Part shown: piece by piece, positions 1 through 52,283 of the stretch
Layout of the letters: the number at the start of each line of letters is the position of its first letter
How positions within the stretch are numbered: the stretch's first letter is position 1
Assembly: GCA_944380395.1 (NCBI GenBank)
Contig: CALWHM010000011.1
Span: 1-52,283, forward strand
From: an uncultured Clostridia bacterium
GTDB taxonomy: Bacteria > Bacillota > Clostridia > Christensenellales > UBA3700
Length of the DNA stretch: 52,283 bases
Reading direction: 5' to 3'
Translations under genes and position numbers: made by a program
Notes under the pieces: generated by a model
What the model was told of the DNA's origin: nothing
Database searches by the model: none
Seen by the model: only the letters and a program-made list of their open reading frames with translations

Positions 1-39
1 ATGCCGCTATTAACATGTTCATACTTTCTCTTCAAATGC

Positions 40-76
40 AAAAAAGCACAACCCGTGTTTGATTCGGATTATGCTT
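40..76 (-). terminator. Rho-independent terminator after the small peptide ORF
   Basis: Read on the minus strand, a 12-bp stem (AAGCATAATCCG pairing with CGGGTTGTGCTT, two G-T wobbles) with a 9-nt loop is followed at once by a run of T. The first base of the stem overlaps the stop codon of the 19-codon ORF, so the terminator closes that short transcription unit. Confidence 0.6.
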
Positions 77-135
77 TAATTGTTAGTCTCCTTTTCTTCT
101 TTATTGTGTGGATCCGAGTCGTTACTGTCGTCCAT
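76..135 (-). CDS. Possible 19-residue acidic peptide
   Basis: A 19-codon ORF starts with ATG at 135 and ends with TAA at 76-78; the peptide reads MDDSNDSDPHNKEEKETNN. It is wholly hydrophilic, rich in Asp, Asn, Glu and Lys, with no membrane segment. It sits inside a complete minimal transcription unit: a 17-spaced promoter (153-181), an AGAGG ribosome binding site 5 nt before the ATG, and a terminator touching its stop codon. No family is recognised. It could instead be the remnant of a longer gene or a chance ORF inside a small RNA. The complete promoter-RBS-terminator frame is the only support, so confidence is limited. Confidence 0.4.
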   Translation of the reverse strand: MDDSNDSDPHNKEEKETNN

Positions 136-152
136 ATCGTCCTCTGCAAATT

Positions 153-181
153 ATCATAACATAAAAAAAATAAATTTGCAA
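153..181 (-). promoter_or_regulatory. Sigma-A promoter for the 19-codon ORF
   Basis: On the minus strand TTGCAA (176-181), a 17-nt spacer and TATGAT (153-158). Transcription would begin roughly 10-15 nt before the ATG at 135. Positions 182-308, between this and the PPC gene, hold nothing else that I recognise. Confidence 0.55.
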
Positions 182-308
182 GAAAAATTTTACAATTATA
201 TGTTATCGTCCCTTTTTATCCCGATTTCACCGTTTTCCGCGCCCGTTTCGCCCGTTTTTTTAAGAGCCGCCGTAAAGGCTATGAAAATTTTGTTTTCTCT
301 TTTCACTC

Positions 309-728
309 TTAAAACTTGAACAAATTCAGTCCTATTTCCTTGCTGAACTCTCTGCCCACTTCTCCTTCCACCGTGCGCACGACCACTTCGCAGGTGGCGG
401 AAACGTGCGCTTCGTTGAGGTGTCCGCCCATCACCTTTCCGTATTCGTTACCCGCGGAGATGTGCAGATGCAGGTAGGGCTTGCCGTCCATTCGCGTTAT
501 CGTACCGGTCAGGGACGTTATTTCGAAATTGCCGTGAAAGTCGTTCTTGCGGTATACTTTTTCCTCCGGGAAAAACACGCCCGCGGTGAACTTGTTTATC
601 GCGCCCAAACCGCTCACGCAGGCAAGGGCTATATTCTCTTTTTCCGCCAGGGCGGCAAGGGAAGAGAGTATCTCTTCTCCGCGTTCCAGCCTCACAAAAT
701 ACGTGTCTTTGAATTTTTTGTATTGCAT
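309..728 (-). CDS. PPC/DUF296 domain protein (predicted DNA-binding)
   Basis: A 139-residue protein that matches the PPC (DUF296) fold along its full length, a small trimeric domain found alone in bacteria and fused to AT-hooks in plants. Recognisable parts are the N-terminal strand-helix with LERGEEILSSL, the VSGLGAIN turn, the GTITRMDGKPYLHLHIS core whose histidines usually bind metal, and the C-terminal GGHLNEAHVSATCEVVV block. The function of the free-standing bacterial form is not established; DNA binding is inferred from plant relatives. I chose the ATG at 728 over an upstream ATG at 764 because AAAGGAG lies 6 nt before it. The upstream sequence runs straight into the inverted-repeat element at 752-966, which may have replaced the native promoter. 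Confidence 0.85.
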   Translation of the reverse strand: MQYKKFKDTYFVRLERGEEILSSLAALAEKENIALACVSGLGAINKFTAGVFFPEEKVYRKNDFHGNFEITSLTGTITRMDGKPYLHLHISAGNEYGKVMGGHLNEAHVSATCEVVVRTVEGEVGREFSKEIGLNLFKF

Positions 729-751
729 ATTCTTCTCCTTTAATATTCGGA

Positions 752-966
752 TACCCGAAGGCAACCCCAGTAGAACACTTTAAGCTAGCTGTTTTCGTCA
801 TATTTCCGCAATTTGTCGCTTGTAGTAGGATACTACAACTTCGCGCCATCTTGTGAAAATCTGCCTGAAAACAGCAGAGCTAAAAGCAGAGCATTTTATA
901 AACCTACATATACACATATTTTATGTTTTTCGATAAAATGTGTTCTACTGGGGTTGCCTTCGGGTA
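752..966. mobile_element. 215-bp MITE-like element with perfect 27-bp terminal inverted repeats
   Basis: Positions 752-778 and 940-966 are perfect reverse complements over 27 bp, each ending in TA, consistent with a TA target duplication around 25-bp inverted repeats (Tc1/mariner or IS630 type). Inside are further nested inverted repeats: GCTGTTTTC (788-796) with GAAAACAGC (867-875), and an 8-bp hairpin TTGTAGTA/TACTACAA (820-838). No coding sequence is present, so it would be non-autonomous. It lies between the gyrA terminator and the PPC gene. It could alternatively be a structured RNA or a large bidirectional terminator. Confidence 0.6.
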
Positions 967-998
967 CAGACCGTTTTTTACAACGGCTTTCCATATTA

Positions 999-1028
999 AA
1001 AAGGGGCGCGGTCACCTGCGCCCCCTTC
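999..1028 (-). terminator. Terminator after gyrA
   Basis: On the minus strand a 7-bp stem GGGGCGC/GCGCCCC with a loop of about 8 nt, then TTTTT. It starts within a few bases of the gyrA stop codon (1031-1033), closing the gyrB-gyrA operon. Confidence 0.8.
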
Positions 1029-1030
1029 CT

Positions 1031-3589
1031 TTATTCTTCCGTCTTGTCCTCACTTACCGTTGTTTCGGCGTTCTCCGTCTGTTCCGCCGCTTCGCCTTCC
1101 GCCTGTATTTCGGCAGGCTCTTCGTCCTCGGAGCGGGGCACTATCGCGCACGCCACGACTTTGGCGCTCTCGTCTTTCAACCTCATCACCTTGACGCCCT
1201 GAGTCGCTCTGGACATCTTGGAAACTTCATCCGCGTGTATGCGTATGGTAACTCCGTTATCGGCTATTATGATGATATCGTCGTTTTCGGGATCCACCAG
1301 CTTGAGATTGACTATATTGCCCGTCTTATCCGTCAGATTTCCCGCCTTAACGCCTTTTCCCGCTCTGCCTTGGAGAGAGTACTCGGCTATATCCGAACGC
1401 TTGCCGTAGCCGTTTTGAGTGAGCGTGAACACCTCCACGCCGTCCTTGACCTTGGTCATATCCACAACAGTTTCGCCTTCGGACAGTTTTATGGACTTCA
1501 CGCCCTGGCTCGTCCTGCCGGTGGGGCGCACGTCGCTTTCGGCAAAGCGTATGCACTTGCCGCCCGTGGAAGCCATAAGCAGTTCGTCGTGACCCGTGGT
1601 GAGCTGCGCGCCGATGAGTTCGTCGCCTTCGGTGAGGGAGATGGCTATCTTGCCGTTGGTCTGAATGCGTTCAAACTCTTCAAGCGCTGTGCGCTTTATA
1701 AGTCCGTTCTTTGTTGCCATGGTCAAAAAGCCTTCGCTGCCCGCGGGCATAGGCACGTATGCGTTTATCTTTTCCCCTTCTTCCAAAGAAAGCACGTTTA
1801 TCATAGCTCTTCCCTTGCTCGTCTTGGAAGATTCGGGTATCTGCCAGCCCTTTATGCGGTACACCTTGCCCTTGTTGCTGAAGAACAAGAGCGGGACGTG
1901 AGTGTTTGTGGATATGACGTTTTCCACAAAATCCTCTTCCTTCGCCTTCATCGCGGTCACGCCCACGCCGCCGCGGCGCTGGGTGCGGTATTCGTCCACA
2001 GCCATACGCTTGATATAGCCGTCGTGAGTCACGGTGACCACAATGTCTTCCTGCTCTATAAGGTCTTCTATATCCAGATCCGAATAGTCTATGGATATTT
2101 CGCTGCGGCGCTTGTCCGCATACTTGTCGCGTATTTCGCCCATCTCTTTTTTGATGATGTCCACAACGCGCTGAGGATTGGCAAGAATGTCTTTGAGGTC
2201 CGCTATCACCTTTTCAAGCTCGGCAAGTTCGGCTTGCAGCTTTTCCACTTCCAATGAAGTGAGTCTTTGCAGCCTCATATCCAAAATCGCATTTGCCTGC
2301 TTTTCCGTCAGCTCGAACGCTCCGCACAAGTTCTGCACTGCGTCCGCGCGGTCGCGCGACTTTTTCAAAAGGTCGACGACTTCGTCTATATTGGCAAGCG
2401 CTTTTACAAGTCCCAGCAAGATATGCTCGCGTTCCTGCGCCTTGTCCAGGTCATACTTGGTGCGGCGCACCACAACGTCCTTTTGGTGCTTTATGTAAGC
2501 TTCCAATATCTCTTTGAGATTGAGCAGCTTGGGCACCCCGTCCACCAGCGCAAGCATTATCATAGGGTTGCTTATCTGCATTTGCGTGTGCTTGAACAGC
2601 AAGTTCAAAACCACCTGCGGACTTACGTCCTTCTTCACTTCTATGACTATGCGCATGCCTTCGCGGTCGGACTGCTCGTGCACGTCGCTTATACCCTCTA
2701 TCCTCTTTTGTTTGACAAGGTCGGCTATGCTTTCTATGAGCTTTGCCTTGTTCACCTGATAGGGTATTTCCGTGACTATAATGCGGCTCTTTCCGCCGGG
2801 CATTTCCTCTATCTCCGTGCGGGAGCGGATTATGGCGTTGCCCTTGCCTGTCTTGTACGCCTTTTTAATGCCCGCTCTGCCCATTATCAGCGCGCCGGTA
2901 GGGTAGTCGGGCGCGGGGATATACTCGATAAGCTCGTCTATGTCCATATCGGGGTTATCCAAAAGCGCTATGGTGCCGTCTATGACTTCCGCCAGATTGT
3001 GCGGAGGAATGGACGTTGCCATACCCACTGCTATACCGTCAGAACCGTTTACAAGCAGGTTGGGGTAGCGTGAAGGCAGCACCACGGGCTGTTCGCGCGT
3101 ATCATCGAAGTTGGGGTAGAAGTCCACCGTCTTTTTCTCTATATCGCGCAGCATTTCGCCGGCTATCTTGCTCAGCCTTGCTTCCGTGTAGCGGTAAGCC
3201 GCGGGCGGATCGCCGTCCACACTGCCGAAGTTACCGTGACCGTCCACCAGCGTGCAGCGTATGGAAAAGTCCTGTCCCAGCCTTACCAAGGCGTCGTAAA
3301 CGGAGGAGTCGCCGTGAGGGTGGAATTTACCCAAAACGTCACCCACTATAAGCGCGCACTTGCGGTAGGGCTTGTCCGCCGTCAGGGAAAGTTCGTTATA
3401 CATATCGAACAATATCCTGCGGTGCACGGGTTTGAGTCCGTCCCTTACGTCGGGAATGGCGCGAGATACGTTCACCGCCATTGCGTACGCTATAAAGGAC
3501 TTTTTTATCTCTCCTTCAACGTTGATGTCCACCACCTTGGTGCCGGCAAGCATTTCGTCTATATCTTTTTTATTGGTATCCTTTATCAT
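1031..3589 (-). CDS. gyrA: DNA gyrase subunit A
   Basis: An 852-residue subunit of the A2B2 gyrase, which breaks and reseals DNA to introduce negative supercoils. The breakage-reunion domain fills about the first 500 residues: [13 protein letters not shown] near residue 51, [13 protein letters not shown] at 90-102 and the catalytic Tyr134 in AYRYTEARL. Ser95 and Asp99, equivalent to E. coli Ser83 and Asp87, are wild type, so no classical quinolone-resistance change is present. The C-terminal part is the wrapping beta-pinwheel. Its GyrA box reads QRRGGVG rather than the usual QRRGG(R/K)G. The tail is acidic, rich in Glu and Ala. AGAGGTGA precedes the ATG. The gene follows gyrB by 10 nt and ends at a strong terminator. 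Confidence 0.97.
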
Positions 3590-3599
3590 TTTTCACCTC

Positions 3600-5522
<1,923 letters not shown>

Positions 5523-5530
5523 CTATAAAT

Positions 5531-5560
5531 GTGCGCACGCGCTAAAATAAACGTGCGCAC
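5531..5560 (-). promoter_or_regulatory. Stem-loop in the gyrB leader
   Basis: GTGCGCACG (5531-5539) and CGTGCGCAC (5552-5560) form a perfect 9-bp stem around a 12-nt AT-rich loop, between the gyrB promoter and its ribosome binding site. It may act as an operator or mRNA structure controlling gyrase supply. That role is inferred from position only. Confidence 0.45.
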
Positions 5561-5580
5561 GCATACGCATATATTATAGA

Positions 5581-5620
5581 TTGATAAATCAATTATACCA
5601 CATTAAAAACATAAAAGCAA
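5581..5620 (-). promoter_or_regulatory. gyrBA promoter with a palindrome beside the -10
   Basis: On the minus strand TTGCTT (5615-5620), a 17-nt spacer and TATAAT (5592-5597). A 14-bp palindrome ATTGAT-AA-ATCAAT (about 5581-5594) overlaps the downstream edge of the -10, where a repressor could act. A second TATAAT-like stretch lies closer to the gene but has no good -35. Confidence 0.6.
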
Positions 5621-5629
5621 GCAATCACG

Positions 5630-5750
5630 GGAGCGTGGGACGCTCCACCCCTTAACCGCCTTGCAGTAACGAAAAGGTTTTGCGACATTACATCTTTGCA
5701 ATGCTTTTGTTGGTATTCAAATATATAGCTCATAAGTTATTAACTGACAC
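5630..5750 (+). repeat. Composite dispersed repeat, copy 1
   Basis: Starts with the hairpin GGAGCGT-GGG-ACGCTCC (5630-5646), then CACCCCTTAACCGCC, then a stretch containing TTACATCTTTGCAATGCTT, and ends in the near-palindrome at 5732-5748. The same order recurs at 6060-6230 and 37100-37316, and reversed at 50431-50621. No gene is visible. Confidence 0.65.
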
Positions 5751-5837
5751 GGTGAGTCACCGCGGGCTGATTACTCCTTGAAAAAACACAAAAAAAGTTT
5801 TACTACTGTTATTCTCCGTAAAGTCCTTGTTTTTATT

Positions 5838-5995
5838 TAAATAAACGGCTTGTCAAGTGGTACTTGACATAAGTAAATACAGTGGATTGAGAAGCTTTAA
5901 GTTTATAAGTTGTTAGTCGGCGTATGAGTTGTTACTTACTTCTTCTCATATGTGTGATTTTTTCGATTTTTCAAAGTTAAGGCTGGTTATGGCTT
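5838..5995 (-). repeat. Inverted third copy of the 50.7/51.6-kb module
   Basis: The reverse complement of this stretch matches the two modules near 50.7-50.9 and 51.6-51.77 kb, with divergence. Shared pieces are a CTTAA-containing start, an AAAATC-rich stretch, AAGAAGT, GCCGACT and the terminal palindrome GTCAAGTACCACTTGAC (here 5852-5868). It is not followed by the 44-bp array found at the other two sites. Confidence 0.55.
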
Positions 5996-6230
5996 GTAAG
6001 TTATTAACTGACACGGCGAGCCGGGAGCGCGTGGCGCTCCACCCATTAACCGCATTGAAGGAGCGTGGGACGCTCCACCCCTTAACCGCATTGCAGTAAC
6101 TATAAAGGTTTTACTACTTTACATCTTCGCAATGCTTTTGTTGGTATTCAAATATATAGCTTGTAAGTTATTAACTGACAAGACTGTTAAAACAATAAGC
6201 AATAAATACTCGTGTCAAGTGGTACTTGAC
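5996..6230 (+). repeat. Composite dispersed repeat, copies 2 and 3
   Basis: Contains near-palindromes GTAAGTTATTAACTGAC at 5996-6012 and 6163-6179, GC-rich hairpins near 6020-6037 and at 6060-6076 (GGAGCGT-GGG-ACGCTCC), the TTACATCTTCGCAATGCTT segment near 6119-6137 and the GTCAAGT-n3-ACTTGAC palindrome at 6214-6230. This is the most complete example of the family in this cluster. Confidence 0.65.
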
Positions 6231-6560
6231 AAGACTGTTTTAAATTACTATTAGTTATAAAATTCTAAAATACCGGAATTTTCCACAACAAAATATGTAA
6301 AAAGTGTTAAAATTATGCCATTTTGATATAATTTATAACTATATATTATATTGCGCAAAATTTTAAATTTTTAAAATTTCACAAACTATAACCGGATATA
6401 AAAATACCTGTTGAATTTTTACGCGCAAGTCTTTTAAGACTTACACCCGCGTTTTATTTTATAATGAAATGTATAAAATAAACATGCCTTACACCTATCA
6501 GGTGTGCAATAGGTGTATAAACTATTAAAAATACCTTGTTAAATGTCACAACCAAACGCA
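6231..6560. other. AT-rich non-coding stretch
   Basis: Very AT-rich, no credible ORF. It holds one DnaA-box-like TTTTCCACA (6279-6287), a hairpin AAGTCTT-TT-AAGACTT near 6429-6444, and ACACCT-ATC-AGGTGT near 6489-6503. Short stretches resemble the AT-rich sequence around 50640-50680 and 51360-51570, so it belongs to the same repeat system. It could include origin DNA, but the gap at 8457-8937 is the stronger oriC candidate. Confidence 0.4.
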
Positions 6561-7092
6561 CTGCGTAGAAGTACCCTAATACAAGGAAAGGCTGTTGCGC
6601 TTTCTATAAATTATCACCGCTTTTTAAGTTACGACACAAAGCACCGCAGAGAAGGCGTGTCAGACAAGGGAGCGCGTGGCGGCGGTGAGCCACCACGGGC
6701 TGATTACTCCTTGAAGTAACTGTTGCAAAAGTCAAAGCTAAGCTCCTTGCAAGGGCTTGGACACAATAAAATATCCGCCACCGAAAACCGCGCTTTTCGG
6801 TGAGCGCACCTATAAAATTCGCCGCGCGGATTTTCCGAATGAGTGAGGTCCGCCGAACGAATGAGGCGGAAAGGGGTGAAGTTTTGCGGCAAACGCCAAA
6901 GCGCAATATTTTACCACTTGCCGCAAAACGAGGGGAAAACCACAGCGGAGCGTATTGGGTTTTCCCATAAAAGCGACACCGCAAAATGTCGTGAGAAGTA
7001 ACACATCTCAATTATTTCAGCTTTATCTCACGGCATTTTCAACCGGCGGTGAAGCGAAGCGCACACAGTATCACGCGCCTTATATGCGGTGC

Positions 7093-7245
7093 CCCACCTT
7101 GTTTAACGTTGCAACTAACAGCACTGCGTAGAAGCGCCCTAATACAAGGAAAGGCACCTTTTTATCGCAGGGAGCATACTACAGCGTATGTGACCAAGAA
7201 AAAAGGTGCCTTGACACAGTAGGAGGGTGCTTATACACAGTGCCC
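7093..7245. repeat. Nested insertion inside long repeat copy A
   Basis: Absent from copy B at 38.5 kb. Its left part (7096-7155) nearly repeats 6536-6594 (shared GCACTGCGTAGAAG and CCCTAATACAAGGAAAGGC). Its right part has a perfect 13-bp inverted repeat AAGGCACCTTTTT (7151-7163) with AAAAAGGTGCCTT (7200-7212). No ORF; it looks like a small non-coding insert. Confidence 0.5.
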
Positions 7246-7266
7246 TCGTGTGCGAAATGAGCGTGA

Positions 7267-7297
7267 GAAAAAATAACGAGAGGCTTGCCGCCTCTCG
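7267..7297 (-). terminator. Terminator after dnaN
   Basis: On the minus strand CGAGAGGC-GGCAA-GCCTCTCG (8-bp perfect stem) followed by a T-rich run. The identical hairpin follows the ABC transporter at 38607-38637. Confidence 0.8.
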
Positions 7298-7334
7298 GAT
7301 ATTTTTGAATCAGCGGTTTTCGCCAAACACTAAC

Positions 7335-8456
7335 TCAATACCTGATGGGGAGGAGTAGATACACATACTTCTCATTCTCTTTTTCGTTGATCGGCTCTAT
7401 GATAAAGGGCGCGGTGGGCGAGTTGAGAGAGATGTTTACAAACTCCCCGTCGCAATTTTTAAGTACGTCGAGGATAAATTTACAGTTGAGGAGCATATTT
7501 ACGTCTTTACCGTTGCTGTAAATTTTTATCATATCGTTTATTTCGCCTATGCTGGAAGAAGCGTGCACGTTCATTATGCTGTCTTTGACTTCCACTTTTA
7601 CCATACTTGATTTATCGTAACGGGTCATAACGGCGGCGCGGTCAAGGCTGGCTTGCAGCTGCTTTATATTCACCGTTAATTTGGTTTCATAAGAAGAAGG
7701 TATGGTGCGCGCGTAATCAAGGAATTTTCCAGAAAGCAGATTGGAAGTGACTTTCGTATGTTCGCCTATGCTTACGGCAAAGCGCTTTGAAGAGATGTAT
7801 ATGGTGACGGAATCATCTTCGTTTTCCATAAGTTTTGCCACTTCGTTCAGTGTTTTTACGGGAACGATGGCTTGAATATTGTCGTATTCGGCGGGAAGGG
7901 TGTAGTTTGCCACAGCCATTCTGTATCCGTCCAGAGCCACGACGTTCATCTCACTTCCTTTAACGTCGAAAAGACAGCCTTTGAATTGAGGTCTGCTGTC
8001 ATCGGTAGCGGCGGAGAAAGAGGTTTTTTCCACCAACCTTTTGAGATCCTTTTGGGGAATATTGAAACTTATGTCGTATTCTTCGTCGGGATTGGACAGC
8101 GGAACAAAATCGGTTATTCTGAACTTGCTCAAATGGGCGGTATTGTCCATCGCCTGAATATGTATGACGTCTTCTTCTATGCTATATATATCCACCTGAC
8201 TGCCGCTTTCTATACGCTTTGCTATCTCGTACATATATTTTCCGGGAACAAGAACTTCTCCTTCTTCCTGAACTACGGCTTTTATGGTGTTTTCTATTTC
8301 GTATTCCATATCGTTGGCGGTGAAAACCACGGTATCGCCGTGAGCGCTTATTTTGATACCTTCGTTATTAACGCCTATCATCACTTTTGAAGGGAGAGCC
8401 TTTGTAACTTTAGAGAGTGCGTCCGTCAAATCAAGGGCATCACAAATTATCTTCAT
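7335..8456 (-). CDS. dnaN: DNA polymerase III beta subunit (sliding clamp)
   Basis: A 373-residue beta clamp of normal length with the three-domain clamp pattern. It begins MKIICDALDLTDALSKVTKALP and ends in the conserved C-terminal segment KYVYLLLPIRY. RAAVMTRYDKSSMVKVEV and FKGCLFDVKG match the usual second- and third-domain signatures. The clamp encircles DNA and tethers polymerase III and other binding partners. The ATG at 8456 is preceded by AAGAGGT and a consensus promoter. It reads away from the presumed origin, as is usual, but dnaA is not beside it and recF does not follow. Its 3' side is a repeat-derived terminator. Confidence 0.97.
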   Translation of the reverse strand: MKIICDALDLTDALSKVTKALPSKVMIGVNNEGIKISAHGDTVVFTANDMEYEIENTIKAVVQEEGEVLVPGKYMYEIAKRIESGSQVDIYSIEEDVIHIQAMDNTAHLSKFRITDFVPLSNPDEEYDISFNIPQKDLKRLVEKTSFSAATDDSRPQFKGCLFDVKGSEMNVVALDGYRMAVANYTLPAEYDNIQAIVPVKTLNEVAKLMENEDDSVTIYISSKRFAVSIGEHTKVTSNLLSGKFLDYARTIPSSYETKLTVNIKQLQASLDRAAVMTRYDKSSMVKVEVKDSIMNVHASSSIGEINDMIKIYSNGKDVNMLLNCKFILDVLKNCDGEFVNISLNSPTAPFIIEPINEKENEKYVYLLLPIRY

Positions 8457-8937
8457 AATCTTACCTCTTTTATTTTATATCATATATTATATCACATATT
8501 TATAAATAACGCAAGTACCTATATTGACAAACCCCTTCATAACGTTTTTATATCAAAGCTTACGTAATGCAAGAAGAGTTTTTATATGCTCAACGAAATT
8601 ATTCGACGTTATTATTTATGTTTTAAGATGTTAGCGAATAAAGCGCCGCGCGCGTTTTACAGTATTCTTTTGTATGTTTATCTTCTTGTTGGATAATAAT
8701 ACCCCTTATAATAAGCGTTTATATGTGGAAAAGTGTTAAATTTATTGATATATGTGTGAAATAAAGATATAAAAGCCATAATTTTTCTGTGGAAAACTCA
8801 TATGTAAAAAATACTTTTTCCCCAATTATACACAATTGAAAACCAACGATTATTTTTTATTGCTTTATTTACAGAAAAAATCAGCTTTTGAAAGAAGGGT
8901 ATGAAAACAATCAAAGAAAAAATACATAATAAAAAAG
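8457..8937. other. oriC: Candidate chromosomal origin (oriC)
   Basis: A gene-free 481-bp AT-rich interval where gene direction switches from leftward (dnaN, gyrB, gyrA) to rightward. DnaA-box-like 9-mers are TGTGGAAAA at 8724-8732 and 8789-8797 (TTTTCCACA on the other strand), TGTGTGAAA at 8753-8761, and TTATACACA at 8826-8834, clustered beside an AT-rich stretch that could unwind. An adjacent dnaN and gyrase genes are classic origin neighbours. dnaA is absent from both sides. Confidence 0.6.
8486..8514 (-). promoter_or_regulatory. dnaN promoter
   Basis: On the minus strand TTGCGT (8509-8514), a 17-nt spacer and a perfect TATAAT (8486-8491), about 30 nt upstream of the dnaN ATG. Confidence 0.65.
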
Positions 8938-10488
8938 ATGAGCAAAATCGTAAGAAGAAGTATGGGTGCGGGAGCGGCGGCTGCGCTGTTCATACTTATA
9001 GGAAAGATAATAGGAGCCGCTTATAAAATACCGCTTATAAACGTTTTGGGAGCGGAAGGTATGGGCGATTATCAGCTAATATTTCCCATCTATGCGGCGG
9101 CGATAGCTTTGACTTCCGGCAGCAGTTCTATTATAATATCGCGCAACGTGGCGGCAAGAAGGGCGGATCCTGAATTAAAAGACAATGTGGGTAATTGCAT
9201 TTTATATACATTGCTGCTATCTTTGACTGCGGCGGCAATTATGTGCGCTCTTTCAAAAGTTACGGCACAAATTCAAGGAAGAGAGAATATAAGATATTGT
9301 TATTATATAATAGCTCCGTCTGTGGTATTCGTGGGAATGAGTTCTTGCTTAAAAGGGATATTTACCGGGGAAGGAAAAGTGAGTTTTCCCGCGGCGTGTC
9401 AGCTTTTTGAACAGGGAATAAAGGCGGCTGCCGGGATAATTCTTTCTTACGAACTTAAAAAAAGATCGCTTATATACGGAGTTATGGGCGCGGTCGCAGG
9501 CGTGAGCTTATCCGAACTTTTTTCTTTAATGATATGTCTTTTGATATATGTGGCGGATAAAGACAAATACAGACCCGTATTAAACTTAAAAAGCGGATTT
9601 TTCAAAGAAAACAAATTTATAACGGCGCACGGAATAATATTGCCGTTGTCGACTTTGGCGGACGGCATACTAATAGTAAAATTTTTGAGTATGTTCGGCA
9701 GTGAGAACGCGTCCGCGCTTTACGGAATTATGACGGGCAGCGTAAATACGGTCATAAATATGCCCATCGTGATAGCGTTATCCGCCGCGGTGACGATAAT
9801 ACCAGCCGTTTCTTACGGATATGCGCTGAATAATGCTCAAAGAATAAAGGAAAAGAGTTCCAAATGCGTAAAATACGTGTTTTTGATAACTTGCGCGTGT
9901 TTTTTCGGTATATTCATACTTGCGGAAGATATAATTAAAATTTTATTTTCTTCGCTTTCGACGGAAGAATATAAGACGGCGGCGCTTCTTATGAGAGTTT
10001 CTTCCTTAAACGTTATAACGGCTTCTCTGTCCGGGGTGTATTCAAGCATATTGCAGGCTGTGGACGAAAGCGGGATATGCCTTAAATATACGGGAATATT
10101 ATGCATTCTTAGGGTGGCTGTGATGATACCTTTGATATATAGGTTTTCCATTACGGGAGCAGCTTTGTCCTGGACGCTTTATTATTCGGCTTCTTTTTTA
10201 ATAGGGGCGGCATATCATTGCAAATTTTTGGGTAAGGATATAAAGCTTGTTAAAAACAATGGAAAAATATTGCTTTGCGGTGTTATAATGAGTGTAAGCA
10301 TCTTACCTTTCAAAGCAGTAAGCAATATATATGTCCGAGTAAGCGCGTGTATAATCTTGGGAGCCGCGGTATATTTCGGAACGGCGCTTATATTGAAAGT
10401 GTTTGAAAGAAAAGGTATAAGATTTACGTCGTCGGGCAGAGTGTACGGCGCGGCGGAGAGGAGAGAAAAATGGCGGAACTCAAAATGA
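8938..10488 (+). CDS. SpoVB/MurJ-like polysaccharide flippase
   Basis: A 516-residue integral membrane protein of the MOP/MATE superfamily (polysaccharide biosynthesis type), with about 14 hydrophobic segments. The start MSKIVRRSMGAG followed by LFILIGKIIGAAYKIPLIN and LGAEGMGDYQLIFPIYA matches the N-terminus of SpoVB and YtgP-type proteins, which flip lipid-linked cell-wall or spore-cortex precursors across the membrane. The charged GRENIRYCYYIIAPSVVFVGMSS loop fits as well. The adjacent mazG, overlapping by 19 nt, reproduces the spoVB-mazG order seen in many Clostridia and Bacilli. The ATG at 8938 has no clear Shine-Dalgarno. An out-of-frame ATG at 8901 with AAGGG before it would give only a short shifted-frame peptide. 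Confidence 0.85.
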   Translation: MSKIVRRSMGAGAAAALFILIGKIIGAAYKIPLINVLGAEGMGDYQLIFPIYAAAIALTSGSSSIIISRNVAARRADPELKDNVGNCILYTLLLSLTAAAIMCALSKVTAQIQGRENIRYCYYIIAPSVVFVGMSSCLKGIFTGEGKVSFPAACQLFEQGIKAAAGIILSYELKKRSLIYGVMGAVAGVSLSELFSLMICLLIYVADKDKYRPVLNLKSGFFKENKFITAHGIILPLSTLADGILIVKFLSMFGSENASALYGIMTGSVNTVINMPIVIALSAAVTIIPAVSYGYALNNAQRIKEKSSKCVKYVFLITCACFFGIFILAEDIIKILFSSLSTEEYKTAALLMRVSSLNVITASLSGVYSSILQAVDESGICLKYTGILCILRVAVMIPLIYRFSITGAALSWTLYYSASFLIGAAYHCKFLGKDIKLVKNNGKILLCGVIMSVSILPFKAVSNIYVRVSACIILGAAVYFGTALILKVFERKGIRFTSSGRVYGAAERREKWRNSK

Positions 10489-11435
10489 AAGCGGAAGAGT
10501 TTATTTCTATGGACGGATTTTATTACGACCATAGGATAAAATTGACGGTAGAGGGAGTAAATAAGAAAAATTACCCTAAGCTTTATAAAAAATTGCGCGA
10601 TATATGCGGCGACAATATATATTGTGAAAATATAAAGTGCGGAGAAGAATATAACGAAGGCTGTGAAAAAATAGTTGTATATCCGCTGGATCTTATAAAT
10701 AAAACGCGATATTCATTCAACGATTTGATGAGGATAATGTACATATTGACGGCGGAAAACGGCTGCGAATGGGATAAAGCTCAGACTATGAAGAGTATTT
10801 GCCCCAATATGATAGAAGAAGCTTACGAACTTGTCACCGCCATTTACAACAACGACAGAGATAATATAGTTGAAGAGGCGGGGGACGTCATACTTCAGGG
10901 AGTGTTCCATTGCGTTTTAGGTGAAAAAGAAGGGCTTTTCGATACCACGGACGTCATAAGCGGACTTTGCAGAAAACTCATCACCCGTCACACCCATATT
11001 TTCGGAAGCGTAAAGGCAAACACCGCGGAAGAAGCTCTTGCCGCGTGGGAGAGTGCGAAGAATAAAGAGAAAAAATATAAAATGCCTTCTTCAAAAATGG
11101 ATTCTCTTCCTTCCCATCTGCCGGCGGACGAGAGGGCTGCAAAGGCTTTGAAATATGCCGCAAAGGTCGGGATAGGGGAAAAAGATAAAGCTAGGGCGGC
11201 TGTCAAAATATCAGAAGATATAAAGAATATGGAAAACGGCGGCGGAGCGGAAGATCTTATTTGGGATACGATAGTTCTTTTAAGGCTTTTGGGAGTGGAC
11301 GCGGAAGTTGCGCTGAACACAAAACTCGAAAGGTTTATAAAGGCGTTCAAACGGCTGGAAAGCGAGTGCGGCGGAGATTTTGATTCCCTTTCCGAAGAGA
11401 AGAAAGAGAGTATATTAAAGGAAATAAGAAAGTGA
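10470..11435 (+). CDS. mazG: MazG nucleoside triphosphate pyrophosphohydrolase, with vestigial N-terminal domain
   Basis: A 321-residue NTP pyrophosphohydrolase that hydrolyses (d)NTPs to monophosphates and helps clear damaged nucleotides. The first MazG domain shows GCEWDKAQT near 98, MIEEAYELVTAI at 114-125 (metal-binding EExxE) and EEAGDVILQGVFH at 135-147. RHTHIFG follows, then a second, weaker MazG unit near 220-310. In Bacillus YabN a tetrapyrrole-methylase domain of about 220 residues precedes MazG. Here only about 85 residues remain, and VVYPLDLINKTRYSFNDLM resembles the end of that domain. GGAGAGGAG supports the start. It overlaps the flippase gene by 19 nt and the next gene by 4 nt. 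Confidence 0.9.
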   Translation: MAELKMKAEEFISMDGFYYDHRIKLTVEGVNKKNYPKLYKKLRDICGDNIYCENIKCGEEYNEGCEKIVVYPLDLINKTRYSFNDLMRIMYILTAENGCEWDKAQTMKSICPNMIEEAYELVTAIYNNDRDNIVEEAGDVILQGVFHCVLGEKEGLFDTTDVISGLCRKLITRHTHIFGSVKANTAEEALAAWESAKNKEKKYKMPSSKMDSLPSHLPADERAAKALKYAAKVGIGEKDKARAAVKISEDIKNMENGGGAEDLIWDTIVLLRLLGVDAEVALNTKLERFIKAFKRLESECGGDFDSLSEEKKESILKEIRK

Positions 11436-12346
11436 TAATAGGCGGAGTGGAGATAAAAGGGGCAGCACTTGCGCCAATGGCGGGATATACGGATGCGGGA
11501 TTCAGGGCTGTGTGTTCGCTGTGCGGCGCGGGCGCCGTATATACGGAGATGATATCCGCAAAAGGTCTTATCTACGACAGTGAAAAGACTAAAGATCTTT
11601 TGTTTTTCACGCCTTACGAAAAGGTATCCTGCGCGCAGATATTCGGAAACGACCCTTACTTTATTCAGGCTGCTTGCGAACATAAAATTATGGACAAATT
11701 CGCACTGATAGACATCAATATGGGCTGCCCCGTTCCAAAGATAGTAAAAAACGGGGAAGGCAGCGCTTTGATGAACGACCCCCTATTGGCGCAGCAAGTG
11801 GTAAAAGCCGCCGTAAAAAGCGGAAGAAGGATAACGGTGAAGTGCAGAACGGGATTTTCTTCTTCCGAACATTGCGCGGATTTTGTAAAGATGATGCAGG
11901 ACGCGGGCGCGCTTGCCGTCACCGTTCACGGCAGAACAAGGGAGCAGTTTTATTCGGGAAAAGCGGATTTGCAGCCCATAAAAAAAGCCGTGGAAAATGT
12001 GAGTATCCCCGTTATCGCAAACGGAGATATAAAGGATAAAAAAAGCGCGGAAGAAGCCCTTGCGTACACGGGCGCGGCGGGCGTCGCCGTGGGCAGGGGC
12101 GCGCTGGGAAACCCCTTTGTTTTCGCGCAAATCGCGGGGGGTACGCCGCCTATGACGGTGAGCGAAGCGATAAAAATGCATATGGATATATTGCTTGAAA
12201 TATACCCGGAAAGAAAGGTTGTGAACGATATGAAAAAACATATCGCGTTTTATACGAAAGGGAAAAAGGGCGGAAAAGAATTAAAGTTGAAAGCCTTTTG
12301 CGCTCAAAGCGTAAATGAGATAAAGGAGATAGCAAAAAGCTTATGA
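11432..12346 (+). CDS. dus: tRNA-dihydrouridine synthase (Dus family)
   Basis: A 304-residue FMN enzyme that reduces uridines in the tRNA D-loop with NAD(P)H. Family blocks in order are LAPMAGYTDAGFR, QIFGNDPYFIQAA, IDINMGCPVPKIVKNGEGSAL (with the catalytic Cys region), TVKCRTGF, TVHGRTREQFYSGKADL, VIANGDI and VAVGRGALGNPFVFAQI. The layout is that of DusB-type Gram-positive enzymes. The start is GTG at 11432, overlapping the mazG stop as GTGA. The 3' end overlaps trmL as ATGA, so translation is probably coupled through this tRNA-maintenance operon. Confidence 0.93.
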   Translation: MIIGGVEIKGAALAPMAGYTDAGFRAVCSLCGAGAVYTEMISAKGLIYDSEKTKDLLFFTPYEKVSCAQIFGNDPYFIQAACEHKIMDKFALIDINMGCPVPKIVKNGEGSALMNDPLLAQQVVKAAVKSGRRITVKCRTGFSSSEHCADFVKMMQDAGALAVTVHGRTREQFYSGKADLQPIKKAVENVSIPVIANGDIKDKKSAEEALAYTGAAGVAVGRGALGNPFVFAQIAGGTPPMTVSEAIKMHMDILLEIYPERKVVNDMKKHIAFYTKGKKGGKELKLKAFCAQSVNEIKEIAKSL

Positions 12347-12891
12347 TAAACGTGGTGCTTTTAGAACCGGAAATACCCAACAATACGGGAAACATAGTGC
12401 GCACCTGCGCCGCAACGGGGGCTGTTCTTCACGTGATAGAACCGTGCGGCTTTTTATGGGAAGACAAGTATTTGAAGCGCAGCGGACTTGATTATTGGGA
12501 TATATCGGATGTGCGCAGATATAGCGATCTGAACGATTTTTTATACAAAAATTTTAATTATAAAAGCGATAAAAGTATGGACAAAACGGTTAAAGAGGCT
12601 TATACTTTGGCGGGAGTTCAAACGCTTTTTTCCAGCACGAAGGGGAGCGTTATTCATTCGGATATAAAATTTGAAAAGGACTGCTACGTGTTTTTCGGCA
12701 GGGAAACGCGCGGACTTCCCGAACGGCTTTTGCAAGCCAATTATGAAAACACCTTCCGCATTCCTATGAGGGCGGAAGCAAGGTCGCTCAATCTTGCAAA
12801 TTCCGTAGCCATTGTAGTCTATGAATATTTGAGGCAGTTCGGCTATGAAAATTTGCTCACGCAGGGAAAACTCACGGGCAGACAAGAATAA
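12343..12891 (+). CDS. trmL: tRNA (cytidine/uridine-34 2'-O-)-methyltransferase
   Basis: A 182-residue SPOUT-class methyltransferase (TrmL/YibK/CspR), which methylates the ribose of wobble base 34 in leucine tRNAs using S-adenosylmethionine. The knot signatures are present: INVVLLEPEIPNNTGNIVRTCAATG at the N-terminus, YVFFGRETRGLPERLL in the middle, and IPMRAEARSLNLANSVAIVVYE at the C-terminus. Length is slightly above the usual 155-160 because of an insert after DYWDISDVRR. It is the last gene of the operon and ends at a strong terminator. A tRNA-Leu lies elsewhere in the window. Confidence 0.93.
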   Translation: MINVVLLEPEIPNNTGNIVRTCAATGAVLHVIEPCGFLWEDKYLKRSGLDYWDISDVRRYSDLNDFLYKNFNYKSDKSMDKTVKEAYTLAGVQTLFSSTKGSVIHSDIKFEKDCYVFFGRETRGLPERLLQANYENTFRIPMRAEARSLNLANSVAIVVYEYLRQFGYENLLTQGKLTGRQE

Positions 12892-12925
12892 CGATATATA
12901 ACAGTGAGGAGCCGTTAAATAAGCA

Positions 12926-12950
12926 GCGCCCCGAACGGGCGCGGTTTTTT
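12926..12950 (+). terminator. Terminator after trmL
   Basis: GCGCCC-CGAAC-GGGCGC stem-loop followed by GG and six T. Confidence 0.85.
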
Positions 12951-12998
12951 ATATGGTTATAAATAGACATAATGTCGTAAAACTACACGGAGAGAGTA

Positions 12999-13027
12999 TT
13001 TACAAAAGGATATTTATATGTTATAGT
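12999..13027 (+). promoter_or_regulatory. Promoter of the split membrane protein gene
   Basis: TTTACA (12999-13004), 17-nt spacer, TATAGT (13022-13027), 21 nt before the ATG at 13048. Confidence 0.55.
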
Positions 13028-13047
13028 GTATCAAGGAGGGCTCTTTA

Positions 13048-13599
13048 ATGGATAAAGATGCGAGCAAAGCCGCATTTACAAGCGCAAAAAAGCGCGTTTT
13101 GATCACAAGGATAGTATGTATTGCGGTGATAGCGCTGTGCGTGGCGGTGATGGTAACTATCATCAACCCGCCGGGAAAAGCCGAGTGCACAATAACGCTT
13201 TTGTCAGGATTCGGCGTTAACGGCAAAGATATTTACGACGGCGTGCGCGTGGAATTTTCAAGGGAAGTGGAAAGCGCAAAAGTGACGGTGGAATTTATAT
13301 CGCCGTCCGGAAGAGTTGCGGATACGCAGGAATTTTCGTTTGGGAGAGGCAAAACTTTTAAGGAAACCCTCGATAAAGACTATTATGGGGACGAGGTAAA
13401 TTCCGCAAGGGCGGCAAGCGTTGATTATAAGCTCGGTGCGGACGGCGATACCGTGATGTATGTGTGCATCTTCGGAGCTGCTTTAATCGTGTGCAGCCTG
13501 CTTATTATGATAAGAACGCGCTGCAAAGTATTCGATATTAAAGGGCATAATGTGGAGATATACAGCGGTAACGTCAGGCGCTATATCCGCGTGGACTGA
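13048..13599 (+). CDS. Membrane protein, first module, ending at an in-frame TGA
   Basis: 183 residues of unknown family. A transmembrane helix near 19-38 (IVCIAVIALCVAVMVTII), an extracellular region of about 90 residues, a second helix near 146-163 (YVCIFGAALIVCSLLIMI) and a short cytoplasmic tail ending in VEIYSGNVRRYIRVD. AAGGAGGG precedes the ATG. The tail breaks off at TGA (13597-13599), but the same frame stays open to 14175. The sequence after the TGA continues to resemble the C-terminal domain of the next module (YSG-xx-RRYIR-xxx-I-xA in both). The next module has Gly (GGG) where this one has TGA. I read this as one two-module protein with an internal stop: a nonsense mutation, an assembly error or readthrough. 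Confidence 0.65.
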   Translation: MDKDASKAAFTSAKKRVLITRIVCIAVIALCVAVMVTIINPPGKAECTITLLSGFGVNGKDIYDGVRVEFSREVESAKVTVEFISPSGRVADTQEFSFGRGKTFKETLDKDYYGDEVNSARAASVDYKLGADGDTVMYVCIFGAALIVCSLLIMIRTRCKVFDIKGHNVEIYSGNVRRYIRVD

Positions 13600-13734
13600 A
13601 GGATAGAAGCCCACAGCGCGTCTTTGACCAAAACGCAGCTCATGGCGGACGTGGGCGACAGCATAATAGTCGCGGATATAGGCGTTTTCAGCGGTATAAA
13701 CGTGTCGGAAGAAAAGAGCGGGGGCGGAGAGTGC

Positions 13735-14175
13735 GTGAAAAACGAAGGCCAGGCTTATTTGGAAGAAGGCGACGCCGTCCGCGGAAAAAAGAAGATAAAA
13801 GAAGCGATAAGGGTTCGCGTCATATACGCCTTGACAGTGCTGGCTGCCGCGGCTATGACGGCGGGCGGCATCGCCATATGGGTAACCGTGGACGTTACTT
13901 GGGGAATATGCCTTCTTCTGCCCGCGGCCTGCGCTTGTATGATGGGCTTTATGTGCACGTACAAAGTCTATTATTTGGACGGATACGCGGTGGTGCTCTA
14001 TTCGGGTTTGTATAGGAGATATATCAGGATAAACGGGGAAATAAAGGCTTCCTGCGGGCGGACGAGATATAACAGGGACATAATACTGCACGCTCAGGCG
14101 GGGTCTTTCGCGCTGGAAGCAAGCTTTGCCGGATTAAGGCATATGGATTTGAAAATAATAAATTACGACGCGTAA
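13735..14175 (+). CDS. Membrane protein, second module (paralogous to the preceding ORF)
   Basis: 146 residues from GTG 13735, supported by GGCGGAG 5 nt upstream. The same frame is open back through 13624 (TTG, no ribosome binding site) to the TGA at 13597. Two membrane helices, near IYALTVLAAAAMTAGGIAIW and WGICLLLPAACACMMGFM, precede a cytoplasmic domain with YLDGYAVVLYSGLYRRYIR that is homologous to the end of the first module. No family name is known to me. It may be an independent gene or the 3' half of a 375-codon gene interrupted by one stop. No clear terminator follows, only the hairpin series at 14258-14340. Confidence 0.55.
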   Translation: MKNEGQAYLEEGDAVRGKKKIKEAIRVRVIYALTVLAAAAMTAGGIAIWVTVDVTWGICLLLPAACACMMGFMCTYKVYYLDGYAVVLYSGLYRRYIRINGEIKASCGRTRYNRDIILHAQAGSFALEASFAGLRHMDLKIINYDA

Positions 14176-14257
14176 AAAGCCGCATATCCGGTTTCATAAA
14201 ACCCGAAAAGGCAAGGCGGCACCCGAAAAACAGGCGCCGCCCCGCCGAATATAGGGT

Positions 14258-14340
14258 GATAAGAGGGATAGCTCCCTCTCTATCGGCTGATTGAAACCTG
14301 CGCTAAACATTAAGTTTAATTAGTGCGCGGTTAAGGAACC
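14258..14340 (+). other. Three consecutive hairpins in a gene-free gap (possible structured RNA)
   Basis: Within 14176-14719, which has no gene, three stem-loops follow each other. They are GATA-A-GAGGGA/TCCCTC-TATC (14258-14284), GCGC-TAAAC with GTTTA-n6-GCGC (14300-14328) and GGTT-AAGG-AACC (14329-14340). No poly-T tail follows. It could be a small RNA, a 3' UTR structure or chance. The rest of the gap (14341-14719) shows nothing I can name. Confidence 0.3.
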
Positions 14341-14719
14341 ATTAATTATTATAAATGCTTTGACATAACTAGTCAACCTTTTTCCGTGAAAAAATTCCTC
14401 TAAAGTGCGTCAAGGAATGAAATTGTCCCATTTTGTGCATAAAAAAACAAGAAGAAAAAGGCGGAGAAAAAAGCGCTTTATATCGGGAAAATAAATTAAG
14501 AAACAAATAAAAGACTGACTTTTTCGCTTGCGGCAAAATTGCTCCGTTCAAAAAAGCGGCACAGCGTTTGAGTTATTTTTGCGCAACAAAAGCGTAAACA
14601 CGCAAAAACAACTTGCATAAAGGCGCGGTGAAAAGGGCAGAAAAGCGGCGCGGGTATTTTCAAAAGCGCGGCAAAACGCCGTCAAAAAAAGTGCAGTAAA
14701 AAATTTTTTATTTTACGGC

Positions 14720-15772
14720 TTACGCGCAGGCAAAAACCATCGCCGCTATATACAAACCGCCCAAAACAACGCCTTGCAGCCGTGAGGTGCGGCGGAATAC
14801 GAGCAAAGGGATAACCAGCGCGGCAGCCAAGGCGAGCGCGAACCACAGCGTATAGCCGCGCGTTATCGGATCTATATCAAGTCCGCCCGCCACTATAGCG
14901 GAAAGTCCCAACAATAAAGTTCCGTTGATAACGTTCGCGCCCAGGATATTCCCCAGGCTCAGCTGCCCCGTGCCCTTGCGGGCGGAAGTCACAGCCGTGA
15001 CCAATTCGGGAAGGGACGTGCCCACCGCCACCACTGTGACGGAGATTATCCGCTCTTGTATTCCCAGGTTTGCGCAAAGGCGGCACACGCTTTCCACGGT
15101 GAAAAGCGCTCCCGCCGCCACGCAAGCCGCGCCCGAAAGAAACAGCGCCGCAAGCGCAAGCGGCTTGTCTTTTTTGCAAAAAGCCGCGGCAGGGGCGGAA
15201 AAATCACCGGTTGAAGGGGTAAGATCAAGGGCGGAGCCGCGCGCGCTTTGCCTTGATTTTCTCACCGCTTCCCATATGTTTATGGCTATGTATACCGCAA
15301 AAAGGGCGATAAGAACGCCCCCTTCAAGGGCGGTGATTCTGCCGTTAAAGCAGGCAAAGGCGCACAAAACGCCCGTGCATATCAGCAAAAATACGCCTTT
15401 TACGGCAAACTCTCTTCCGCCCGCGGGATAAGGTTTCAACAAAAAAGACAGCGCCAGAATAAGCCCTATATTGCACGCCATACTGCCCACGGCGTTGCCC
15501 ACCGCCACGTCGGTAAGTTCCTGCATTGCGGCGGGCGTTGCCACGCCTTTGCATATCGCCGTGAGGGAAGTGAGCAGTTCGGGCAGAGTGGTGCCCACCG
15601 CCACCACCGTGGCGCCTATCAGAAATTCGGGCACACGCGCAAGCTTGGCTATGCGGACGGCGCTGTCCACGAATATATCTCCGCCCTTTGCCATAAGTAT
15701 CAGTCCGCAGCCCAGCACCGCTATGGTCAGGAAAACAGCCATATAGGAGTTTATGCGGCAAAAAAGCCGCAT
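14720..15772 (-). CDS. Sodium:calcium antiporter of the CaCA family (YrbG-like)
   Basis: A 350-residue, roughly 10-helix membrane protein with the two inverted alpha-repeats that form the ion pathway. Repeat 1 is IGATVVAVGTTLPELLTSLTA followed by GNAVGSMACNIGLILAL; repeat 2 is ISVTVVAVGTSLPELVTAVTSA followed by LGNILGANVINGTLLLG. The paired GT(T/S)LPEL and GN-x-x-G-x-N motifs carry the cation-binding Glu and Asn. It exchanges Ca2+ or similar cations for Na+ or H+. Two starts are possible: ATG 15772 or ATG 15742 (MAVFLTIAVLGCG), the latter giving a more typical N-terminus. Neither has a good ribosome binding site. A 7-bp hairpin lies between them. It follows an 89-residue ORF by 22 nt, so they may be one operon. 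Confidence 0.88.
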   Translation of the reverse strand: MRLFCRINSYMAVFLTIAVLGCGLILMAKGGDIFVDSAVRIAKLARVPEFLIGATVVAVGTTLPELLTSLTAICKGVATPAAMQELTDVAVGNAVGSMACNIGLILALSFLLKPYPAGGREFAVKGVFLLICTGVLCAFACFNGRITALEGGVLIALFAVYIAINIWEAVRKSRQSARGSALDLTPSTGDFSAPAAAFCKKDKPLALAALFLSGAACVAAGALFTVESVCRLCANLGIQERIISVTVVAVGTSLPELVTAVTSARKGTGQLSLGNILGANVINGTLLLGLSAIVAGGLDIDPITRGYTLWFALALAAALVIPLLVFRRTSRLQGVVLGGLYIAAMVFACA

Positions 15773-15794
15773 ATTACGGCAAGGGCGGAAAAGC

Positions 15795-16064
15795 TCAGTA
15801 TCCGCTTGAAGCGTTGCCGCGCGAGCAGAGCTGTTCCAGGCAGCGGTTATAGCTTGCCGCCAGCTCCAGGATGTACCTCTGCCGCCCTATATCGTCCAGC
15901 GCGTCGAAAACGGCGCGGTCGGTCAGCCGTCCCAGCGGATCCGCCACCACTTCGCCGTCCAACATAGCGCGCACTTTTTCCACACTCACGCGCGGACGGT
16001 CGTCTTTTTGCCCGTGCAGTCTGCGCTTTGCCTTTTTTGCCACATCGTGAACATTGTATTGCAT
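15795..16064 (-). CDS. Conserved-looking 89-residue protein of unknown function
   Basis: 89 residues from the ATG at 16064, chosen over 16109 because GGAGG lies 5 nt upstream. The N-terminus is strongly basic (MQYNVHDVAKKAKRRLHGQ). The rest is predicted mostly helical with VSVEKVRAMLDGEVVADPLG and a LTDRAVFDALDDIGRQRYILEL helix. No membrane segment or signal peptide. I do not recognise the family. It precedes the cation exchanger by 22 nt on the same strand, so co-transcription is likely, but that gives no functional hint. Confidence 0.6.
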   Translation of the reverse strand: MQYNVHDVAKKAKRRLHGQKDDRPRVSVEKVRAMLDGEVVADPLGRLTDRAVFDALDDIGRQRYILELAASYNRCLEQLCSRGNASSGY

Positions 16065-16245
16065 ATTATCCTCCGAAAGTTTATTTGCCTCGGGTTTTTC
16101 CGCCGGCACTTATATATTAAAGCCGTTCCCGCAAAAAACCGCGTTCTTTACAATAAAAGCGCTTATTCGACGAATTACGAAAGAAAGCGGCAAGGATAAA
16201 GCCGCGCATATTGCGCCTGCGCAAGAGATAACGCTTTCGGAATTC

Positions 16246-16274
16246 TTGACTATTTTACATATAAACTTTATAAT
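16246..16274 (+). promoter_or_regulatory. leuCDB promoter
   Basis: TTGACT (16246-16251), 17-nt spacer, TATAAT (16269-16274). It lies 26 nt before the leuC ATG, leaving a leader of about 20 nt. This excludes a T-box or leucine attenuator between promoter and gene. The upstream stretch 16110-16245 shows nothing specific. Confidence 0.75.
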
Positions 16275-16300
16275 ATAAAGTAATTTAGAAAGGAGAAACT

Positions 16301-17584
16301 ATGAAACTTACATTTACGCAACAAATTTTGGCGGCAAAAAAGGGTATGAGTGCAGAAGAAGCCGAAAAAAAGCTGGCTGCAGGCAATCTCATCTTGGTTG
16401 ACGTGGACACGGCTATGTCCAACGACGTCACCGCGCCCGTCGCCATAGACGTTTTCGAGGGCAGCGGATGCGCTCTTTGCAATAAGGACAACGTAACTTT
16501 CGTGCTCGACCACTTTACTCCCAACAGGGACATAAAGTCCGCTCAGCAGTGCAAGCGCGTGCGCGACTTTGCCCGCAAGCACGACGTTAAAAACTTCTTC
16601 GACGTGGGAGAAATGGGTATCGAGCATGCGCTTTTGCCCGAAAAAGGCATAGCCAAGCCGTGGGCGGTGATGATAGGCGCGGATTCCCACACCTGCACTT
16701 ACGGCGCTTTGGGCGCGTTCTCCACGGGCGTAGGCTCCACGGATATAGCGGGAATAATGATGAGCGGCAAGATATGGCTCAAAGTTCCCTCCGCCATCAA
16801 GTTTGAGCTGAAAGGCAAATTGAACAAGGGCGTTTCCGGCAAAGACCTCATTCTGCACATCATAGGAATGATAGGCGTGGACGGCGCACTTTACAAGAGT
16901 ATTGAATTTGGCGGAGAGGGCGTTGAAAGCCTTTCTATGGACGACAGGTTCACCGTGTGCAATATGGCTATAGAATGCGGCGCGAAAAACGGCGTTTTCC
17001 CCGTGGACGAAAAAACGGACGAATACACTATGCAAAGCATAGGCAAAACCTTCCCCCGCTTTGCTCTTCCCGAGGACGGCGCGTATGAGAAGGTGATAGA
17101 AATAGACCTTTCTTCTTTGCGCCCCACCGTCGCGTTCCCGCACCTGCCTTCCAACACCCGCGCGGTGGACGACGTTACGGAAGACATACCCGTGGATCAG
17201 GTGGTCATCGGCTCCTGCACGAACGGCAGAATAAGCGACCTTGCGGAAGCGGCGCGCGTTCTTAAAGGAAGGCACGTTAAAAAGGGCGTGCGCGTGATAG
17301 TAATTCCCGCCACCAACAAGGTATATCTGGAAGCTATGGAGAAGGGGTATATCAAGACGTTTATAGAGGGCGGCGCGATAGTATCCACTCCCACCTGCGG
17401 ACCTTGTCTGGGCGGACATATGGGCATTTTGGCAAGCGGAGAAGTGGCGGTGGCAACCACCAACCGCAACTTTATCGGGCGTATGGGTGCAAAGGACAGC
17501 TATATTTACTTGGCTTCTCCCGCAACGGCAATGGCAAGCGCGATAGCCGGCAAACTCACGGGAGAAAAGGGCTTGGAGGAGTAA
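16301..17584 (+). CDS. leuC: 3-isopropylmalate dehydratase large subunit
   Basis: A 427-residue aconitase-family subunit of isopropylmalate isomerase, which converts 2- to 3-isopropylmalate in leucine synthesis. The [4Fe-4S] cysteine ligands are in [13 protein letters not shown] and [38 protein letters not shown] is the characteristic substrate-site block. The length of about 420 residues fits the shorter, archaeal/clostridial LeuC2 class rather than the 470-residue proteobacterial class; homoaconitase-like substrates cannot be excluded. AAGGAG precedes the ATG. leuD begins 2 nt after its stop. leuA is not present in the window. Confidence 0.94.
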
Positions 17585-17586
17585 AA

Positions 17587-18087
17587 ATGATAAAAGGCAG
17601 AGTTTTCAAATTCGGAGACGATATAGATACGGACGTAATAGTCCCGGCAACATATTTGAGCACGTTCGACCCCAAGGAACTTGCCAAACATTGTATGGAG
17701 TACACCCACCCCGACTTTTACAAGACGGTGAAGGAAGGGGACATAGTGGTAGCGGGAAAGAACTTCGGCTGCGGCTCTTCGCGTGAGCACGCGCCCATCG
17801 CCTTGAAGGGCTGCGGAGTATCCATAGTGATAGCCAAATCCTTCGCGCGCATATTCTACCGCAACGCGCTGAACATCGGGCTTTACATCCTGGAATGCCC
17901 CGAAGCGGTGGACAACATAAAGGACGGGGATATAGTATCCGTCAACGTGGATACGGGTGTTGTCACCAATGAAAGCACGGGAAAAAGCTTTCAGGCGGCG
18001 CCGTTCCCCAAATTCATTCAGGAAATAATCGCATGCGGCGGACTTGTGGAAGCCATCAAAAGCGGCAAGTACACCGATCAGGAGTAA
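17587..18087 (+). CDS. leuD: 3-isopropylmalate dehydratase small subunit
   Basis: A 166-residue swivel-domain partner of LeuC. Typical blocks are [21 protein letters not shown] at the N-terminus, the loop [18 protein letters not shown] that contacts substrate, and [18 protein letters not shown]. The length matches the short LeuD that pairs with LeuC2. The start at 17587 is set by GGAGGAG overlapping the leuC stop; the frame is open further upstream but that part shadows leuC. leuB follows after 3 nt. Confidence 0.94.
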
Positions 18088-18090
18088 AAA

Positions 18091-19155
18091 ATGGGAACAT
18101 ATAATATCGCAGTTATAAAAGGGGACGGCATAGGTCCCGAAGTCACGAGCGCGGCTATGGACGTGCTCACCAAAGTGGGCGAAAGATTTTCGCACAAATT
18201 CAACTTTACGGAAAGCGTTTGCGGAGGCGCGGCTTACGACAAGTACGGGGAGCCTCTGCCGCAGGAAAGTCTGGACATCTGCCTTAAAAGCGACAGCGTT
18301 CTGCTGGGCGCCGTGGGCGGACCTCAATACGACTTACTTCCCTATGAAAAGCGCCCCGAACGCGCGCTTTTGGGCGTGAGAAAAGCTATGGGGCTTTATG
18401 CAAATCTGCGCCCCGCGCGCCTTTTCCCCGCGCTTGAAAAAGTCTGCCCGCTCAAAAATCCCGGAAAGATAGACCTTTTGGTGGTGCGCGAACTCATCGG
18501 CGGCATATATTTCGGTGAAAAGGGTATGCGCCGCGGCAAATTCGGCGCGGAAGGGTATGACGTCATGGCTTACGGAGAGCTGGAAGTGGAGCGCATCTCG
18601 CGCGTGGCTTTTGAGCTGGCTCAAAAACGCCGCCATAAGGTTTCCAGTATAGATAAAGCCAACGTGCTCAAAACCTCCGGCTTGTGGAGAAAGTGCGTGC
18701 ACGACGTGCACTCCGACTATCCCGACGTGGAACTTGAAGACGTGCTTGTGGATAACGCCGCAATGCAGCTTGTGCGCGATCCCGCTCAATTCGACGTCAT
18801 CGTCACCGGCAACCTCTTCGGAGATATTCTCTCCGACCTGTCCGCAATGTGCGTGGGCAGCATAGGCATTCTGCCTTCCGCCAGCATAAACGAAACCACC
18901 CGCGGACTTTACGAGCCTATCCACGGTTCCGCCCCCACCATCGCCGGCAAGAATATAGCCAACCCTTTGGCAACCATTCTCTCCGCCGCAATGATGCTCC
19001 GCTATGCTTTCGACCTTGCAAAAGAAGCAGACGCCGTGGAAAACGCCGTGGAAAAGACCCTCGCTCAAGGCGCCAGAACCGCCGACCTTAAAGAAGAGGG
19101 ACTGCCCGTTTTGTCGACGACTGCCATGACGGAGCAGGTTATTAAGAATATATAA
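18091..19155 (+). CDS. leuB: 3-isopropylmalate dehydrogenase
   Basis: A 354-residue NAD-dependent beta-decarboxylating dehydrogenase that makes 2-ketoisocaproate, the last leucine-specific step before transamination. It begins with YNIAVIKGDGIGPEV. Substrate-site arginines occur in ERALLGVRKAMGLYANLRPAR. VRELIGGIYFG has the LeuB-specific segment in place of the Ser loop of isocitrate dehydrogenase. DKANVLKTSGLW and the metal-binding VTGNLFGDILSDLSAMCVGSIG follow, with EPIHGSAPTIAGKNIANPLA near the C-terminus. AGGAG precedes the ATG. It is last in the leuCDB operon. Confidence 0.95.
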   Translation: MGTYNIAVIKGDGIGPEVTSAAMDVLTKVGERFSHKFNFTESVCGGAAYDKYGEPLPQESLDICLKSDSVLLGAVGGPQYDLLPYEKRPERALLGVRKAMGLYANLRPARLFPALEKVCPLKNPGKIDLLVVRELIGGIYFGEKGMRRGKFGAEGYDVMAYGELEVERISRVAFELAQKRRHKVSSIDKANVLKTSGLWRKCVHDVHSDYPDVELEDVLVDNAAMQLVRDPAQFDVIVTGNLFGDILSDLSAMCVGSIGILPSASINETTRGLYEPIHGSAPTIAGKNIANPLATILSAAMMLRYAFDLAKEADAVENAVEKTLAQGARTADLKEEGLPVLSTTAMTEQVIKNI

Positions 19156-19180
19156 GCGGGAAAAGTTAATTCAAAAATAT

Positions 19181-19214
19181 AAAGGCGGCAAGGGATTGCC
19201 GTCTTTAATTTTTT
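19181..19214 (+). terminator. Terminator after leuB
   Basis: AAAGGCGGCAA-GGGA-TTGCCGTCTTT, an 11-bp stem with one G-T wobble, followed by AATTTTTT. Confidence 0.85.
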
Positions 19215-19615
19215 CATACACTTTTTCCGCCCACGAGGGCGCCGCATATAAGGCGCGTTTGAGCGTGACTACAAAGCAGCGACGTAAGCGCTGTGCGCTT
19301 CACTCATGATAAATATAAGCGAAGCAAAACCGCGTTTTTGCGAGCGTCACCTCTAAAACTTGCTGTGCAAGTTTTTAATCGGAAAGGGTTGGCGTGGTGA
19401 CCACGCTGTCTTAACCGCCGTGCAATAACAGCCGCTTTGTATATACTTATCTTCCTTGCACGCGCAATGGGTAGCCGTTGCGCGAAAAGAAGGGAGCACC
19501 GACCCTCAAGCAAGAGCAATCAAAGCCATAGCGGAGAGCAAACTTTGTTTTATGGTTTTGATACTGCAAGGCGGTTAAGGGGTGGAGCGTCCCACGCTCC
19601 CGGGCGCTTATCTTC
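19215..19615. repeat. Intergenic repeat remnants between leuB and the NuoE-like gene
   Basis: No gene seen. It contains GCGCCGCATATAAGGCGCG, the reverse complement of a piece of the long repeats at 7080 and 38575. Near the right end (19568-19600) the reversed GCGGTTAAGGGGTGGAGCGT and hairpin GGAGCGT-CCC-ACGCTCC of the composite repeat appear. A hairpin TCAAAGCCATA/TATGGTTTTGA lies near 19523-19562. Confidence 0.5.
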
Positions 19616-20107
19616 TTAGTATTTTGCCAAAATCTTGCCTACTTCGTCGGGATTGACTTTGCCGTACACGTCCTCGCCGATGGTCATAACGGGAGCAAGA
19701 CCGCAGCAGCCTATGCAGCGGGTAGCGGCAAGGGAGAACTTTCCGTCGGGGGTGCAGTCGCCGCTGCCGATGCCCAGCGCGGCGGATATTTTATCGAACA
19801 CCTGCTGAGAGCCTTTGACATAGCAGGCGGTGCCAAGGCATACGCCGATGGGATATTTGCCGTTGGGGGCAAGGGCGAATTGCGAATAAAAAGTTGTGAT
19901 GCCGAATATTTTTTCAAGCGGAATACCCGTTTCCTCGGAGACTATCTGCTGCACTTCCATAGGCAGGTATCCGTAAATTTCCTGAGCTTTTTGCAGGGCC
20001 GGCATGGCGCAGCCGTCCAATTTGGCTATTTCTTTCAGCTCTTTGCGGAGCTTGGCTTCTTGCTCTGCCGTTCCGGAAAAGGGAACGCCGGTCATCTTCT
20101 TCTTCAT
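19616..20107 (-). CDS. NuoE-like [2Fe-2S] thioredoxin-fold protein
   Basis: 163 residues matching the 24-kDa subunit of NADH dehydrogenase and of NAD(P)-linked hydrogenases and formate dehydrogenases. The thioredoxin-like [2Fe-2S] site has Cys90 and Cys95 (CLGTACYVKG) and Cys131 and Cys135 (CIGCCGLAPV), the C-x4-C...C-x3-C pattern. LPMEVQQIVSEETGIPLEKIFGITTFYSQF is the standard N-terminal helical block. It normally pairs with a NuoF-like flavoprotein and often a hydrogenase subunit, but neither is beside it. It may serve a complex encoded elsewhere. The ATG at 20107 is fixed by AGGAGG 6 nt upstream; an in-frame ATG at 20137 lacks one. Confidence 0.9.
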   Translation of the reverse strand: MKKKMTGVPFSGTAEQEAKLRKELKEIAKLDGCAMPALQKAQEIYGYLPMEVQQIVSEETGIPLEKIFGITTFYSQFALAPNGKYPIGVCLGTACYVKGSQQVFDKISAALGIGSGDCTPDGKFSLAATRCIGCCGLAPVMTIGEDVYGKVNPDEVGKILAKY

Positions 20108-20214
20108 AAATTCCTCCTGACAGGCGCGCTTTCGCACGCATCTTGTATATTATAGCATACGCGCGGGCATAATGCAAGAAATCGGAAGACATTGCGGCGG
20201 GCGGCGGTTTACTA

Positions 20215-20243
20215 TTGCATTGTATAAAAAAGAGTGGTATAGT
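20215..20243 (+). promoter_or_regulatory. Promoter of the NifX-like gene
   Basis: TTGCAT (20215-20220), 17-nt spacer, TATAGT (20238-20243); about 45 nt before the ATG at 20289. Confidence 0.6.
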
Positions 20244-20288
20244 ATACTTAATTTGAAGCCGCAAGATACGGCAAAACGGAGGCAGTTT

Positions 20289-20702
20289 ATGAAAATAGCG
20301 GTAACTTACGAAAACGAGGAAGTGTTTCAGCACTTCGGACATACGGAAAATTTCAAGATCTACACCATAAAAGACGGCGCGGTATCCGAAGCGCACGTGG
20401 AACCTACGCAGGGCAGCGGACATAGCGCGCTTGCGGGATTTTTGGCGGAGCGGAACGTGGACGCGCTCATATGCGGAGGCATAGGTCAAGGCGCGAAAAA
20501 CGCGCTTGCGCAGGCGGGAATAACGCTGTACGGCGGAGTAGTCGGCAAAGCCGACGACGCGGTCAGGGCGCTTTTGAACGGCACGCTTGCGTATGACGGG
20601 GACGCAACTTGTTCACACCGCGAACACGAAGGCGGACAATGCGGAAGCCACGACAACTGCGGCGGTCACGACGGCTGCGCTTCTCACGGGTGCCGCGGAT
20701 AA
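20289..20702 (+). CDS. NifX/NafY-like (dinitrogenase Fe-Mo cofactor) domain protein with a His/Cys-rich tail
   Basis: 137 residues. The first 100 or so form the NifX/NifB C-terminal-like domain: MKIAVTYENEEVFQHFGHTENFKIY, ALAGFLAERNVDALICGGIGQGAKNALAQAGITLYGGV and a GKADDAVRALLNG end. Such stand-alone domains bind Fe-S or Fe-Mo cofactor precursors, and in non-diazotrophs probably handle iron-sulfur species. The last 30 residues are packed with Cys, His, Gly and Asp (CSHREHEGGQCGSHDNC and on), a likely metal-binding tail. GGAGG lies 7 nt before the ATG at 20289. No nif genes are nearby. The neighbour on the other strand is an iron-sulfur NuoE-like protein. Confidence 0.85.
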   Translation: MKIAVTYENEEVFQHFGHTENFKIYTIKDGAVSEAHVEPTQGSGHSALAGFLAERNVDALICGGIGQGAKNALAQAGITLYGGVVGKADDAVRALLNGTLAYDGDATCSHREHEGGQCGSHDNCGGHDGCASHGCRG

Positions 20703-20707
20703 CAAGG

Positions 20708-21352
20708 TCACCCTTCAATGGCGGTGCGCACGGTTTTGGTCAAAATTTTCGGCTGCCTGCCGCCCAAGGGAAGGGGAAGGCGGGAGATGTTTTCAAAGGA
20801 GCTTTTGAGCAGCGTTCCGCCGCTTGAATAACAGCCGCAGCGTTCGGGGGTTATTGCGCATACGCCGCAGTCGCACAGCGCGGCTAGAGAGGAAAATAGC
20901 CCCGCGCGATAACTTTCGGCAAAGCAAAAGACGGCTGCGGGCGCGCATATGGCAAGCCGCGCCCAAAGCTCGGGATAGGCGATGTCCTCTCCCAGCAATA
21001 TGCCTATCCTGCCGCGCGAAGTGTTGTAACAGCGCAGCGCTCCGCCCGGGGAGTGGAATGTGAGCGGATTTATTTCATCCGAAACGCCGCATATTTCCCC
21101 GTCCACCACGGCGGCGGAGTTGAATATCCCGCCCGCGGCGCAGAAGTCGGAGTGCAGCAAAACGGTTATGCCCTTGTCGCGGGACAGGGCGGTCAGGCGT
21201 GAAAAAATATCGCTGTTCCCCCGTAGTTCTTCGTTCATATCCACGCACTTCACCGCGCCGCAGGAGAGCACGAGCACGTCCTTGGCGCTCACGGACGGCA
21301 GATGGGAGAGCAAAAAGCCGTTAAGGGAGATATTTTTCACCACGCATAGCAT
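20708..21352 (-). CDS. Nitrilase-superfamily relative lacking the catalytic cysteine
   Basis: 214 residues resembling the carbon-nitrogen hydrolase fold: GITVLLHSDFCAAGGIFNSAAVVDGE, then RGRIGILLGEDIAYPELWARLAICAPAAVFC, which aligns with the usual G-K-I-G-x-x-I-C-x-D-x-x-F-P-E block. The position of the nucleophilic Cys is Gly121 (LLGEDIAYPE). The Lys of the Glu-Lys-Cys triad is also not evident, and the protein is shorter than the usual 260-280 residues. It is therefore probably not an active amidase, perhaps a structural or regulatory relative or a decaying gene. The start (ATG 21352) lacks a clear ribosome binding site. It is convergent with the NifX-like gene and divergent from the ATP-grasp gene. 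Confidence 0.6.
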   Translation of the reverse strand: MLCVVKNISLNGFLLSHLPSVSAKDVLVLSCGAVKCVDMNEELRGNSDIFSRLTALSRDKGITVLLHSDFCAAGGIFNSAAVVDGEICGVSDEINPLTFHSPGGALRCYNTSRGRIGILLGEDIAYPELWARLAICAPAAVFCFAESYRAGLFSSLAALCDCGVCAITPERCGCYSSGGTLLKSSFENISRLPLPLGGRQPKILTKTVRTAIEG

Positions 21353-21372
21353 GCTTTATAGTATGAAAAATC

Positions 21373-21401
21373 TTGAATAAGGTGTGAAAGTGTGGTAAAA
21401 T
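21373..21401 (+). promoter_or_regulatory. Promoter predicted to give a leaderless ATP-grasp mRNA
   Basis: TTGAAT (21373-21378), 17-nt spacer, TAAAAT (21396-21401). Only 7 nt separate the -10 from the ATG at 21409, so transcription should start at or one base before the start codon. There is no Shine-Dalgarno. Confidence 0.55.
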
Positions 21402-21408
21402 TCAAAAT

Positions 21409-22287
21409 ATGAAGGCAATAATTCTCACCAATGCATATAAGGACATACCGCAGACGCGCAGTCAAAGCGCGCGCCTTAAACAGGAGCTGGAAAAGCGCGG
21501 CGTGCCTGCCGATATAATGCGCAACGACTTTTTTGCCGCTTATATCGAGGGCGGCAGAGCCGTGAGCAAGCTGGCGGAATACGATTTTTGCATATATCTT
21601 GATAAGGATAAATACATCTCTTATCTTTTGGAGCGCGCGGGCTTAAAGCTGTTCAATTCCGCACGCGCCGTGGAACTGTGCGATGACAAGATGACAACCG
21701 CCCTAACATTGACAAATTGCGGGATCCCTATGCCCAAAACGCTGCCGGGGCTGCTCTGTTACGACGAAAGCGCGCCCTTAAACGAGCAAGCTTTGCGCAT
21801 GGCGGCGCGGGAGCTGGGTTATCCCGTCGTGGTGAAGAGCAGTTTCGGGTCTATGGGCACGGGCGTGTTCAAGGCGTGCGACTTCGGACAGCTGAAAGAA
21901 GCCGCCGAAAAGCTGAAAATGCAGCCACATCTGTTCCAGCAATACATTAAGGAGAGTAAGGGCAGGGATATCCGCGTGATAGTCATAGGCGGGAAAACCG
22001 CGGCGGCTATGGAGCGCGTTTCGGACGGAGATTTCCGTTCCAATATAGCCGCGGGCGGCAGAGGCAGAGAGATAGCGCTGCCTGAGCAGGCAAAAGACAT
22101 AGCGGAAAAAGCGGCGCGGGAGTTGGGGCTTGATTATTGCGGCGCGGACATTTTATTCGGCAGGGACGGATATTTGCTGTGCGAAGTCAATTCCAACGCC
22201 TTCTTTGACGGAATAGAGGCTGTCACGGGCGTGAGTGTGGCGGGACTGTATGCCGAACACATATTAAAGGTTATGCAAAAAAGATAA
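21409..22287 (+). CDS. RimK-family ATP-grasp ligase
   Basis: A 292-residue ATP-grasp enzyme that would join an amino acid (often glutamate) or similar amine to a carboxylate with ATP. The pre-ATP-grasp domain is about residues 1-95. NSARAVELCDDKMTTALTLTNCGIPMPKTL leads into the ATP-grasp fold with GYPVVVKSSFGSMGTGVFKA (phosphate loop), LFQQYIKESKGRDIRVIVIGG and FRSNIAAGGRG. Mg-binding ends in LLCEVNSNAFFDGIEAVTGV. It resembles RimK, LysX and MptN-type ligases. The substrate cannot be told, as no carrier protein is adjacent. It stands alone, transcribed from a promoter that abuts its start codon. Confidence 0.88.
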   Translation: MKAIILTNAYKDIPQTRSQSARLKQELEKRGVPADIMRNDFFAAYIEGGRAVSKLAEYDFCIYLDKDKYISYLLERAGLKLFNSARAVELCDDKMTTALTLTNCGIPMPKTLPGLLCYDESAPLNEQALRMAARELGYPVVVKSSFGSMGTGVFKACDFGQLKEAAEKLKMQPHLFQQYIKESKGRDIRVIVIGGKTAAAMERVSDGDFRSNIAAGGRGREIALPEQAKDIAEKAARELGLDYCGADILFGRDGYLLCEVNSNAFFDGIEAVTGVSVAGLYAEHILKVMQKR

Positions 22288-22295
22288 AGCAAAAA

Positions 22296-22320
22296 GCGCC
22301 CGCCGCAAGGCAGGCGCCTT
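22296..22320. terminator. Bidirectional terminator between the ATP-grasp and GH30 genes
   Basis: GCGCC-C-GCC-GCAA-GGC-A-GGCGC stem with one internal mismatch. A run of five T follows on the minus strand (for the GH30 gene) and a weaker CTTTAT on the plus strand. Confidence 0.7.
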
Positions 22321-22334
22321 TATCAAAGTTCGAA

Positions 22335-23912
22335 TTATTTCAAAACTATCGTGGTCACGGAGTTTGCGCCGACGACAACGCTTTGCTTGAAAGCGCCGTC
22401 ATAAGTCACTGCGCAGTCGTTATTCGCGTCAGTGGTCGCTATCGTCATATCCGTATATCCGCCGGCTATGTTTACGGGATAATTCTTGGTTGAATCGTTC
22501 ACCAAAACTATCGTTACCGTGCCGTCCTTCCTCAAAAACGCAGTGCCGGACAGCTCGTCGCCGTAAGCGGAGGAGGCGTTCAGCCATTGCAGATCCACCC
22601 TTGTATCGCCCGTCTGCACATATTTGGAATATTGCATCATTGCGTAATAACGCTTGACGTACTTTATCTCCGTGGAAACGGTCTTATCGGGATCGTCCGC
22701 GGAAGGGAAGAAGTAGTCCCAATACACAAGCCCGTCGTTGTAATCGTAATCGCTTACGGCTATCCACCACGACCACGAACGCGCGCCCAGATATTGCAGG
22801 TCTTTGTCCATCATCTTGGCAACGTACACCGCGGAATCTATGCCCGCGTCCACGCCGCCTTCCATATGGCACACTTCCGTCATATCGTATTGGGGAACGT
22901 AGCCTTCGGGAAGTATGTTTGCAATACGCGAAACGTAGGAAAGGCGGGCTTCGTTACTCATAGGCTCCCCGTAAGCGTGCACGGAAAAGCCGTCCAAATG
23001 CGTGAAGCAGGGATATTTGGACAGTTCGTAAATATATTCCACGGCGCGGCTCTTCACATCGTAAGAAGTGTAGTTGCCGCTTTCCACGGCGGAGATGGTC
23101 ACATCGAGGGAGGCGGTGGAAGAGGCGTTGTATTCCTCTATCGCGTTATAAAGCGTGTTGATGACTTTCGCCGCTTCCGCGGGTTCGTAGTGGCAGCCTT
23201 CCTGCGTGGAGCCGTCGCCGCCCCACTTGTGCTGAGGCTCGTTTACGGGGCTTATCGTGTCAACTTGAATGCCGTTTGCTATCAGCAGGCGCACGCAGTT
23301 GATGACATATGCGGCAAAGGCTTCGTAGTTTTCTTCGGGCAGATTGCTGTCGTATTCGTTCGTGCCGTGAGTCTTGCCGTTGGCGGTGAGCAGGTAGTGA
23401 GGAGAGTTGACGAACACCACAACTTTTTCCACGGTGGAGCCGGGCTGTTTTAAGCATTGCTGCAAAAAGCTTACGGCGTTGATGTCCTTGTCTATGCTGT
23501 ATTTGGTAAAATCGGAAAAGTTGTCCAACAAAGACATGCTCTCGTCGTACTTGGACGAATCGAACAGGGAATAAGCCTTGCGCTCCTGCACGTAGTTTAT
23601 TCCTTGCTCCGCGCCCATCTCCGCAGAGCCGCCGCCGATGTTATAGCGGTAAATGGTAAGCCCCAAGCCGTTCTCGGAGTAGAGCGTTTCCGCCAGCGAC
23701 TGCTGCGCCGCAGAGCCTGCGGGTACGGTCTGTGACCACCATGCGGAAGAAGCTCCCCAGCCCGTCATAGTCTGATAGGTTACGGAAGAGTCCACCGCCA
23801 GACAATTTGAAAGACCGTCCGGATTGAGGTCGGATGTTTTGCCGCAGCCCGCCGCAACGCCTATCACGGCGGCAAGGAGCAGCACGATGGCGATAAATTT
23901 AACTTTCTTCAT
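22335..23912 (-). CDS. GH30-family glycoside hydrolase lipoprotein
   Basis: A 525-residue exported glycosidase. The N-terminal signal MKKVKFIAIVLLLAAVIGVAAGC has Cys23 in a usable though imperfect lipobox, so it is probably tethered to the membrane. The (beta/alpha)8 domain opens with TMTGWGASSAWWSQT. The likely acid/base is Glu225 in SPVNEPQHKWGG and the nucleophile Glu346 in YDMTEVCHMEGG. RSWSWWIAVSDYDYNDGLVYW lies at strand 8. A C-terminal beta-sandwich follows, typical of GH30. The closest theme is beta-1,6-galactanase or related endo-enzymes, but substrate is not certain. GGGAG lies 4 nt before the ATG. It overlaps the upstream membrane gene by 14 nt, indicating a coupled operon. Confidence 0.88.
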   Translation of the reverse strand: MKKVKFIAIVLLLAAVIGVAAGCGKTSDLNPDGLSNCLAVDSSVTYQTMTGWGASSAWWSQTVPAGSAAQQSLAETLYSENGLGLTIYRYNIGGGSAEMGAEQGINYVQERKAYSLFDSSKYDESMSLLDNFSDFTKYSIDKDINAVSFLQQCLKQPGSTVEKVVVFVNSPHYLLTANGKTHGTNEYDSNLPEENYEAFAAYVINCVRLLIANGIQVDTISPVNEPQHKWGGDGSTQEGCHYEPAEAAKVINTLYNAIEEYNASSTASLDVTISAVESGNYTSYDVKSRAVEYIYELSKYPCFTHLDGFSVHAYGEPMSNEARLSYVSRIANILPEGYVPQYDMTEVCHMEGGVDAGIDSAVYVAKMMDKDLQYLGARSWSWWIAVSDYDYNDGLVYWDYFFPSADDPDKTVSTEIKYVKRYYAMMQYSKYVQTGDTRVDLQWLNASSAYGDELSGTAFLRKDGTVTIVLVNDSTKNYPVNIAGGYTDMTIATTDANNDCAVTYDGAFKQSVVVGANSVTTIVLK

Positions 23913-25671
23913 TGTACTCCCTCTTCTTCTTTCTTTTAATATATATCACAACGCCCAGCATCACTCCCAGAGCCGCCAGCACGCACAGCACCACTATCAG
24001 CGTTATCTGCACGGTGGTAAGGGCGTTCATAGTTATGTTTTCCGTCAGCACGTAAGCGATGGAATCGCCGTAGAATACGCACGTCCACGCGCTGTTTTCG
24101 TCATAAGGCGAAGCCAGCATAAGTTCGGTGTTGTCGGGAAGTTCCGCCGCAACCTGCGAATTTTCATCGGGCTGGGTGAACAGCTTTACGTATACTCCCG
24201 CCCGCCCCGAATTTATCTTGCAGTGGTCGTGCACTCCCGCGGGGGAATAGCTCACGTAAGGGCACACAAGCCGCGCGTCCATATAGCCCGTCAAAGTTTC
24301 GTCATTCACGCTGATAAGCACTTTGCACCAGCTCTCTCCGCCCGCGTTCAATATCCCTTCGGCAACCAAAAGCACGTGCGCGCTCTCTTCCCCCTTTGTC
24401 ATCACAACGCCGCCGCTCTCGTCCGTGGACAGAGTGCAAAGCTCTCCGCTTGCCTTGTAAGGGAAGTTGTAAACGGGCGTTTGCGTTATCCCGTGCAGGG
24501 GCTGCGCCGCGGTGTAGCCGGGGGCTTCGGGCTCGCTCAGCTTGGAGGCGGAAGAAGGCACATATCCGTATTCGCCGTCCTGAGTTACGCAATAATAGTA
24601 GGAAGCCGCGCCGTCGCCGCCGTCGTAGCTCACCTGTTTGAGCGCGATTATTCCGCCCGTCACCTGCGCCACCACCTCCAAATCGCGGGGAGAGCGGTAA
24701 AGCGTTATCACGTCGCCTTCAAGCGGCAGCAGGGTCTGCACCAAATCGAATTGAGTGGGCGCAAGATATTTTTCCGCGTCGTAGCACTTGTTATATACAA
24801 GATTGTCGGAGGTTATCGTATAGCGCTTTATCGCAAGCGCGTCCTTATCGAAAGCGTACAAATATTCCCCTTCGATATCTATCGCGGAAGCGTAGGACAT
24901 TCCGGAGAGCTTTACGATGGAGATGGAATCGTTCGGCTTTGCCGAAAGCGGTTCTTTGGTGACAAAAACGCCGTTTTCCGCCGAAAGGTAAAGCAGTCCG
25001 TCGGAAACAGCCAAGCCGCGAACGGAAGAAAGCAGCGATGGCGAAAATAAAGATTTAACCGCATTATTATCCGCAGCGCCGCCGTCATAAAAATATACGC
25101 CGCTATCTTTTGAAAAGTATACCGTATCCGTAAAGACAAAAGCCGTTGAATCGGCATATGTCGTGGTATCGCCGGCGGTCACGCGGTGGGAACCGTTGTC
25201 TGCGCCCGTGGATATATTGTAAAGCCATTCGTTCGTAAGCAATAAAATATCTTCGCCGTCCGTACTCAAACAAACGCTTGAAGCAAGGACGGAAGAAGAA
25301 ACGGAAGCGGATACGGGTTTGGATATGCCGTTTTCGTCATAAGGGAAAATAAGCAGTTTACAGGAGCTGTCCGTGCGTGAAAGCACGGCTATTTTATTTG
25401 AAGTTATCTCAATATCCACCGCTTCGCCCTCGAACGCCGAAGTTACGGTGCGGGGATCGGAAGAGTAGGAAATATCCACTATAGAGAGGGTATTGCCGCT
25501 TGTATACGCTATATGCGTGGCGGACACGGCAAAAACGCTGTTCTGCGTAAGGGTGACCGGCGCGGGATTTTCCGCGTCAGCCGCGGGCGCAAACAAGAAC
25601 GCCGCGCAAATAAATAAACACAGCGCAACGGCAATAACGATAATACCGCAAATTTTCCGCCCGATAGTCAT
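23899..25671 (-). CDS. Secreted, membrane-anchored beta-propeller/SH3-like protein
   Basis: 590 residues from ATG 25671. A signal peptide (IGRKICGIIVIAVALCLFICAAF) leads into about 330 residues of short repeated beta-strand blades (VFAVSATHIAYTSGNTLSIVDIS, AVDIEITSNKIAVLSRTD, YLYAFDKDALAIKRYTI), resembling a WD40/PQQ-like propeller. Next come Ser- and Glu-rich segments and an SH3b-like stretch (GVYVKLFTQPDENSQVAAEL). A C-terminal helix ITLIVVLCVLAALGVMLGVVIYI is followed by a basic tail, so the bulk is extracytoplasmic. It may be a carbohydrate-sensing or scaffolding partner of the GH30 enzyme translated next. The frame extends to 25863, but the promoter lies inside that extension and directly abuts the ATG at 25671. 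Confidence 0.7.
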   Translation of the reverse strand: MTIGRKICGIIVIAVALCLFICAAFLFAPAADAENPAPVTLTQNSVFAVSATHIAYTSGNTLSIVDISYSSDPRTVTSAFEGEAVDIEITSNKIAVLSRTDSSCKLLIFPYDENGISKPVSASVSSSVLASSVCLSTDGEDILLLTNEWLYNISTGADNGSHRVTAGDTTTYADSTAFVFTDTVYFSKDSGVYFYDGGAADNNAVKSLFSPSLLSSVRGLAVSDGLLYLSAENGVFVTKEPLSAKPNDSISIVKLSGMSYASAIDIEGEYLYAFDKDALAIKRYTITSDNLVYNKCYDAEKYLAPTQFDLVQTLLPLEGDVITLYRSPRDLEVVAQVTGGIIALKQVSYDGGDGAASYYYCVTQDGEYGYVPSSASKLSEPEAPGYTAAQPLHGITQTPVYNFPYKASGELCTLSTDESGGVVMTKGEESAHVLLVAEGILNAGGESWCKVLISVNDETLTGYMDARLVCPYVSYSPAGVHDHCKINSGRAGVYVKLFTQPDENSQVAAELPDNTELMLASPYDENSAWTCVFYGDSIAYVLTENITMNALTTVQITLIVVLCVLAALGVMLGVVIYIKRKKKREYNEES

Positions 25672-25677
25672 AGGTAG

Positions 25678-25706
25678 ATTATAGCATAAAAATATTGCGC
25701 GCGCAA
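25678..25706 (-). promoter_or_regulatory. Promoter predicted to give a leaderless propeller-GH30 mRNA
   Basis: On the minus strand TTGCGC (25701-25706), 17-nt spacer, TATAAT (25678-25683). Exactly 6 nt separate the -10 from the ATG at 25671. It drives the propeller-GH30 operon away from the alpha-CTD/WG gene. Confidence 0.7.
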
Positions 25707-25779
25707 GAGTTTGCGATAAAAACGGAAAATCGGCAAAGCGGCGGGTATTTTGAAATTGCAAAACCGTTAAGCGCGTTAG

Positions 25780-25808
25780 TTGCAAAATTTTTCGCGGTGT
25801 GGTAATAT
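25780..25808 (+). promoter_or_regulatory. Promoter predicted to give a leaderless alpha-CTD/WG mRNA
   Basis: TTGCAA (25780-25785), 17-nt spacer, TAATAT (25803-25808). Exactly 6 nt precede the ATG at 25815. It is back-to-back with the promoter of the propeller-GH30 operon. Confidence 0.65.
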
Positions 25809-25814
25809 GATGGC

Positions 25815-26843
25815 ATGGACAATAAAAGACACGGCAAAAACGGGCGCAGAAAAATGCCCGCATATACCCCGCAGGGCGATCCGCAGGCGCTTTCCACGCC
25901 GGTGGAAGAGCTGGGCTTGCACGAGCGCACTTTGAACGCGTTAAAGGCGGGAGGAGTGAACACGGCGGCGGATTTGGCGGGGCGCTTTATGCGCGATATG
26001 TACAAGGTGCAGGGTATTGGCAAACGCGACATATTCGCCATGCAGGGCGCCTTAAAAAAGCTGGGGCTTGCGTTCCGTCCGGAAGAGGGGAATTTTGAAA
26101 GGAAAGCGCCTGTCCGTGAGGGCGCGCAAGGCAGCGGCTTGCGCGGCGAAAAAAAAGAGTTCAGGCAGGATAAAGGAAGAGGGCAGATAAAAAAAGAAGA
26201 GGCTTTTTCCAAGGAAAGGCCCGAAGAAGCCAAGCCGCGCGAAGAGGGCGGCTTTGAGCGGAAAAACGGGGGCAGGGACGGAAAAAATCCCAAAAACAAG
26301 ACAAAAGAGCCGCCCGTTAAAGGCGGAAAAAAGAGCGCGGAAGCACTCAATAAAGAGCTTTCCCGTCTGTATGCCGGGCTTACGATAAACGAGATAATAA
26401 TGGGAGGCAAAAAGCGGCGCCCCGCCTTTATCCCTTACCCCAAAGAGGGCATAAAGCAGGGAGATCTCATCAAATTCTACCGCGCGGGTAAGTGGGGATA
26501 CAAGGATTGGAAGGGCAACGTGGTCATTCATCCGGAGTATGACGAAGCCTTCGCGTTCAGCGAAGGGCGCGCGGGCGTGGAAATAAACGGACTTATCGGA
26601 TATATTGACAAAGACAACAATAAAGTGATAGAATGCAAATACGACTGCGGCACGTCGTTCAGCGAAGGGCTTGCCGCCGTGAGTATAGGCGAAAAGAGCG
26701 GATATATAGATACGGACGGAAAAGCCGTCACGGAGCTTGAATTTGATGTGGCAACGCCGTTTTCGGGCGGCAAAGCCATAGTCCGCGAAAACGACCGCTG
26801 GGGAGTGCTGGACCGCGAAACAATGAAAGTTTTGTGGAGATAG
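25815..26843 (+). CDS. RNA-polymerase alpha-CTD-like domain fused to WG repeats
   Basis: 342 residues with an unusual layout. Residues about 26-88 match the C-terminal domain of RNA polymerase alpha (TPVEELGLHERTLNALKAGG then VQGIGKRDIFAMQGALKKLGL). Arg38, Asn41, Gly69 and Lys70 correspond to E. coli R265, N268, G296 and K297, the DNA-contacting surface; K298 is Arg and S299 is Asp. Residues about 90-205 are a charged, Lys/Glu/Arg-rich linker, probably disordered. Residues about 220-342 are WG repeats (GKWGYKDWKGNVVIHPEYDEAFAF, GLIGYIDKDNNKVIECKYD, GYIDTDGKAVTELEFDVATPF, DRWGVLDRETMKVLW). No signal peptide, so it is cytoplasmic. A DNA- or polymerase-binding adaptor is plausible; function is unknown. 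Confidence 0.75.
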   Translation: MDNKRHGKNGRRKMPAYTPQGDPQALSTPVEELGLHERTLNALKAGGVNTAADLAGRFMRDMYKVQGIGKRDIFAMQGALKKLGLAFRPEEGNFERKAPVREGAQGSGLRGEKKEFRQDKGRGQIKKEEAFSKERPEEAKPREEGGFERKNGGRDGKNPKNKTKEPPVKGGKKSAEALNKELSRLYAGLTINEIIMGGKKRRPAFIPYPKEGIKQGDLIKFYRAGKWGYKDWKGNVVIHPEYDEAFAFSEGRAGVEINGLIGYIDKDNNKVIECKYDCGTSFSEGLAAVSIGEKSGYIDTDGKAVTELEFDVATPFSGGKAIVRENDRWGVLDRETMKVLWR

Positions 26844-26936
26844 CCGCCCAAGCGCAATAAAATAAGAAAGGAAACTACCGCAAAAGCCGAATGCGGCGCG
26901 CGGTATAAAAAGGCGGTCCTCCGCCGGGGAGTATTG

Positions 26937-28352
26937 GTGACACCAAGTCCACAAAAGGATTCCGCAAAAAGTGCGGAAAAACAGGGGAAAAGCGGCAAAC
27001 TTTCCATAATGTCGCGCTTTAAGTTCCGTCCCACAGTGCCCAGAGTGCTTGCTTTGGGGTATATGGGGGTAATTCTTTTGGGCAGTTTTCTGCTTTGCCT
27101 GCCCATTTCCGCCAAATCGGGCGAATGGACGCCCTTTATAAACGCATTGTTCACTTCCACGTCCGCAACCTGCGTGACGGGACTTATCACATACGATACG
27201 TTTTTGCATTGGTCCGTGTTCGGACAGATAGTCGTAATTCTGCTCATACAGGTGGGCGGCATAGGTTTTATGACGGTGGTCACGCTGTTTTCCTTCGCCT
27301 TGGGCAGGAGAATAGGGCTGTACGAGCGCATCATTTTGGCGCAGTCCGCGGGCGCGATGGGGCACGGCGGAGTGGTCAAGCTGGTGAAAAGAATAATAAT
27401 ATTCACCTTCTCCGTGGAGCTGGCGGGTGCGCTTTTGCTTATGATCCGTTTTATTCCCGATTACGGCGCGGGGCGCGGCATTTGGTTTTCCGTTTTCCAC
27501 TCCATATCCGCATTCTGCAACGCCGGCTTCGACCTTATGGGCGTGAACGGCACCGCTTTTTCCTCGCTCACAATGTATGTGGGCGACCCGTTGGTGAATC
27601 TGACCATATGCGCGCTTATCGTCATCGGCGGTATGGGCTACGTGGTGTGGAGCGATATTTGGGATAAAAAGTTCAGATATAAAAAGTACCGCCTGCACAC
27701 GCGCATAGTGCTGTGGTCCACGCTTATTTTGGTATTTCTGCCCGCGTTGCTCATATTCATATTCGAGCGCAACGGAGTGCTTGTCGGCTTGGGCGCGGGA
27801 GAGAGCTTTTTGGCGTGTCTGTTCCAATCCGTCACGCCCAGAACGGCGGGATTCAATACGCTCCCGCTCAATGAGCTGAGCGAAAGCACGCTGCTTCTTA
27901 TGGATATACTTATGCTTATCGGCGGCAACTCCGGTTCCACTGCCGGCGGTATCAAAGTCACCACGATAGTGGTCATATTATTCGGTCTTTACTCGTCCGT
28001 TCGCGGACAGAAAGATATAGTGATAGGCAAAAGGAGTTTGGACCTTTCTTTGGTAAAGCAAGCAATGTCCTTATTCGCCATCTATCTCATCTTCACCACG
28101 CTCTCGGTGATGATAATCTGCGCGATAGAGCCTTACAGCCTGTCGCAAGTGCTGTTTGAATGCTGCTCCGCCATTTGCACGGTGGGGCTTACCACGGGCA
28201 TAACGCCTTCGCTCACCACCGGCTCAAAAGTGATACTCATATTGCTTATGTATGCCGGCAGAGTCGGCGTGCTCACCCTGGCGGGCGCGATGATGACCAA
28301 GAAAAATACTTCTCTCACATCACGTCCCCACGAAAAAATATTGATCGGCTGA
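26937..28352 (+). CDS. ktrB: Potassium uptake channel subunit (KtrB/TrkH)
   Basis: A 471-residue K+-translocating subunit with four M1-P-M2 repeats. The first pore loop is in LFTSTSATCVTGLITYDT, the second in FHSISAFCNAGFDLMG, the third in FQSVTPRTAGFNTLPL, and the fourth in CCSAICTVGLTTGITPSL. The first three show the single selectivity glycine typical of Ktr/Trk. MLIGGNSGSTAGGIKVTT is the conserved segment after the third repeat. The start is probably GTG at 26937, with GGGGAG 5 nt upstream; TTG 26934 is also possible. A hairpin GGCGG-TCCT-CCGCC sits just before the ribosome binding site. ktrA follows after 12 nt. Confidence 0.93.
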   Translation: MTPSPQKDSAKSAEKQGKSGKLSIMSRFKFRPTVPRVLALGYMGVILLGSFLLCLPISAKSGEWTPFINALFTSTSATCVTGLITYDTFLHWSVFGQIVVILLIQVGGIGFMTVVTLFSFALGRRIGLYERIILAQSAGAMGHGGVVKLVKRIIIFTFSVELAGALLLMIRFIPDYGAGRGIWFSVFHSISAFCNAGFDLMGVNGTAFSSLTMYVGDPLVNLTICALIVIGGMGYVVWSDIWDKKFRYKKYRLHTRIVLWSTLILVFLPALLIFIFERNGVLVGLGAGESFLACLFQSVTPRTAGFNTLPLNELSESTLLLMDILMLIGGNSGSTAGGIKVTTIVVILFGLYSSVRGQKDIVIGKRSLDLSLVKQAMSLFAIYLIFTTLSVMIICAIEPYSLSQVLFECCSAICTVGLTTGITPSLTTGSKVILILLMYAGRVGVLTLAGAMMTKKNTSLTSRPHEKILIG

Positions 28353-28364
28353 TCGGAGGAAACT

Positions 28365-29009
28365 ATGAAATCCATACTCGTTATAGGAATGGGAAGATTC
28401 GGCACCTATTTGGCGCAAAACCTGTCCGATATGGGCAACCAAGTTATGGTAGTTGACAAGGACGAAGAGATAATAGAGCGCCTCGCCCCCCGCTTTACGG
28501 ACGCCTTGACGGGCGACTGTTCGCAGGAAGAAGTGCTCAAAGAAATAGGCGTGAACAACTTTGACGTCGTGTTTGTCACTATGGGTTCCAGCTTCCAATC
28601 TTCCTTGGAAGTCAGCGCTCTTGCCAAAGATTTGGGCGCAAAGCACGTCGTATCTATGTCCGGCAATGAGATACAGAGCAAATTTTTATTGCGCAACGGC
28701 GCGGACGAAGTCATCTATCCCCAAAAGGATATGGCGCTTAAAACGGCTGTGCGCTACAACGCGGAGAACATCTTCGACTTTATCCAATTGGATAACGATA
28801 ACGGTATTTTCGAACTCGCCATTCCCGAAGAGTGGGTGGGCAAGGACGTCGTTTCCGCAAACATTCGCAAGGAATACAACCTCAACGTGCTCGCCGTCAA
28901 GAAGGGCGGCACGGAGACCGTGCTTGCCATAGCCGGTTATGTCTTCGCCCCGCAGGACCACGTGATAGTGGCGGGCTCGTTCAAGGACGTGCAAAGACTG
29001 AAAAAATAA
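28365..29009 (+). CDS. ktrA: Potassium uptake regulatory subunit (KtrA/TrkA-N, TrkA-C)
   Basis: A 214-residue cytoplasmic RCK protein that forms a ring gating KtrB. The Rossmann TrkA-N domain shows SILVIGMGRFGTYLAQNL with the G-x-G-x-x-G nucleotide loop, DKDEEIIERL, and DALTGDCSQEEVLKEIGVNNFDVVFV. A TrkA-C domain (ELAIPEEWVGKDVVSANIRKEYNLNVLAVKKGG) covers the last 75 residues and in relatives binds c-di-AMP or other ligands. GGAGG lies ahead of the ATG. The gene pair forms a complete Ktr transporter for osmotic and K+ homeostasis. Confidence 0.94.
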   Translation: MKSILVIGMGRFGTYLAQNLSDMGNQVMVVDKDEEIIERLAPRFTDALTGDCSQEEVLKEIGVNNFDVVFVTMGSSFQSSLEVSALAKDLGAKHVVSMSGNEIQSKFLLRNGADEVIYPQKDMALKTAVRYNAENIFDFIQLDNDNGIFELAIPEEWVGKDVVSANIRKEYNLNVLAVKKGGTETVLAIAGYVFAPQDHVIVAGSFKDVQRLKK

Positions 29010-29187
29010 AAATCAACCGAAAAATTCGGCATACGACCGCCGCAGATAAGCGTAAGGCAAAACCTTCGCTCCTGCGGCTTTTTGCACCCCTCACGCAAAA
29101 CAAACGGTTAAAATTTATACCGGTTCGGCATAATTGCGGACGCTCCCGCGCGGCGCAGCGGCAGAGTTATTCCGTCAATCGGGGAAT

Positions 29188-30015
29188 ATGCGCACGCAAA
29201 TTGCGCATACTGCGGATATGGCGCATTGCAATAAATCTTATTTTTTGCTCATAATCGTACTTATAGCCGCAATATCCGCAATTGCGGCATTGCAATGCGC
29301 CCCTTTTTTCGTCTGCTCGGCGGAAGATACGGAAGAGATGGCTTCGTATACCACGTCGTATGCGTCGTCGGGGGCGGGAAGAGTGCACAACATCCGCCTT
29401 GCCGCAAGCGCGCTCAACGATATAATAATCCAACCGGGGCAGGAACTCTCCTTCAACGCGGCGGTGGGAGCGCGCACCGCAGAGCGCGGTTACGCGCAGG
29501 CAAAAGTCATCTCGGACGGGGAATACGTGGAGGGGATAGGCGGCGGAGTGTGCCAGGTTTCCTCCACTTTGTTCAACGCGTGGGTGCTTGCGGGGCTGGA
29601 AGTCGTGCGCGTGCAATGCCACTCCCTGCCTTCCGGATATGTGCCTATGTCGCAGGACGCCACCGTCAGCGAATATATAGATCTCGTCTTGAAAAACAGC
29701 GCCGCTTTCCCCGTCAAAGTGCGCACCCAAGCAGACGGCACAGACCTTAGCATTGCGATTTTTGGCAAAAAGCAGCCGTTCAGAGTAACGCTTCTTCCCG
29801 AAATACTCTCCGTAGTCCCCGCCGGCGAAGACATAGAGTATGTGGACAGCCTGCCCGAAGGAGAGGAGTACGTGATAGCACGCGATCCCAAGCCCGGCTA
29901 CCGCACGCGCCTTGTGGCGGCATATACCTACCCGAACGGCAAAGTAATAAAAAAGCAGCTTCGCCGCGACTTCTACCGCCCCACGGACGCAAAGATATTG
30001 ATGATAGCAGATTGA
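29188..30015 (+). CDS. VanW-family protein
   Basis: About 275 residues. A hydrophobic N-terminus (SYFLLIIVLIAAISAIAALQCAPFF) acts as signal or anchor, so the protein lies outside the membrane. The VanW domain shows HNIRLAASALNDIIIQPGQELSFNAAVG, GYAQAKVISDGEYVEGIGGGVCQVSSTLFNAWV and LPSGYVPMSQDATV, followed by a beta-rich C-terminal part. VanW occurs in some vancomycin-resistance clusters and widely in Clostridia, with unproven function. Here no van genes are near. The start is uncertain: ATG 29188 has GGGGA just before it, ATG 29218 is closer to the membrane helix, and an upstream TTG is less likely. Gap 29010-29187 shows no other feature. Confidence 0.82.
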   Translation: MRTQIAHTADMAHCNKSYFLLIIVLIAAISAIAALQCAPFFVCSAEDTEEMASYTTSYASSGAGRVHNIRLAASALNDIIIQPGQELSFNAAVGARTAERGYAQAKVISDGEYVEGIGGGVCQVSSTLFNAWVLAGLEVVRVQCHSLPSGYVPMSQDATVSEYIDLVLKNSAAFPVKVRTQADGTDLSIAIFGKKQPFRVTLLPEILSVVPAGEDIEYVDSLPEGEEYVIARDPKPGYRTRLVAAYTYPNGKVIKKQLRRDFYRPTDAKILMIAD

Positions 30016-30016
30016 C

Positions 30017-30325
30017 CCGCAGCCTAAGCCGCTTAAACGAACGCCGCGCTTTTTCCGCCCCGCAGTCTAAGCCGCTTAAACGTGCGCAGCGCTTTTTCCG
30101 CCCCGCAGCCTAAGCCGCTTAAACGAACGCCGCGCTTTTCTTCCCCGCTCCGAAACCGTTTGAATGAACGCCGCGCTTTTTCCGCCCCGCAGTCTAAGCC
30201 GCTTAAACGTGCGCCGCGCTTTTCTTTCCGCTCCGCGCCAAAACCGCTTAAACGTACGCCGCGCTTGCTTTTTCGCACCGCAGTCTAAGCCGCTTAAACG
30301 TGCGCCGCGCTTGCTTTCCTACTTC
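30017..30325. repeat. Seven-unit tandem repeat, 41-46 bp
   Basis: Starts at the VanW stop codon. GCTTAAACG (or a close variant) recurs at 30031, 30074, 30117, 30158, 30201, 30246 and 30292, each followed by CGCCGCGCTTTT-type sequence and a C-rich stretch. ORFs that cross it on both strands only reflect the repeat. The unit partly resembles the last codons of the VanW gene (CGCCGCGACTTCTACCGCCCC). Confidence 0.75.
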
Positions 30326-30395
30326 GGTCCGCAACGCATTTTACCCGCACTACGGCGCAAAACTCACTTTTTGCAAAATTTCCTTTGAAAATTTC

Positions 30396-30424
30396 GTGAC
30401 AAACTCCTTTGATTGTGCTACAAT
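30396..30424 (+). promoter_or_regulatory. tRNA-Leu promoter
   Basis: GTGACA (30396-30401), 17-nt spacer, TACAAT (30419-30424), 10 nt before the mature tRNA 5' end. Confidence 0.6.
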
Positions 30425-30434
30425 ATATTAGCTT

Positions 30435-30521
30435 GCGGATGTGGCGGAATTGGCAGACGCGTAAGATTCAGGTTCTTATGGTCGAAAGGTCGTGCAGGTT
30501 CAAGTCCTGTCATCCGCACCA
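30435..30521 (+). tRNA. tRNA-Leu (anticodon CAG)
   Basis: An 87-nt class II tRNA. Acceptor arms are GCGGATG (30435-30441) and CATCCGC (30511-30517). The anticodon stem-loop is TAAGA-TTCAGGT-TCTTA with CAG at the anticodon position, reading CUG codons. A long variable arm (TGGTCGAAAGGTCG) is followed by the T-loop TTCAAGT, and the CCA end is encoded. TrmL, encoded at 12343, modifies position 34 of leucine tRNAs. It is a common kind of integration target. Confidence 0.95.
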
Positions 30522-30532
30522 AAAAACAAATA

Positions 30533-30567
30533 AAGCCGTGACTTTTTGGTCATGGCTTGTTTTTTTG
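30533..30567 (+). terminator. Terminator after tRNA-Leu
   Basis: AAGCCGTGAC/GTCATGGCTT, a 10-bp stem with one wobble pair, then G and a run of T. Confidence 0.85.
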
Positions 30568-30672
30568 CAGCCGATCGGACAGACAACACCTGCACGAATA
30601 TGGCTTGCGCCATACCGTGCACTGCACGCTCGCGCAGATATAAGTTATAAAGACAAAGCGTGCCGTACGTGT

Positions 30673-30714
30673 GCGATCGCTGTAAGGCACATTCTGTTAT
30701 CCGCGCCAAAAAAC
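30673..30714 (+). other. Degenerate copy of the tRNA-Leu 3' end (possible att remnant)
   Basis: GTTATCCGCGCCAAAAAACA (near 30694-30713) repeats GTCATCCGCACCAAAAAACA at the tRNA 3' end (near 30509-30528) with two differences, and the preceding AAGG-CA-TTCTG stretch matches the T-arm loosely. A duplicated tRNA 3' end is what tyrosine-recombinase integration leaves. No integrase is visible. Confidence 0.4.
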
Positions 30715-30765
30715 ACTTTTTTAAAAGCTAATAATTTCATATAAATATTTGCAGGCTTTTATCCG

Positions 30766-30794
30766 TTTACTTTTTAAAGAAAATTTGATATACT
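30766..30794 (+). promoter_or_regulatory. Promoter of the SNF2-HNH gene
   Basis: TTTACT (30766-30771), 17-nt spacer, TATACT (30789-30794), giving a leader of about 130 nt before the ATG at 30934. Confidence 0.5.
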
Positions 30795-30933
30795 GATCAC
30801 ACAAGACTTAGAAGCCTTGCATATCAGAGAATACGACAGTAAAAGTTAAAGATCTGAAAACATGTAGCAATGTTGAGCTAAGTGTTTTACGCGTGCTCTT
30901 GATAAAAGCGTTAGTATCTTGGGAACTATAAAT

Positions 30934-33699
30934 ATGGCAAAAAATTTTTCATCAAAAGAGGCAAAAGACTTAATTGCCACGCATAAATCATTATCCGATG
31001 CATTAAGAGATACTATCGCACTTGAAATTTCTCTTAAGTTAAATATTAAAAATTCGGCAGATAGTATTGCAATGCAAGAAATATTAACCGTAATGCGTGA
31101 TATACCTATTGAGGAATTAGGACGGCATAAGAAGGGGTTGCGCATAAAACCACTAACGGAACACCATTACACTTCAATAGCTGATATTTACGCATTATCA
31201 ATATATAATCTTGCTGCGATAAGAGGAGTAAGTCAAGATAACGCTTATACTATCAAACGAATCGTAAACGACATTGCCGATAAAATTCGTAAAGAAACAA
31301 AAATAAAGTTAAGCGCCGATAATAAGAACAAAGATAGTACAAAACTGGTAAAAGATATTTCGATTTATAAGAATAGCCTTCCCTTTATCCGTGAAGCGCA
31401 CTCCTTAGAAGAAAAATATGGCGACAAAATAGAATCTTTATTGCGAGACTTAAAAAGTTCGACAAATATCTTAAAGTGGTTGTTCACATCAAAAGTCAAC
31501 AAAGATAAAGCCGTTGTAGCGTATAACGCCCTTAAAGAGTTGCTTGCAAGCGAATACAATAATCAAATTCAAAAGATTGTATCCAATATTCGCAAAATAT
31601 CAAGTATAAATGATATTGCGGCATGGGACGATTTTGTTCAAAACAATGTTCGATTTTATAATATTTTAGAAGAAACAAATCCGGGGCTTTTGGGTACAGA
31701 CGATGCTATTTATGGTTTGCCTGAAGAATTAGCTCGAAAAATACAAGACGAGTGTTTCTTCCCGGATGGATTGAAATGCACTTTAAGGCGTTATCAAGAA
31801 TGGGGAGTAAAATATATACTTCACCAGGAAAAAGTTTTGCTCGGCGATGAAATGGGGTTAGGCAAAACAATTCAAGCCATTGCCACCATGGTGTCACTAA
31901 AAAACACGGGAGCAACACATTTTGTCGTAGTTTGCCCTGCAAGCGTAGTAATAAACTGGTGCAGAGAAATTACAAAACATAGTCTTTTGAGCGTGACGAA
32001 AGTACACGGATCAGATAAAGCGGCAGCTTTACGTGCATGGAAAAAGACGGGCGGGGTTGCTGTTACAACATATGAAACAACTTCTTGTTTTAAACTAGAG
32101 GAAGATTTCATGTTTTCGTTATTGGTTGTCGATGAGGCGCACTATATAAAAAACCCTCAAGCAAAAAGAACTCTTAATACAAAAGCCTTATGCGCCCACG
32201 CAAGCAGACTTCTCTTTATGACAGGAACAGCTCTTGAAAACCGTGTTGACGAAATGATAACGCTTATTGATATGTTGCAGCCGAAGATAGCTAATCAAAT
32301 AAGTCACATTGCCTTCATGTCCGCTGCGCCTAAATTCAGATTAAAAGTTGCACCAGTGTATTATCGAAGAAAACGAGACGAAGTATTAACTGAATTACCG
32401 GAACTTATAGAAAGTAAGGAATGGTGTTCAATGACGCGGGAAGAAGAAATCGTTTATGAAGAAGCTGTATTGAGTAAACATTTTCCAGAGGCTCGGCGGG
32501 TTTCTTGGAATATTGATAATTTGGAAAATTCTTCAAAAGCAAATCGGTTAAGAGAAATAGTTGAAGAAGCCGAAATGGAAGATAGAAAAGTCATAGTATT
32601 TTCTTTCTTTTTAGATACAATCAATAAAGTTACGCAATTTTTAGGAAGAAGATGTCTTAATCCTATTTCCGGCGCGGTTACAGCGAAAAGAAGGCAAGAG
32701 ATAATTGATGAATTCAATAATGCGCCTGCCGGCAGCGTGTTGGTATCTCAAATTCAATCGGGAGGAACAGGACTAAATATTCAGAGTGCAAGTGTTGTTG
32801 TAATTTGCGAGACGCAATTCAAACCGTCCATTGAAAATCAAGCTATTTCAAGGGCGTATCGAATGGGGCAGGCAAGGAACGTGCTTGTTTATAGGCTTTT
32901 GTGTGAAAATTCTATTGATGAACGTATAACCGAAATATTAGAACAAAAACAAAAGATATTTAATGCTTTTGCGGACAAGTCTGTTTCAGCCCAGCAAAGC
33001 CTTGAAATAGACGAGAAATCATTTGGGGATATTATAACCGAAGAAATAAACCGCATAAACAATAAACGCGGTACATCACCGATAAAAGTGCAAAATACAA
33101 ACAACGCGGACTATTATGACAATCTTTTGACAAAATCATATACGCAAATAATAGAAAGTTTATGGAATAAATATGGACGGGTTCCGGGTGATTACTTTGT
33201 AAACGAAACGTGTCGTTCTAAAAACAGGAAGATTTTACGAACAAAAGAGGGTTTGTTCTGTCATCATATCGATGAAGATAAAGCTATTTTATTATCAAAA
33301 AGTATGTACGCCGTGAACAATCCGTTTGAATATCAAAAAGCAAACAGATTAGTTTATTGCAATTTTTTAGAGCATTTACTTTTGCATATTAAAATAGTGG
33401 AAGAACCGAAAAACGCTAATGCAAACCGAACCGAAAATCAAGGGATAGGTGGTGCAGTGCAGTATATAATAAGACAAATAAATGGTTTTTACGGAGGACA
33501 AATTCCGACAGAGGAATATTTGGCGATTGCGATGAATGTTATTGAGAATGATTATTTATCGTATTTAAAAATGCTAAGATACCTTTGGGACATAATAAAA
33601 GCTAATCCCTTATATTCTTCATTTATAACAAAAGAGCAATTAGCAATGAATTGGGATGGCGTGCTAATACAAAAAATCTATGATGCGCTGAACAGCTAA
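30934..33699 (+). CDS. SNF2-family helicase with C-terminal HNH-like domain
   Basis: A 921-residue protein. The N-terminal 270 residues are helical and include a helix-hairpin-helix-like segment (TSIADIYALSIYNLAAIRGVS). The SNF2 ATPase starts near 283 with LRRYQEWGVKYILHQE. It has Walker A GDEMGLGKT at 304-312, DEAH at 400-403, MTGTALEN near 429 and the motif V/VI block SGGTGLNIQSA...ENQAISRAYRMGQ. The C-terminus has an HNH-like pattern: His777-His778 (CHHIDEDKAI), Asn804 (NRLVYCNFLEH), His814 and His818. The gene is visibly more AT-rich than its neighbours, stands alone, and sits just past tRNA-Leu and a tRNA 3' fragment, suggesting lateral transfer. A defence role (DNA translocase plus nuclease) is an inference. 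ATG 30934 is used; the in-frame TTG at 30919 is less likely. Confidence 0.85.
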   Translation: MAKNFSSKEAKDLIATHKSLSDALRDTIALEISLKLNIKNSADSIAMQEILTVMRDIPIEELGRHKKGLRIKPLTEHHYTSIADIYALSIYNLAAIRGVSQDNAYTIKRIVNDIADKIRKETKIKLSADNKNKDSTKLVKDISIYKNSLPFIREAHSLEEKYGDKIESLLRDLKSSTNILKWLFTSKVNKDKAVVAYNALKELLASEYNNQIQKIVSNIRKISSINDIAAWDDFVQNNVRFYNILEETNPGLLGTDDAIYGLPEELARKIQDECFFPDGLKCTLRRYQEWGVKYILHQEKVLLGDEMGLGKTIQAIATMVSLKNTGATHFVVVCPASVVINWCREITKHSLLSVTKVHGSDKAAALRAWKKTGGVAVTTYETTSCFKLEEDFMFSLLVVDEAHYIKNPQAKRTLNTKALCAHASRLLFMTGTALENRVDEMITLIDMLQPKIANQISHIAFMSAAPKFRLKVAPVYYRRKRDEVLTELPELIESKEWCSMTREEEIVYEEAVLSKHFPEARRVSWNIDNLENSSKANRLREIVEEAEMEDRKVIVFSFFLDTINKVTQFLGRRCLNPISGAVTAKRRQEIIDEFNNAPAGSVLVSQIQSGGTGLNIQSASVVVICETQFKPSIENQAISRAYRMGQARNVLVYRLLCENSIDERITEILEQKQKIFNAFADKSVSAQQSLEIDEKSFGDIITEEINRINNKRGTSPIKVQNTNNADYYDNLLTKSYTQIIESLWNKYGRVPGDYFVNETCRSKNRKILRTKEGLFCHHIDEDKAILLSKSMYAVNNPFEYQKANRLVYCNFLEHLLLHIKIVEEPKNANANRTENQGIGGAVQYIIRQINGFYGGQIPTEEYLAIAMNVIENDYLSYLKMLRYLWDIIKANPLYSSFITKEQLAMNWDGVLIQKIYDALNS

Positions 33700-33866
33700 A
33701 TTTAGACGAAAGTATATCGTGCTTCGAAAGCAATTTGCATAATACAAACCTGCGCGCATGCCTGCCGAGAGTTGCGGGTTTTGATCTCGGGCGGAAAGTT
33801 GTTGCCGGTTATAGAAATGGGATTTCTCCGGGGTAATGGTTTTTGGCTGAAATATACAGGGATGGC

Positions 33867-34601
33867 TTAGCACCATATATTCCGTTGGGTTAAAATCATA
33901 TCGGCAGCCGCCCTAAGATTGTACAAATCGGGGGCGGAGGAGATAAAGCGGATGGTTGCGGGGCGGGTGCTTGCGCCGGCCAGTTTTCTTGTGCGGCGGG
34001 CTATACCGTTATTTCCGTCCACTACGGGGCAGCGGAGCAGTTTTTTGATATGGTCTTTGATAAGGCAATAGTGCGTACAGCCCAGCACGCAGGCGTCGGG
34101 GCGCTCTTTGATGCAGGGGGAGAGCAGTCTGTCCGCTGTTTTATAGGCGCCGGTAAGGTGGGGAAAGGAACGTTCTATCTCCGCCGCAAGGGCGGAACAG
34201 TCGGGGATAAAGCAGTCCACGTTTGTCAAGAGGCGGGCAAAGCGCGGTTGGCGCACGGTCAGCGGTGTTGCCAGCACACACAGCTTGTTTCCGTAAATTT
34301 TCGCCGTATTTATGCTTGGCTCCGTCCCTACGAATGCGATTTTTTCAAATTCGGTGCGTAAGGAGTCTATTGCGCAGGCGGTGGCGGTGTTGCAAGCCAG
34401 CACTATAAGCTCGGCTCCGACATCTATCAGCCGCTTAACGCCGCCGCGCACTATGGCGGTAATTTCGCCCGCGCTTTTGTTGCCGTAAGGGCAGTGCGCT
34501 TGGTCGGCAAAGTAGACGTAATCGCCTCCGCCGCGAACGCGCACGATCTCTGCCAACGTGGTCAAGCCGCCTATTCCCGAATCCAAAACGCCTATAAGCA
34601 T
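33867..34601 (-). CDS. murI: Glutamate racemase
   Basis: A 244-residue cofactor-independent racemase making D-glutamate for peptidoglycan. Both catalytic cysteines are seen: Cys70 in IVLACNTATA and Cys175 in VLGCTHYCL. The N-terminal IGVLDSGIGGLTT carries the Asp-Ser pair, and YFADQAHCPYGNKSAGEI follows. A slightly short C-terminus (usual length 255-270) remains plausible. The gene is divergent from pgm, 154 nt apart. The ATG at 34601 has no clear Shine-Dalgarno; a TATTAT lies 5 nt upstream without a good -35. Gap 33700-33866 shows no feature. Confidence 0.92.
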   Translation of the reverse strand: MLIGVLDSGIGGLTTLAEIVRVRGGGDYVYFADQAHCPYGNKSAGEITAIVRGGVKRLIDVGAELIVLACNTATACAIDSLRTEFEKIAFVGTEPSINTAKIYGNKLCVLATPLTVRQPRFARLLTNVDCFIPDCSALAAEIERSFPHLTGAYKTADRLLSPCIKERPDACVLGCTHYCLIKDHIKKLLRCPVVDGNNGIARRTRKLAGASTRPATIRFISSAPDLYNLRAAADMILTQRNIWC

Positions 34602-34699
34602 ACAATATAATATGCTGCGCGGGCGCGGAAGTATTCCGAAGGGGGAAGAAGAGGGGAAAGGGCGGGCGCTTAAATTACTTTCGCGCTTAAAACAAACGC

Positions 34700-34728
34700 T
34701 TGCAATCGGAGCGCGCTTGCTTTATAAT
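34700..34728 (+). promoter_or_regulatory. pgm promoter
   Basis: TTGCAA (34700-34705), 17-nt spacer, TATAAT (34723-34728), 27 nt before the ATG at 34756. Confidence 0.7.
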
Positions 34729-34755
34729 AAATATCGGACAAACAAGAGGTGCATT

Positions 34756-36501
34756 ATGGATCACAAGGATACTTTCAAATTGTGGCAAAGCAAGGTAGAC
34801 GCCAAGTACGCAGAGGAGATGAAAGCCATCGCCGCCGCGGGTGACAAGGAGATAAAGGAGAGGTTCTCCCTTCCTTTGGCGTTCGGCACGGCGGGAATGC
34901 GCGGCATAATAGGCATGGGCATAGCCAATATGAACGAGTATACCGTGGCTCGCGCTACCGAAGGTCTTGCAAAGTTCATTATAGACGAAAAAGCGGAAGG
35001 ACAGGGCGTGCTTATTTCTTACGATACCCGCCGTATGTCCTTTGAGTTCGCGCTTACGGCGGCGCGCGTTTTGGGTGCGTTCGGCGTAAAGACATATATC
35101 TATGAGGATGTGCGCCCCGTGCCTATGTGCTCGTTCGGCGTAAGGTTTTTGGGCTGCAAAGCGGGCATTATGATCACCGCCAGCCACAATCCCAAGGAAT
35201 ACAACGGATACAAGGTGTACGGTGAGGACGGCGCGCAGATGTCACCCGAAGCCACCGCGCGCGTTGTGGCATATATAGAAAAAGGCGATTATTTCGGTGT
35301 TCCGCGCCAGGAAGTGTCGGCTTGTTCGCATAAAGATATAGCGGGGAAGGACAATTTCCCGCTTTCGGACAAGATAACCGTTATAGGAAAGAGCGTGGAC
35401 GAAAAGTATTATGAGCAGCTGTCCAAGCTGTCACTTTCGCCCGAAGAAGTCGCTAAGGTGGGCGGAAGCATAAAGATAGTGTATTCCCCTCTGCACGGCA
35501 GCGGCTGGAAGCCCGTCACGACCATGCTTGCGCGTATGGGCATAAACGTGGACGTGGTGGAAGAGCAGAAACTCCCGGATACGGAATTTTCCACAGTCAC
35601 CATGCCCAACCCCGAACAGCCGGAGGCGCTGGCTTTGGGTATTAAGCTTGCGAATAAGACGGGCAGCGATATAGTCATCGGCACAGACCCCGACTGCGAC
35701 AGAATGGGCATAGCCGTCAGGAACAGGGAAGGCGAGTTCGTCACACTTACGGGCAATCAGATAGGCAGCCTGCTTATGGACTATGTGCTGGGAAGGAGCA
35801 AGGAGCGCGGCGAACTGCCCGAAAACGCCGCCGTGGTAAAGACTATCGTCACTTCCCGCTTTGCCAACCGTATAGCCAAAGACTACGGCGCAAAAGTGTA
35901 CGACGTGCTCACGGGCTTTAAGTTTATAGGCGAAAAGATAAAGGAATGGGAAGCCAACGGGCATCGCACCTTTATGTTCGGATTTGAAGAAAGTTACGGT
36001 TATCTGCGCGGCACGCATTCGCGCGATAAGGACGCGGTCGTGGCTTCTATGCTTGCGGCGGAACTTGCCTGCTATCTGAAAGCGCACGGCAAGACCGTTT
36101 ACGACAGGCTGAAAGAGCTGTGGGAAAAGTACGGCTACTTTACGGAAACGAGCAAGTCGCTCACATTCAAAGGCTTGGACGGTATGGAGAAGATGGCGTC
36201 CATTATGGAAAAACTGCGCAAAAACGCGCCCGTATCCTTGGGCGGTATGGACGTTAAGAGCGTTTCCGATTACTCCACGTCCGTGAAGCTTTACAAGGAC
36301 GGCAAGAAGGAACTTATCAATCTGCCCAAAGCCAATGTGCTCAAATACGATTTGGGCGGCGATATGTGGGCGTGCGTGCGTCCCAGCGGCACCGAGCCCA
36401 AGCTGAAAATATACGTATCCACCGTGGCGGATAACGCGGAAGAGAGCAAGGCGTTAAATGCAAAAATACAGGCGGAGCTGGAAAAAGAAGCCACGGAATA
36501 A
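34756..36501 (+). CDS. pgm: Phosphoglucomutase/phosphomannomutase
   Basis: A 581-residue alpha-D-phosphohexomutase that interconverts hexose 1- and 6-phosphates, supplying sugar nucleotides for the cell envelope and glycogen-type polymers. The phosphoserine loop is ITASHNPKEYNGYKVYGEDG. The metal site is IGTDPDCDRMGIA, the sugar-binding loop FGFEESYGYLRGTHSRDKD, and the phosphate-binding domain 4 signature RPSGTEPKLKIYVS. The length and N-terminus resemble the Gram-positive PgcA group. ATG 34756 is chosen because AGAGGTG is 5 nt upstream and the promoter lies just before it. The frame is open further upstream to 34558, but that part overlaps murI. A strong terminator follows. Confidence 0.94.
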   Translation: MDHKDTFKLWQSKVDAKYAEEMKAIAAAGDKEIKERFSLPLAFGTAGMRGIIGMGIANMNEYTVARATEGLAKFIIDEKAEGQGVLISYDTRRMSFEFALTAARVLGAFGVKTYIYEDVRPVPMCSFGVRFLGCKAGIMITASHNPKEYNGYKVYGEDGAQMSPEATARVVAYIEKGDYFGVPRQEVSACSHKDIAGKDNFPLSDKITVIGKSVDEKYYEQLSKLSLSPEEVAKVGGSIKIVYSPLHGSGWKPVTTMLARMGINVDVVEEQKLPDTEFSTVTMPNPEQPEALALGIKLANKTGSDIVIGTDPDCDRMGIAVRNREGEFVTLTGNQIGSLLMDYVLGRSKERGELPENAAVVKTIVTSRFANRIAKDYGAKVYDVLTGFKFIGEKIKEWEANGHRTFMFGFEESYGYLRGTHSRDKDAVVASMLAAELACYLKAHGKTVYDRLKELWEKYGYFTETSKSLTFKGLDGMEKMASIMEKLRKNAPVSLGGMDVKSVSDYSTSVKLYKDGKKELINLPKANVLKYDLGGDMWACVRPSGTEPKLKIYVSTVADNAEESKALNAKIQAELEKEATE

Positions 36502-36529
36502 AGCGGAACAATATGCCGAAAACCAAGGG

Positions 36530-36556
36530 CAGGGGCGGAAAAACGCCCCTGTTTTT
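36530..36556 (+). terminator. Terminator after pgm
   Basis: CAGGGGCG-GAAAAA-CGCCCCTG, 8-bp perfect stem, followed by TTTTT. Confidence 0.9.
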
Positions 36557-37040
36557 ATTTGCGCCCGCAACTTACGGAGCGCAATGGACCCGATAAAAAG
36601 GCTGCGAAAGTTAAATATGCGACGGCGTGAAAAGGGAATGAGGAAAAACGCCGCACCCCGCCGCGTTGCGGTAAGAGCCGCCTTGATCGGAGCAGGGAAT
36701 TTCGGCAATGCGCAGAGCATATGTTTTTATGTGCAAAAAATGTTTTTTCCTTTTCCCCCACACCCCCTTTTTCTTTTTCTTCAAGAAAGTAAAAGATAAA
36801 GAGAAAGAAAAAGACAAAGATAAAGAAAAAGAACAAGAAAAAGAAAATGTATAACGCGCGTCGCGCGAGGCAAAAAAGCCTTTTGCAAAGAGAAAAATTT
36901 ATGAGAATTGAATTTTTTTGTTAAATTACAAAAAAAAAGTTCAGTAAAACTTGCAATCGCATATTTTCGTATGGTATAATATATTTGAAAGCGGACAAGA
37001 GAATATTTTGCACTTACAAAGCGTGGCAAACCGCGCTTTT
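36557..37040. other. Gene-free stretch with a polypyrimidine/polypurine tract and an orphan promoter
   Basis: No credible gene. Around 36750-36850 a C/T-rich stretch turns into a long A/G-rich stretch built of AAAGA-like units; ORFs crossing it are low complexity. At 36951-36980 there is TTGCAA-18-TATAAT on the plus strand with no ORF downstream, pointing into the repeat cluster that begins near 37041. Confidence 0.45.
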
Positions 37041-37316
37041 TTGTTACCCCGAGGGTGAGCCACCGGGAGCGCGTGGCGGCAGCGGGAGCGCGTGGCGGCA
37101 GCGAGCCGCTGCACCCTGAACCGCTTTGAAATAACGATAAAGGTTTTGCAATTTTACATCTTCGCAATGCTTTTTGCAGTGCTCAAATATATGGCATGTA
37201 AGTTATTAACTGACAAGTTTGTTAAAGAGTGAGGCAAAAGTACTCGTGTAAGTTATTAACTGACACGGCTATTAAAACAATAAGCAATAACTACCCATGT
37301 CAAGTGGTACTTGAGC
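37041..37316 (+). repeat. Composite dispersed repeat at 37.1 kb
   Basis: Same components and order as at 5.6-6.2 kb: GC-rich hairpin units GGGAGCGCGTGGCGGCAGC (twice), the TTACATCTTCGCAATGCTT segment (37155-37173), near-palindromes at 37198-37214 and 37248-37264, and the GTCAAGTGGTACTTGA palindrome (37299-37315, last base changed). The hairpin GGAGCGT-GGG-ACGCTCC recurs at 37347-37363 with TTAACCGC. Confidence 0.65.
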
Positions 37317-37403
37317 AGCGAGCGGCTCCACCCATTAACCGCCTTGGGAGCGTGGGACGCTCCACCCCTTAACCGCATTGAAGTATCGATAAAGGTTGTG
37401 CGA

Positions 37404-37522
37404 CTTTACATCTTCGCAATGCGGTTGGTCGTGCTAACGGAAGCAGTTTGCGGCTTTACATCTTCGCAATGCGGTTGGTTGTGCTAACGGAAGCAGTTTG
37501 CGGCTTTACATCTTCGCAATGC
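37404..37522 (+). repeat. 50-bp tandem repeat, 2.4 units
   Basis: CTTTACATCTTCGCAATGC begins at 37404, 37454 and 37504, an exact 50-bp period; the intervening GGTTGGTNGTGCTAACGG and AAGCAGTTTGCGG are nearly identical. It amplifies one segment of the composite repeat. Between here and 37812 no gene is seen. Confidence 0.75.
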
Positions 37523-37812
37523 TTGTGAGTGACGGAGATGTACCGTTAGTTAAAAATTCCACTATTATGGAATTTTACAAATGCCCAAAATCGCCGAGAA
37601 ATATTCCAAGACGGTATAAGGTCAAAAGATTTTGACAAAGAGAGCAAGTTTTATCGCAAGAAAGATATGTGCAGCGCACATATTTTTCATTTTGCCGCTT
37701 TGCAAGTATTCGTGTAAAAGCGGCAGTATCCGCAAAAGCGGACAAAGTATAACAAATAATCTGCGCAAGCGTCCGCAATTGCGGACAGAACAAGATTTAT
37801 AAGGAGGGAATT

Positions 37813-38154
37813 ATGACAAACGGATTTTATTGCGTGCCGTCCATCGTGGAGGCATTGAATTTTTTGAGCGTGGAAGAACAGAAAGAAGCGGCGTGGGCTG
37901 TGCTGCGATACGGCGGTTTCGGGGAAATAAGGCAGGACATAGGCAATTCCGCCAAATTATTGCTGACAATGGCAATGCCCAATATAGACGCCGCCGTAAG
38001 GCGCCAGCAGGAGAGGTCGGAAGAACAGGCTATGAGGGAAAAGAAAAGGTTTGAAAGAAAAAGCGAAAAGCGCTTTCAAAACGAGAAAAGCCGGTCTGCG
38101 GAAGAAGTAAAAAAATACTTGCCCGGAGATCCGAATAACTTTGACAGCCTATAA
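37813..38154 (+). CDS. DUF6291-like small protein
   Basis: 113 residues. The N-terminal FYCVPSIVEALNFLSVEEQKEAAWAVLRYGGFG and NSAKLLLTMAMPNIDAAVRRQQERSEEQ resemble the DUF6291 type (a helical domain of YxxF...L...EEQ...A...PxID...RR character), which is frequent in phage and plasmid DNA and near replication genes. The last 45 residues are highly charged (Arg, Lys, Glu) and likely unstructured. AAGGAGGG lies 5 nt before the ATG. It sits alone inside repeat-rich DNA, so it could be a remnant of a mobile element. Function unknown; family match is tentative. Confidence 0.6.
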   Translation: MTNGFYCVPSIVEALNFLSVEEQKEAAWAVLRYGGFGEIRQDIGNSAKLLLTMAMPNIDAAVRRQQERSEEQAMREKKRFERKSEKRFQNEKSRSAEEVKKYLPGDPNNFDSL

Positions 38155-38164
38155 CATCAAGCAG

Positions 38165-38230
38165 GGAGCGCGTGGCGGCGGTGAGCCACCGGGAGCGCGT
38201 GGCGCTCCACCCATTAACCGCATTGAAGTA
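38165..38230 (+). repeat. GC-hairpin repeat units after the DUF6291-like gene
   Basis: Two adjacent GGGAGCGCGTGGCG-type units, the second with GCGCTCCACCCATTAACCGC and CATTGAAGTAAC, as at 6020-6055. This is the leading part of the composite repeat; it then runs into long repeat copy B. Confidence 0.6.
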
Positions 38231-38277
38231 ACTATGACTTAATGCGAAAGCAAATCTCTTTGTAATAGCTTGGGAAT

Positions 38278-38655
38278 AATAAAATATCCGCCACCGAAAA
38301 CCGCGCTTTTAGGTGAGCGCACCTATAAAATTCGCTGTGCGGATTTTTCCGTTAGGACGGAAAGGGGTGAAGTTTTGCGGCAAACGATTAAGCGCAATAT
38401 TTTACCACTTACCGCAAAACGAGGGGAAAACCACAGCGGAGCGTGTTGGGTTTTCCCCTAAAAGCGCAGGCGCAAAGTGCCGTGTGAAGTTATCATTCGC
38501 TTTGATTATAACTTTATCGCACGGCACTTTCAACCGGCGCCTAAGCGAAGCGCACACAGTATCACGCGCCTTATATGCGGCGCCCGCGTGTGCGGAAAGA
38601 GTGTATGAAAAAACAACGAGAGGCTTGCCGCCTCTCGGATATTTTTGAATTAACG
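38278..38655 (-). repeat. Long dispersed repeat, copy B (abuts the ABC transporter)
   Basis: Matches 6765-7322 over its whole length except for the roughly 150-bp insert found only in copy A. It ends about 10 bp before the stop codon of the minus-strand ABC transporter, with the same terminator hairpin. Confidence 0.75.
38607..38637 (-). terminator. Terminator after the ABC transporter
   Basis: On the minus strand CGAGAGGC-GGCAA-GCCTCTCG followed by a T-rich run; identical to the dnaN terminator. Confidence 0.8.
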
Positions 38656-38662
38656 GTTTCCG

Positions 38663-41242
38663 CTATTCACTCCTAAGCGCTATGACGGGGTCGCGCTTAG
38701 ACGCAATATACGAAGGAATAGATCCCGCTATCACCGTCAGCAACGCCGAAACGCCCACCATCAGCAGCGCGTGCAGAGGCTGCAGGATACACAGCGTTGC
38801 GCCCGCCAGCATATCGCCCAGTACCGCGCCCACTATCGCGTTGATGGGTATGGCGATGAGGTACGCCAGCAGCGCGCCCAGAATGCCGGAGGCAAGACCT
38901 ATCATCAGCGATTCGGCGATGAACACGCGCGCCACGTCCGTCTTGCGTGCGCCCAGGGAGCGCAGAATACCTATCTCCTTTGTGCGTTCCACCACGGAGA
39001 TGTAGGTTATTATGCCTATCATTACGGAAGATACGACAAGGGAAACGGAAGTAAAGCATATGAGCACCACGGATATGACGTCCACCATATTGGAGAGCAT
39101 ACCCGTTATCATTCCCGCCATGTCCGTATACTTTATACCGGCGGCGTCTGCGGCGGTGATGACGGCGTCCTTAACGCCGTAGTTGAGCGCATAGACGTCT
39201 ATGTTTATGGGCAGTTTGCTTGCGCCGAGAGTGGCAATTTTGGTGTCGTAAAGAGGGTAGACGCCCGTCATAAAGTCGGTGAGCACGCTGAATATGATGG
39301 GGTCGTAGATATTGGTGACGTTGCCCGCCATGGATATCATATAGGTGATGATGCTTGTGTAAAGCGTATCGTCGCCGTCCGTAACGGTCACGTCGTGCGT
39401 TCTGTCCGCCTGCTGAGCCAGCACCACGGCGGAGTCGTGTTCGTGCTCGTATATGTTGTCCATAAAGCCGTTCCCGTAGGCAAGTCCCGCCGTCATAGAG
39501 GCAAGGGCGGTGCCCGCGTCGTTCAGCTTTTGAGGGCGGATAACGCCGCATACGGTAAGCGTTTCTATCTCCGGAGAAGAGGTGTTCCAAAGCACGTCAT
39601 AGTCTGTGCGCTGAGAGTACTTGCCCTCTTCCACAGGCACGTATTTGGCGTCGTTATATACGAGTTTGACCTGCTTGCCCACAAATTCGGAAGCGGAGAT
39701 CTCCTGCTCGTACAAGTCGAAAGCCGCCATTATCGCTTCGGAAACGGTGTTGCTGCCCGAAACCACCAGCACCACTTCGTTGGCGCTTTGGGGAAGTCTG
39801 CCCGCAAGAACGTCGAAATATTTTTCGCCCGCCAGCTGTTGCAGGGTGAGGGCGGAGGACACGTTGCCTATGCCGTTCACCTGTGAGAACGGGTTGCCGT
39901 CCTGAGAGGCGCTGCCGCCCGTTCCGCCCGTGATACTGCCCAAGTCGAGGTCGGAGCCTTCGTACTCCGTGCTCACTTTTGACAAGAGCAGGGCGTCGTA
40001 ACCGTAGTCGTAGGAAACGGCGGTGGCTATCGGCTCTATATCGCGTTTTATCTTGGCGATGAATTCTTCGTCTATATCGTTGGTCTTGACCATCGTCTGC
40101 ATTTGCTGAACAATGGAGTTGGTTTCGCCGGAGATGATATCGTCGTCGGGATAGGTGTTTTTACCGAACAGCTCCTGAAAGTTGGTTTCTCCCGTCAAAA
40201 GCGGGGTGATGTCCGCCGTAATGGAGCCTATCATCACGGGGTTGGCGGCAAGCATTTCCTCTCCCATAGAGTTTATGTAGCCGGTAAGACCCGTGGAAAG
40301 TCCCAGCACCAAACACACGCAGATTATGCCTATACTGCCCGCGCCGACAGTCATCAAGTTCCTGCCTATTTTGGACTTTATGTTTTGGAAGGATAGGGCG
40401 ATGGCGGTGAAAAAGTTCATAGAAGTCTTTTTCAGGCGCGCTTTTTTCTGCTTGCGCAGCTGCTTTACCGCCTTGCGCGTGCCCTCTTCAAAGGCGTCGC
40501 CTTCGGGTTCGGAAGCCTGTTCGGCATTGAAGGACTTTGCAAGCGCTTCGTCTTCCGCGCTCGAATCGTAAGGCATTGTGTCGCCCGTTATCTTGCCGTC
40601 GGACATACGTATTATGCGCGTGCTGTACTGTTCGGCAAGTTCGGGGTTGTGCGTGACCATTATGACCAGCCTGTCTTGCGCTATCTCTTTGAGCAGCTCC
40701 ATCACGTTCACGCTGGTGGTGCTGTCAAGCGCGCCGGTCGGCTCATCCGCCAAAATTATGTCGGGATTGTTTATAAGAGCGCGGGCGATGGAGACGCGCT
40801 GCATCTGACCGCCCGAAAGCTGATTGGGTTTTTTCTTTATCTGCGCGCCCAGCCCCACTTTTTCAAGGGCTTCCTGCGCGCGCTTCTTCCTGTCTTTCGC
40901 GGGAACGCCCGACAAGGTGAGCGCAAGTTCCACGTTGGCAAGTATGGAAATTTGCGGGATCAGGTTGTAGCTTTGAAAAATAAAGCCTATGCGTTGATTG
41001 CGGTATAAGTCCCAATCCACGGACTTAAAGGTGTCCGTATTCTGACCGTCTATGCTCAACTGCCCGGAGGTGTACCTGTCCAAACCGCCGATGATATTCA
41101 AAAGAGTGGTCTTTCCGCAGCCGGAAGCGCCCAAAACGGATACGAACTCGCTCTTTCTGAATTCCACGGAAATTCCGTCCAAAGCACGGACGATATTGTC
41201 GCCCGCGCGGTAGTCTTTAACTATCTCGGTCAGTTTAAGCAT
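38663..41242 (-). CDS. MacB-like ABC transporter, ATPase fused to FtsX-type permease
   Basis: 859 residues. Residues 1-225 are a LolD/MacB-class ATPase: Walker A GASGCGKTTLL, Q-loop FIFQSYNLIP, signature LSGGQMQRVSIARALINNPDIILADEPTGALD, and H-loop VMVTHNPEL. A charged linker (about 225-275) leads to a first membrane helix (FFTAIALSFQNIKSK...), a large extracytoplasmic domain of about 400 residues rich in Asp, Ser and Thr, then three C-terminal helices of the FtsX type (SVVLICFTSVSLVVSSVMIGIITYISVVERTKEIGILRSLGARK). Relatives export peptides, antibiotics or lipoproteins, or couple force to cell-wall enzymes. No membrane-fusion partner is adjacent. AGGGG precedes the ATG. Confidence 0.9.
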   Translation of the reverse strand: MLKLTEIVKDYRAGDNIVRALDGISVEFRKSEFVSVLGASGCGKTTLLNIIGGLDRYTSGQLSIDGQNTDTFKSVDWDLYRNQRIGFIFQSYNLIPQISILANVELALTLSGVPAKDRKKRAQEALEKVGLGAQIKKKPNQLSGGQMQRVSIARALINNPDIILADEPTGALDSTTSVNVMELLKEIAQDRLVIMVTHNPELAEQYSTRIIRMSDGKITGDTMPYDSSAEDEALAKSFNAEQASEPEGDAFEEGTRKAVKQLRKQKKARLKKTSMNFFTAIALSFQNIKSKIGRNLMTVGAGSIGIICVCLVLGLSTGLTGYINSMGEEMLAANPVMIGSITADITPLLTGETNFQELFGKNTYPDDDIISGETNSIVQQMQTMVKTNDIDEEFIAKIKRDIEPIATAVSYDYGYDALLLSKVSTEYEGSDLDLGSITGGTGGSASQDGNPFSQVNGIGNVSSALTLQQLAGEKYFDVLAGRLPQSANEVVLVVSGSNTVSEAIMAAFDLYEQEISASEFVGKQVKLVYNDAKYVPVEEGKYSQRTDYDVLWNTSSPEIETLTVCGVIRPQKLNDAGTALASMTAGLAYGNGFMDNIYEHEHDSAVVLAQQADRTHDVTVTDGDDTLYTSIITYMISMAGNVTNIYDPIIFSVLTDFMTGVYPLYDTKIATLGASKLPINIDVYALNYGVKDAVITAADAAGIKYTDMAGMITGMLSNMVDVISVVLICFTSVSLVVSSVMIGIITYISVVERTKEIGILRSLGARKTDVARVFIAESLMIGLASGILGALLAYLIAIPINAIVGAVLGDMLAGATLCILQPLHALLMVGVSALLTVIAGSIPSYIASKRDPVIALRSE

Positions 41243-41292
41243 TTTTACCCCTTTTCACGCGCAGTTGCTCTGCCTGCGCGCCTTGTACATAA

Positions 41293-41322
41293 ATTATACG
41301 CTTGCGCCCGATATAATGTCAA
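41293..41322 (-). promoter_or_regulatory. Promoter of the MacB-like ABC gene
   Basis: On the minus strand TTGACA (41317-41322), 18-nt spacer, TATAAT (41293-41298). The leader holds a 7-bp hairpin CGCGCAG/CTGCGCG shortly before the ribosome binding site. Confidence 0.75.
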
Positions 41323-41366
41323 TATCCAAACTTAAATAAGTTTGTAATATTTTCGTTATCCGGAAG

Positions 41367-43688
41367 CTAGATGTTCTTGGCTTGTTCCTGCCCGGTGTGA
41401 GCGGCGCGCTTCTTTTTTTTGAGCACGGCAAACACGACTGCGGCAGCGGCTGCCAGGAGTATGACCGCGCCCGTTACGCCTATCGCTATTGCGGCTTCGG
41501 GGGTGATGTACGGCTTGGTGAACTCCGTGACTTCCCCCGTCATATTGTCGGGCAGGGGCGGCAGGGAGTAGAGCGCTGAGCCGTCGTTATCCCCGTAGCA
41601 TACGCGGATAACGTTTATGCTGTAAGGCAGAAGGGAAGCGGACACAACGGAGCCGTTTGTTACGCAGTCTTTCTGCACGGGGGCTACGGTGGTGGCGCCC
41701 GGTTCGTTATACGCCGCTTTGACGCCCGCGATGTATTGCATTGAAGAGGCGTTTATATCCCCGAAGTTTTGCAGGGAGAAGGAGGTGTTTATCGTGTTGC
41801 CGGAGGCGTTCACCACCTTTATGTAAAGCGTTTGGCTGTCCTCGTCCACCGTGACGGAAGAGTAACCTTTGCTGAAAGAAAGGTCTGTGGGGATATAGCG
41901 CGTGCCCGTGTTGTTGGAGAACAGCAGCTGATTGAAGTAGTTGGGCGTGAGCACTATGTCGCGCGAAGTGAACCAGATCATATTCCTGTCCCAGCAATGG
42001 GCGTTGTATTTGGCGAAGGTGGGCGCGTAGGAAGCCATTTTCACAAGGTCGCCGTTGCGCTCGAACGCCGTCATATAGCTTGCCTCTTCAATGGCGGAGT
42101 ACATATTGTTGGAGTCCAGATATTTGCCTATGCCCCAGCAGGTGGCGGCGTATTCTCCCACGAACACGGTGGCGCCGGTGCGCTCGTAGTTGTCGTAGCG
42201 GTCGTTGTTTTTGAACAGTTTGTTGCCGCTCGTGTAGTAGTGTTCGTCCACCAGCGTGTCCGTGTATTTTTCGTTGATTATCTCCCAGCTTTCGTCAATG
42301 TATTCGCCGGAGAACTGATAGGAAGCGGAAGAGATGACGGTAACGTCGTACCCCTTGGCGGCGCAGTAGGTTTTCACCGCGTTGTACAGCGGCTCGAAGT
42401 TGCGCCAATACACGTCGCCCCAATTTTCGTTGCCCAAGCCCAAGTAGCGCAAGTCGAAGGGTTCGGGGTGTCCGTTCTCCGCGCGCAGGTCCGCCCACTC
42501 GTTTGTGCCCGCGGGAGCCAAGGCGTAGTCCAAAAGGTCTAAAATGTCCTGCGTATACTCCTCATATTCGGGACTTCCGGGGGCGTAAGCGAAAGAGGAG
42601 AGATATTCGTTCCACTCATCTTCGCTCATCTTGCCCGCGCGGTAGTTTGCTTCCGTCTTGCGGTAGCCGGGATCGAATTGGAATTGGCATATCATACCCA
42701 CGTTGAGTATGGGCAGCGGCAGGGCGCCCAGATCTTCGCACAGCTGGAAGTATTCGTGATAGCCCAAAGAAAAAGTGTTGCCGTAATATCTGCCGTTTTC
42801 GTCGTCGCGCCAGATGTTGTTGGCGTGCTTGCGCTCTTCAAGCGGACCCACCGTGTTCTTCCAGCTGAACAGGTTTTGCAAATCGTCGCCCTCCGCAAGG
42901 CAGCCGCCGGGGAAGCGGATAAAAGAGGGGTTGAGCCGGTCCAGCGCCTCGTACAGGTCCGAGCGCAGCGTCACGTACTTCCACTCCGCGTCCCCGTATC
43001 CGTGCGCGCCGCGCGGCGTGAGGGATACAAAGTCTAACAAAAGGTTGCCCGTGCCCTCAAAGGTGAGCAGCAAACCGCCGTCTTCCGACTTGTCCGCGGT
43101 GAAGCTGCCCGCAACTTTCGTCCAGTTGCCGTTTTGCGCGGGCAGGGGAATGTTTGCGGATACTAAGCAGCCCTCATAAGAAGGGGCGGCGGTCATACTT
43201 CCCGAAAAGTCCATATTGTATACATAGGCGGAAAAGTCGTATGTTTCCCCCTGCACAAAGCCCATATCGGGAGTGTTCTTCTTTTCTTCGTTGTAGTTTG
43301 CGGTCATATCGTCATAGAACTCCACATACCCCAAATTCAGCGCCGTGCCCTTGCCGTTCACGCTCACGCGGAGATAGTTGGAGTTGTTTTCGTTCATAGC
43401 GTATTCGCCCGCGTCCGTATACGCCTGCAAATCGGAAAAGCGCCAATAGGCGGAATGGTCGTATTCGTACTCAAAGCTCTTGTTATTCACGAGTTCGGAG
43501 ATAAGTCCGCCGTCCCCGGCAAAGGAGATGTCCTCCAAAAACAAGCCGTAAAGGTCTTGCGAAACTTCCACCGTCGCGGCGTTTTTATCCACCGTGGCGC
43601 TCACGTCCTTTGTGCAGGAAGAAAATATCAAAGCCGCGCATAAAGCCGCCGAAATAACAATTGCCGTGCAAAAAACTTTTTTTCTCAT
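41367..43688 (-). CDS. GH51 alpha-L-arabinofuranosidase lipoprotein
   Basis: 773 residues. MRKKVFCTAIVISAALCAALIFSSC gives a lipoprotein signal with Cys25. An N-terminal carbohydrate-binding-like beta domain spans about 35-225. The GH51 catalytic barrel shows SFIRFPGGCLAEGDD, LPILNVGMICQFQ, the acid/base Glu421 in LGLGNENWGDVYW, and the nucleophile Glu482 in LVDEHYYTSGNK. A C-terminal sandwich follows, then a second membrane helix (AIAIGVTGAVILLAAAAAVVFAVL) with a basic tail, so the enzyme may be held at both ends. It removes arabinose from plant arabinoxylan or arabinan, in keeping with the GH30 enzyme at 22 kb. The start at 43688 is set by GGAGGAT; an in-frame ATG at 43748 lacks one. Confidence 0.9.
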   Translation of the reverse strand: MRKKVFCTAIVISAALCAALIFSSCTKDVSATVDKNAATVEVSQDLYGLFLEDISFAGDGGLISELVNNKSFEYEYDHSAYWRFSDLQAYTDAGEYAMNENNSNYLRVSVNGKGTALNLGYVEFYDDMTANYNEEKKNTPDMGFVQGETYDFSAYVYNMDFSGSMTAAPSYEGCLVSANIPLPAQNGNWTKVAGSFTADKSEDGGLLLTFEGTGNLLLDFVSLTPRGAHGYGDAEWKYVTLRSDLYEALDRLNPSFIRFPGGCLAEGDDLQNLFSWKNTVGPLEERKHANNIWRDDENGRYYGNTFSLGYHEYFQLCEDLGALPLPILNVGMICQFQFDPGYRKTEANYRAGKMSEDEWNEYLSSFAYAPGSPEYEEYTQDILDLLDYALAPAGTNEWADLRAENGHPEPFDLRYLGLGNENWGDVYWRNFEPLYNAVKTYCAAKGYDVTVISSASYQFSGEYIDESWEIINEKYTDTLVDEHYYTSGNKLFKNNDRYDNYERTGATVFVGEYAATCWGIGKYLDSNNMYSAIEEASYMTAFERNGDLVKMASYAPTFAKYNAHCWDRNMIWFTSRDIVLTPNYFNQLLFSNNTGTRYIPTDLSFSKGYSSVTVDEDSQTLYIKVVNASGNTINTSFSLQNFGDINASSMQYIAGVKAAYNEPGATTVAPVQKDCVTNGSVVSASLLPYSINVIRVCYGDNDGSALYSLPPLPDNMTGEVTEFTKPYITPEAAIAIGVTGAVILLAAAAAVVFAVLKKKKRAAHTGQEQAKNI

Positions 43689-43881
43689 AACATCCTCCGC
43701 TTTCAGTATAACAAACGGCGGGAAAAATAAAAATGCAGAGGGGTACAAAAAGGCGGATATTTTCCCGTTTTATCCATAAAAAAGCGCGTAAAACGGCGGG
43801 CGGAGCGGTAAAGAAAGGCGCGGTTTTATATAAAATATAAAAATTTTACAATCGAAAGTATATATAAAACGGTTATTTTTG

Positions 43882-43910
43882 TTGAAAATTTTCGACAAAT
43901 AGTCTAATAT
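43882..43910 (+). promoter_or_regulatory. Promoter of the three-paralog membrane cluster
   Basis: TTGAAA (43882-43887), 17-nt spacer, TAATAT (43905-43910), about 70 nt before the ATG at 43984. Confidence 0.6.
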
Positions 43911-43983
43911 AAAAGCTGCGACGCGGAAAAATTTGCACGCGCAAAAGCAAAAAGCGTGGCGTTCGCCGCGCGGAGGAGGGGAT

Positions 43984-44898
43984 ATGCCCAACGTCTGGGG
44001 AAATTTTCCCGCATGGGGACTTACCATAGTGCTTATCCTTTGGCTGGTGCTGGAAACGGTGCTCGCCTTTGCGCTGTACAATCATCGCAGAGCAAGTTAT
44101 ATCCTTACATATTGCATTGCGCTGTTCGTGCTTGTCTTCCACATCTGGTATTTTATCGATCAGAGCAAGATTCAGATGTATCCCGTGGAGTTTTCCCACA
44201 TAAGTTACTTTGTGTTCAGCGTGTGCGTGGTGTTCGGAAGCAAGAAAATGCAGTCTTTCGCGGGTTTTTGCGGAATGCTCACGGGCTTGTCGTTTTTGAT
44301 AGCCGGCTGTTTTTCGCCGCAGTCTATGCTCAACGACGCCGCCTCCGGGGTCAGCCTGTTCATCTCCGTTATGAGGCACGAACTGCTTTGGCTGGGCGGC
44401 TTGCTGCTCTTCCTCAACGTGGCGCGCTTTGACATCAAAGATATCTGGATATCCGTGGTCGGCATCGCGCTCATCGTGGGCTTTTCCTTCCTTGTGCACT
44501 ATCACTACATATATCCCGACTTTGTCAAGTGGGACGATATGGTCATCATCAAGATTGCCACGGGCACCATTTTGGGGTACGTCATCTCCGGGGAACTGCC
44601 TATGTGGCTGCGTGTGGGCACGGTGATAGTTATATTCGCCGCGGTGGCGTGCGCGCTGGTGGGATACTTCAAGGTGAACAACATCATCTATGACAGGCGG
44701 CTGAAAAGAAAGCTTATGCACGGCGGCGCGGAGGACACGCTGGAGCTGGGGGTTATCCCGCTTGTCAAGTACTTATTGAAAAGGGCGGGAGTGATAAAAG
44801 CGCCCGACAAAAAGTTTGTCCGCAGCGCGGACTATAACTGCTGCGAGATTTCCTCGGCGGCGGAAGAAGGAGTTTCCGAACAGGTCCCCAAAGTCTGA
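43984..44898 (+). CDS. Multi-pass membrane protein, paralog 1 of 3
   Basis: 304 residues with about seven hydrophobic segments. The core signature shared with the next two genes is YPVEFSHISYFVFSVCVVFGSKK, then SFAGFCGMLTGLSFLIAGCFSP and ISVMRHELLWLGGLLLFLNVARFDIKDIW. After the last helix (VIVIFAAVACALVGYF) a cytoplasmic tail has LELGVIPLVKYLLKRAGVIKAP and ends near YNCCEIS. The arrangement of a Pro-Glu-x-x-His helix and a later His-Glu helix recalls YwaF/TMEM164-like integral membrane proteins, but I cannot confirm that family. GGAGGAGGGG precedes ATG 43984, preferred over the upstream in-frame start at 43933. It is first of three tandem copies. Confidence 0.7.
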   Translation: MPNVWGNFPAWGLTIVLILWLVLETVLAFALYNHRRASYILTYCIALFVLVFHIWYFIDQSKIQMYPVEFSHISYFVFSVCVVFGSKKMQSFAGFCGMLTGLSFLIAGCFSPQSMLNDAASGVSLFISVMRHELLWLGGLLLFLNVARFDIKDIWISVVGIALIVGFSFLVHYHYIYPDFVKWDDMVIIKIATGTILGYVISGELPMWLRVGTVIVIFAAVACALVGYFKVNNIIYDRRLKRKLMHGGAEDTLELGVIPLVKYLLKRAGVIKAPDKKFVRSADYNCCEISSAAEEGVSEQVPKV

Positions 44899-45063
44899 AA
44901 ACGCGGGGCAGGGGCGGAAAAAACAGGAGAAAATGCCGCTTGGCGCACGGGTGGAACGCGTCAAGAGGCGAAGGATAAAGTCGGGATAAGGGGTGATTCG
45001 ACTTTGCGCGCAAGGCGCCGACAAAACGGAGAGTATCCGTTCGACACGTGAAGGAGAAAAACA

Positions 45064-45981
45064 ATGACACCCGAACAGAAAAACGTCGTGCAGACCATCA
45101 CAGCCCGTCCGTCCGTCTGGCGGCACTTTACGCCCGCGGGAATGGTTGCGCTTATGCTGGGACTGCTTATTTTGTGTGTAATTATCGTTGCGGCTCTCCG
45201 CAACCGCCGCAGGGCAAGCGCATATCTTGCGTTCACGCTTGCGCTTATTCTTTTGATTTTCAACGCCGTGTATTTCGGCATAAACCGCGTGCGCCGCGGC
45301 TGGTATCCCGTGGAATTTTCGCATATAAGTTATTTTGTAATGGCGGTGTCCGTGGTGCTGGGCTGTAAAAGGCTGCTCTCTTTGGCGGGGTACTGTTCTA
45401 TGCTCACGGGGCTGGGTTATATTTTGGCGGGGGTCGTTTCGCCCGTATCTTTGCTCACCACTTCGTTCAGCGCGGCGGAGCTTGCCATTTCCGTGGCGCG
45501 GCATCAGGCTATGTGGCTGTGCGGACTGCTCATCTTGTTCAATACGGGCAGCTTCCGTATGAGCGACGTGTGGATAGCTTTGACGGGGATCGCGCTTATG
45601 ATAGGCTTTTCCCTGCTGGTGTATTACGGACTTGTCTATCCCGGGTTCGATCCGGAAGAGAGGAACACAATGCAGATAATCGCCATAGTGCAGGGCAACA
45701 TTCTGCAATACGTCACGCACAAGCCGCTTCCGCTTATCGCGCGTATCGCCACATCCGCGGGGATAGGGCTTGCCGTGGTGAGCACGGTCATACTCTATCA
45801 TATAATAAACGTCAGAATAAACGCCTCGCGCAAAAAAAGAAGCGAAAGGGCGGGGACAAAATACGCAAATTATTGCGTAGGGGTATTGCCGTTTTTGATA
45901 AAAGTGTTAAAATATAAGGGAGTGATAAAACCTGCCCGCATCGGCGCAAAGCGCGCGGAGTACAACTGCGAGCAGATATAA
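45064..45981 (+). CDS. Multi-pass membrane protein, paralog 2 of 3
   Basis: 305 residues, the most diverged of the three copies. The shared blocks are YPVEFSHISYFVMAVSVVLGCKR, LAGYCSMLTGLGYILAGVVSPVS, and ISVARHQAMWLCGLLILFNTGSFRMSDVW, where the Glu after His in the others is Gln here. The tail has YCVGVLPFLIKVLKYKGVIKPA and ends AEYNCEQI. AAGGAG lies 7 nt before the ATG. The 165-bp gap from paralog 1 has a small hairpin but no clear terminator, so the cluster may be one operon. Function unknown. Confidence 0.7.
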   Translation: MTPEQKNVVQTITARPSVWRHFTPAGMVALMLGLLILCVIIVAALRNRRRASAYLAFTLALILLIFNAVYFGINRVRRGWYPVEFSHISYFVMAVSVVLGCKRLLSLAGYCSMLTGLGYILAGVVSPVSLLTTSFSAAELAISVARHQAMWLCGLLILFNTGSFRMSDVWIALTGIALMIGFSLLVYYGLVYPGFDPEERNTMQIIAIVQGNILQYVTHKPLPLIARIATSAGIGLAVVSTVILYHIINVRINASRKKRSERAGTKYANYCVGVLPFLIKVLKYKGVIKPARIGAKRAEYNCEQI

Positions 45982-45993
45982 GGAGGGGAAAGT

Positions 45994-46884
45994 ATGTCCG
46001 TTTGGCCCGGATTCCCGCCCGCGGGAATGACCGCCATGCTCATAGGTATTTTGGTGGGGGAAACGCTGTTGGCGGTGGCTTTGCGCAATTACAGGCGCAT
46101 AAGCTATGCAATGGTGTATGTCATCGCGCTTTTCGTGTTCGCATTTCACGTGTGGTATTTTATAGATCAGCGCGCGCTGCACAAATACCCTTCGGAGTTT
46201 TCGCATATAAGTTACTTTATCTTTTCCGTATGCGTGATAGTCGGCGGAAAAAAGACGCAGGCGTTCGCTTCTTTCTGCGGTATGGTCACGGGCATAGGCT
46301 TTATCATAGGCGGCTGTTTTTCGCCCGCTTCCATGCTCACGGACGCGGAAAACGGCGCCACGCTGGTCATCTCCGTTATGAGGCACGAAATACTTTGGCT
46401 GGGCGGACTTATGCTCTTCCTCAATGTGGGCAGGTTTGAAGTCAGGGATATCTGGATACCGTTTTTGGGGATAGTTCTCATAATAATTTATTCTATGCTT
46501 ATGTATAACGGCATAATCTATCCCGACTTTGCCAAGCCGCAGGGAATGGTGATAGTAAAGATAGTCACCGGCACCATTTTGGGCTATGTCACGGGCGGAG
46601 TCGTGCCCGTATGGCTGAGGGTGTTCACAATAATATTGGTGCTTGCGATGGTCATAGCCGCAATGTTCGGCTTTTACAAGGGCAACAAGGCGATAAACAA
46701 GCTGCGCGACGCGCGCAACGAGCGCATAGGCAAAAAGCGCGACGATTTGGAGTTGGGGCTTTTCCCGCTTGCGCTGTATCTGTTCAAGCGCGCGGGGGTA
46801 TTCTTCTCAAAGCCAAAAACTTTCGGGGCGCAGACGCACGAAAACTGCGAAGAAATATCGGACTGCGAAGAAAGCGCGGAGTGA
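45994..46884 (+). CDS. Multi-pass membrane protein, paralog 3 of 3
   Basis: 296 residues, closest to paralog 1: YPSEFSHISYFIFSVCVIVGGKK, SFCGMVTGIGFIIGGCFSPASML, and ISVMRHEILWLGGLMLFLNVGRFEVRDIW. The tail LELGLFPLALYLFKRAGVFF ends in ENCEEISDCEESAE, again with the Asn-Cys-Glu signature near the C-terminus. It starts 12 nt after paralog 2 with AGGAGGGG upstream, so these two are certainly co-transcribed. Its stop lies 2 nt from the convergent ybaK stop. Confidence 0.7.
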   Translation: MSVWPGFPPAGMTAMLIGILVGETLLAVALRNYRRISYAMVYVIALFVFAFHVWYFIDQRALHKYPSEFSHISYFIFSVCVIVGGKKTQAFASFCGMVTGIGFIIGGCFSPASMLTDAENGATLVISVMRHEILWLGGLMLFLNVGRFEVRDIWIPFLGIVLIIIYSMLMYNGIIYPDFAKPQGMVIVKIVTGTILGYVTGGVVPVWLRVFTIILVLAMVIAAMFGFYKGNKAINKLRDARNERIGKKRDDLELGLFPLALYLFKRAGVFFSKPKTFGAQTHENCEEISDCEESAE

Positions 46885-46886
46885 AA

Positions 46887-47372
46887 TCATTCCGTGCGCG
46901 CGATGAGGTCGCACTCCGTCAGGCGCACGGCTTTTTTCAGGTCGTCGAGCGTCATCTCCACCTGGCGGCCTATTCTGCCCGCGCTGAAAATTATCGAGGG
47001 CAGGGCTTTTGCGGAAGAGTCTATAAAAGTGGTGAAAAACTTTTTCATTCCGATGGGACTGCACCCGCCGTGCACGTATCCCGTCAGCGGCAGAAGCTCT
47101 TTTGACTTCAACATCTCTATGCTCTTTTCCCCGGCGGCGCGAGCCGCTTTTTTCAAATCCAGCTCCCCCACGGAGGGCACCATAAACACATAATGGCTGC
47201 CGCTTTTTCCCGTGGTCACCAGCGTTTTGAACACCTGCGCGGCGTCCTTGCCCAAAATGGCTGCAACCTCCTCACCCGTGGGTACTTGCTCACAGTCGAA
47301 AAAGTAGCACTTGTGCGGCAGTTTTTTTGCGTCCAGAAAACGCATTACATTTGTCTTTTCCTGTTTTTCCAT
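46887..47372 (-). CDS. ybaK: Cys-tRNA(Pro)/Cys-tRNA(Cys) deacylase YbaK
   Basis: A 161-residue YbaK/EbsC-family editing protein that hydrolyses cysteine mischarged onto tRNA-Pro. Recognisable parts are TNVMRFLDAKKLPHKCYFFDCEQVPTGEEVAAILGKDAAQVFKTLV, FMVPSVGELDLKKAARAAGEKS (with the catalytic Lys region), LTGYVHGGCSPIGMKKFFTTF, and a C-terminal IFSAGRIGRQVEMTLDDL. The start ATG at 47372 is preceded after 6 nt by a TATAAT, so the mRNA is predicted to be leaderless. The frame extends to 47420 but no start there has support. Confidence 0.9.
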   Translation of the reverse strand: MEKQEKTNVMRFLDAKKLPHKCYFFDCEQVPTGEEVAAILGKDAAQVFKTLVTTGKSGSHYVFMVPSVGELDLKKAARAAGEKSIEMLKSKELLPLTGYVHGGCSPIGMKKFFTTFIDSSAKALPSIIFSAGRIGRQVEMTLDDLKKAVRLTECDLIARTE

Positions 47373-47378
47373 ACCTCT

Positions 47379-47407
47379 ATTATAGCTGCGGAGGAGGGGA
47401 AAATCAA
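47379..47407 (-). promoter_or_regulatory. Promoter predicted to give a leaderless ybaK mRNA
   Basis: On the minus strand TTGATT (47402-47407), 17-nt spacer, TATAAT (47379-47384). Exactly 6 nt (AGAGGT) separate it from the ATG at 47372, so transcription should begin at the A of the start codon. Confidence 0.7.
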
Positions 47408-47469
47408 GCCCTCTTTGCAAAACTTTTACGGCGTTTTAACCGCGGCGTAACGCGCCCGTTACCCGTTTG

Positions 47470-47497
47470 TAACGCGCCCGTTCCACAATATAATCAC
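47470..47497 (+). promoter_or_regulatory. Promoter of the YjdF-like gene
   Basis: TTGTAA, a 16-nt spacer and TATAAT (about 47467-47495), roughly 27 nt before the ATG at 47521. Confidence 0.5.
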
Positions 47498-47520
47498 CCC
47501 GCGGGGAACAAGAGGTGAAT

Positions 47521-48321
47521 ATGAGAACTTGGGTAAAAATAGGAGAACTTGAACACCGCGCGTATACCAAGCGCTGCATTATCCTGCTTGCGGAGGCGGC
47601 TATAAGCGTTACCGCGGCTATCCTTGCCGTAGTAAACGCCGTTCAGGGCGACCCGGAAAACAGAGTTTTCACCTGCGTGTGCACGGCGGTATTTATGTGG
47701 GTGCCGCACGTTTTGGAGCGCGCGGCAAAGCATCGCTTTTCTGCTTCTCAGCACGCCGCCTATATAGTAATGCTCACGGGCAGCGCCGTCATCGGAAGCG
47801 CGTTCAACGTATTCAACAAGGTGGAGTGGTACGACTGCCTTATGCATTTTGTCAGCGGTTACGCAATGATGATATTCATAATGATCCCGTTTTGCGCTGT
47901 GCTTGAAAGGGCGGAAGAAGACAGGCGCAAGGGCGTTCCCGCCGTGCTCATACTCTTTTTATGCTCTATGGGCACCGCCGCCGTGTGGGAGATAATGGAG
48001 TTCGCGGCGGATCTGCTTGCGGGACAGGCGTCGCAGGGGCACGTGCCGCCGGAGATAGCCGCAATGTTGGAAGAGCAGGGCTTGACGGGCATAAAGGCGG
48101 CATGGGAAGGTATGAAATACGTGTCTGTGCTGGATACGGATTTGGATATGCTCTGCCATATGGGCGGCACGCTCTTGTTCTGCCTGCACTACGCGCTGCA
48201 CTTGGCAACGGGCAGAAATTTGGGTATGGGCACGCTGACGGCGGATATACGCGGCGCGGATATGAACACGGCGGCAAGGGAAAAACTCGCCGTTGCGGAC
48301 GACCCCGCCGAAACAGAGTAG
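47521..48321 (+). CDS. YjdF/DUF2238-like integral membrane protein
   Basis: 266 residues with about six membrane helices. Motifs WYDCLMHFVSGYAMMIF, GTAAVWEIMEFAADLLAG and DTDLDMLCHMGGTLLF place acidic and His residues in or next to helices, as in DUF2238 (YjdF-type) proteins; that assignment is by motif resemblance only. AGAGGTG lies just before ATG 47521; an overlapping GTG at 47515 is less likely. It is followed 141 bp later by a two-component system on the same strand but with its own promoter, so any link is only positional. Confidence 0.65.
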   Translation: MRTWVKIGELEHRAYTKRCIILLAEAAISVTAAILAVVNAVQGDPENRVFTCVCTAVFMWVPHVLERAAKHRFSASQHAAYIVMLTGSAVIGSAFNVFNKVEWYDCLMHFVSGYAMMIFIMIPFCAVLERAEEDRRKGVPAVLILFLCSMGTAAVWEIMEFAADLLAGQASQGHVPPEIAAMLEEQGLTGIKAAWEGMKYVSVLDTDLDMLCHMGGTLLFCLHYALHLATGRNLGMGTLTADIRGADMNTAAREKLAVADDPAETE

Positions 48322-48402
48322 CGAAGCAGGGTGATAAAGCAGGGCGGCGGGGCGGAGCGCTTTCCTTCCGCCCTTGACCTTGCCTAAAAAAGTTTGGATT
48401 TG

Positions 48403-48434
48403 TTTACTTTCTTTTAACTTTGCCGTATTATAAT
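48403..48434 (+). promoter_or_regulatory. Two-component operon promoter with an OmpR/PhoB-type direct repeat
   Basis: TTTACTTT (48403-48410) and TTAACTTT (48414-48421) repeat with an 11-bp period and end 7 bp before TATAAT (48429-48434), where a -35 should be but is poor. This is the layout of OmpR/PhoB-class activator sites, so the adjacent regulator may control its own operon. Confidence 0.5.
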
Positions 48435-48462
48435 ATCCGTATAAAGCGTCAGGGAGGAGCTT

Positions 48463-49137
48463 ATGTCAACTGTTTTGGTGGTGGAGGACGACTATTCCAC
48501 CCGTCTTCTCACGGTGGCGAACCTGCGCCGCGACTTTGAGGTGGTGTCCGCGGAGAACGGCAGCGCCGCGCTGGACGTCATCTATTCAAGGCATGTGGAC
48601 GTTATAGTTTCGGATATTATGATGCCCGAAATGGACGGCTATCAATTGGCGCGCGAGGTGCGCGAAAGCGGCAATAACGTGCCGTTCATCTTTCTCACCG
48701 CAAAGGCGTCGCCCGGCGACAAGGCGCAGGGCTTTGAGCTGGGCATAGACGATTATATGGTCAAGCCCGTGGACTATACGGAGCTTATCTGGCGTATCCG
48801 CGCCATACTCCGCCGCGCGCAGATAGCCGACTCGCGCGCCATAACCGCGGGCGGCTTGAAGGTGGACTCCGCGGCGTACACCGTCACTTACAACGGCAGG
48901 AATATAGAGCTTACGCGCAAGGAGTTCGACCTTTTATTCAAACTTTTGTCCTATCCCAATATGATATTCACGAAAAATCAGCTTTTGGACGAGATATGGG
49001 GCGCGGACAGCGCCAGCGGGGATGACACCGTCAAAGTGCATATCTCCCGCCTCAGGAATAAGATTTCGGAGGTGGAGGAAGTGGACATCATAGCCGTTAA
49101 GGGCATAGGCTATAAGGCTGTGATAAAGGAGAAATGA
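48463..49137 (+). CDS. OmpR-family response regulator
   Basis: 224 residues. The receiver domain has the acidic pair EDD at 8-10, phospho-acceptor Asp51 in VIVSDIMMPEMDGY, and Lys in YMVKPVDY. A winged-helix DNA-binding domain follows with IELTRKEFDLLFKLLSYPNMIFTKNQLLDEIWG, the recognition helix region DDTVKVHISRLRNKI and the wing IAVKGIGYK. GGAGG precedes the ATG. It is translated with the following sensor kinase (stop and start overlap or lie 2 nt apart). The target genes are not evident. The operator-like repeats before its own promoter suggest autoregulation. Confidence 0.94.
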   Translation: MSTVLVVEDDYSTRLLTVANLRRDFEVVSAENGSAALDVIYSRHVDVIVSDIMMPEMDGYQLAREVRESGNNVPFIFLTAKASPGDKAQGFELGIDDYMVKPVDYTELIWRIRAILRRAQIADSRAITAGGLKVDSAAYTVTYNGRNIELTRKEFDLLFKLLSYPNMIFTKNQLLDEIWGADSASGDDTVKVHISRLRNKISEVEEVDIIAVKGIGYKAVIKEK

Positions 49138-49139
49138 GT

Positions 49140-50222
49140 ATGTGCAAGGACAATAAGCAGACGGTCAAGCCGAAAAAAATCAAAAAGAAAAAAGAAGAAC
49201 TGCCGCCTCTCAGGAAAAATCTCTCCGCGATGCTCACCTTGCAGACGTTCTTTGTCCTGCTTGTGGTGGTCGCAATAGCTTTGGCAATGGCTATGATGTA
49301 CCGCACGGTTTTGACTGCCAACCATCTCTACGGGATTTTGAGTATGATGGTGCCCATAGTTTTGCTCGTGAGCCTGATAAACGCGACTTTTTCCCGCATT
49401 ATGTACAAATATCTGAACGATCTTTCAAGCGCTATGACCAAGGTGGCGGACGGCGATTTCTCCGTGCGGCTGGACGCGGAGAAAAAACAGCCTTTCCGCG
49501 AAGTCTACCGCGACTTTAACACGATGGCGGAAGAGCTGGGCGGCGTGGAAATGCTGAAAAACGACTTTATCAACGTATACTCGCACGAGCTGCGCACCCC
49601 CGTCACCGCAATAAACGGCTTTGCGGAAATGCTGCTCAAAAACGACGGCTCCGTCAGCAATGAGGAGGCGCGCTCTTATTTGGAGATAATCGCTTCCGAA
49701 TCACGCCGCCTTGCCGATCTCATCGGCAACAGCCTGCTTATGAGCAAGCTTGATTCGCAGAAGATAATCCCCGATAAAAAGACTTACTCCCTTGACGAAC
49801 AGCTGCGCCGCTGCAGTATCCTGCTTTCCTCGCAGTGGCAGGAGAAAGAGCTGGATATGACTATGGACCTTGAAGAAGCTTCCTACACGGGCGACCCCGA
49901 CCTTATGCAGCATTTATGGCTGAACCTTATGACCAACGCCATAAAATACACGCCTAAAAACGGCAGCGTAACCGTCACCCTGAAAAAAGACGCGAACTTT
50001 CTTGTCGTCACCGTCGCCGATACCGGCAAGGGCATAGCCCCCGAAGAGCGTGAACGCATTTTCGACCGCTATTACCAAACGGATAAATCGCACACCAACC
50101 GCGGTCTGGGCTTGGGACTTTCCATCTGCAAGCGCATAGTGCAGCTCTGCAACGGAAGCATTTCCGTGGAAAGCAAGCCGGGGGAAGGCTCCGCCTTTAT
50201 CGTAAGACTCCCTATGCAGTAA
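49140..50222 (+). CDS. HAMP-domain sensor histidine kinase
   Basis: 360 residues. Two N-terminal membrane helices (TLQTFFVLLVVVAIALAMAMMY and GILSMMVPIVLLVSLINATF) are separated by only about a dozen residues. Almost no extracytoplasmic domain exists, so it is an intramembrane-sensing kinase. HAMP (LSSAMTKVADGDFSVRLDAE) is followed by the H-box INVYSHELRTPVTAINGFAEML, N-box LWLNLMTNAIKYTP, G1 VADTGKGIAPEERERIFDRYYQ and G2 HTNRGLGLGLSICKRIV. ATG 49140 has AGGAG at 8 nt; ATG 49134, which overlaps the regulator's stop as ATGA, has too short a spacing. The last 36 bp are duplicated just after the stop. Confidence 0.93.
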   Translation: MCKDNKQTVKPKKIKKKKEELPPLRKNLSAMLTLQTFFVLLVVVAIALAMAMMYRTVLTANHLYGILSMMVPIVLLVSLINATFSRIMYKYLNDLSSAMTKVADGDFSVRLDAEKKQPFREVYRDFNTMAEELGGVEMLKNDFINVYSHELRTPVTAINGFAEMLLKNDGSVSNEEARSYLEIIASESRRLADLIGNSLLMSKLDSQKIIPDKKTYSLDEQLRRCSILLSSQWQEKELDMTMDLEEASYTGDPDLMQHLWLNLMTNAIKYTPKNGSVTVTLKKDANFLVVTVADTGKGIAPEERERIFDRYYQTDKSHTNRGLGLGLSICKRIVQLCNGSISVESKPGEGSAFIVRLPMQ

Positions 50223-50372
50223 GGCGCCGCCTTTATCGTAAGGCTCTCTATGTAGCAAAGCCCCGTCTTATCGCAACGCTTTAAGCCGCAACGCCCAAAG
50301 CCGCAAAGCCCCGCCTTTATCGCAACGCCCAAAACCGCAACGCTCTGCCTTTATCGTAAAGCCTCTAAGCAG
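50186..50372. repeat. Degenerate tandem repeat derived from the kinase gene's 3' end
   Basis: The last 12 codons of the kinase gene (with CCGCCTTTATCGTAAGACTC) are repeated after the stop with few changes; the copy would still read GAAFIVRLSM then TAG. Further decayed units with (C/T)CTTATCG(C/T)AA follow near 50265, 50313 and 50347. Unit starts are 36, 36, 48 and 34 bp apart. Confidence 0.65.
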
Positions 50373-50430
50373 CCAAGCACAGTCTTTACCGTATGGTGCC
50401 CAAGCTTCGCAATTCATTGTATATGCTCAT

Positions 50431-50621
50431 GTCAAGTACCACTTGACAAGGGTATATATTGCTAATTGTTTTAATAGTCGTGTCAGTTAATAACTTACAA
50501 GCTATATATTTGAGCACTACTAAAAGCATTGCGAAGATGTACAGTCGCAAAACCTTTATCGATACTTCAATGCGGTTAATGGGTGGAGCGCCACGCGATC
50601 CCTTGTCAGTTAATAACTTAC
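50431..50621 (-). repeat. Composite dispersed repeat, inverted copy
   Basis: Reverse orientation of the elements at 6.1 and 37.2 kb: palindrome GTCAAGTACCACTTGAC (50431-50447), near-palindrome GTCAGTTAATAACTTAC (50482-50498), AAGCATTGCGAAGATGTA, GGTTAATGGGTGGAGCG, and a second near-palindrome at 50605-50621. Confidence 0.65.
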
Positions 50622-50692
50622 AAGTCGTGTTTTATCGGGTGAAATTCCGGTATTCTGGAATTTTATAACTATAAGTAATTAAAAGTAAGCTT

Positions 50693-50979
50693 GTCAAGTA
50701 CCACTTGACACGGGTATTTTAGCTTGGAATTTTAAAAATTTAAAACCAAAACTAACCTTAACCTCGGAAAATCAAAATCACCAACATATAAGAAGAAGTG
50801 CGCAACGACATATATGCCGACTGATAACTTCCAAGAGTTAAGATTCGCAAGCCATTGTATATACTCATGTCAAGTACCACTTGACAAGGGTAGTTATTGT
50901 TTATTTGTTTAATGAGAGGCGAAAATTAGCCTATACCAAAAATCTTGGTATTGACATATAAGCGCAGTTTATAATAGGA
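50693..50979 (+). repeat. Duplicated module, copy 1 (leader of the first 44-bp array)
   Basis: Begins with the palindrome at 50693-50709. It continues through AT-rich sequence, an ACCAACATATAAGAAGAAG segment, ATGCCGACTGATAAC, a second palindrome (50869-50885) and a strongly conserved leader from 50888 (TAGTTATTGTTTATTTGTTT...CAAAAATCTTGGTATTGACA). It ends in TATAAT beside the first array unit. The same module recurs at 51577-51859. Its TTGACA and TATAAT are both perfect but only 13 nt apart, too close for a normal sigma-A promoter. Confidence 0.7.
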
Positions 50980-51264
50980 TGTCCACTTTTGTGGACACCT
51001 GCACGTATGTCTTTATTATGTTTTGTCCACTTTTGTGGACACTTACGCACACTCGTCTGTTATGCGTTGTCCACTTTTGTGGACACTTGCGCACGCTCGT
51101 CTGTTATGCGTTGTCCACTTTAGTGGACACTGGCGCACGCTCGTCTGTTATGTGTTGTCCACTTTTGTGGACACTGGCGCACGCTCGTCTGTTATGTGTT
51201 GTCCACTTTTGTGGACACTAGCGCACGCTCGCCTGTTATGCGTTGTCCACTTTTGTGGACACCG
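50980..51264 (+). repeat. First 44-bp palindromic array, 7 units
   Basis: GTCCAC-TTT(T/A)-GTGGAC starts at 50981, 51025, 51069, 51113, 51157, 51201 and 51245, exactly 44 bp apart each time. Between palindromes lies a conserved ACTTGCGCACGCTCGTCTGT-like stretch. Because the intervening sequence is also conserved this is a tandem repeat, not a CRISPR array. Each palindrome can form a 6-bp hairpin with a 4-nt loop. ORFs through it merely reflect the repeat. Confidence 0.9.
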
Positions 51265-51576
51265 CTGCTTTTGCTAAAATATGTGCAAGTAGTGGGGTGA
51301 AAAATATGTGCACCGCAAATATTTTTCTATGCGAGCGGGGCGGGCGCGCCAGCTTGTTTTGAGAAAAATTCCGGTATTATGGAATTTTATAACTAAAAGT
51401 AATTGAGATGTTGTGAAACCGTCCGTTGCTATACAATTTAAAATTCTGTTGCAAGCAACGCATTTGTAAAACTTATAGTTATAAAATTTTAAATATTTAA
51501 AATTTTGTGCGGTCGCATAACAAACGGTTATTAAATATGCCGTTTTGGTATAATTTCTGCAAAGAAAAATAGTCGT
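51265..51576. other. Spacer between the two repeat modules
   Basis: No credible gene. It contains the AT-rich ATTCCGGTATTATGGAATTT and TTATAACTAAAAGTAATT segments also seen near 50645-50680 and, diverged, near 6250-6290, plus an orphan TATAAT near 51549. The minus-strand ORF across 51274-51588 has no recognisable domain. Confidence 0.4.
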
Positions 51577-51859
51577 GTCAAGTACCACTTGACAAGGGTA
51601 TTTCAGCCTAGAATTTTAAAACTGAAATCAATCTTAATCGCGGAAAATCAAAAATCACCAACATATAAGAAAGAAGTGCGCAACAACATATAATGCCGAC
51701 TGATAACGTCCACGCTTTAAGTTTCGCAATCCATTATAAAGTACTCATGTCAAGTACTACTTGACACGGGTAGTTATTGTTTATTTGTTTAATGAGAGGC
51801 GAAAATTAGCCTATACCAAAAATCTTGGTATTGACATATAAGCGCAGTTTATAATATGC
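51577..51859 (+). repeat. Duplicated module, copy 2 (leader of the second 44-bp array)
   Basis: Same order as 50693-50979: palindromes at 51577-51593 and 51749-51765 (the latter with GTCAAGTACTACTTGAC), the ATGCCGACTGATAAC segment, and the leader from about 51768, nearly identical to copy 1 up to the TATAAT beside the array. Confidence 0.7.
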
Positions 51860-51966
51860 TGTCCACTTTAGTGGACACTGTCGCACGCTCGTTTGTTATG
51901 TGTTGTCCACTTTAGTGGACACTGGCGCACGCTCGCCTGTTATGCGTTGTCCACTTTTGTGGACAC
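51860..51966 (+). repeat. Second 44-bp palindromic array, 3 units
   Basis: GTCCAC-TTT(A/T)-GTGGAC at 51861, 51905 and 51949 with the same exact 44-bp period and nearly the same unit sequence as the first array. A decayed GTGACATATTTTATGGACAC follows. From about 51990 to 52149 no further feature is seen. Confidence 0.88.
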
Positions 51967-52149
51967 TGTGACATATTTTATGGACACTAATTTGAATGAA
52001 AAATAGTTAAAATGAGATGGTTTTTAATATAAAAAGCAGTGCGTAACTTAAAATACAATTCTATCTGGTGCAATGTCAATCTAAAAATACAGGCATAATC
52101 TCGTGTTTAGAAAAATTATAATATTCTACAAAAATTCTCAGTTGCTGTA

Positions 52150-52178
52150 TTGACATGCTTGAAATTCAATGCTATAAT
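52150..52178 (+). promoter_or_regulatory. Promoter of the AAA ATPase gene
   Basis: Perfect consensus: TTGACA (52150-52155), 17-nt spacer, TATAAT (52173-52178), about 30 nt before the ATG at 52210. Confidence 0.85.
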
Positions 52179-52209
52179 ATAAAGAAATAATAGTGTTGGA
52201 GTTTCGAAT

Positions 52210-52283
52210 ATGGAAATTAAACGAGATTTTTATCTTAATAAATTAATTCAACACAAGAAAAACGGATTGGTAAAAATTGTTAC
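52210..52283 (+). CDS. AAA ATPase, DUF4143 type (5' end only)
   Basis: Only the first 24 codons are in the window: MEIKRDFYLNKLIQHKKNGLV then KIVT. This matches the start of the ATP-binding proteins with a C-terminal DUF4143 nuclease-like domain, which normally continue with a Walker A of the GIRRCGKS type just past the window edge. GGAG lies 8 nt before the ATG. Such genes are common, often multicopy and of uncertain function. Here the gene lies directly downstream of the palindromic arrays and has a consensus promoter. Confidence 0.65.
   Translation, partial: MEIKRDFYLNKLIQHKKNGLVKIV

Follow-up and report, generated by a model that had tools for sequence, protein, structure and literature searches.

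Tandem arrays of an 18-bp palindrome in an uncultured Clostridia bacterium: a probable REP/BOX-like intergenic repeat

Two arrays within an intergenic repeat mosaic

The window (the whole stretch of DNA analysed, 52,283 nucleotides) is the entire contig C11 of a draft genome, G000, which comprises 66 contigs and 1.78 Mb and is 88% complete; G001 to G006 denote six other genomes of its genus. Near the end of the window, a sensor histidine kinase gene is followed by about 1.6 kb of intergenic repeats and then by about 0.3 kb of other sequence. Ten perfect GTCCACTTT(T/A)GTGGAC palindromes were found in the window, in two arrays embedded in a larger repeat mosaic at about 50400-51967. The features of this region are as follows.

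49134..50222, + strand, the same strand as the arrays: upstream gene, a sensor histidine kinase with HAMP, HisKA and HATPase_c domains
50430..50448, - strand: palindrome of a second family, TGTCAAGTGGTACTTGACA
50692..50710, - strand: second-family site
50868..50886, - strand: second-family site 5' of the head module of array 1
50934..50950, + strand: head-module hairpin TACCAAAAATCTTGGTA, 5' of array 1
50980..51261, + strand: array 1, seven GTCCACTTTWGTGGAC palindromes (18-bp block, 7-bp stem, loop TTTT or TTTA) with a 44-bp period and 28-bp spacers; palindrome starts at 50981, 51025, 51069, 51113, 51157, 51201 and 51245
51261..51330, + strand: 3' tail module of array 1, ACCGCTGCTTTTGC... and then a degenerate ATATGTGCA..ATAT inverted repeat
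51565..51967, + strand: second copy of the composite of head and array, about 86% identical to 50681-51087
51576..51594, - strand: second-family site
51748..51766, matching both strands: second-family site 5' of the head module of array 2
51814..51830, + strand: head-module hairpin as before array 1, 5' of array 2
51860..51965, + strand: array 2, three palindromes with a 44-bp period; palindrome starts at 51861, 51905 and 51949

The initial annotation had described the arrays as seven and three exact 44-bp units, each with a 16-bp palindrome. The unit starts and the strict period were confirmed, all eight within-array intervals being 44 bp, and the 16-bp palindrome is perfect at all ten sites. 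The units as wholes, however, are only about 90% alike (90% matches in TRF), and exactness is limited to the palindrome. The conserved block is 18 bp long rather than 16, T-GTCCAC-TTTW-GTGGAC-A, with a 7-bp stem. At up to 3 mismatches the window gave 22 strand-wise matches to the palindrome; the ten sites account for 20. The expectation from 100 shuffles of the window was 0.41 (largest shuffle, 3).

Both arrays are preceded by the same head module, with a TGTCAAG..CTTGACA palindrome and a TACCAA..TTGGTA hairpin. A similar head lies 5' to a palindrome in G002 (locus L050), and tails related to that of array 1 were found behind several other arrays. TTGACA and TATAAT sequences 13 bp apart in the head module, judged by eye, were not accepted as a promoter. 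The only Rfam family above gathering score in the window was a tRNA, and the arrays had no match. Elsewhere in the window, further stretches of the intergenic mosaic lie at 5626-6281 and 37101-37787 and include copies of the 50427-50608 module; a separate GC-rich tandem array with 43-bp and 84-bp periods (TRF) occupies 30016-30312, near a tRNA-Leu at 30435.

A junction interrupts array 2 behind its third palindrome, and a further two units, with the usual 3' tail, were located near the start of another contig (L016, units at 1290 and 1334, spanning 1290-1349). The interruption may be an island or rearrangement within the array, or an assembly join. The first 1.3 kb of L016 (1-1300), abutting the apparent rest of array 2, carries HSDR_N and ResIII frames, and the sequence ACTG is present at both junctions, on the window 51967-52283 side and on the L016 side.

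Copies of the palindrome in the genome and in its genus

The exact 16-mer occurs 114 times in the G000 draft, 69 and 45 times by strand, and the reversed control 0 times. The stretches fetched for analysis contain all 114 copies. When neighbouring arrays within one gap are counted as one place, these copies lie at 23 places on 19 contigs, the places L015 and L023 holding a single copy each; at contig ends a single array may in some cases be counted as two places. The draft is incomplete and at least five arrays reach within 40 bp of a contig end, which leaves both array lengths and copy numbers uncertain; the repeats are probably also a cause of breaks in the assembly. The G000 counts include two chance single sites (window 9647, and L014 3409, inside ruvC), and 11 of 228 candidate units were left out of the array statistics. 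Virtually all neighbour pairs less than 150 bp apart are arranged head to tail, 112 of 113 in G000 and 38 of 39 in G002.

The palindrome is an extragenic sequence in high copy number. The copies lie between the longer ORFs and outside every Pfam-supported ORF tested, except that the array on L016 runs a few bases into the end of a truncated restriction gene; short mechanical ORFs built of repeat sequence overlap some arrays. Neighbours that could be named by Pfam include SpoIVA, GAPDH, HIT, HprK and UDG, and one further neighbour we take to be RuvC, from its sequence and the ruvC-ruvA order. On contig C36 (L019) the period is 34-35 bp and variants such as GTCCGGTTTTGCGGAC are found. Two arrays of this period, at L019 2643-3003 and 10087-10655, carry GTCCGG..CGGAC variants, and the contig has a P22-type portal gene, so the repeats may be present in a prophage as well.

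Among 60 genomes, ranging from G000 itself to members of its order, the exact 16-mer was found in three, all within the genus: G000 (114 copies), G002 (51) and G003 (11). Thus three of the seven genus genomes, G000 included, have exact copies. When up to 3 mismatches were allowed and both strands counted, G005 gave 19 matches and G001, G004 and G006 gave 2, 5 and 1, respectively. G002 has one array of 35 palindromes, spaced 63-66 bp apart except for intervals of 119 and 117 and with several spacer groups, as well as scattered single or paired copies. In G003 the palindromes occur at six loci as inverted pairs with a spacing of 58 bp, and one of these loci has an additional unit 64 bp further on; 6 of 7 neighbour pairs are inverted there, as against 1 of 113 in G000 and 1 of 39 in G002.

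Exact copies are absent from G005, where 16 related units form an array; their spacing is 64-75 bp, except for two gaps near 198 bp. All stem positions pair in four of the 16 (three read TGTCCGCTTTTGCGGACA) and, with a G.T, in two more, and the other ten each contain one or more mismatched pairs. Scoring of the fifth stem pair (numbered from 0) in 20 G005 units gave G.T in 13 cases, G-C in 4 and A.C in 3. Co-varying palindromes in relatives, which the initial annotation had put forward as potential support for a function, are therefore weakly supported: the fifth pair has changed, but to G-C in only four of 20 units, and the mismatches in ten of the 16 array units indicate that compensation is partial and that the palindromes look partly decayed.

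No such array was found outside the genus in the family genomes, species genomes, viral contigs, plasmids and phages searched. A search for the array pattern in 84,980 species genomes (contigs of at least 3 kb, a set from which records near G000 may be left out) returned two contigs, assigned to G002 and G003 by length, and a relaxed pattern, which misses the G005 array, was found in 3 of 47 family genomes, G000 included, all in the genus. The pattern was absent from the viral contigs searched and window 50860-51970 matched no plasmid or phage; a plasmid or phage origin was accordingly rejected.

Gaps between orthologous genes were also compared; these comparisons concern gap lengths rather than exact empty sites or target-site duplications. 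The RuvC proteins of G001-G006 are 84-95% identical to that of G000. The ruvC-ruvA gap is 131 bp in G004, 940 bp in G005 and 1026 bp in G003, all palindrome-free, and 1434 bp in G002, where it contains two GTCCAC palindromes (ruvA was called by Pfam in G003, G004 and G005 and by its first 21 residues in G002). G000 has an array of nine behind ruvC, and its next gene there encodes a leucine-rich-repeat protein. The kinase and a glycosyltransferase gene are 434 bp apart in G002 with no palindrome between them; in G000 this kinase precedes the window arrays and the matching glycosyltransferase is on contig C15, behind the apparent continuation of array 2. The genus seems to have several repeat systems. 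Downstream of ruvC in G005 and G003 (L070 and L071), about 1 kb of other repeat-like sequence, e.g. CCCTCTCGTCGC.., was seen by eye in the gap.

Conservation of palindrome, spacer and period

To examine the edges of the conserved block, each array was represented by a single unit. In G002, with 20 first and 20 last units, both end letters (T and A) reach 2.00 bits, neither having served to select the sites, and the positions just outside the 18-bp block carry 0.54 and 0.77 bits. In G000 (33 first and 32 last units, the two chance singles included), these letters are looser, at 1.48-1.60 bits for the first and 1.15-1.18 bits for the last. Sharp block edges are seen in these two genomes; in G003 conservation extends into the flanks, since all six loci share one composite element. 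Between G000 arrays, palindromes are 93% alike and spacers 63% (shuffled spacers, 51%); within arrays, the values are 94% and 77%. It should be noted that choosing units by their palindrome raises the palindrome figures. For G002 spacers, identity is 63% within arrays and 51% between them (67 and 17 comparisons). Together with the sharp edges, these identities indicate that the palindrome is the lasting part of the repeat and that spacer and period are local.

The initial annotation had read the strict period as a sign of phased binding by a dimeric protein along one DNA face. In G000, 44 bp is the commonest spacing, but others of 31-35, 39-46 and 61-70 bp occur; the G002 array has spacings of 63-66 bp and the G005 array of 64-75 bp. 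Phased binding would need the opposite of a lasting palindrome with a local period, and is therefore disfavoured. Reading the palindrome as a hairpin or a symmetric recognition site is fair, given its strongly conserved recurrence in three species. The search of the genome and its relatives that had been proposed thus shows an 18-bp palindrome that persists, whereas the period differs between arrays and species. Other periods combined with decaying palindromes had been named as the mark of simple slippage; other periods do occur elsewhere, but decay is absent in G000, G002 and G003 and partial in G005.

The second family, TGTCAAG..CTTGACA, follows a similar pattern. At up to 1 mismatch, TGTCAAGTNNTACTTGACA has 120 forward and 124 reverse sites in G000 and, in G002, 102 and 107, the two strand counts being largely duplicates, and there are 0 copies in the other five genus genomes. 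In the stretches that were fetched, G000 has one array, of eleven units at exactly 51 bp (L098 864-1390), its other copies being irregularly spaced, and G002 has 17 arrays of at least three, mostly at 50-51 bp (for example, a 50-bp array at L099 272-740), with a spacer that differs from that of G000. This parallel behaviour of two unrelated palindromes is the strongest indication that what matters is the palindrome and not the period.

Known repeat systems and the origin of the arrays

According to the initial annotation, no known array type fits these units well. This was too strong, since evenly spaced tandem REP arrays, along with REPINs, have been described in Pseudomonas fluorescens SBW25 (PMC3116915); the misfit to CRISPR and iteron arrays holds. 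Unlike CRISPR spacers, those of G000 repeat one another (the 77% mean identity given above). The spacers of the G002 array fall into few recurring groups with identities of 0.54-0.70 between groups and about 0.4 for one long type. Shuffled G000 spacers give about 0.51, and a CRISPR- or cassette-like nature of this array was rejected, diverged tandem units explaining it at least as well.

The best behavioural fit is to REP-type repeats. Like REP, BIME and REPIN sequences, the palindromes are short and extragenic, exceed 100 copies and form mosaics with other repeats; the evenly spaced tandem arrays recall those reported for SBW25 (PMC3116915), and the inverted doublets typical of REPINs are seen at the six G003 loci, although the main form in G000 and G002 is head to tail. 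REPs have been split into GTAG and CGTC super-families (PMC3733652). The GTAG type differs from the present repeat, which has no GTAG tag by its stem and no RAYT found in G000: the 5' flank (-4 to -1) carries 0.05-0.64 bits in G000 and 0.05-0.54 bits in G002, the 3' flank at most 1.03 bits (a C), and the flanks conserved in G003 are not GTAG. The CGTC type, which includes the neisserial dRS3, is closer in its dimensions, with a stem of 8-9 and a loop of 4-5 as against 7 and 4 here. In the part of PMC3733652 available, its tag is often TGTC and no dedicated transposase is known for it. However, the TGTC of the present palindrome belongs to the stem, where it pairs with GACA, whereas the CGTC or TGTC tag is unpaired, and head-to-tail pairs, dominant here, are described as negligible there; Firmicutes are not mentioned in that part of the text. 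We use the term REP-like rather than REP because of the results for the tag and the transposase.

In architecture the arrays also resemble the modular pneumococcal BOX elements, boxA-boxB(n)-boxC, whose tandem part varies in length (PMC3049150). Both are intergenic composites of head, tandem unit and tail with variable copy number, and in our case common head and tail modules surround several arrays. The present palindrome differs in that it is not restricted to the composite and is also combined with other heads and spacers. For BOX elements, compared here by published architecture, terminal inverted repeats (TIR) and target duplications have been reported. Four exact palindrome strings had no match in the literature searched, and among the matches listed no title concerned such repeats in Christensenellaceae or Firmicutes.

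Candidate mobilising enzymes were sought by protein family. No Y1 transposase (RAYT, PF01797) was found in G000, which at 88% completeness is no proof of absence; G002 has one, with an internal stop, and G003 four rows. The five PF01797 loci fetched from G002 and G003 (up to about 1.5 kb on each side) contain no palindrome, and RAYT/IS200 was rejected as the driver, being absent from G000 and unlinked to the palindromes at these loci. Transposases of the rve family were likewise rejected: G000 and G006 have none, and they are present in the five other genus genomes, with and without repeats. RVT_1 reverse transcriptases number 0 in G000, G002 and G003, and occur only in G005 and G006, one match each, which argues against a retro-element. 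At a contig end (L029 4588-4842), about 3.8 kb from an array, there is an N-terminal piece of an HTH_38-domain protein, which we presume to be IS30-like.

We consider it probable that the arrays are local clusters of a REP/BOX-like intergenic hairpin repeat, probably selfish, that has been amplified locally by slippage or unequal recombination. The lasting unit is the 18-bp palindrome TGTCCACTTTWGTGGACA, which is present at many intergenic sites along with other modules, including the TGTCAAG..CTTGACA palindrome and the TACCAA..TTGGTA hairpin. A recognising factor may have dispersed the palindrome, with neighbouring modules, into intergenic gaps. At many sites the palindrome and its local neighbour sequence have been multiplied head to tail, presumably by slippage or unequal recombination, giving a period that is uniform within an array and different between arrays and species. 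The palindrome would survive while the spacer turns over because it is recognised, whether in double-stranded form or folded into a hairpin. Its patchy occurrence in a single genus suggests that it is selfish and not a regulatory site of the host. Against the selfish reading, no mobilising enzyme was found in G000, spacers keep some similarity between arrays (63%, compared with 51% for shuffled spacers), and a host protein with many sites would likewise conserve the palindrome. More speculatively, and with a small chance of being right, a single sequence-specific factor might recognise palindromes ending in TGTC...GACA, of at least two families, and drive both their dispersal and their head-to-tail growth; the recognition end would be kept and the passenger spacer exchanged between species, in an amplification independent of RAYT.

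The alternative that the palindromes are operator-like sites for a dimeric host DNA-binding protein (a regulator, a nucleoid protein or an anchoring protein), with arrays raising local occupancy, is unlikely. A perfect 18-bp dyad with sharp edges, conserved across unrelated flanks in G002 and G000 and present in tandem at many places, is in its favour. Yet there are only the 2, 5 and 1 matches in G001, G004 and G006, in a genus whose RuvC proteins are as similar as those above, spacing is not conserved, and no common function was seen among the neighbouring genes, compared by eye.

We regard as improbable the proposal that the arrays form strings of RNA hairpins in transcript 3' regions that influence mRNA stability or termination. 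As RNA, the window array folds far better than shuffles (z -9.5 on the + strand), but the minus strand does nearly as well (z -8.5), so that folding does not choose a strand. Array and upstream gene lie on the same strand at 9 of 12 places with a Pfam-supported upstream gene (one-sided binomial, 0.073), and at 14 of 18 when six places with unsupported ORFs are added (0.015); the remaining five of the 23 places (L016, L020, L021, L024 and L026) were left out because they adjoin a contig edge or a cut-off gene, or lack a convincing ORF upstream. Upstream genes were chosen manually from a list of mechanically called ORFs, with short ones passed over; the ruvC place was counted among the 12 by sequence identity, and at L017, where the list gave shadow ORFs, the true neighbour is the HprK gene. 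Array-level one-sided stem changes favour G.T over A.C by 22 to 8, spacer changes being even (64 to 73), but the excess falls to 14 to 7 without the outer pair. Distinct stems pair slightly better than shuffled ones (0.901 vs 0.878, a value reached by 9 of 2000 shuffles). In the second family a ratio of 55 to 20 becomes 11 to 15 without two subfamily-defining pairs. Column-level Fisher tests (P 0.06 and 1.0) and the pair-5 association (P 0.16) were not significant.

Plain replication slippage, with no recognition of the palindrome, is very unlikely to be the whole explanation. A period uniform within arrays and different between them, and the partly decayed palindromes of G005, are in its favour, and as the means of array growth slippage is likely; as the whole story it is refuted by the recurrence of the same 18-bp palindrome, not the spacer, amid unrelated flanks in three species.

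The suggestion of a DnaA titration, partition or plasmid-iteron site is scarcely credible. DnaA boxes have the consensus TTATCCACA, or TTWTNCACA as a nonamer. The resembling sequence TTGTCCACT, which the initial annotation had placed in every unit, is present in 8 of 10, being replaced at 50981 (ATGTCCACT) and 51861 (CTGTCCACT); it misses the consensus at positions 3 and 9 throughout and is the nearest form to the nonamer, which occurs in 0 of 10 units, and variant units reading TGTCCGGTTTTG.. are further still from a DnaA box. The 114 copies at 23 places on 19 contigs do not form one cluster beside rep or par genes, and the window arrays had no plasmid or phage match.

These observations caution against inferring much about function from a strict period in a single genome. 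Among REP systems, the best described rely on a Y1 transposase and inverted doublets. In this genus, two unrelated palindromes form head-to-tail arrays with species-specific spacers, with no transposase found in the genome richest in copies, and they offer material for comparing what such REP-like palindromes require for their spread.
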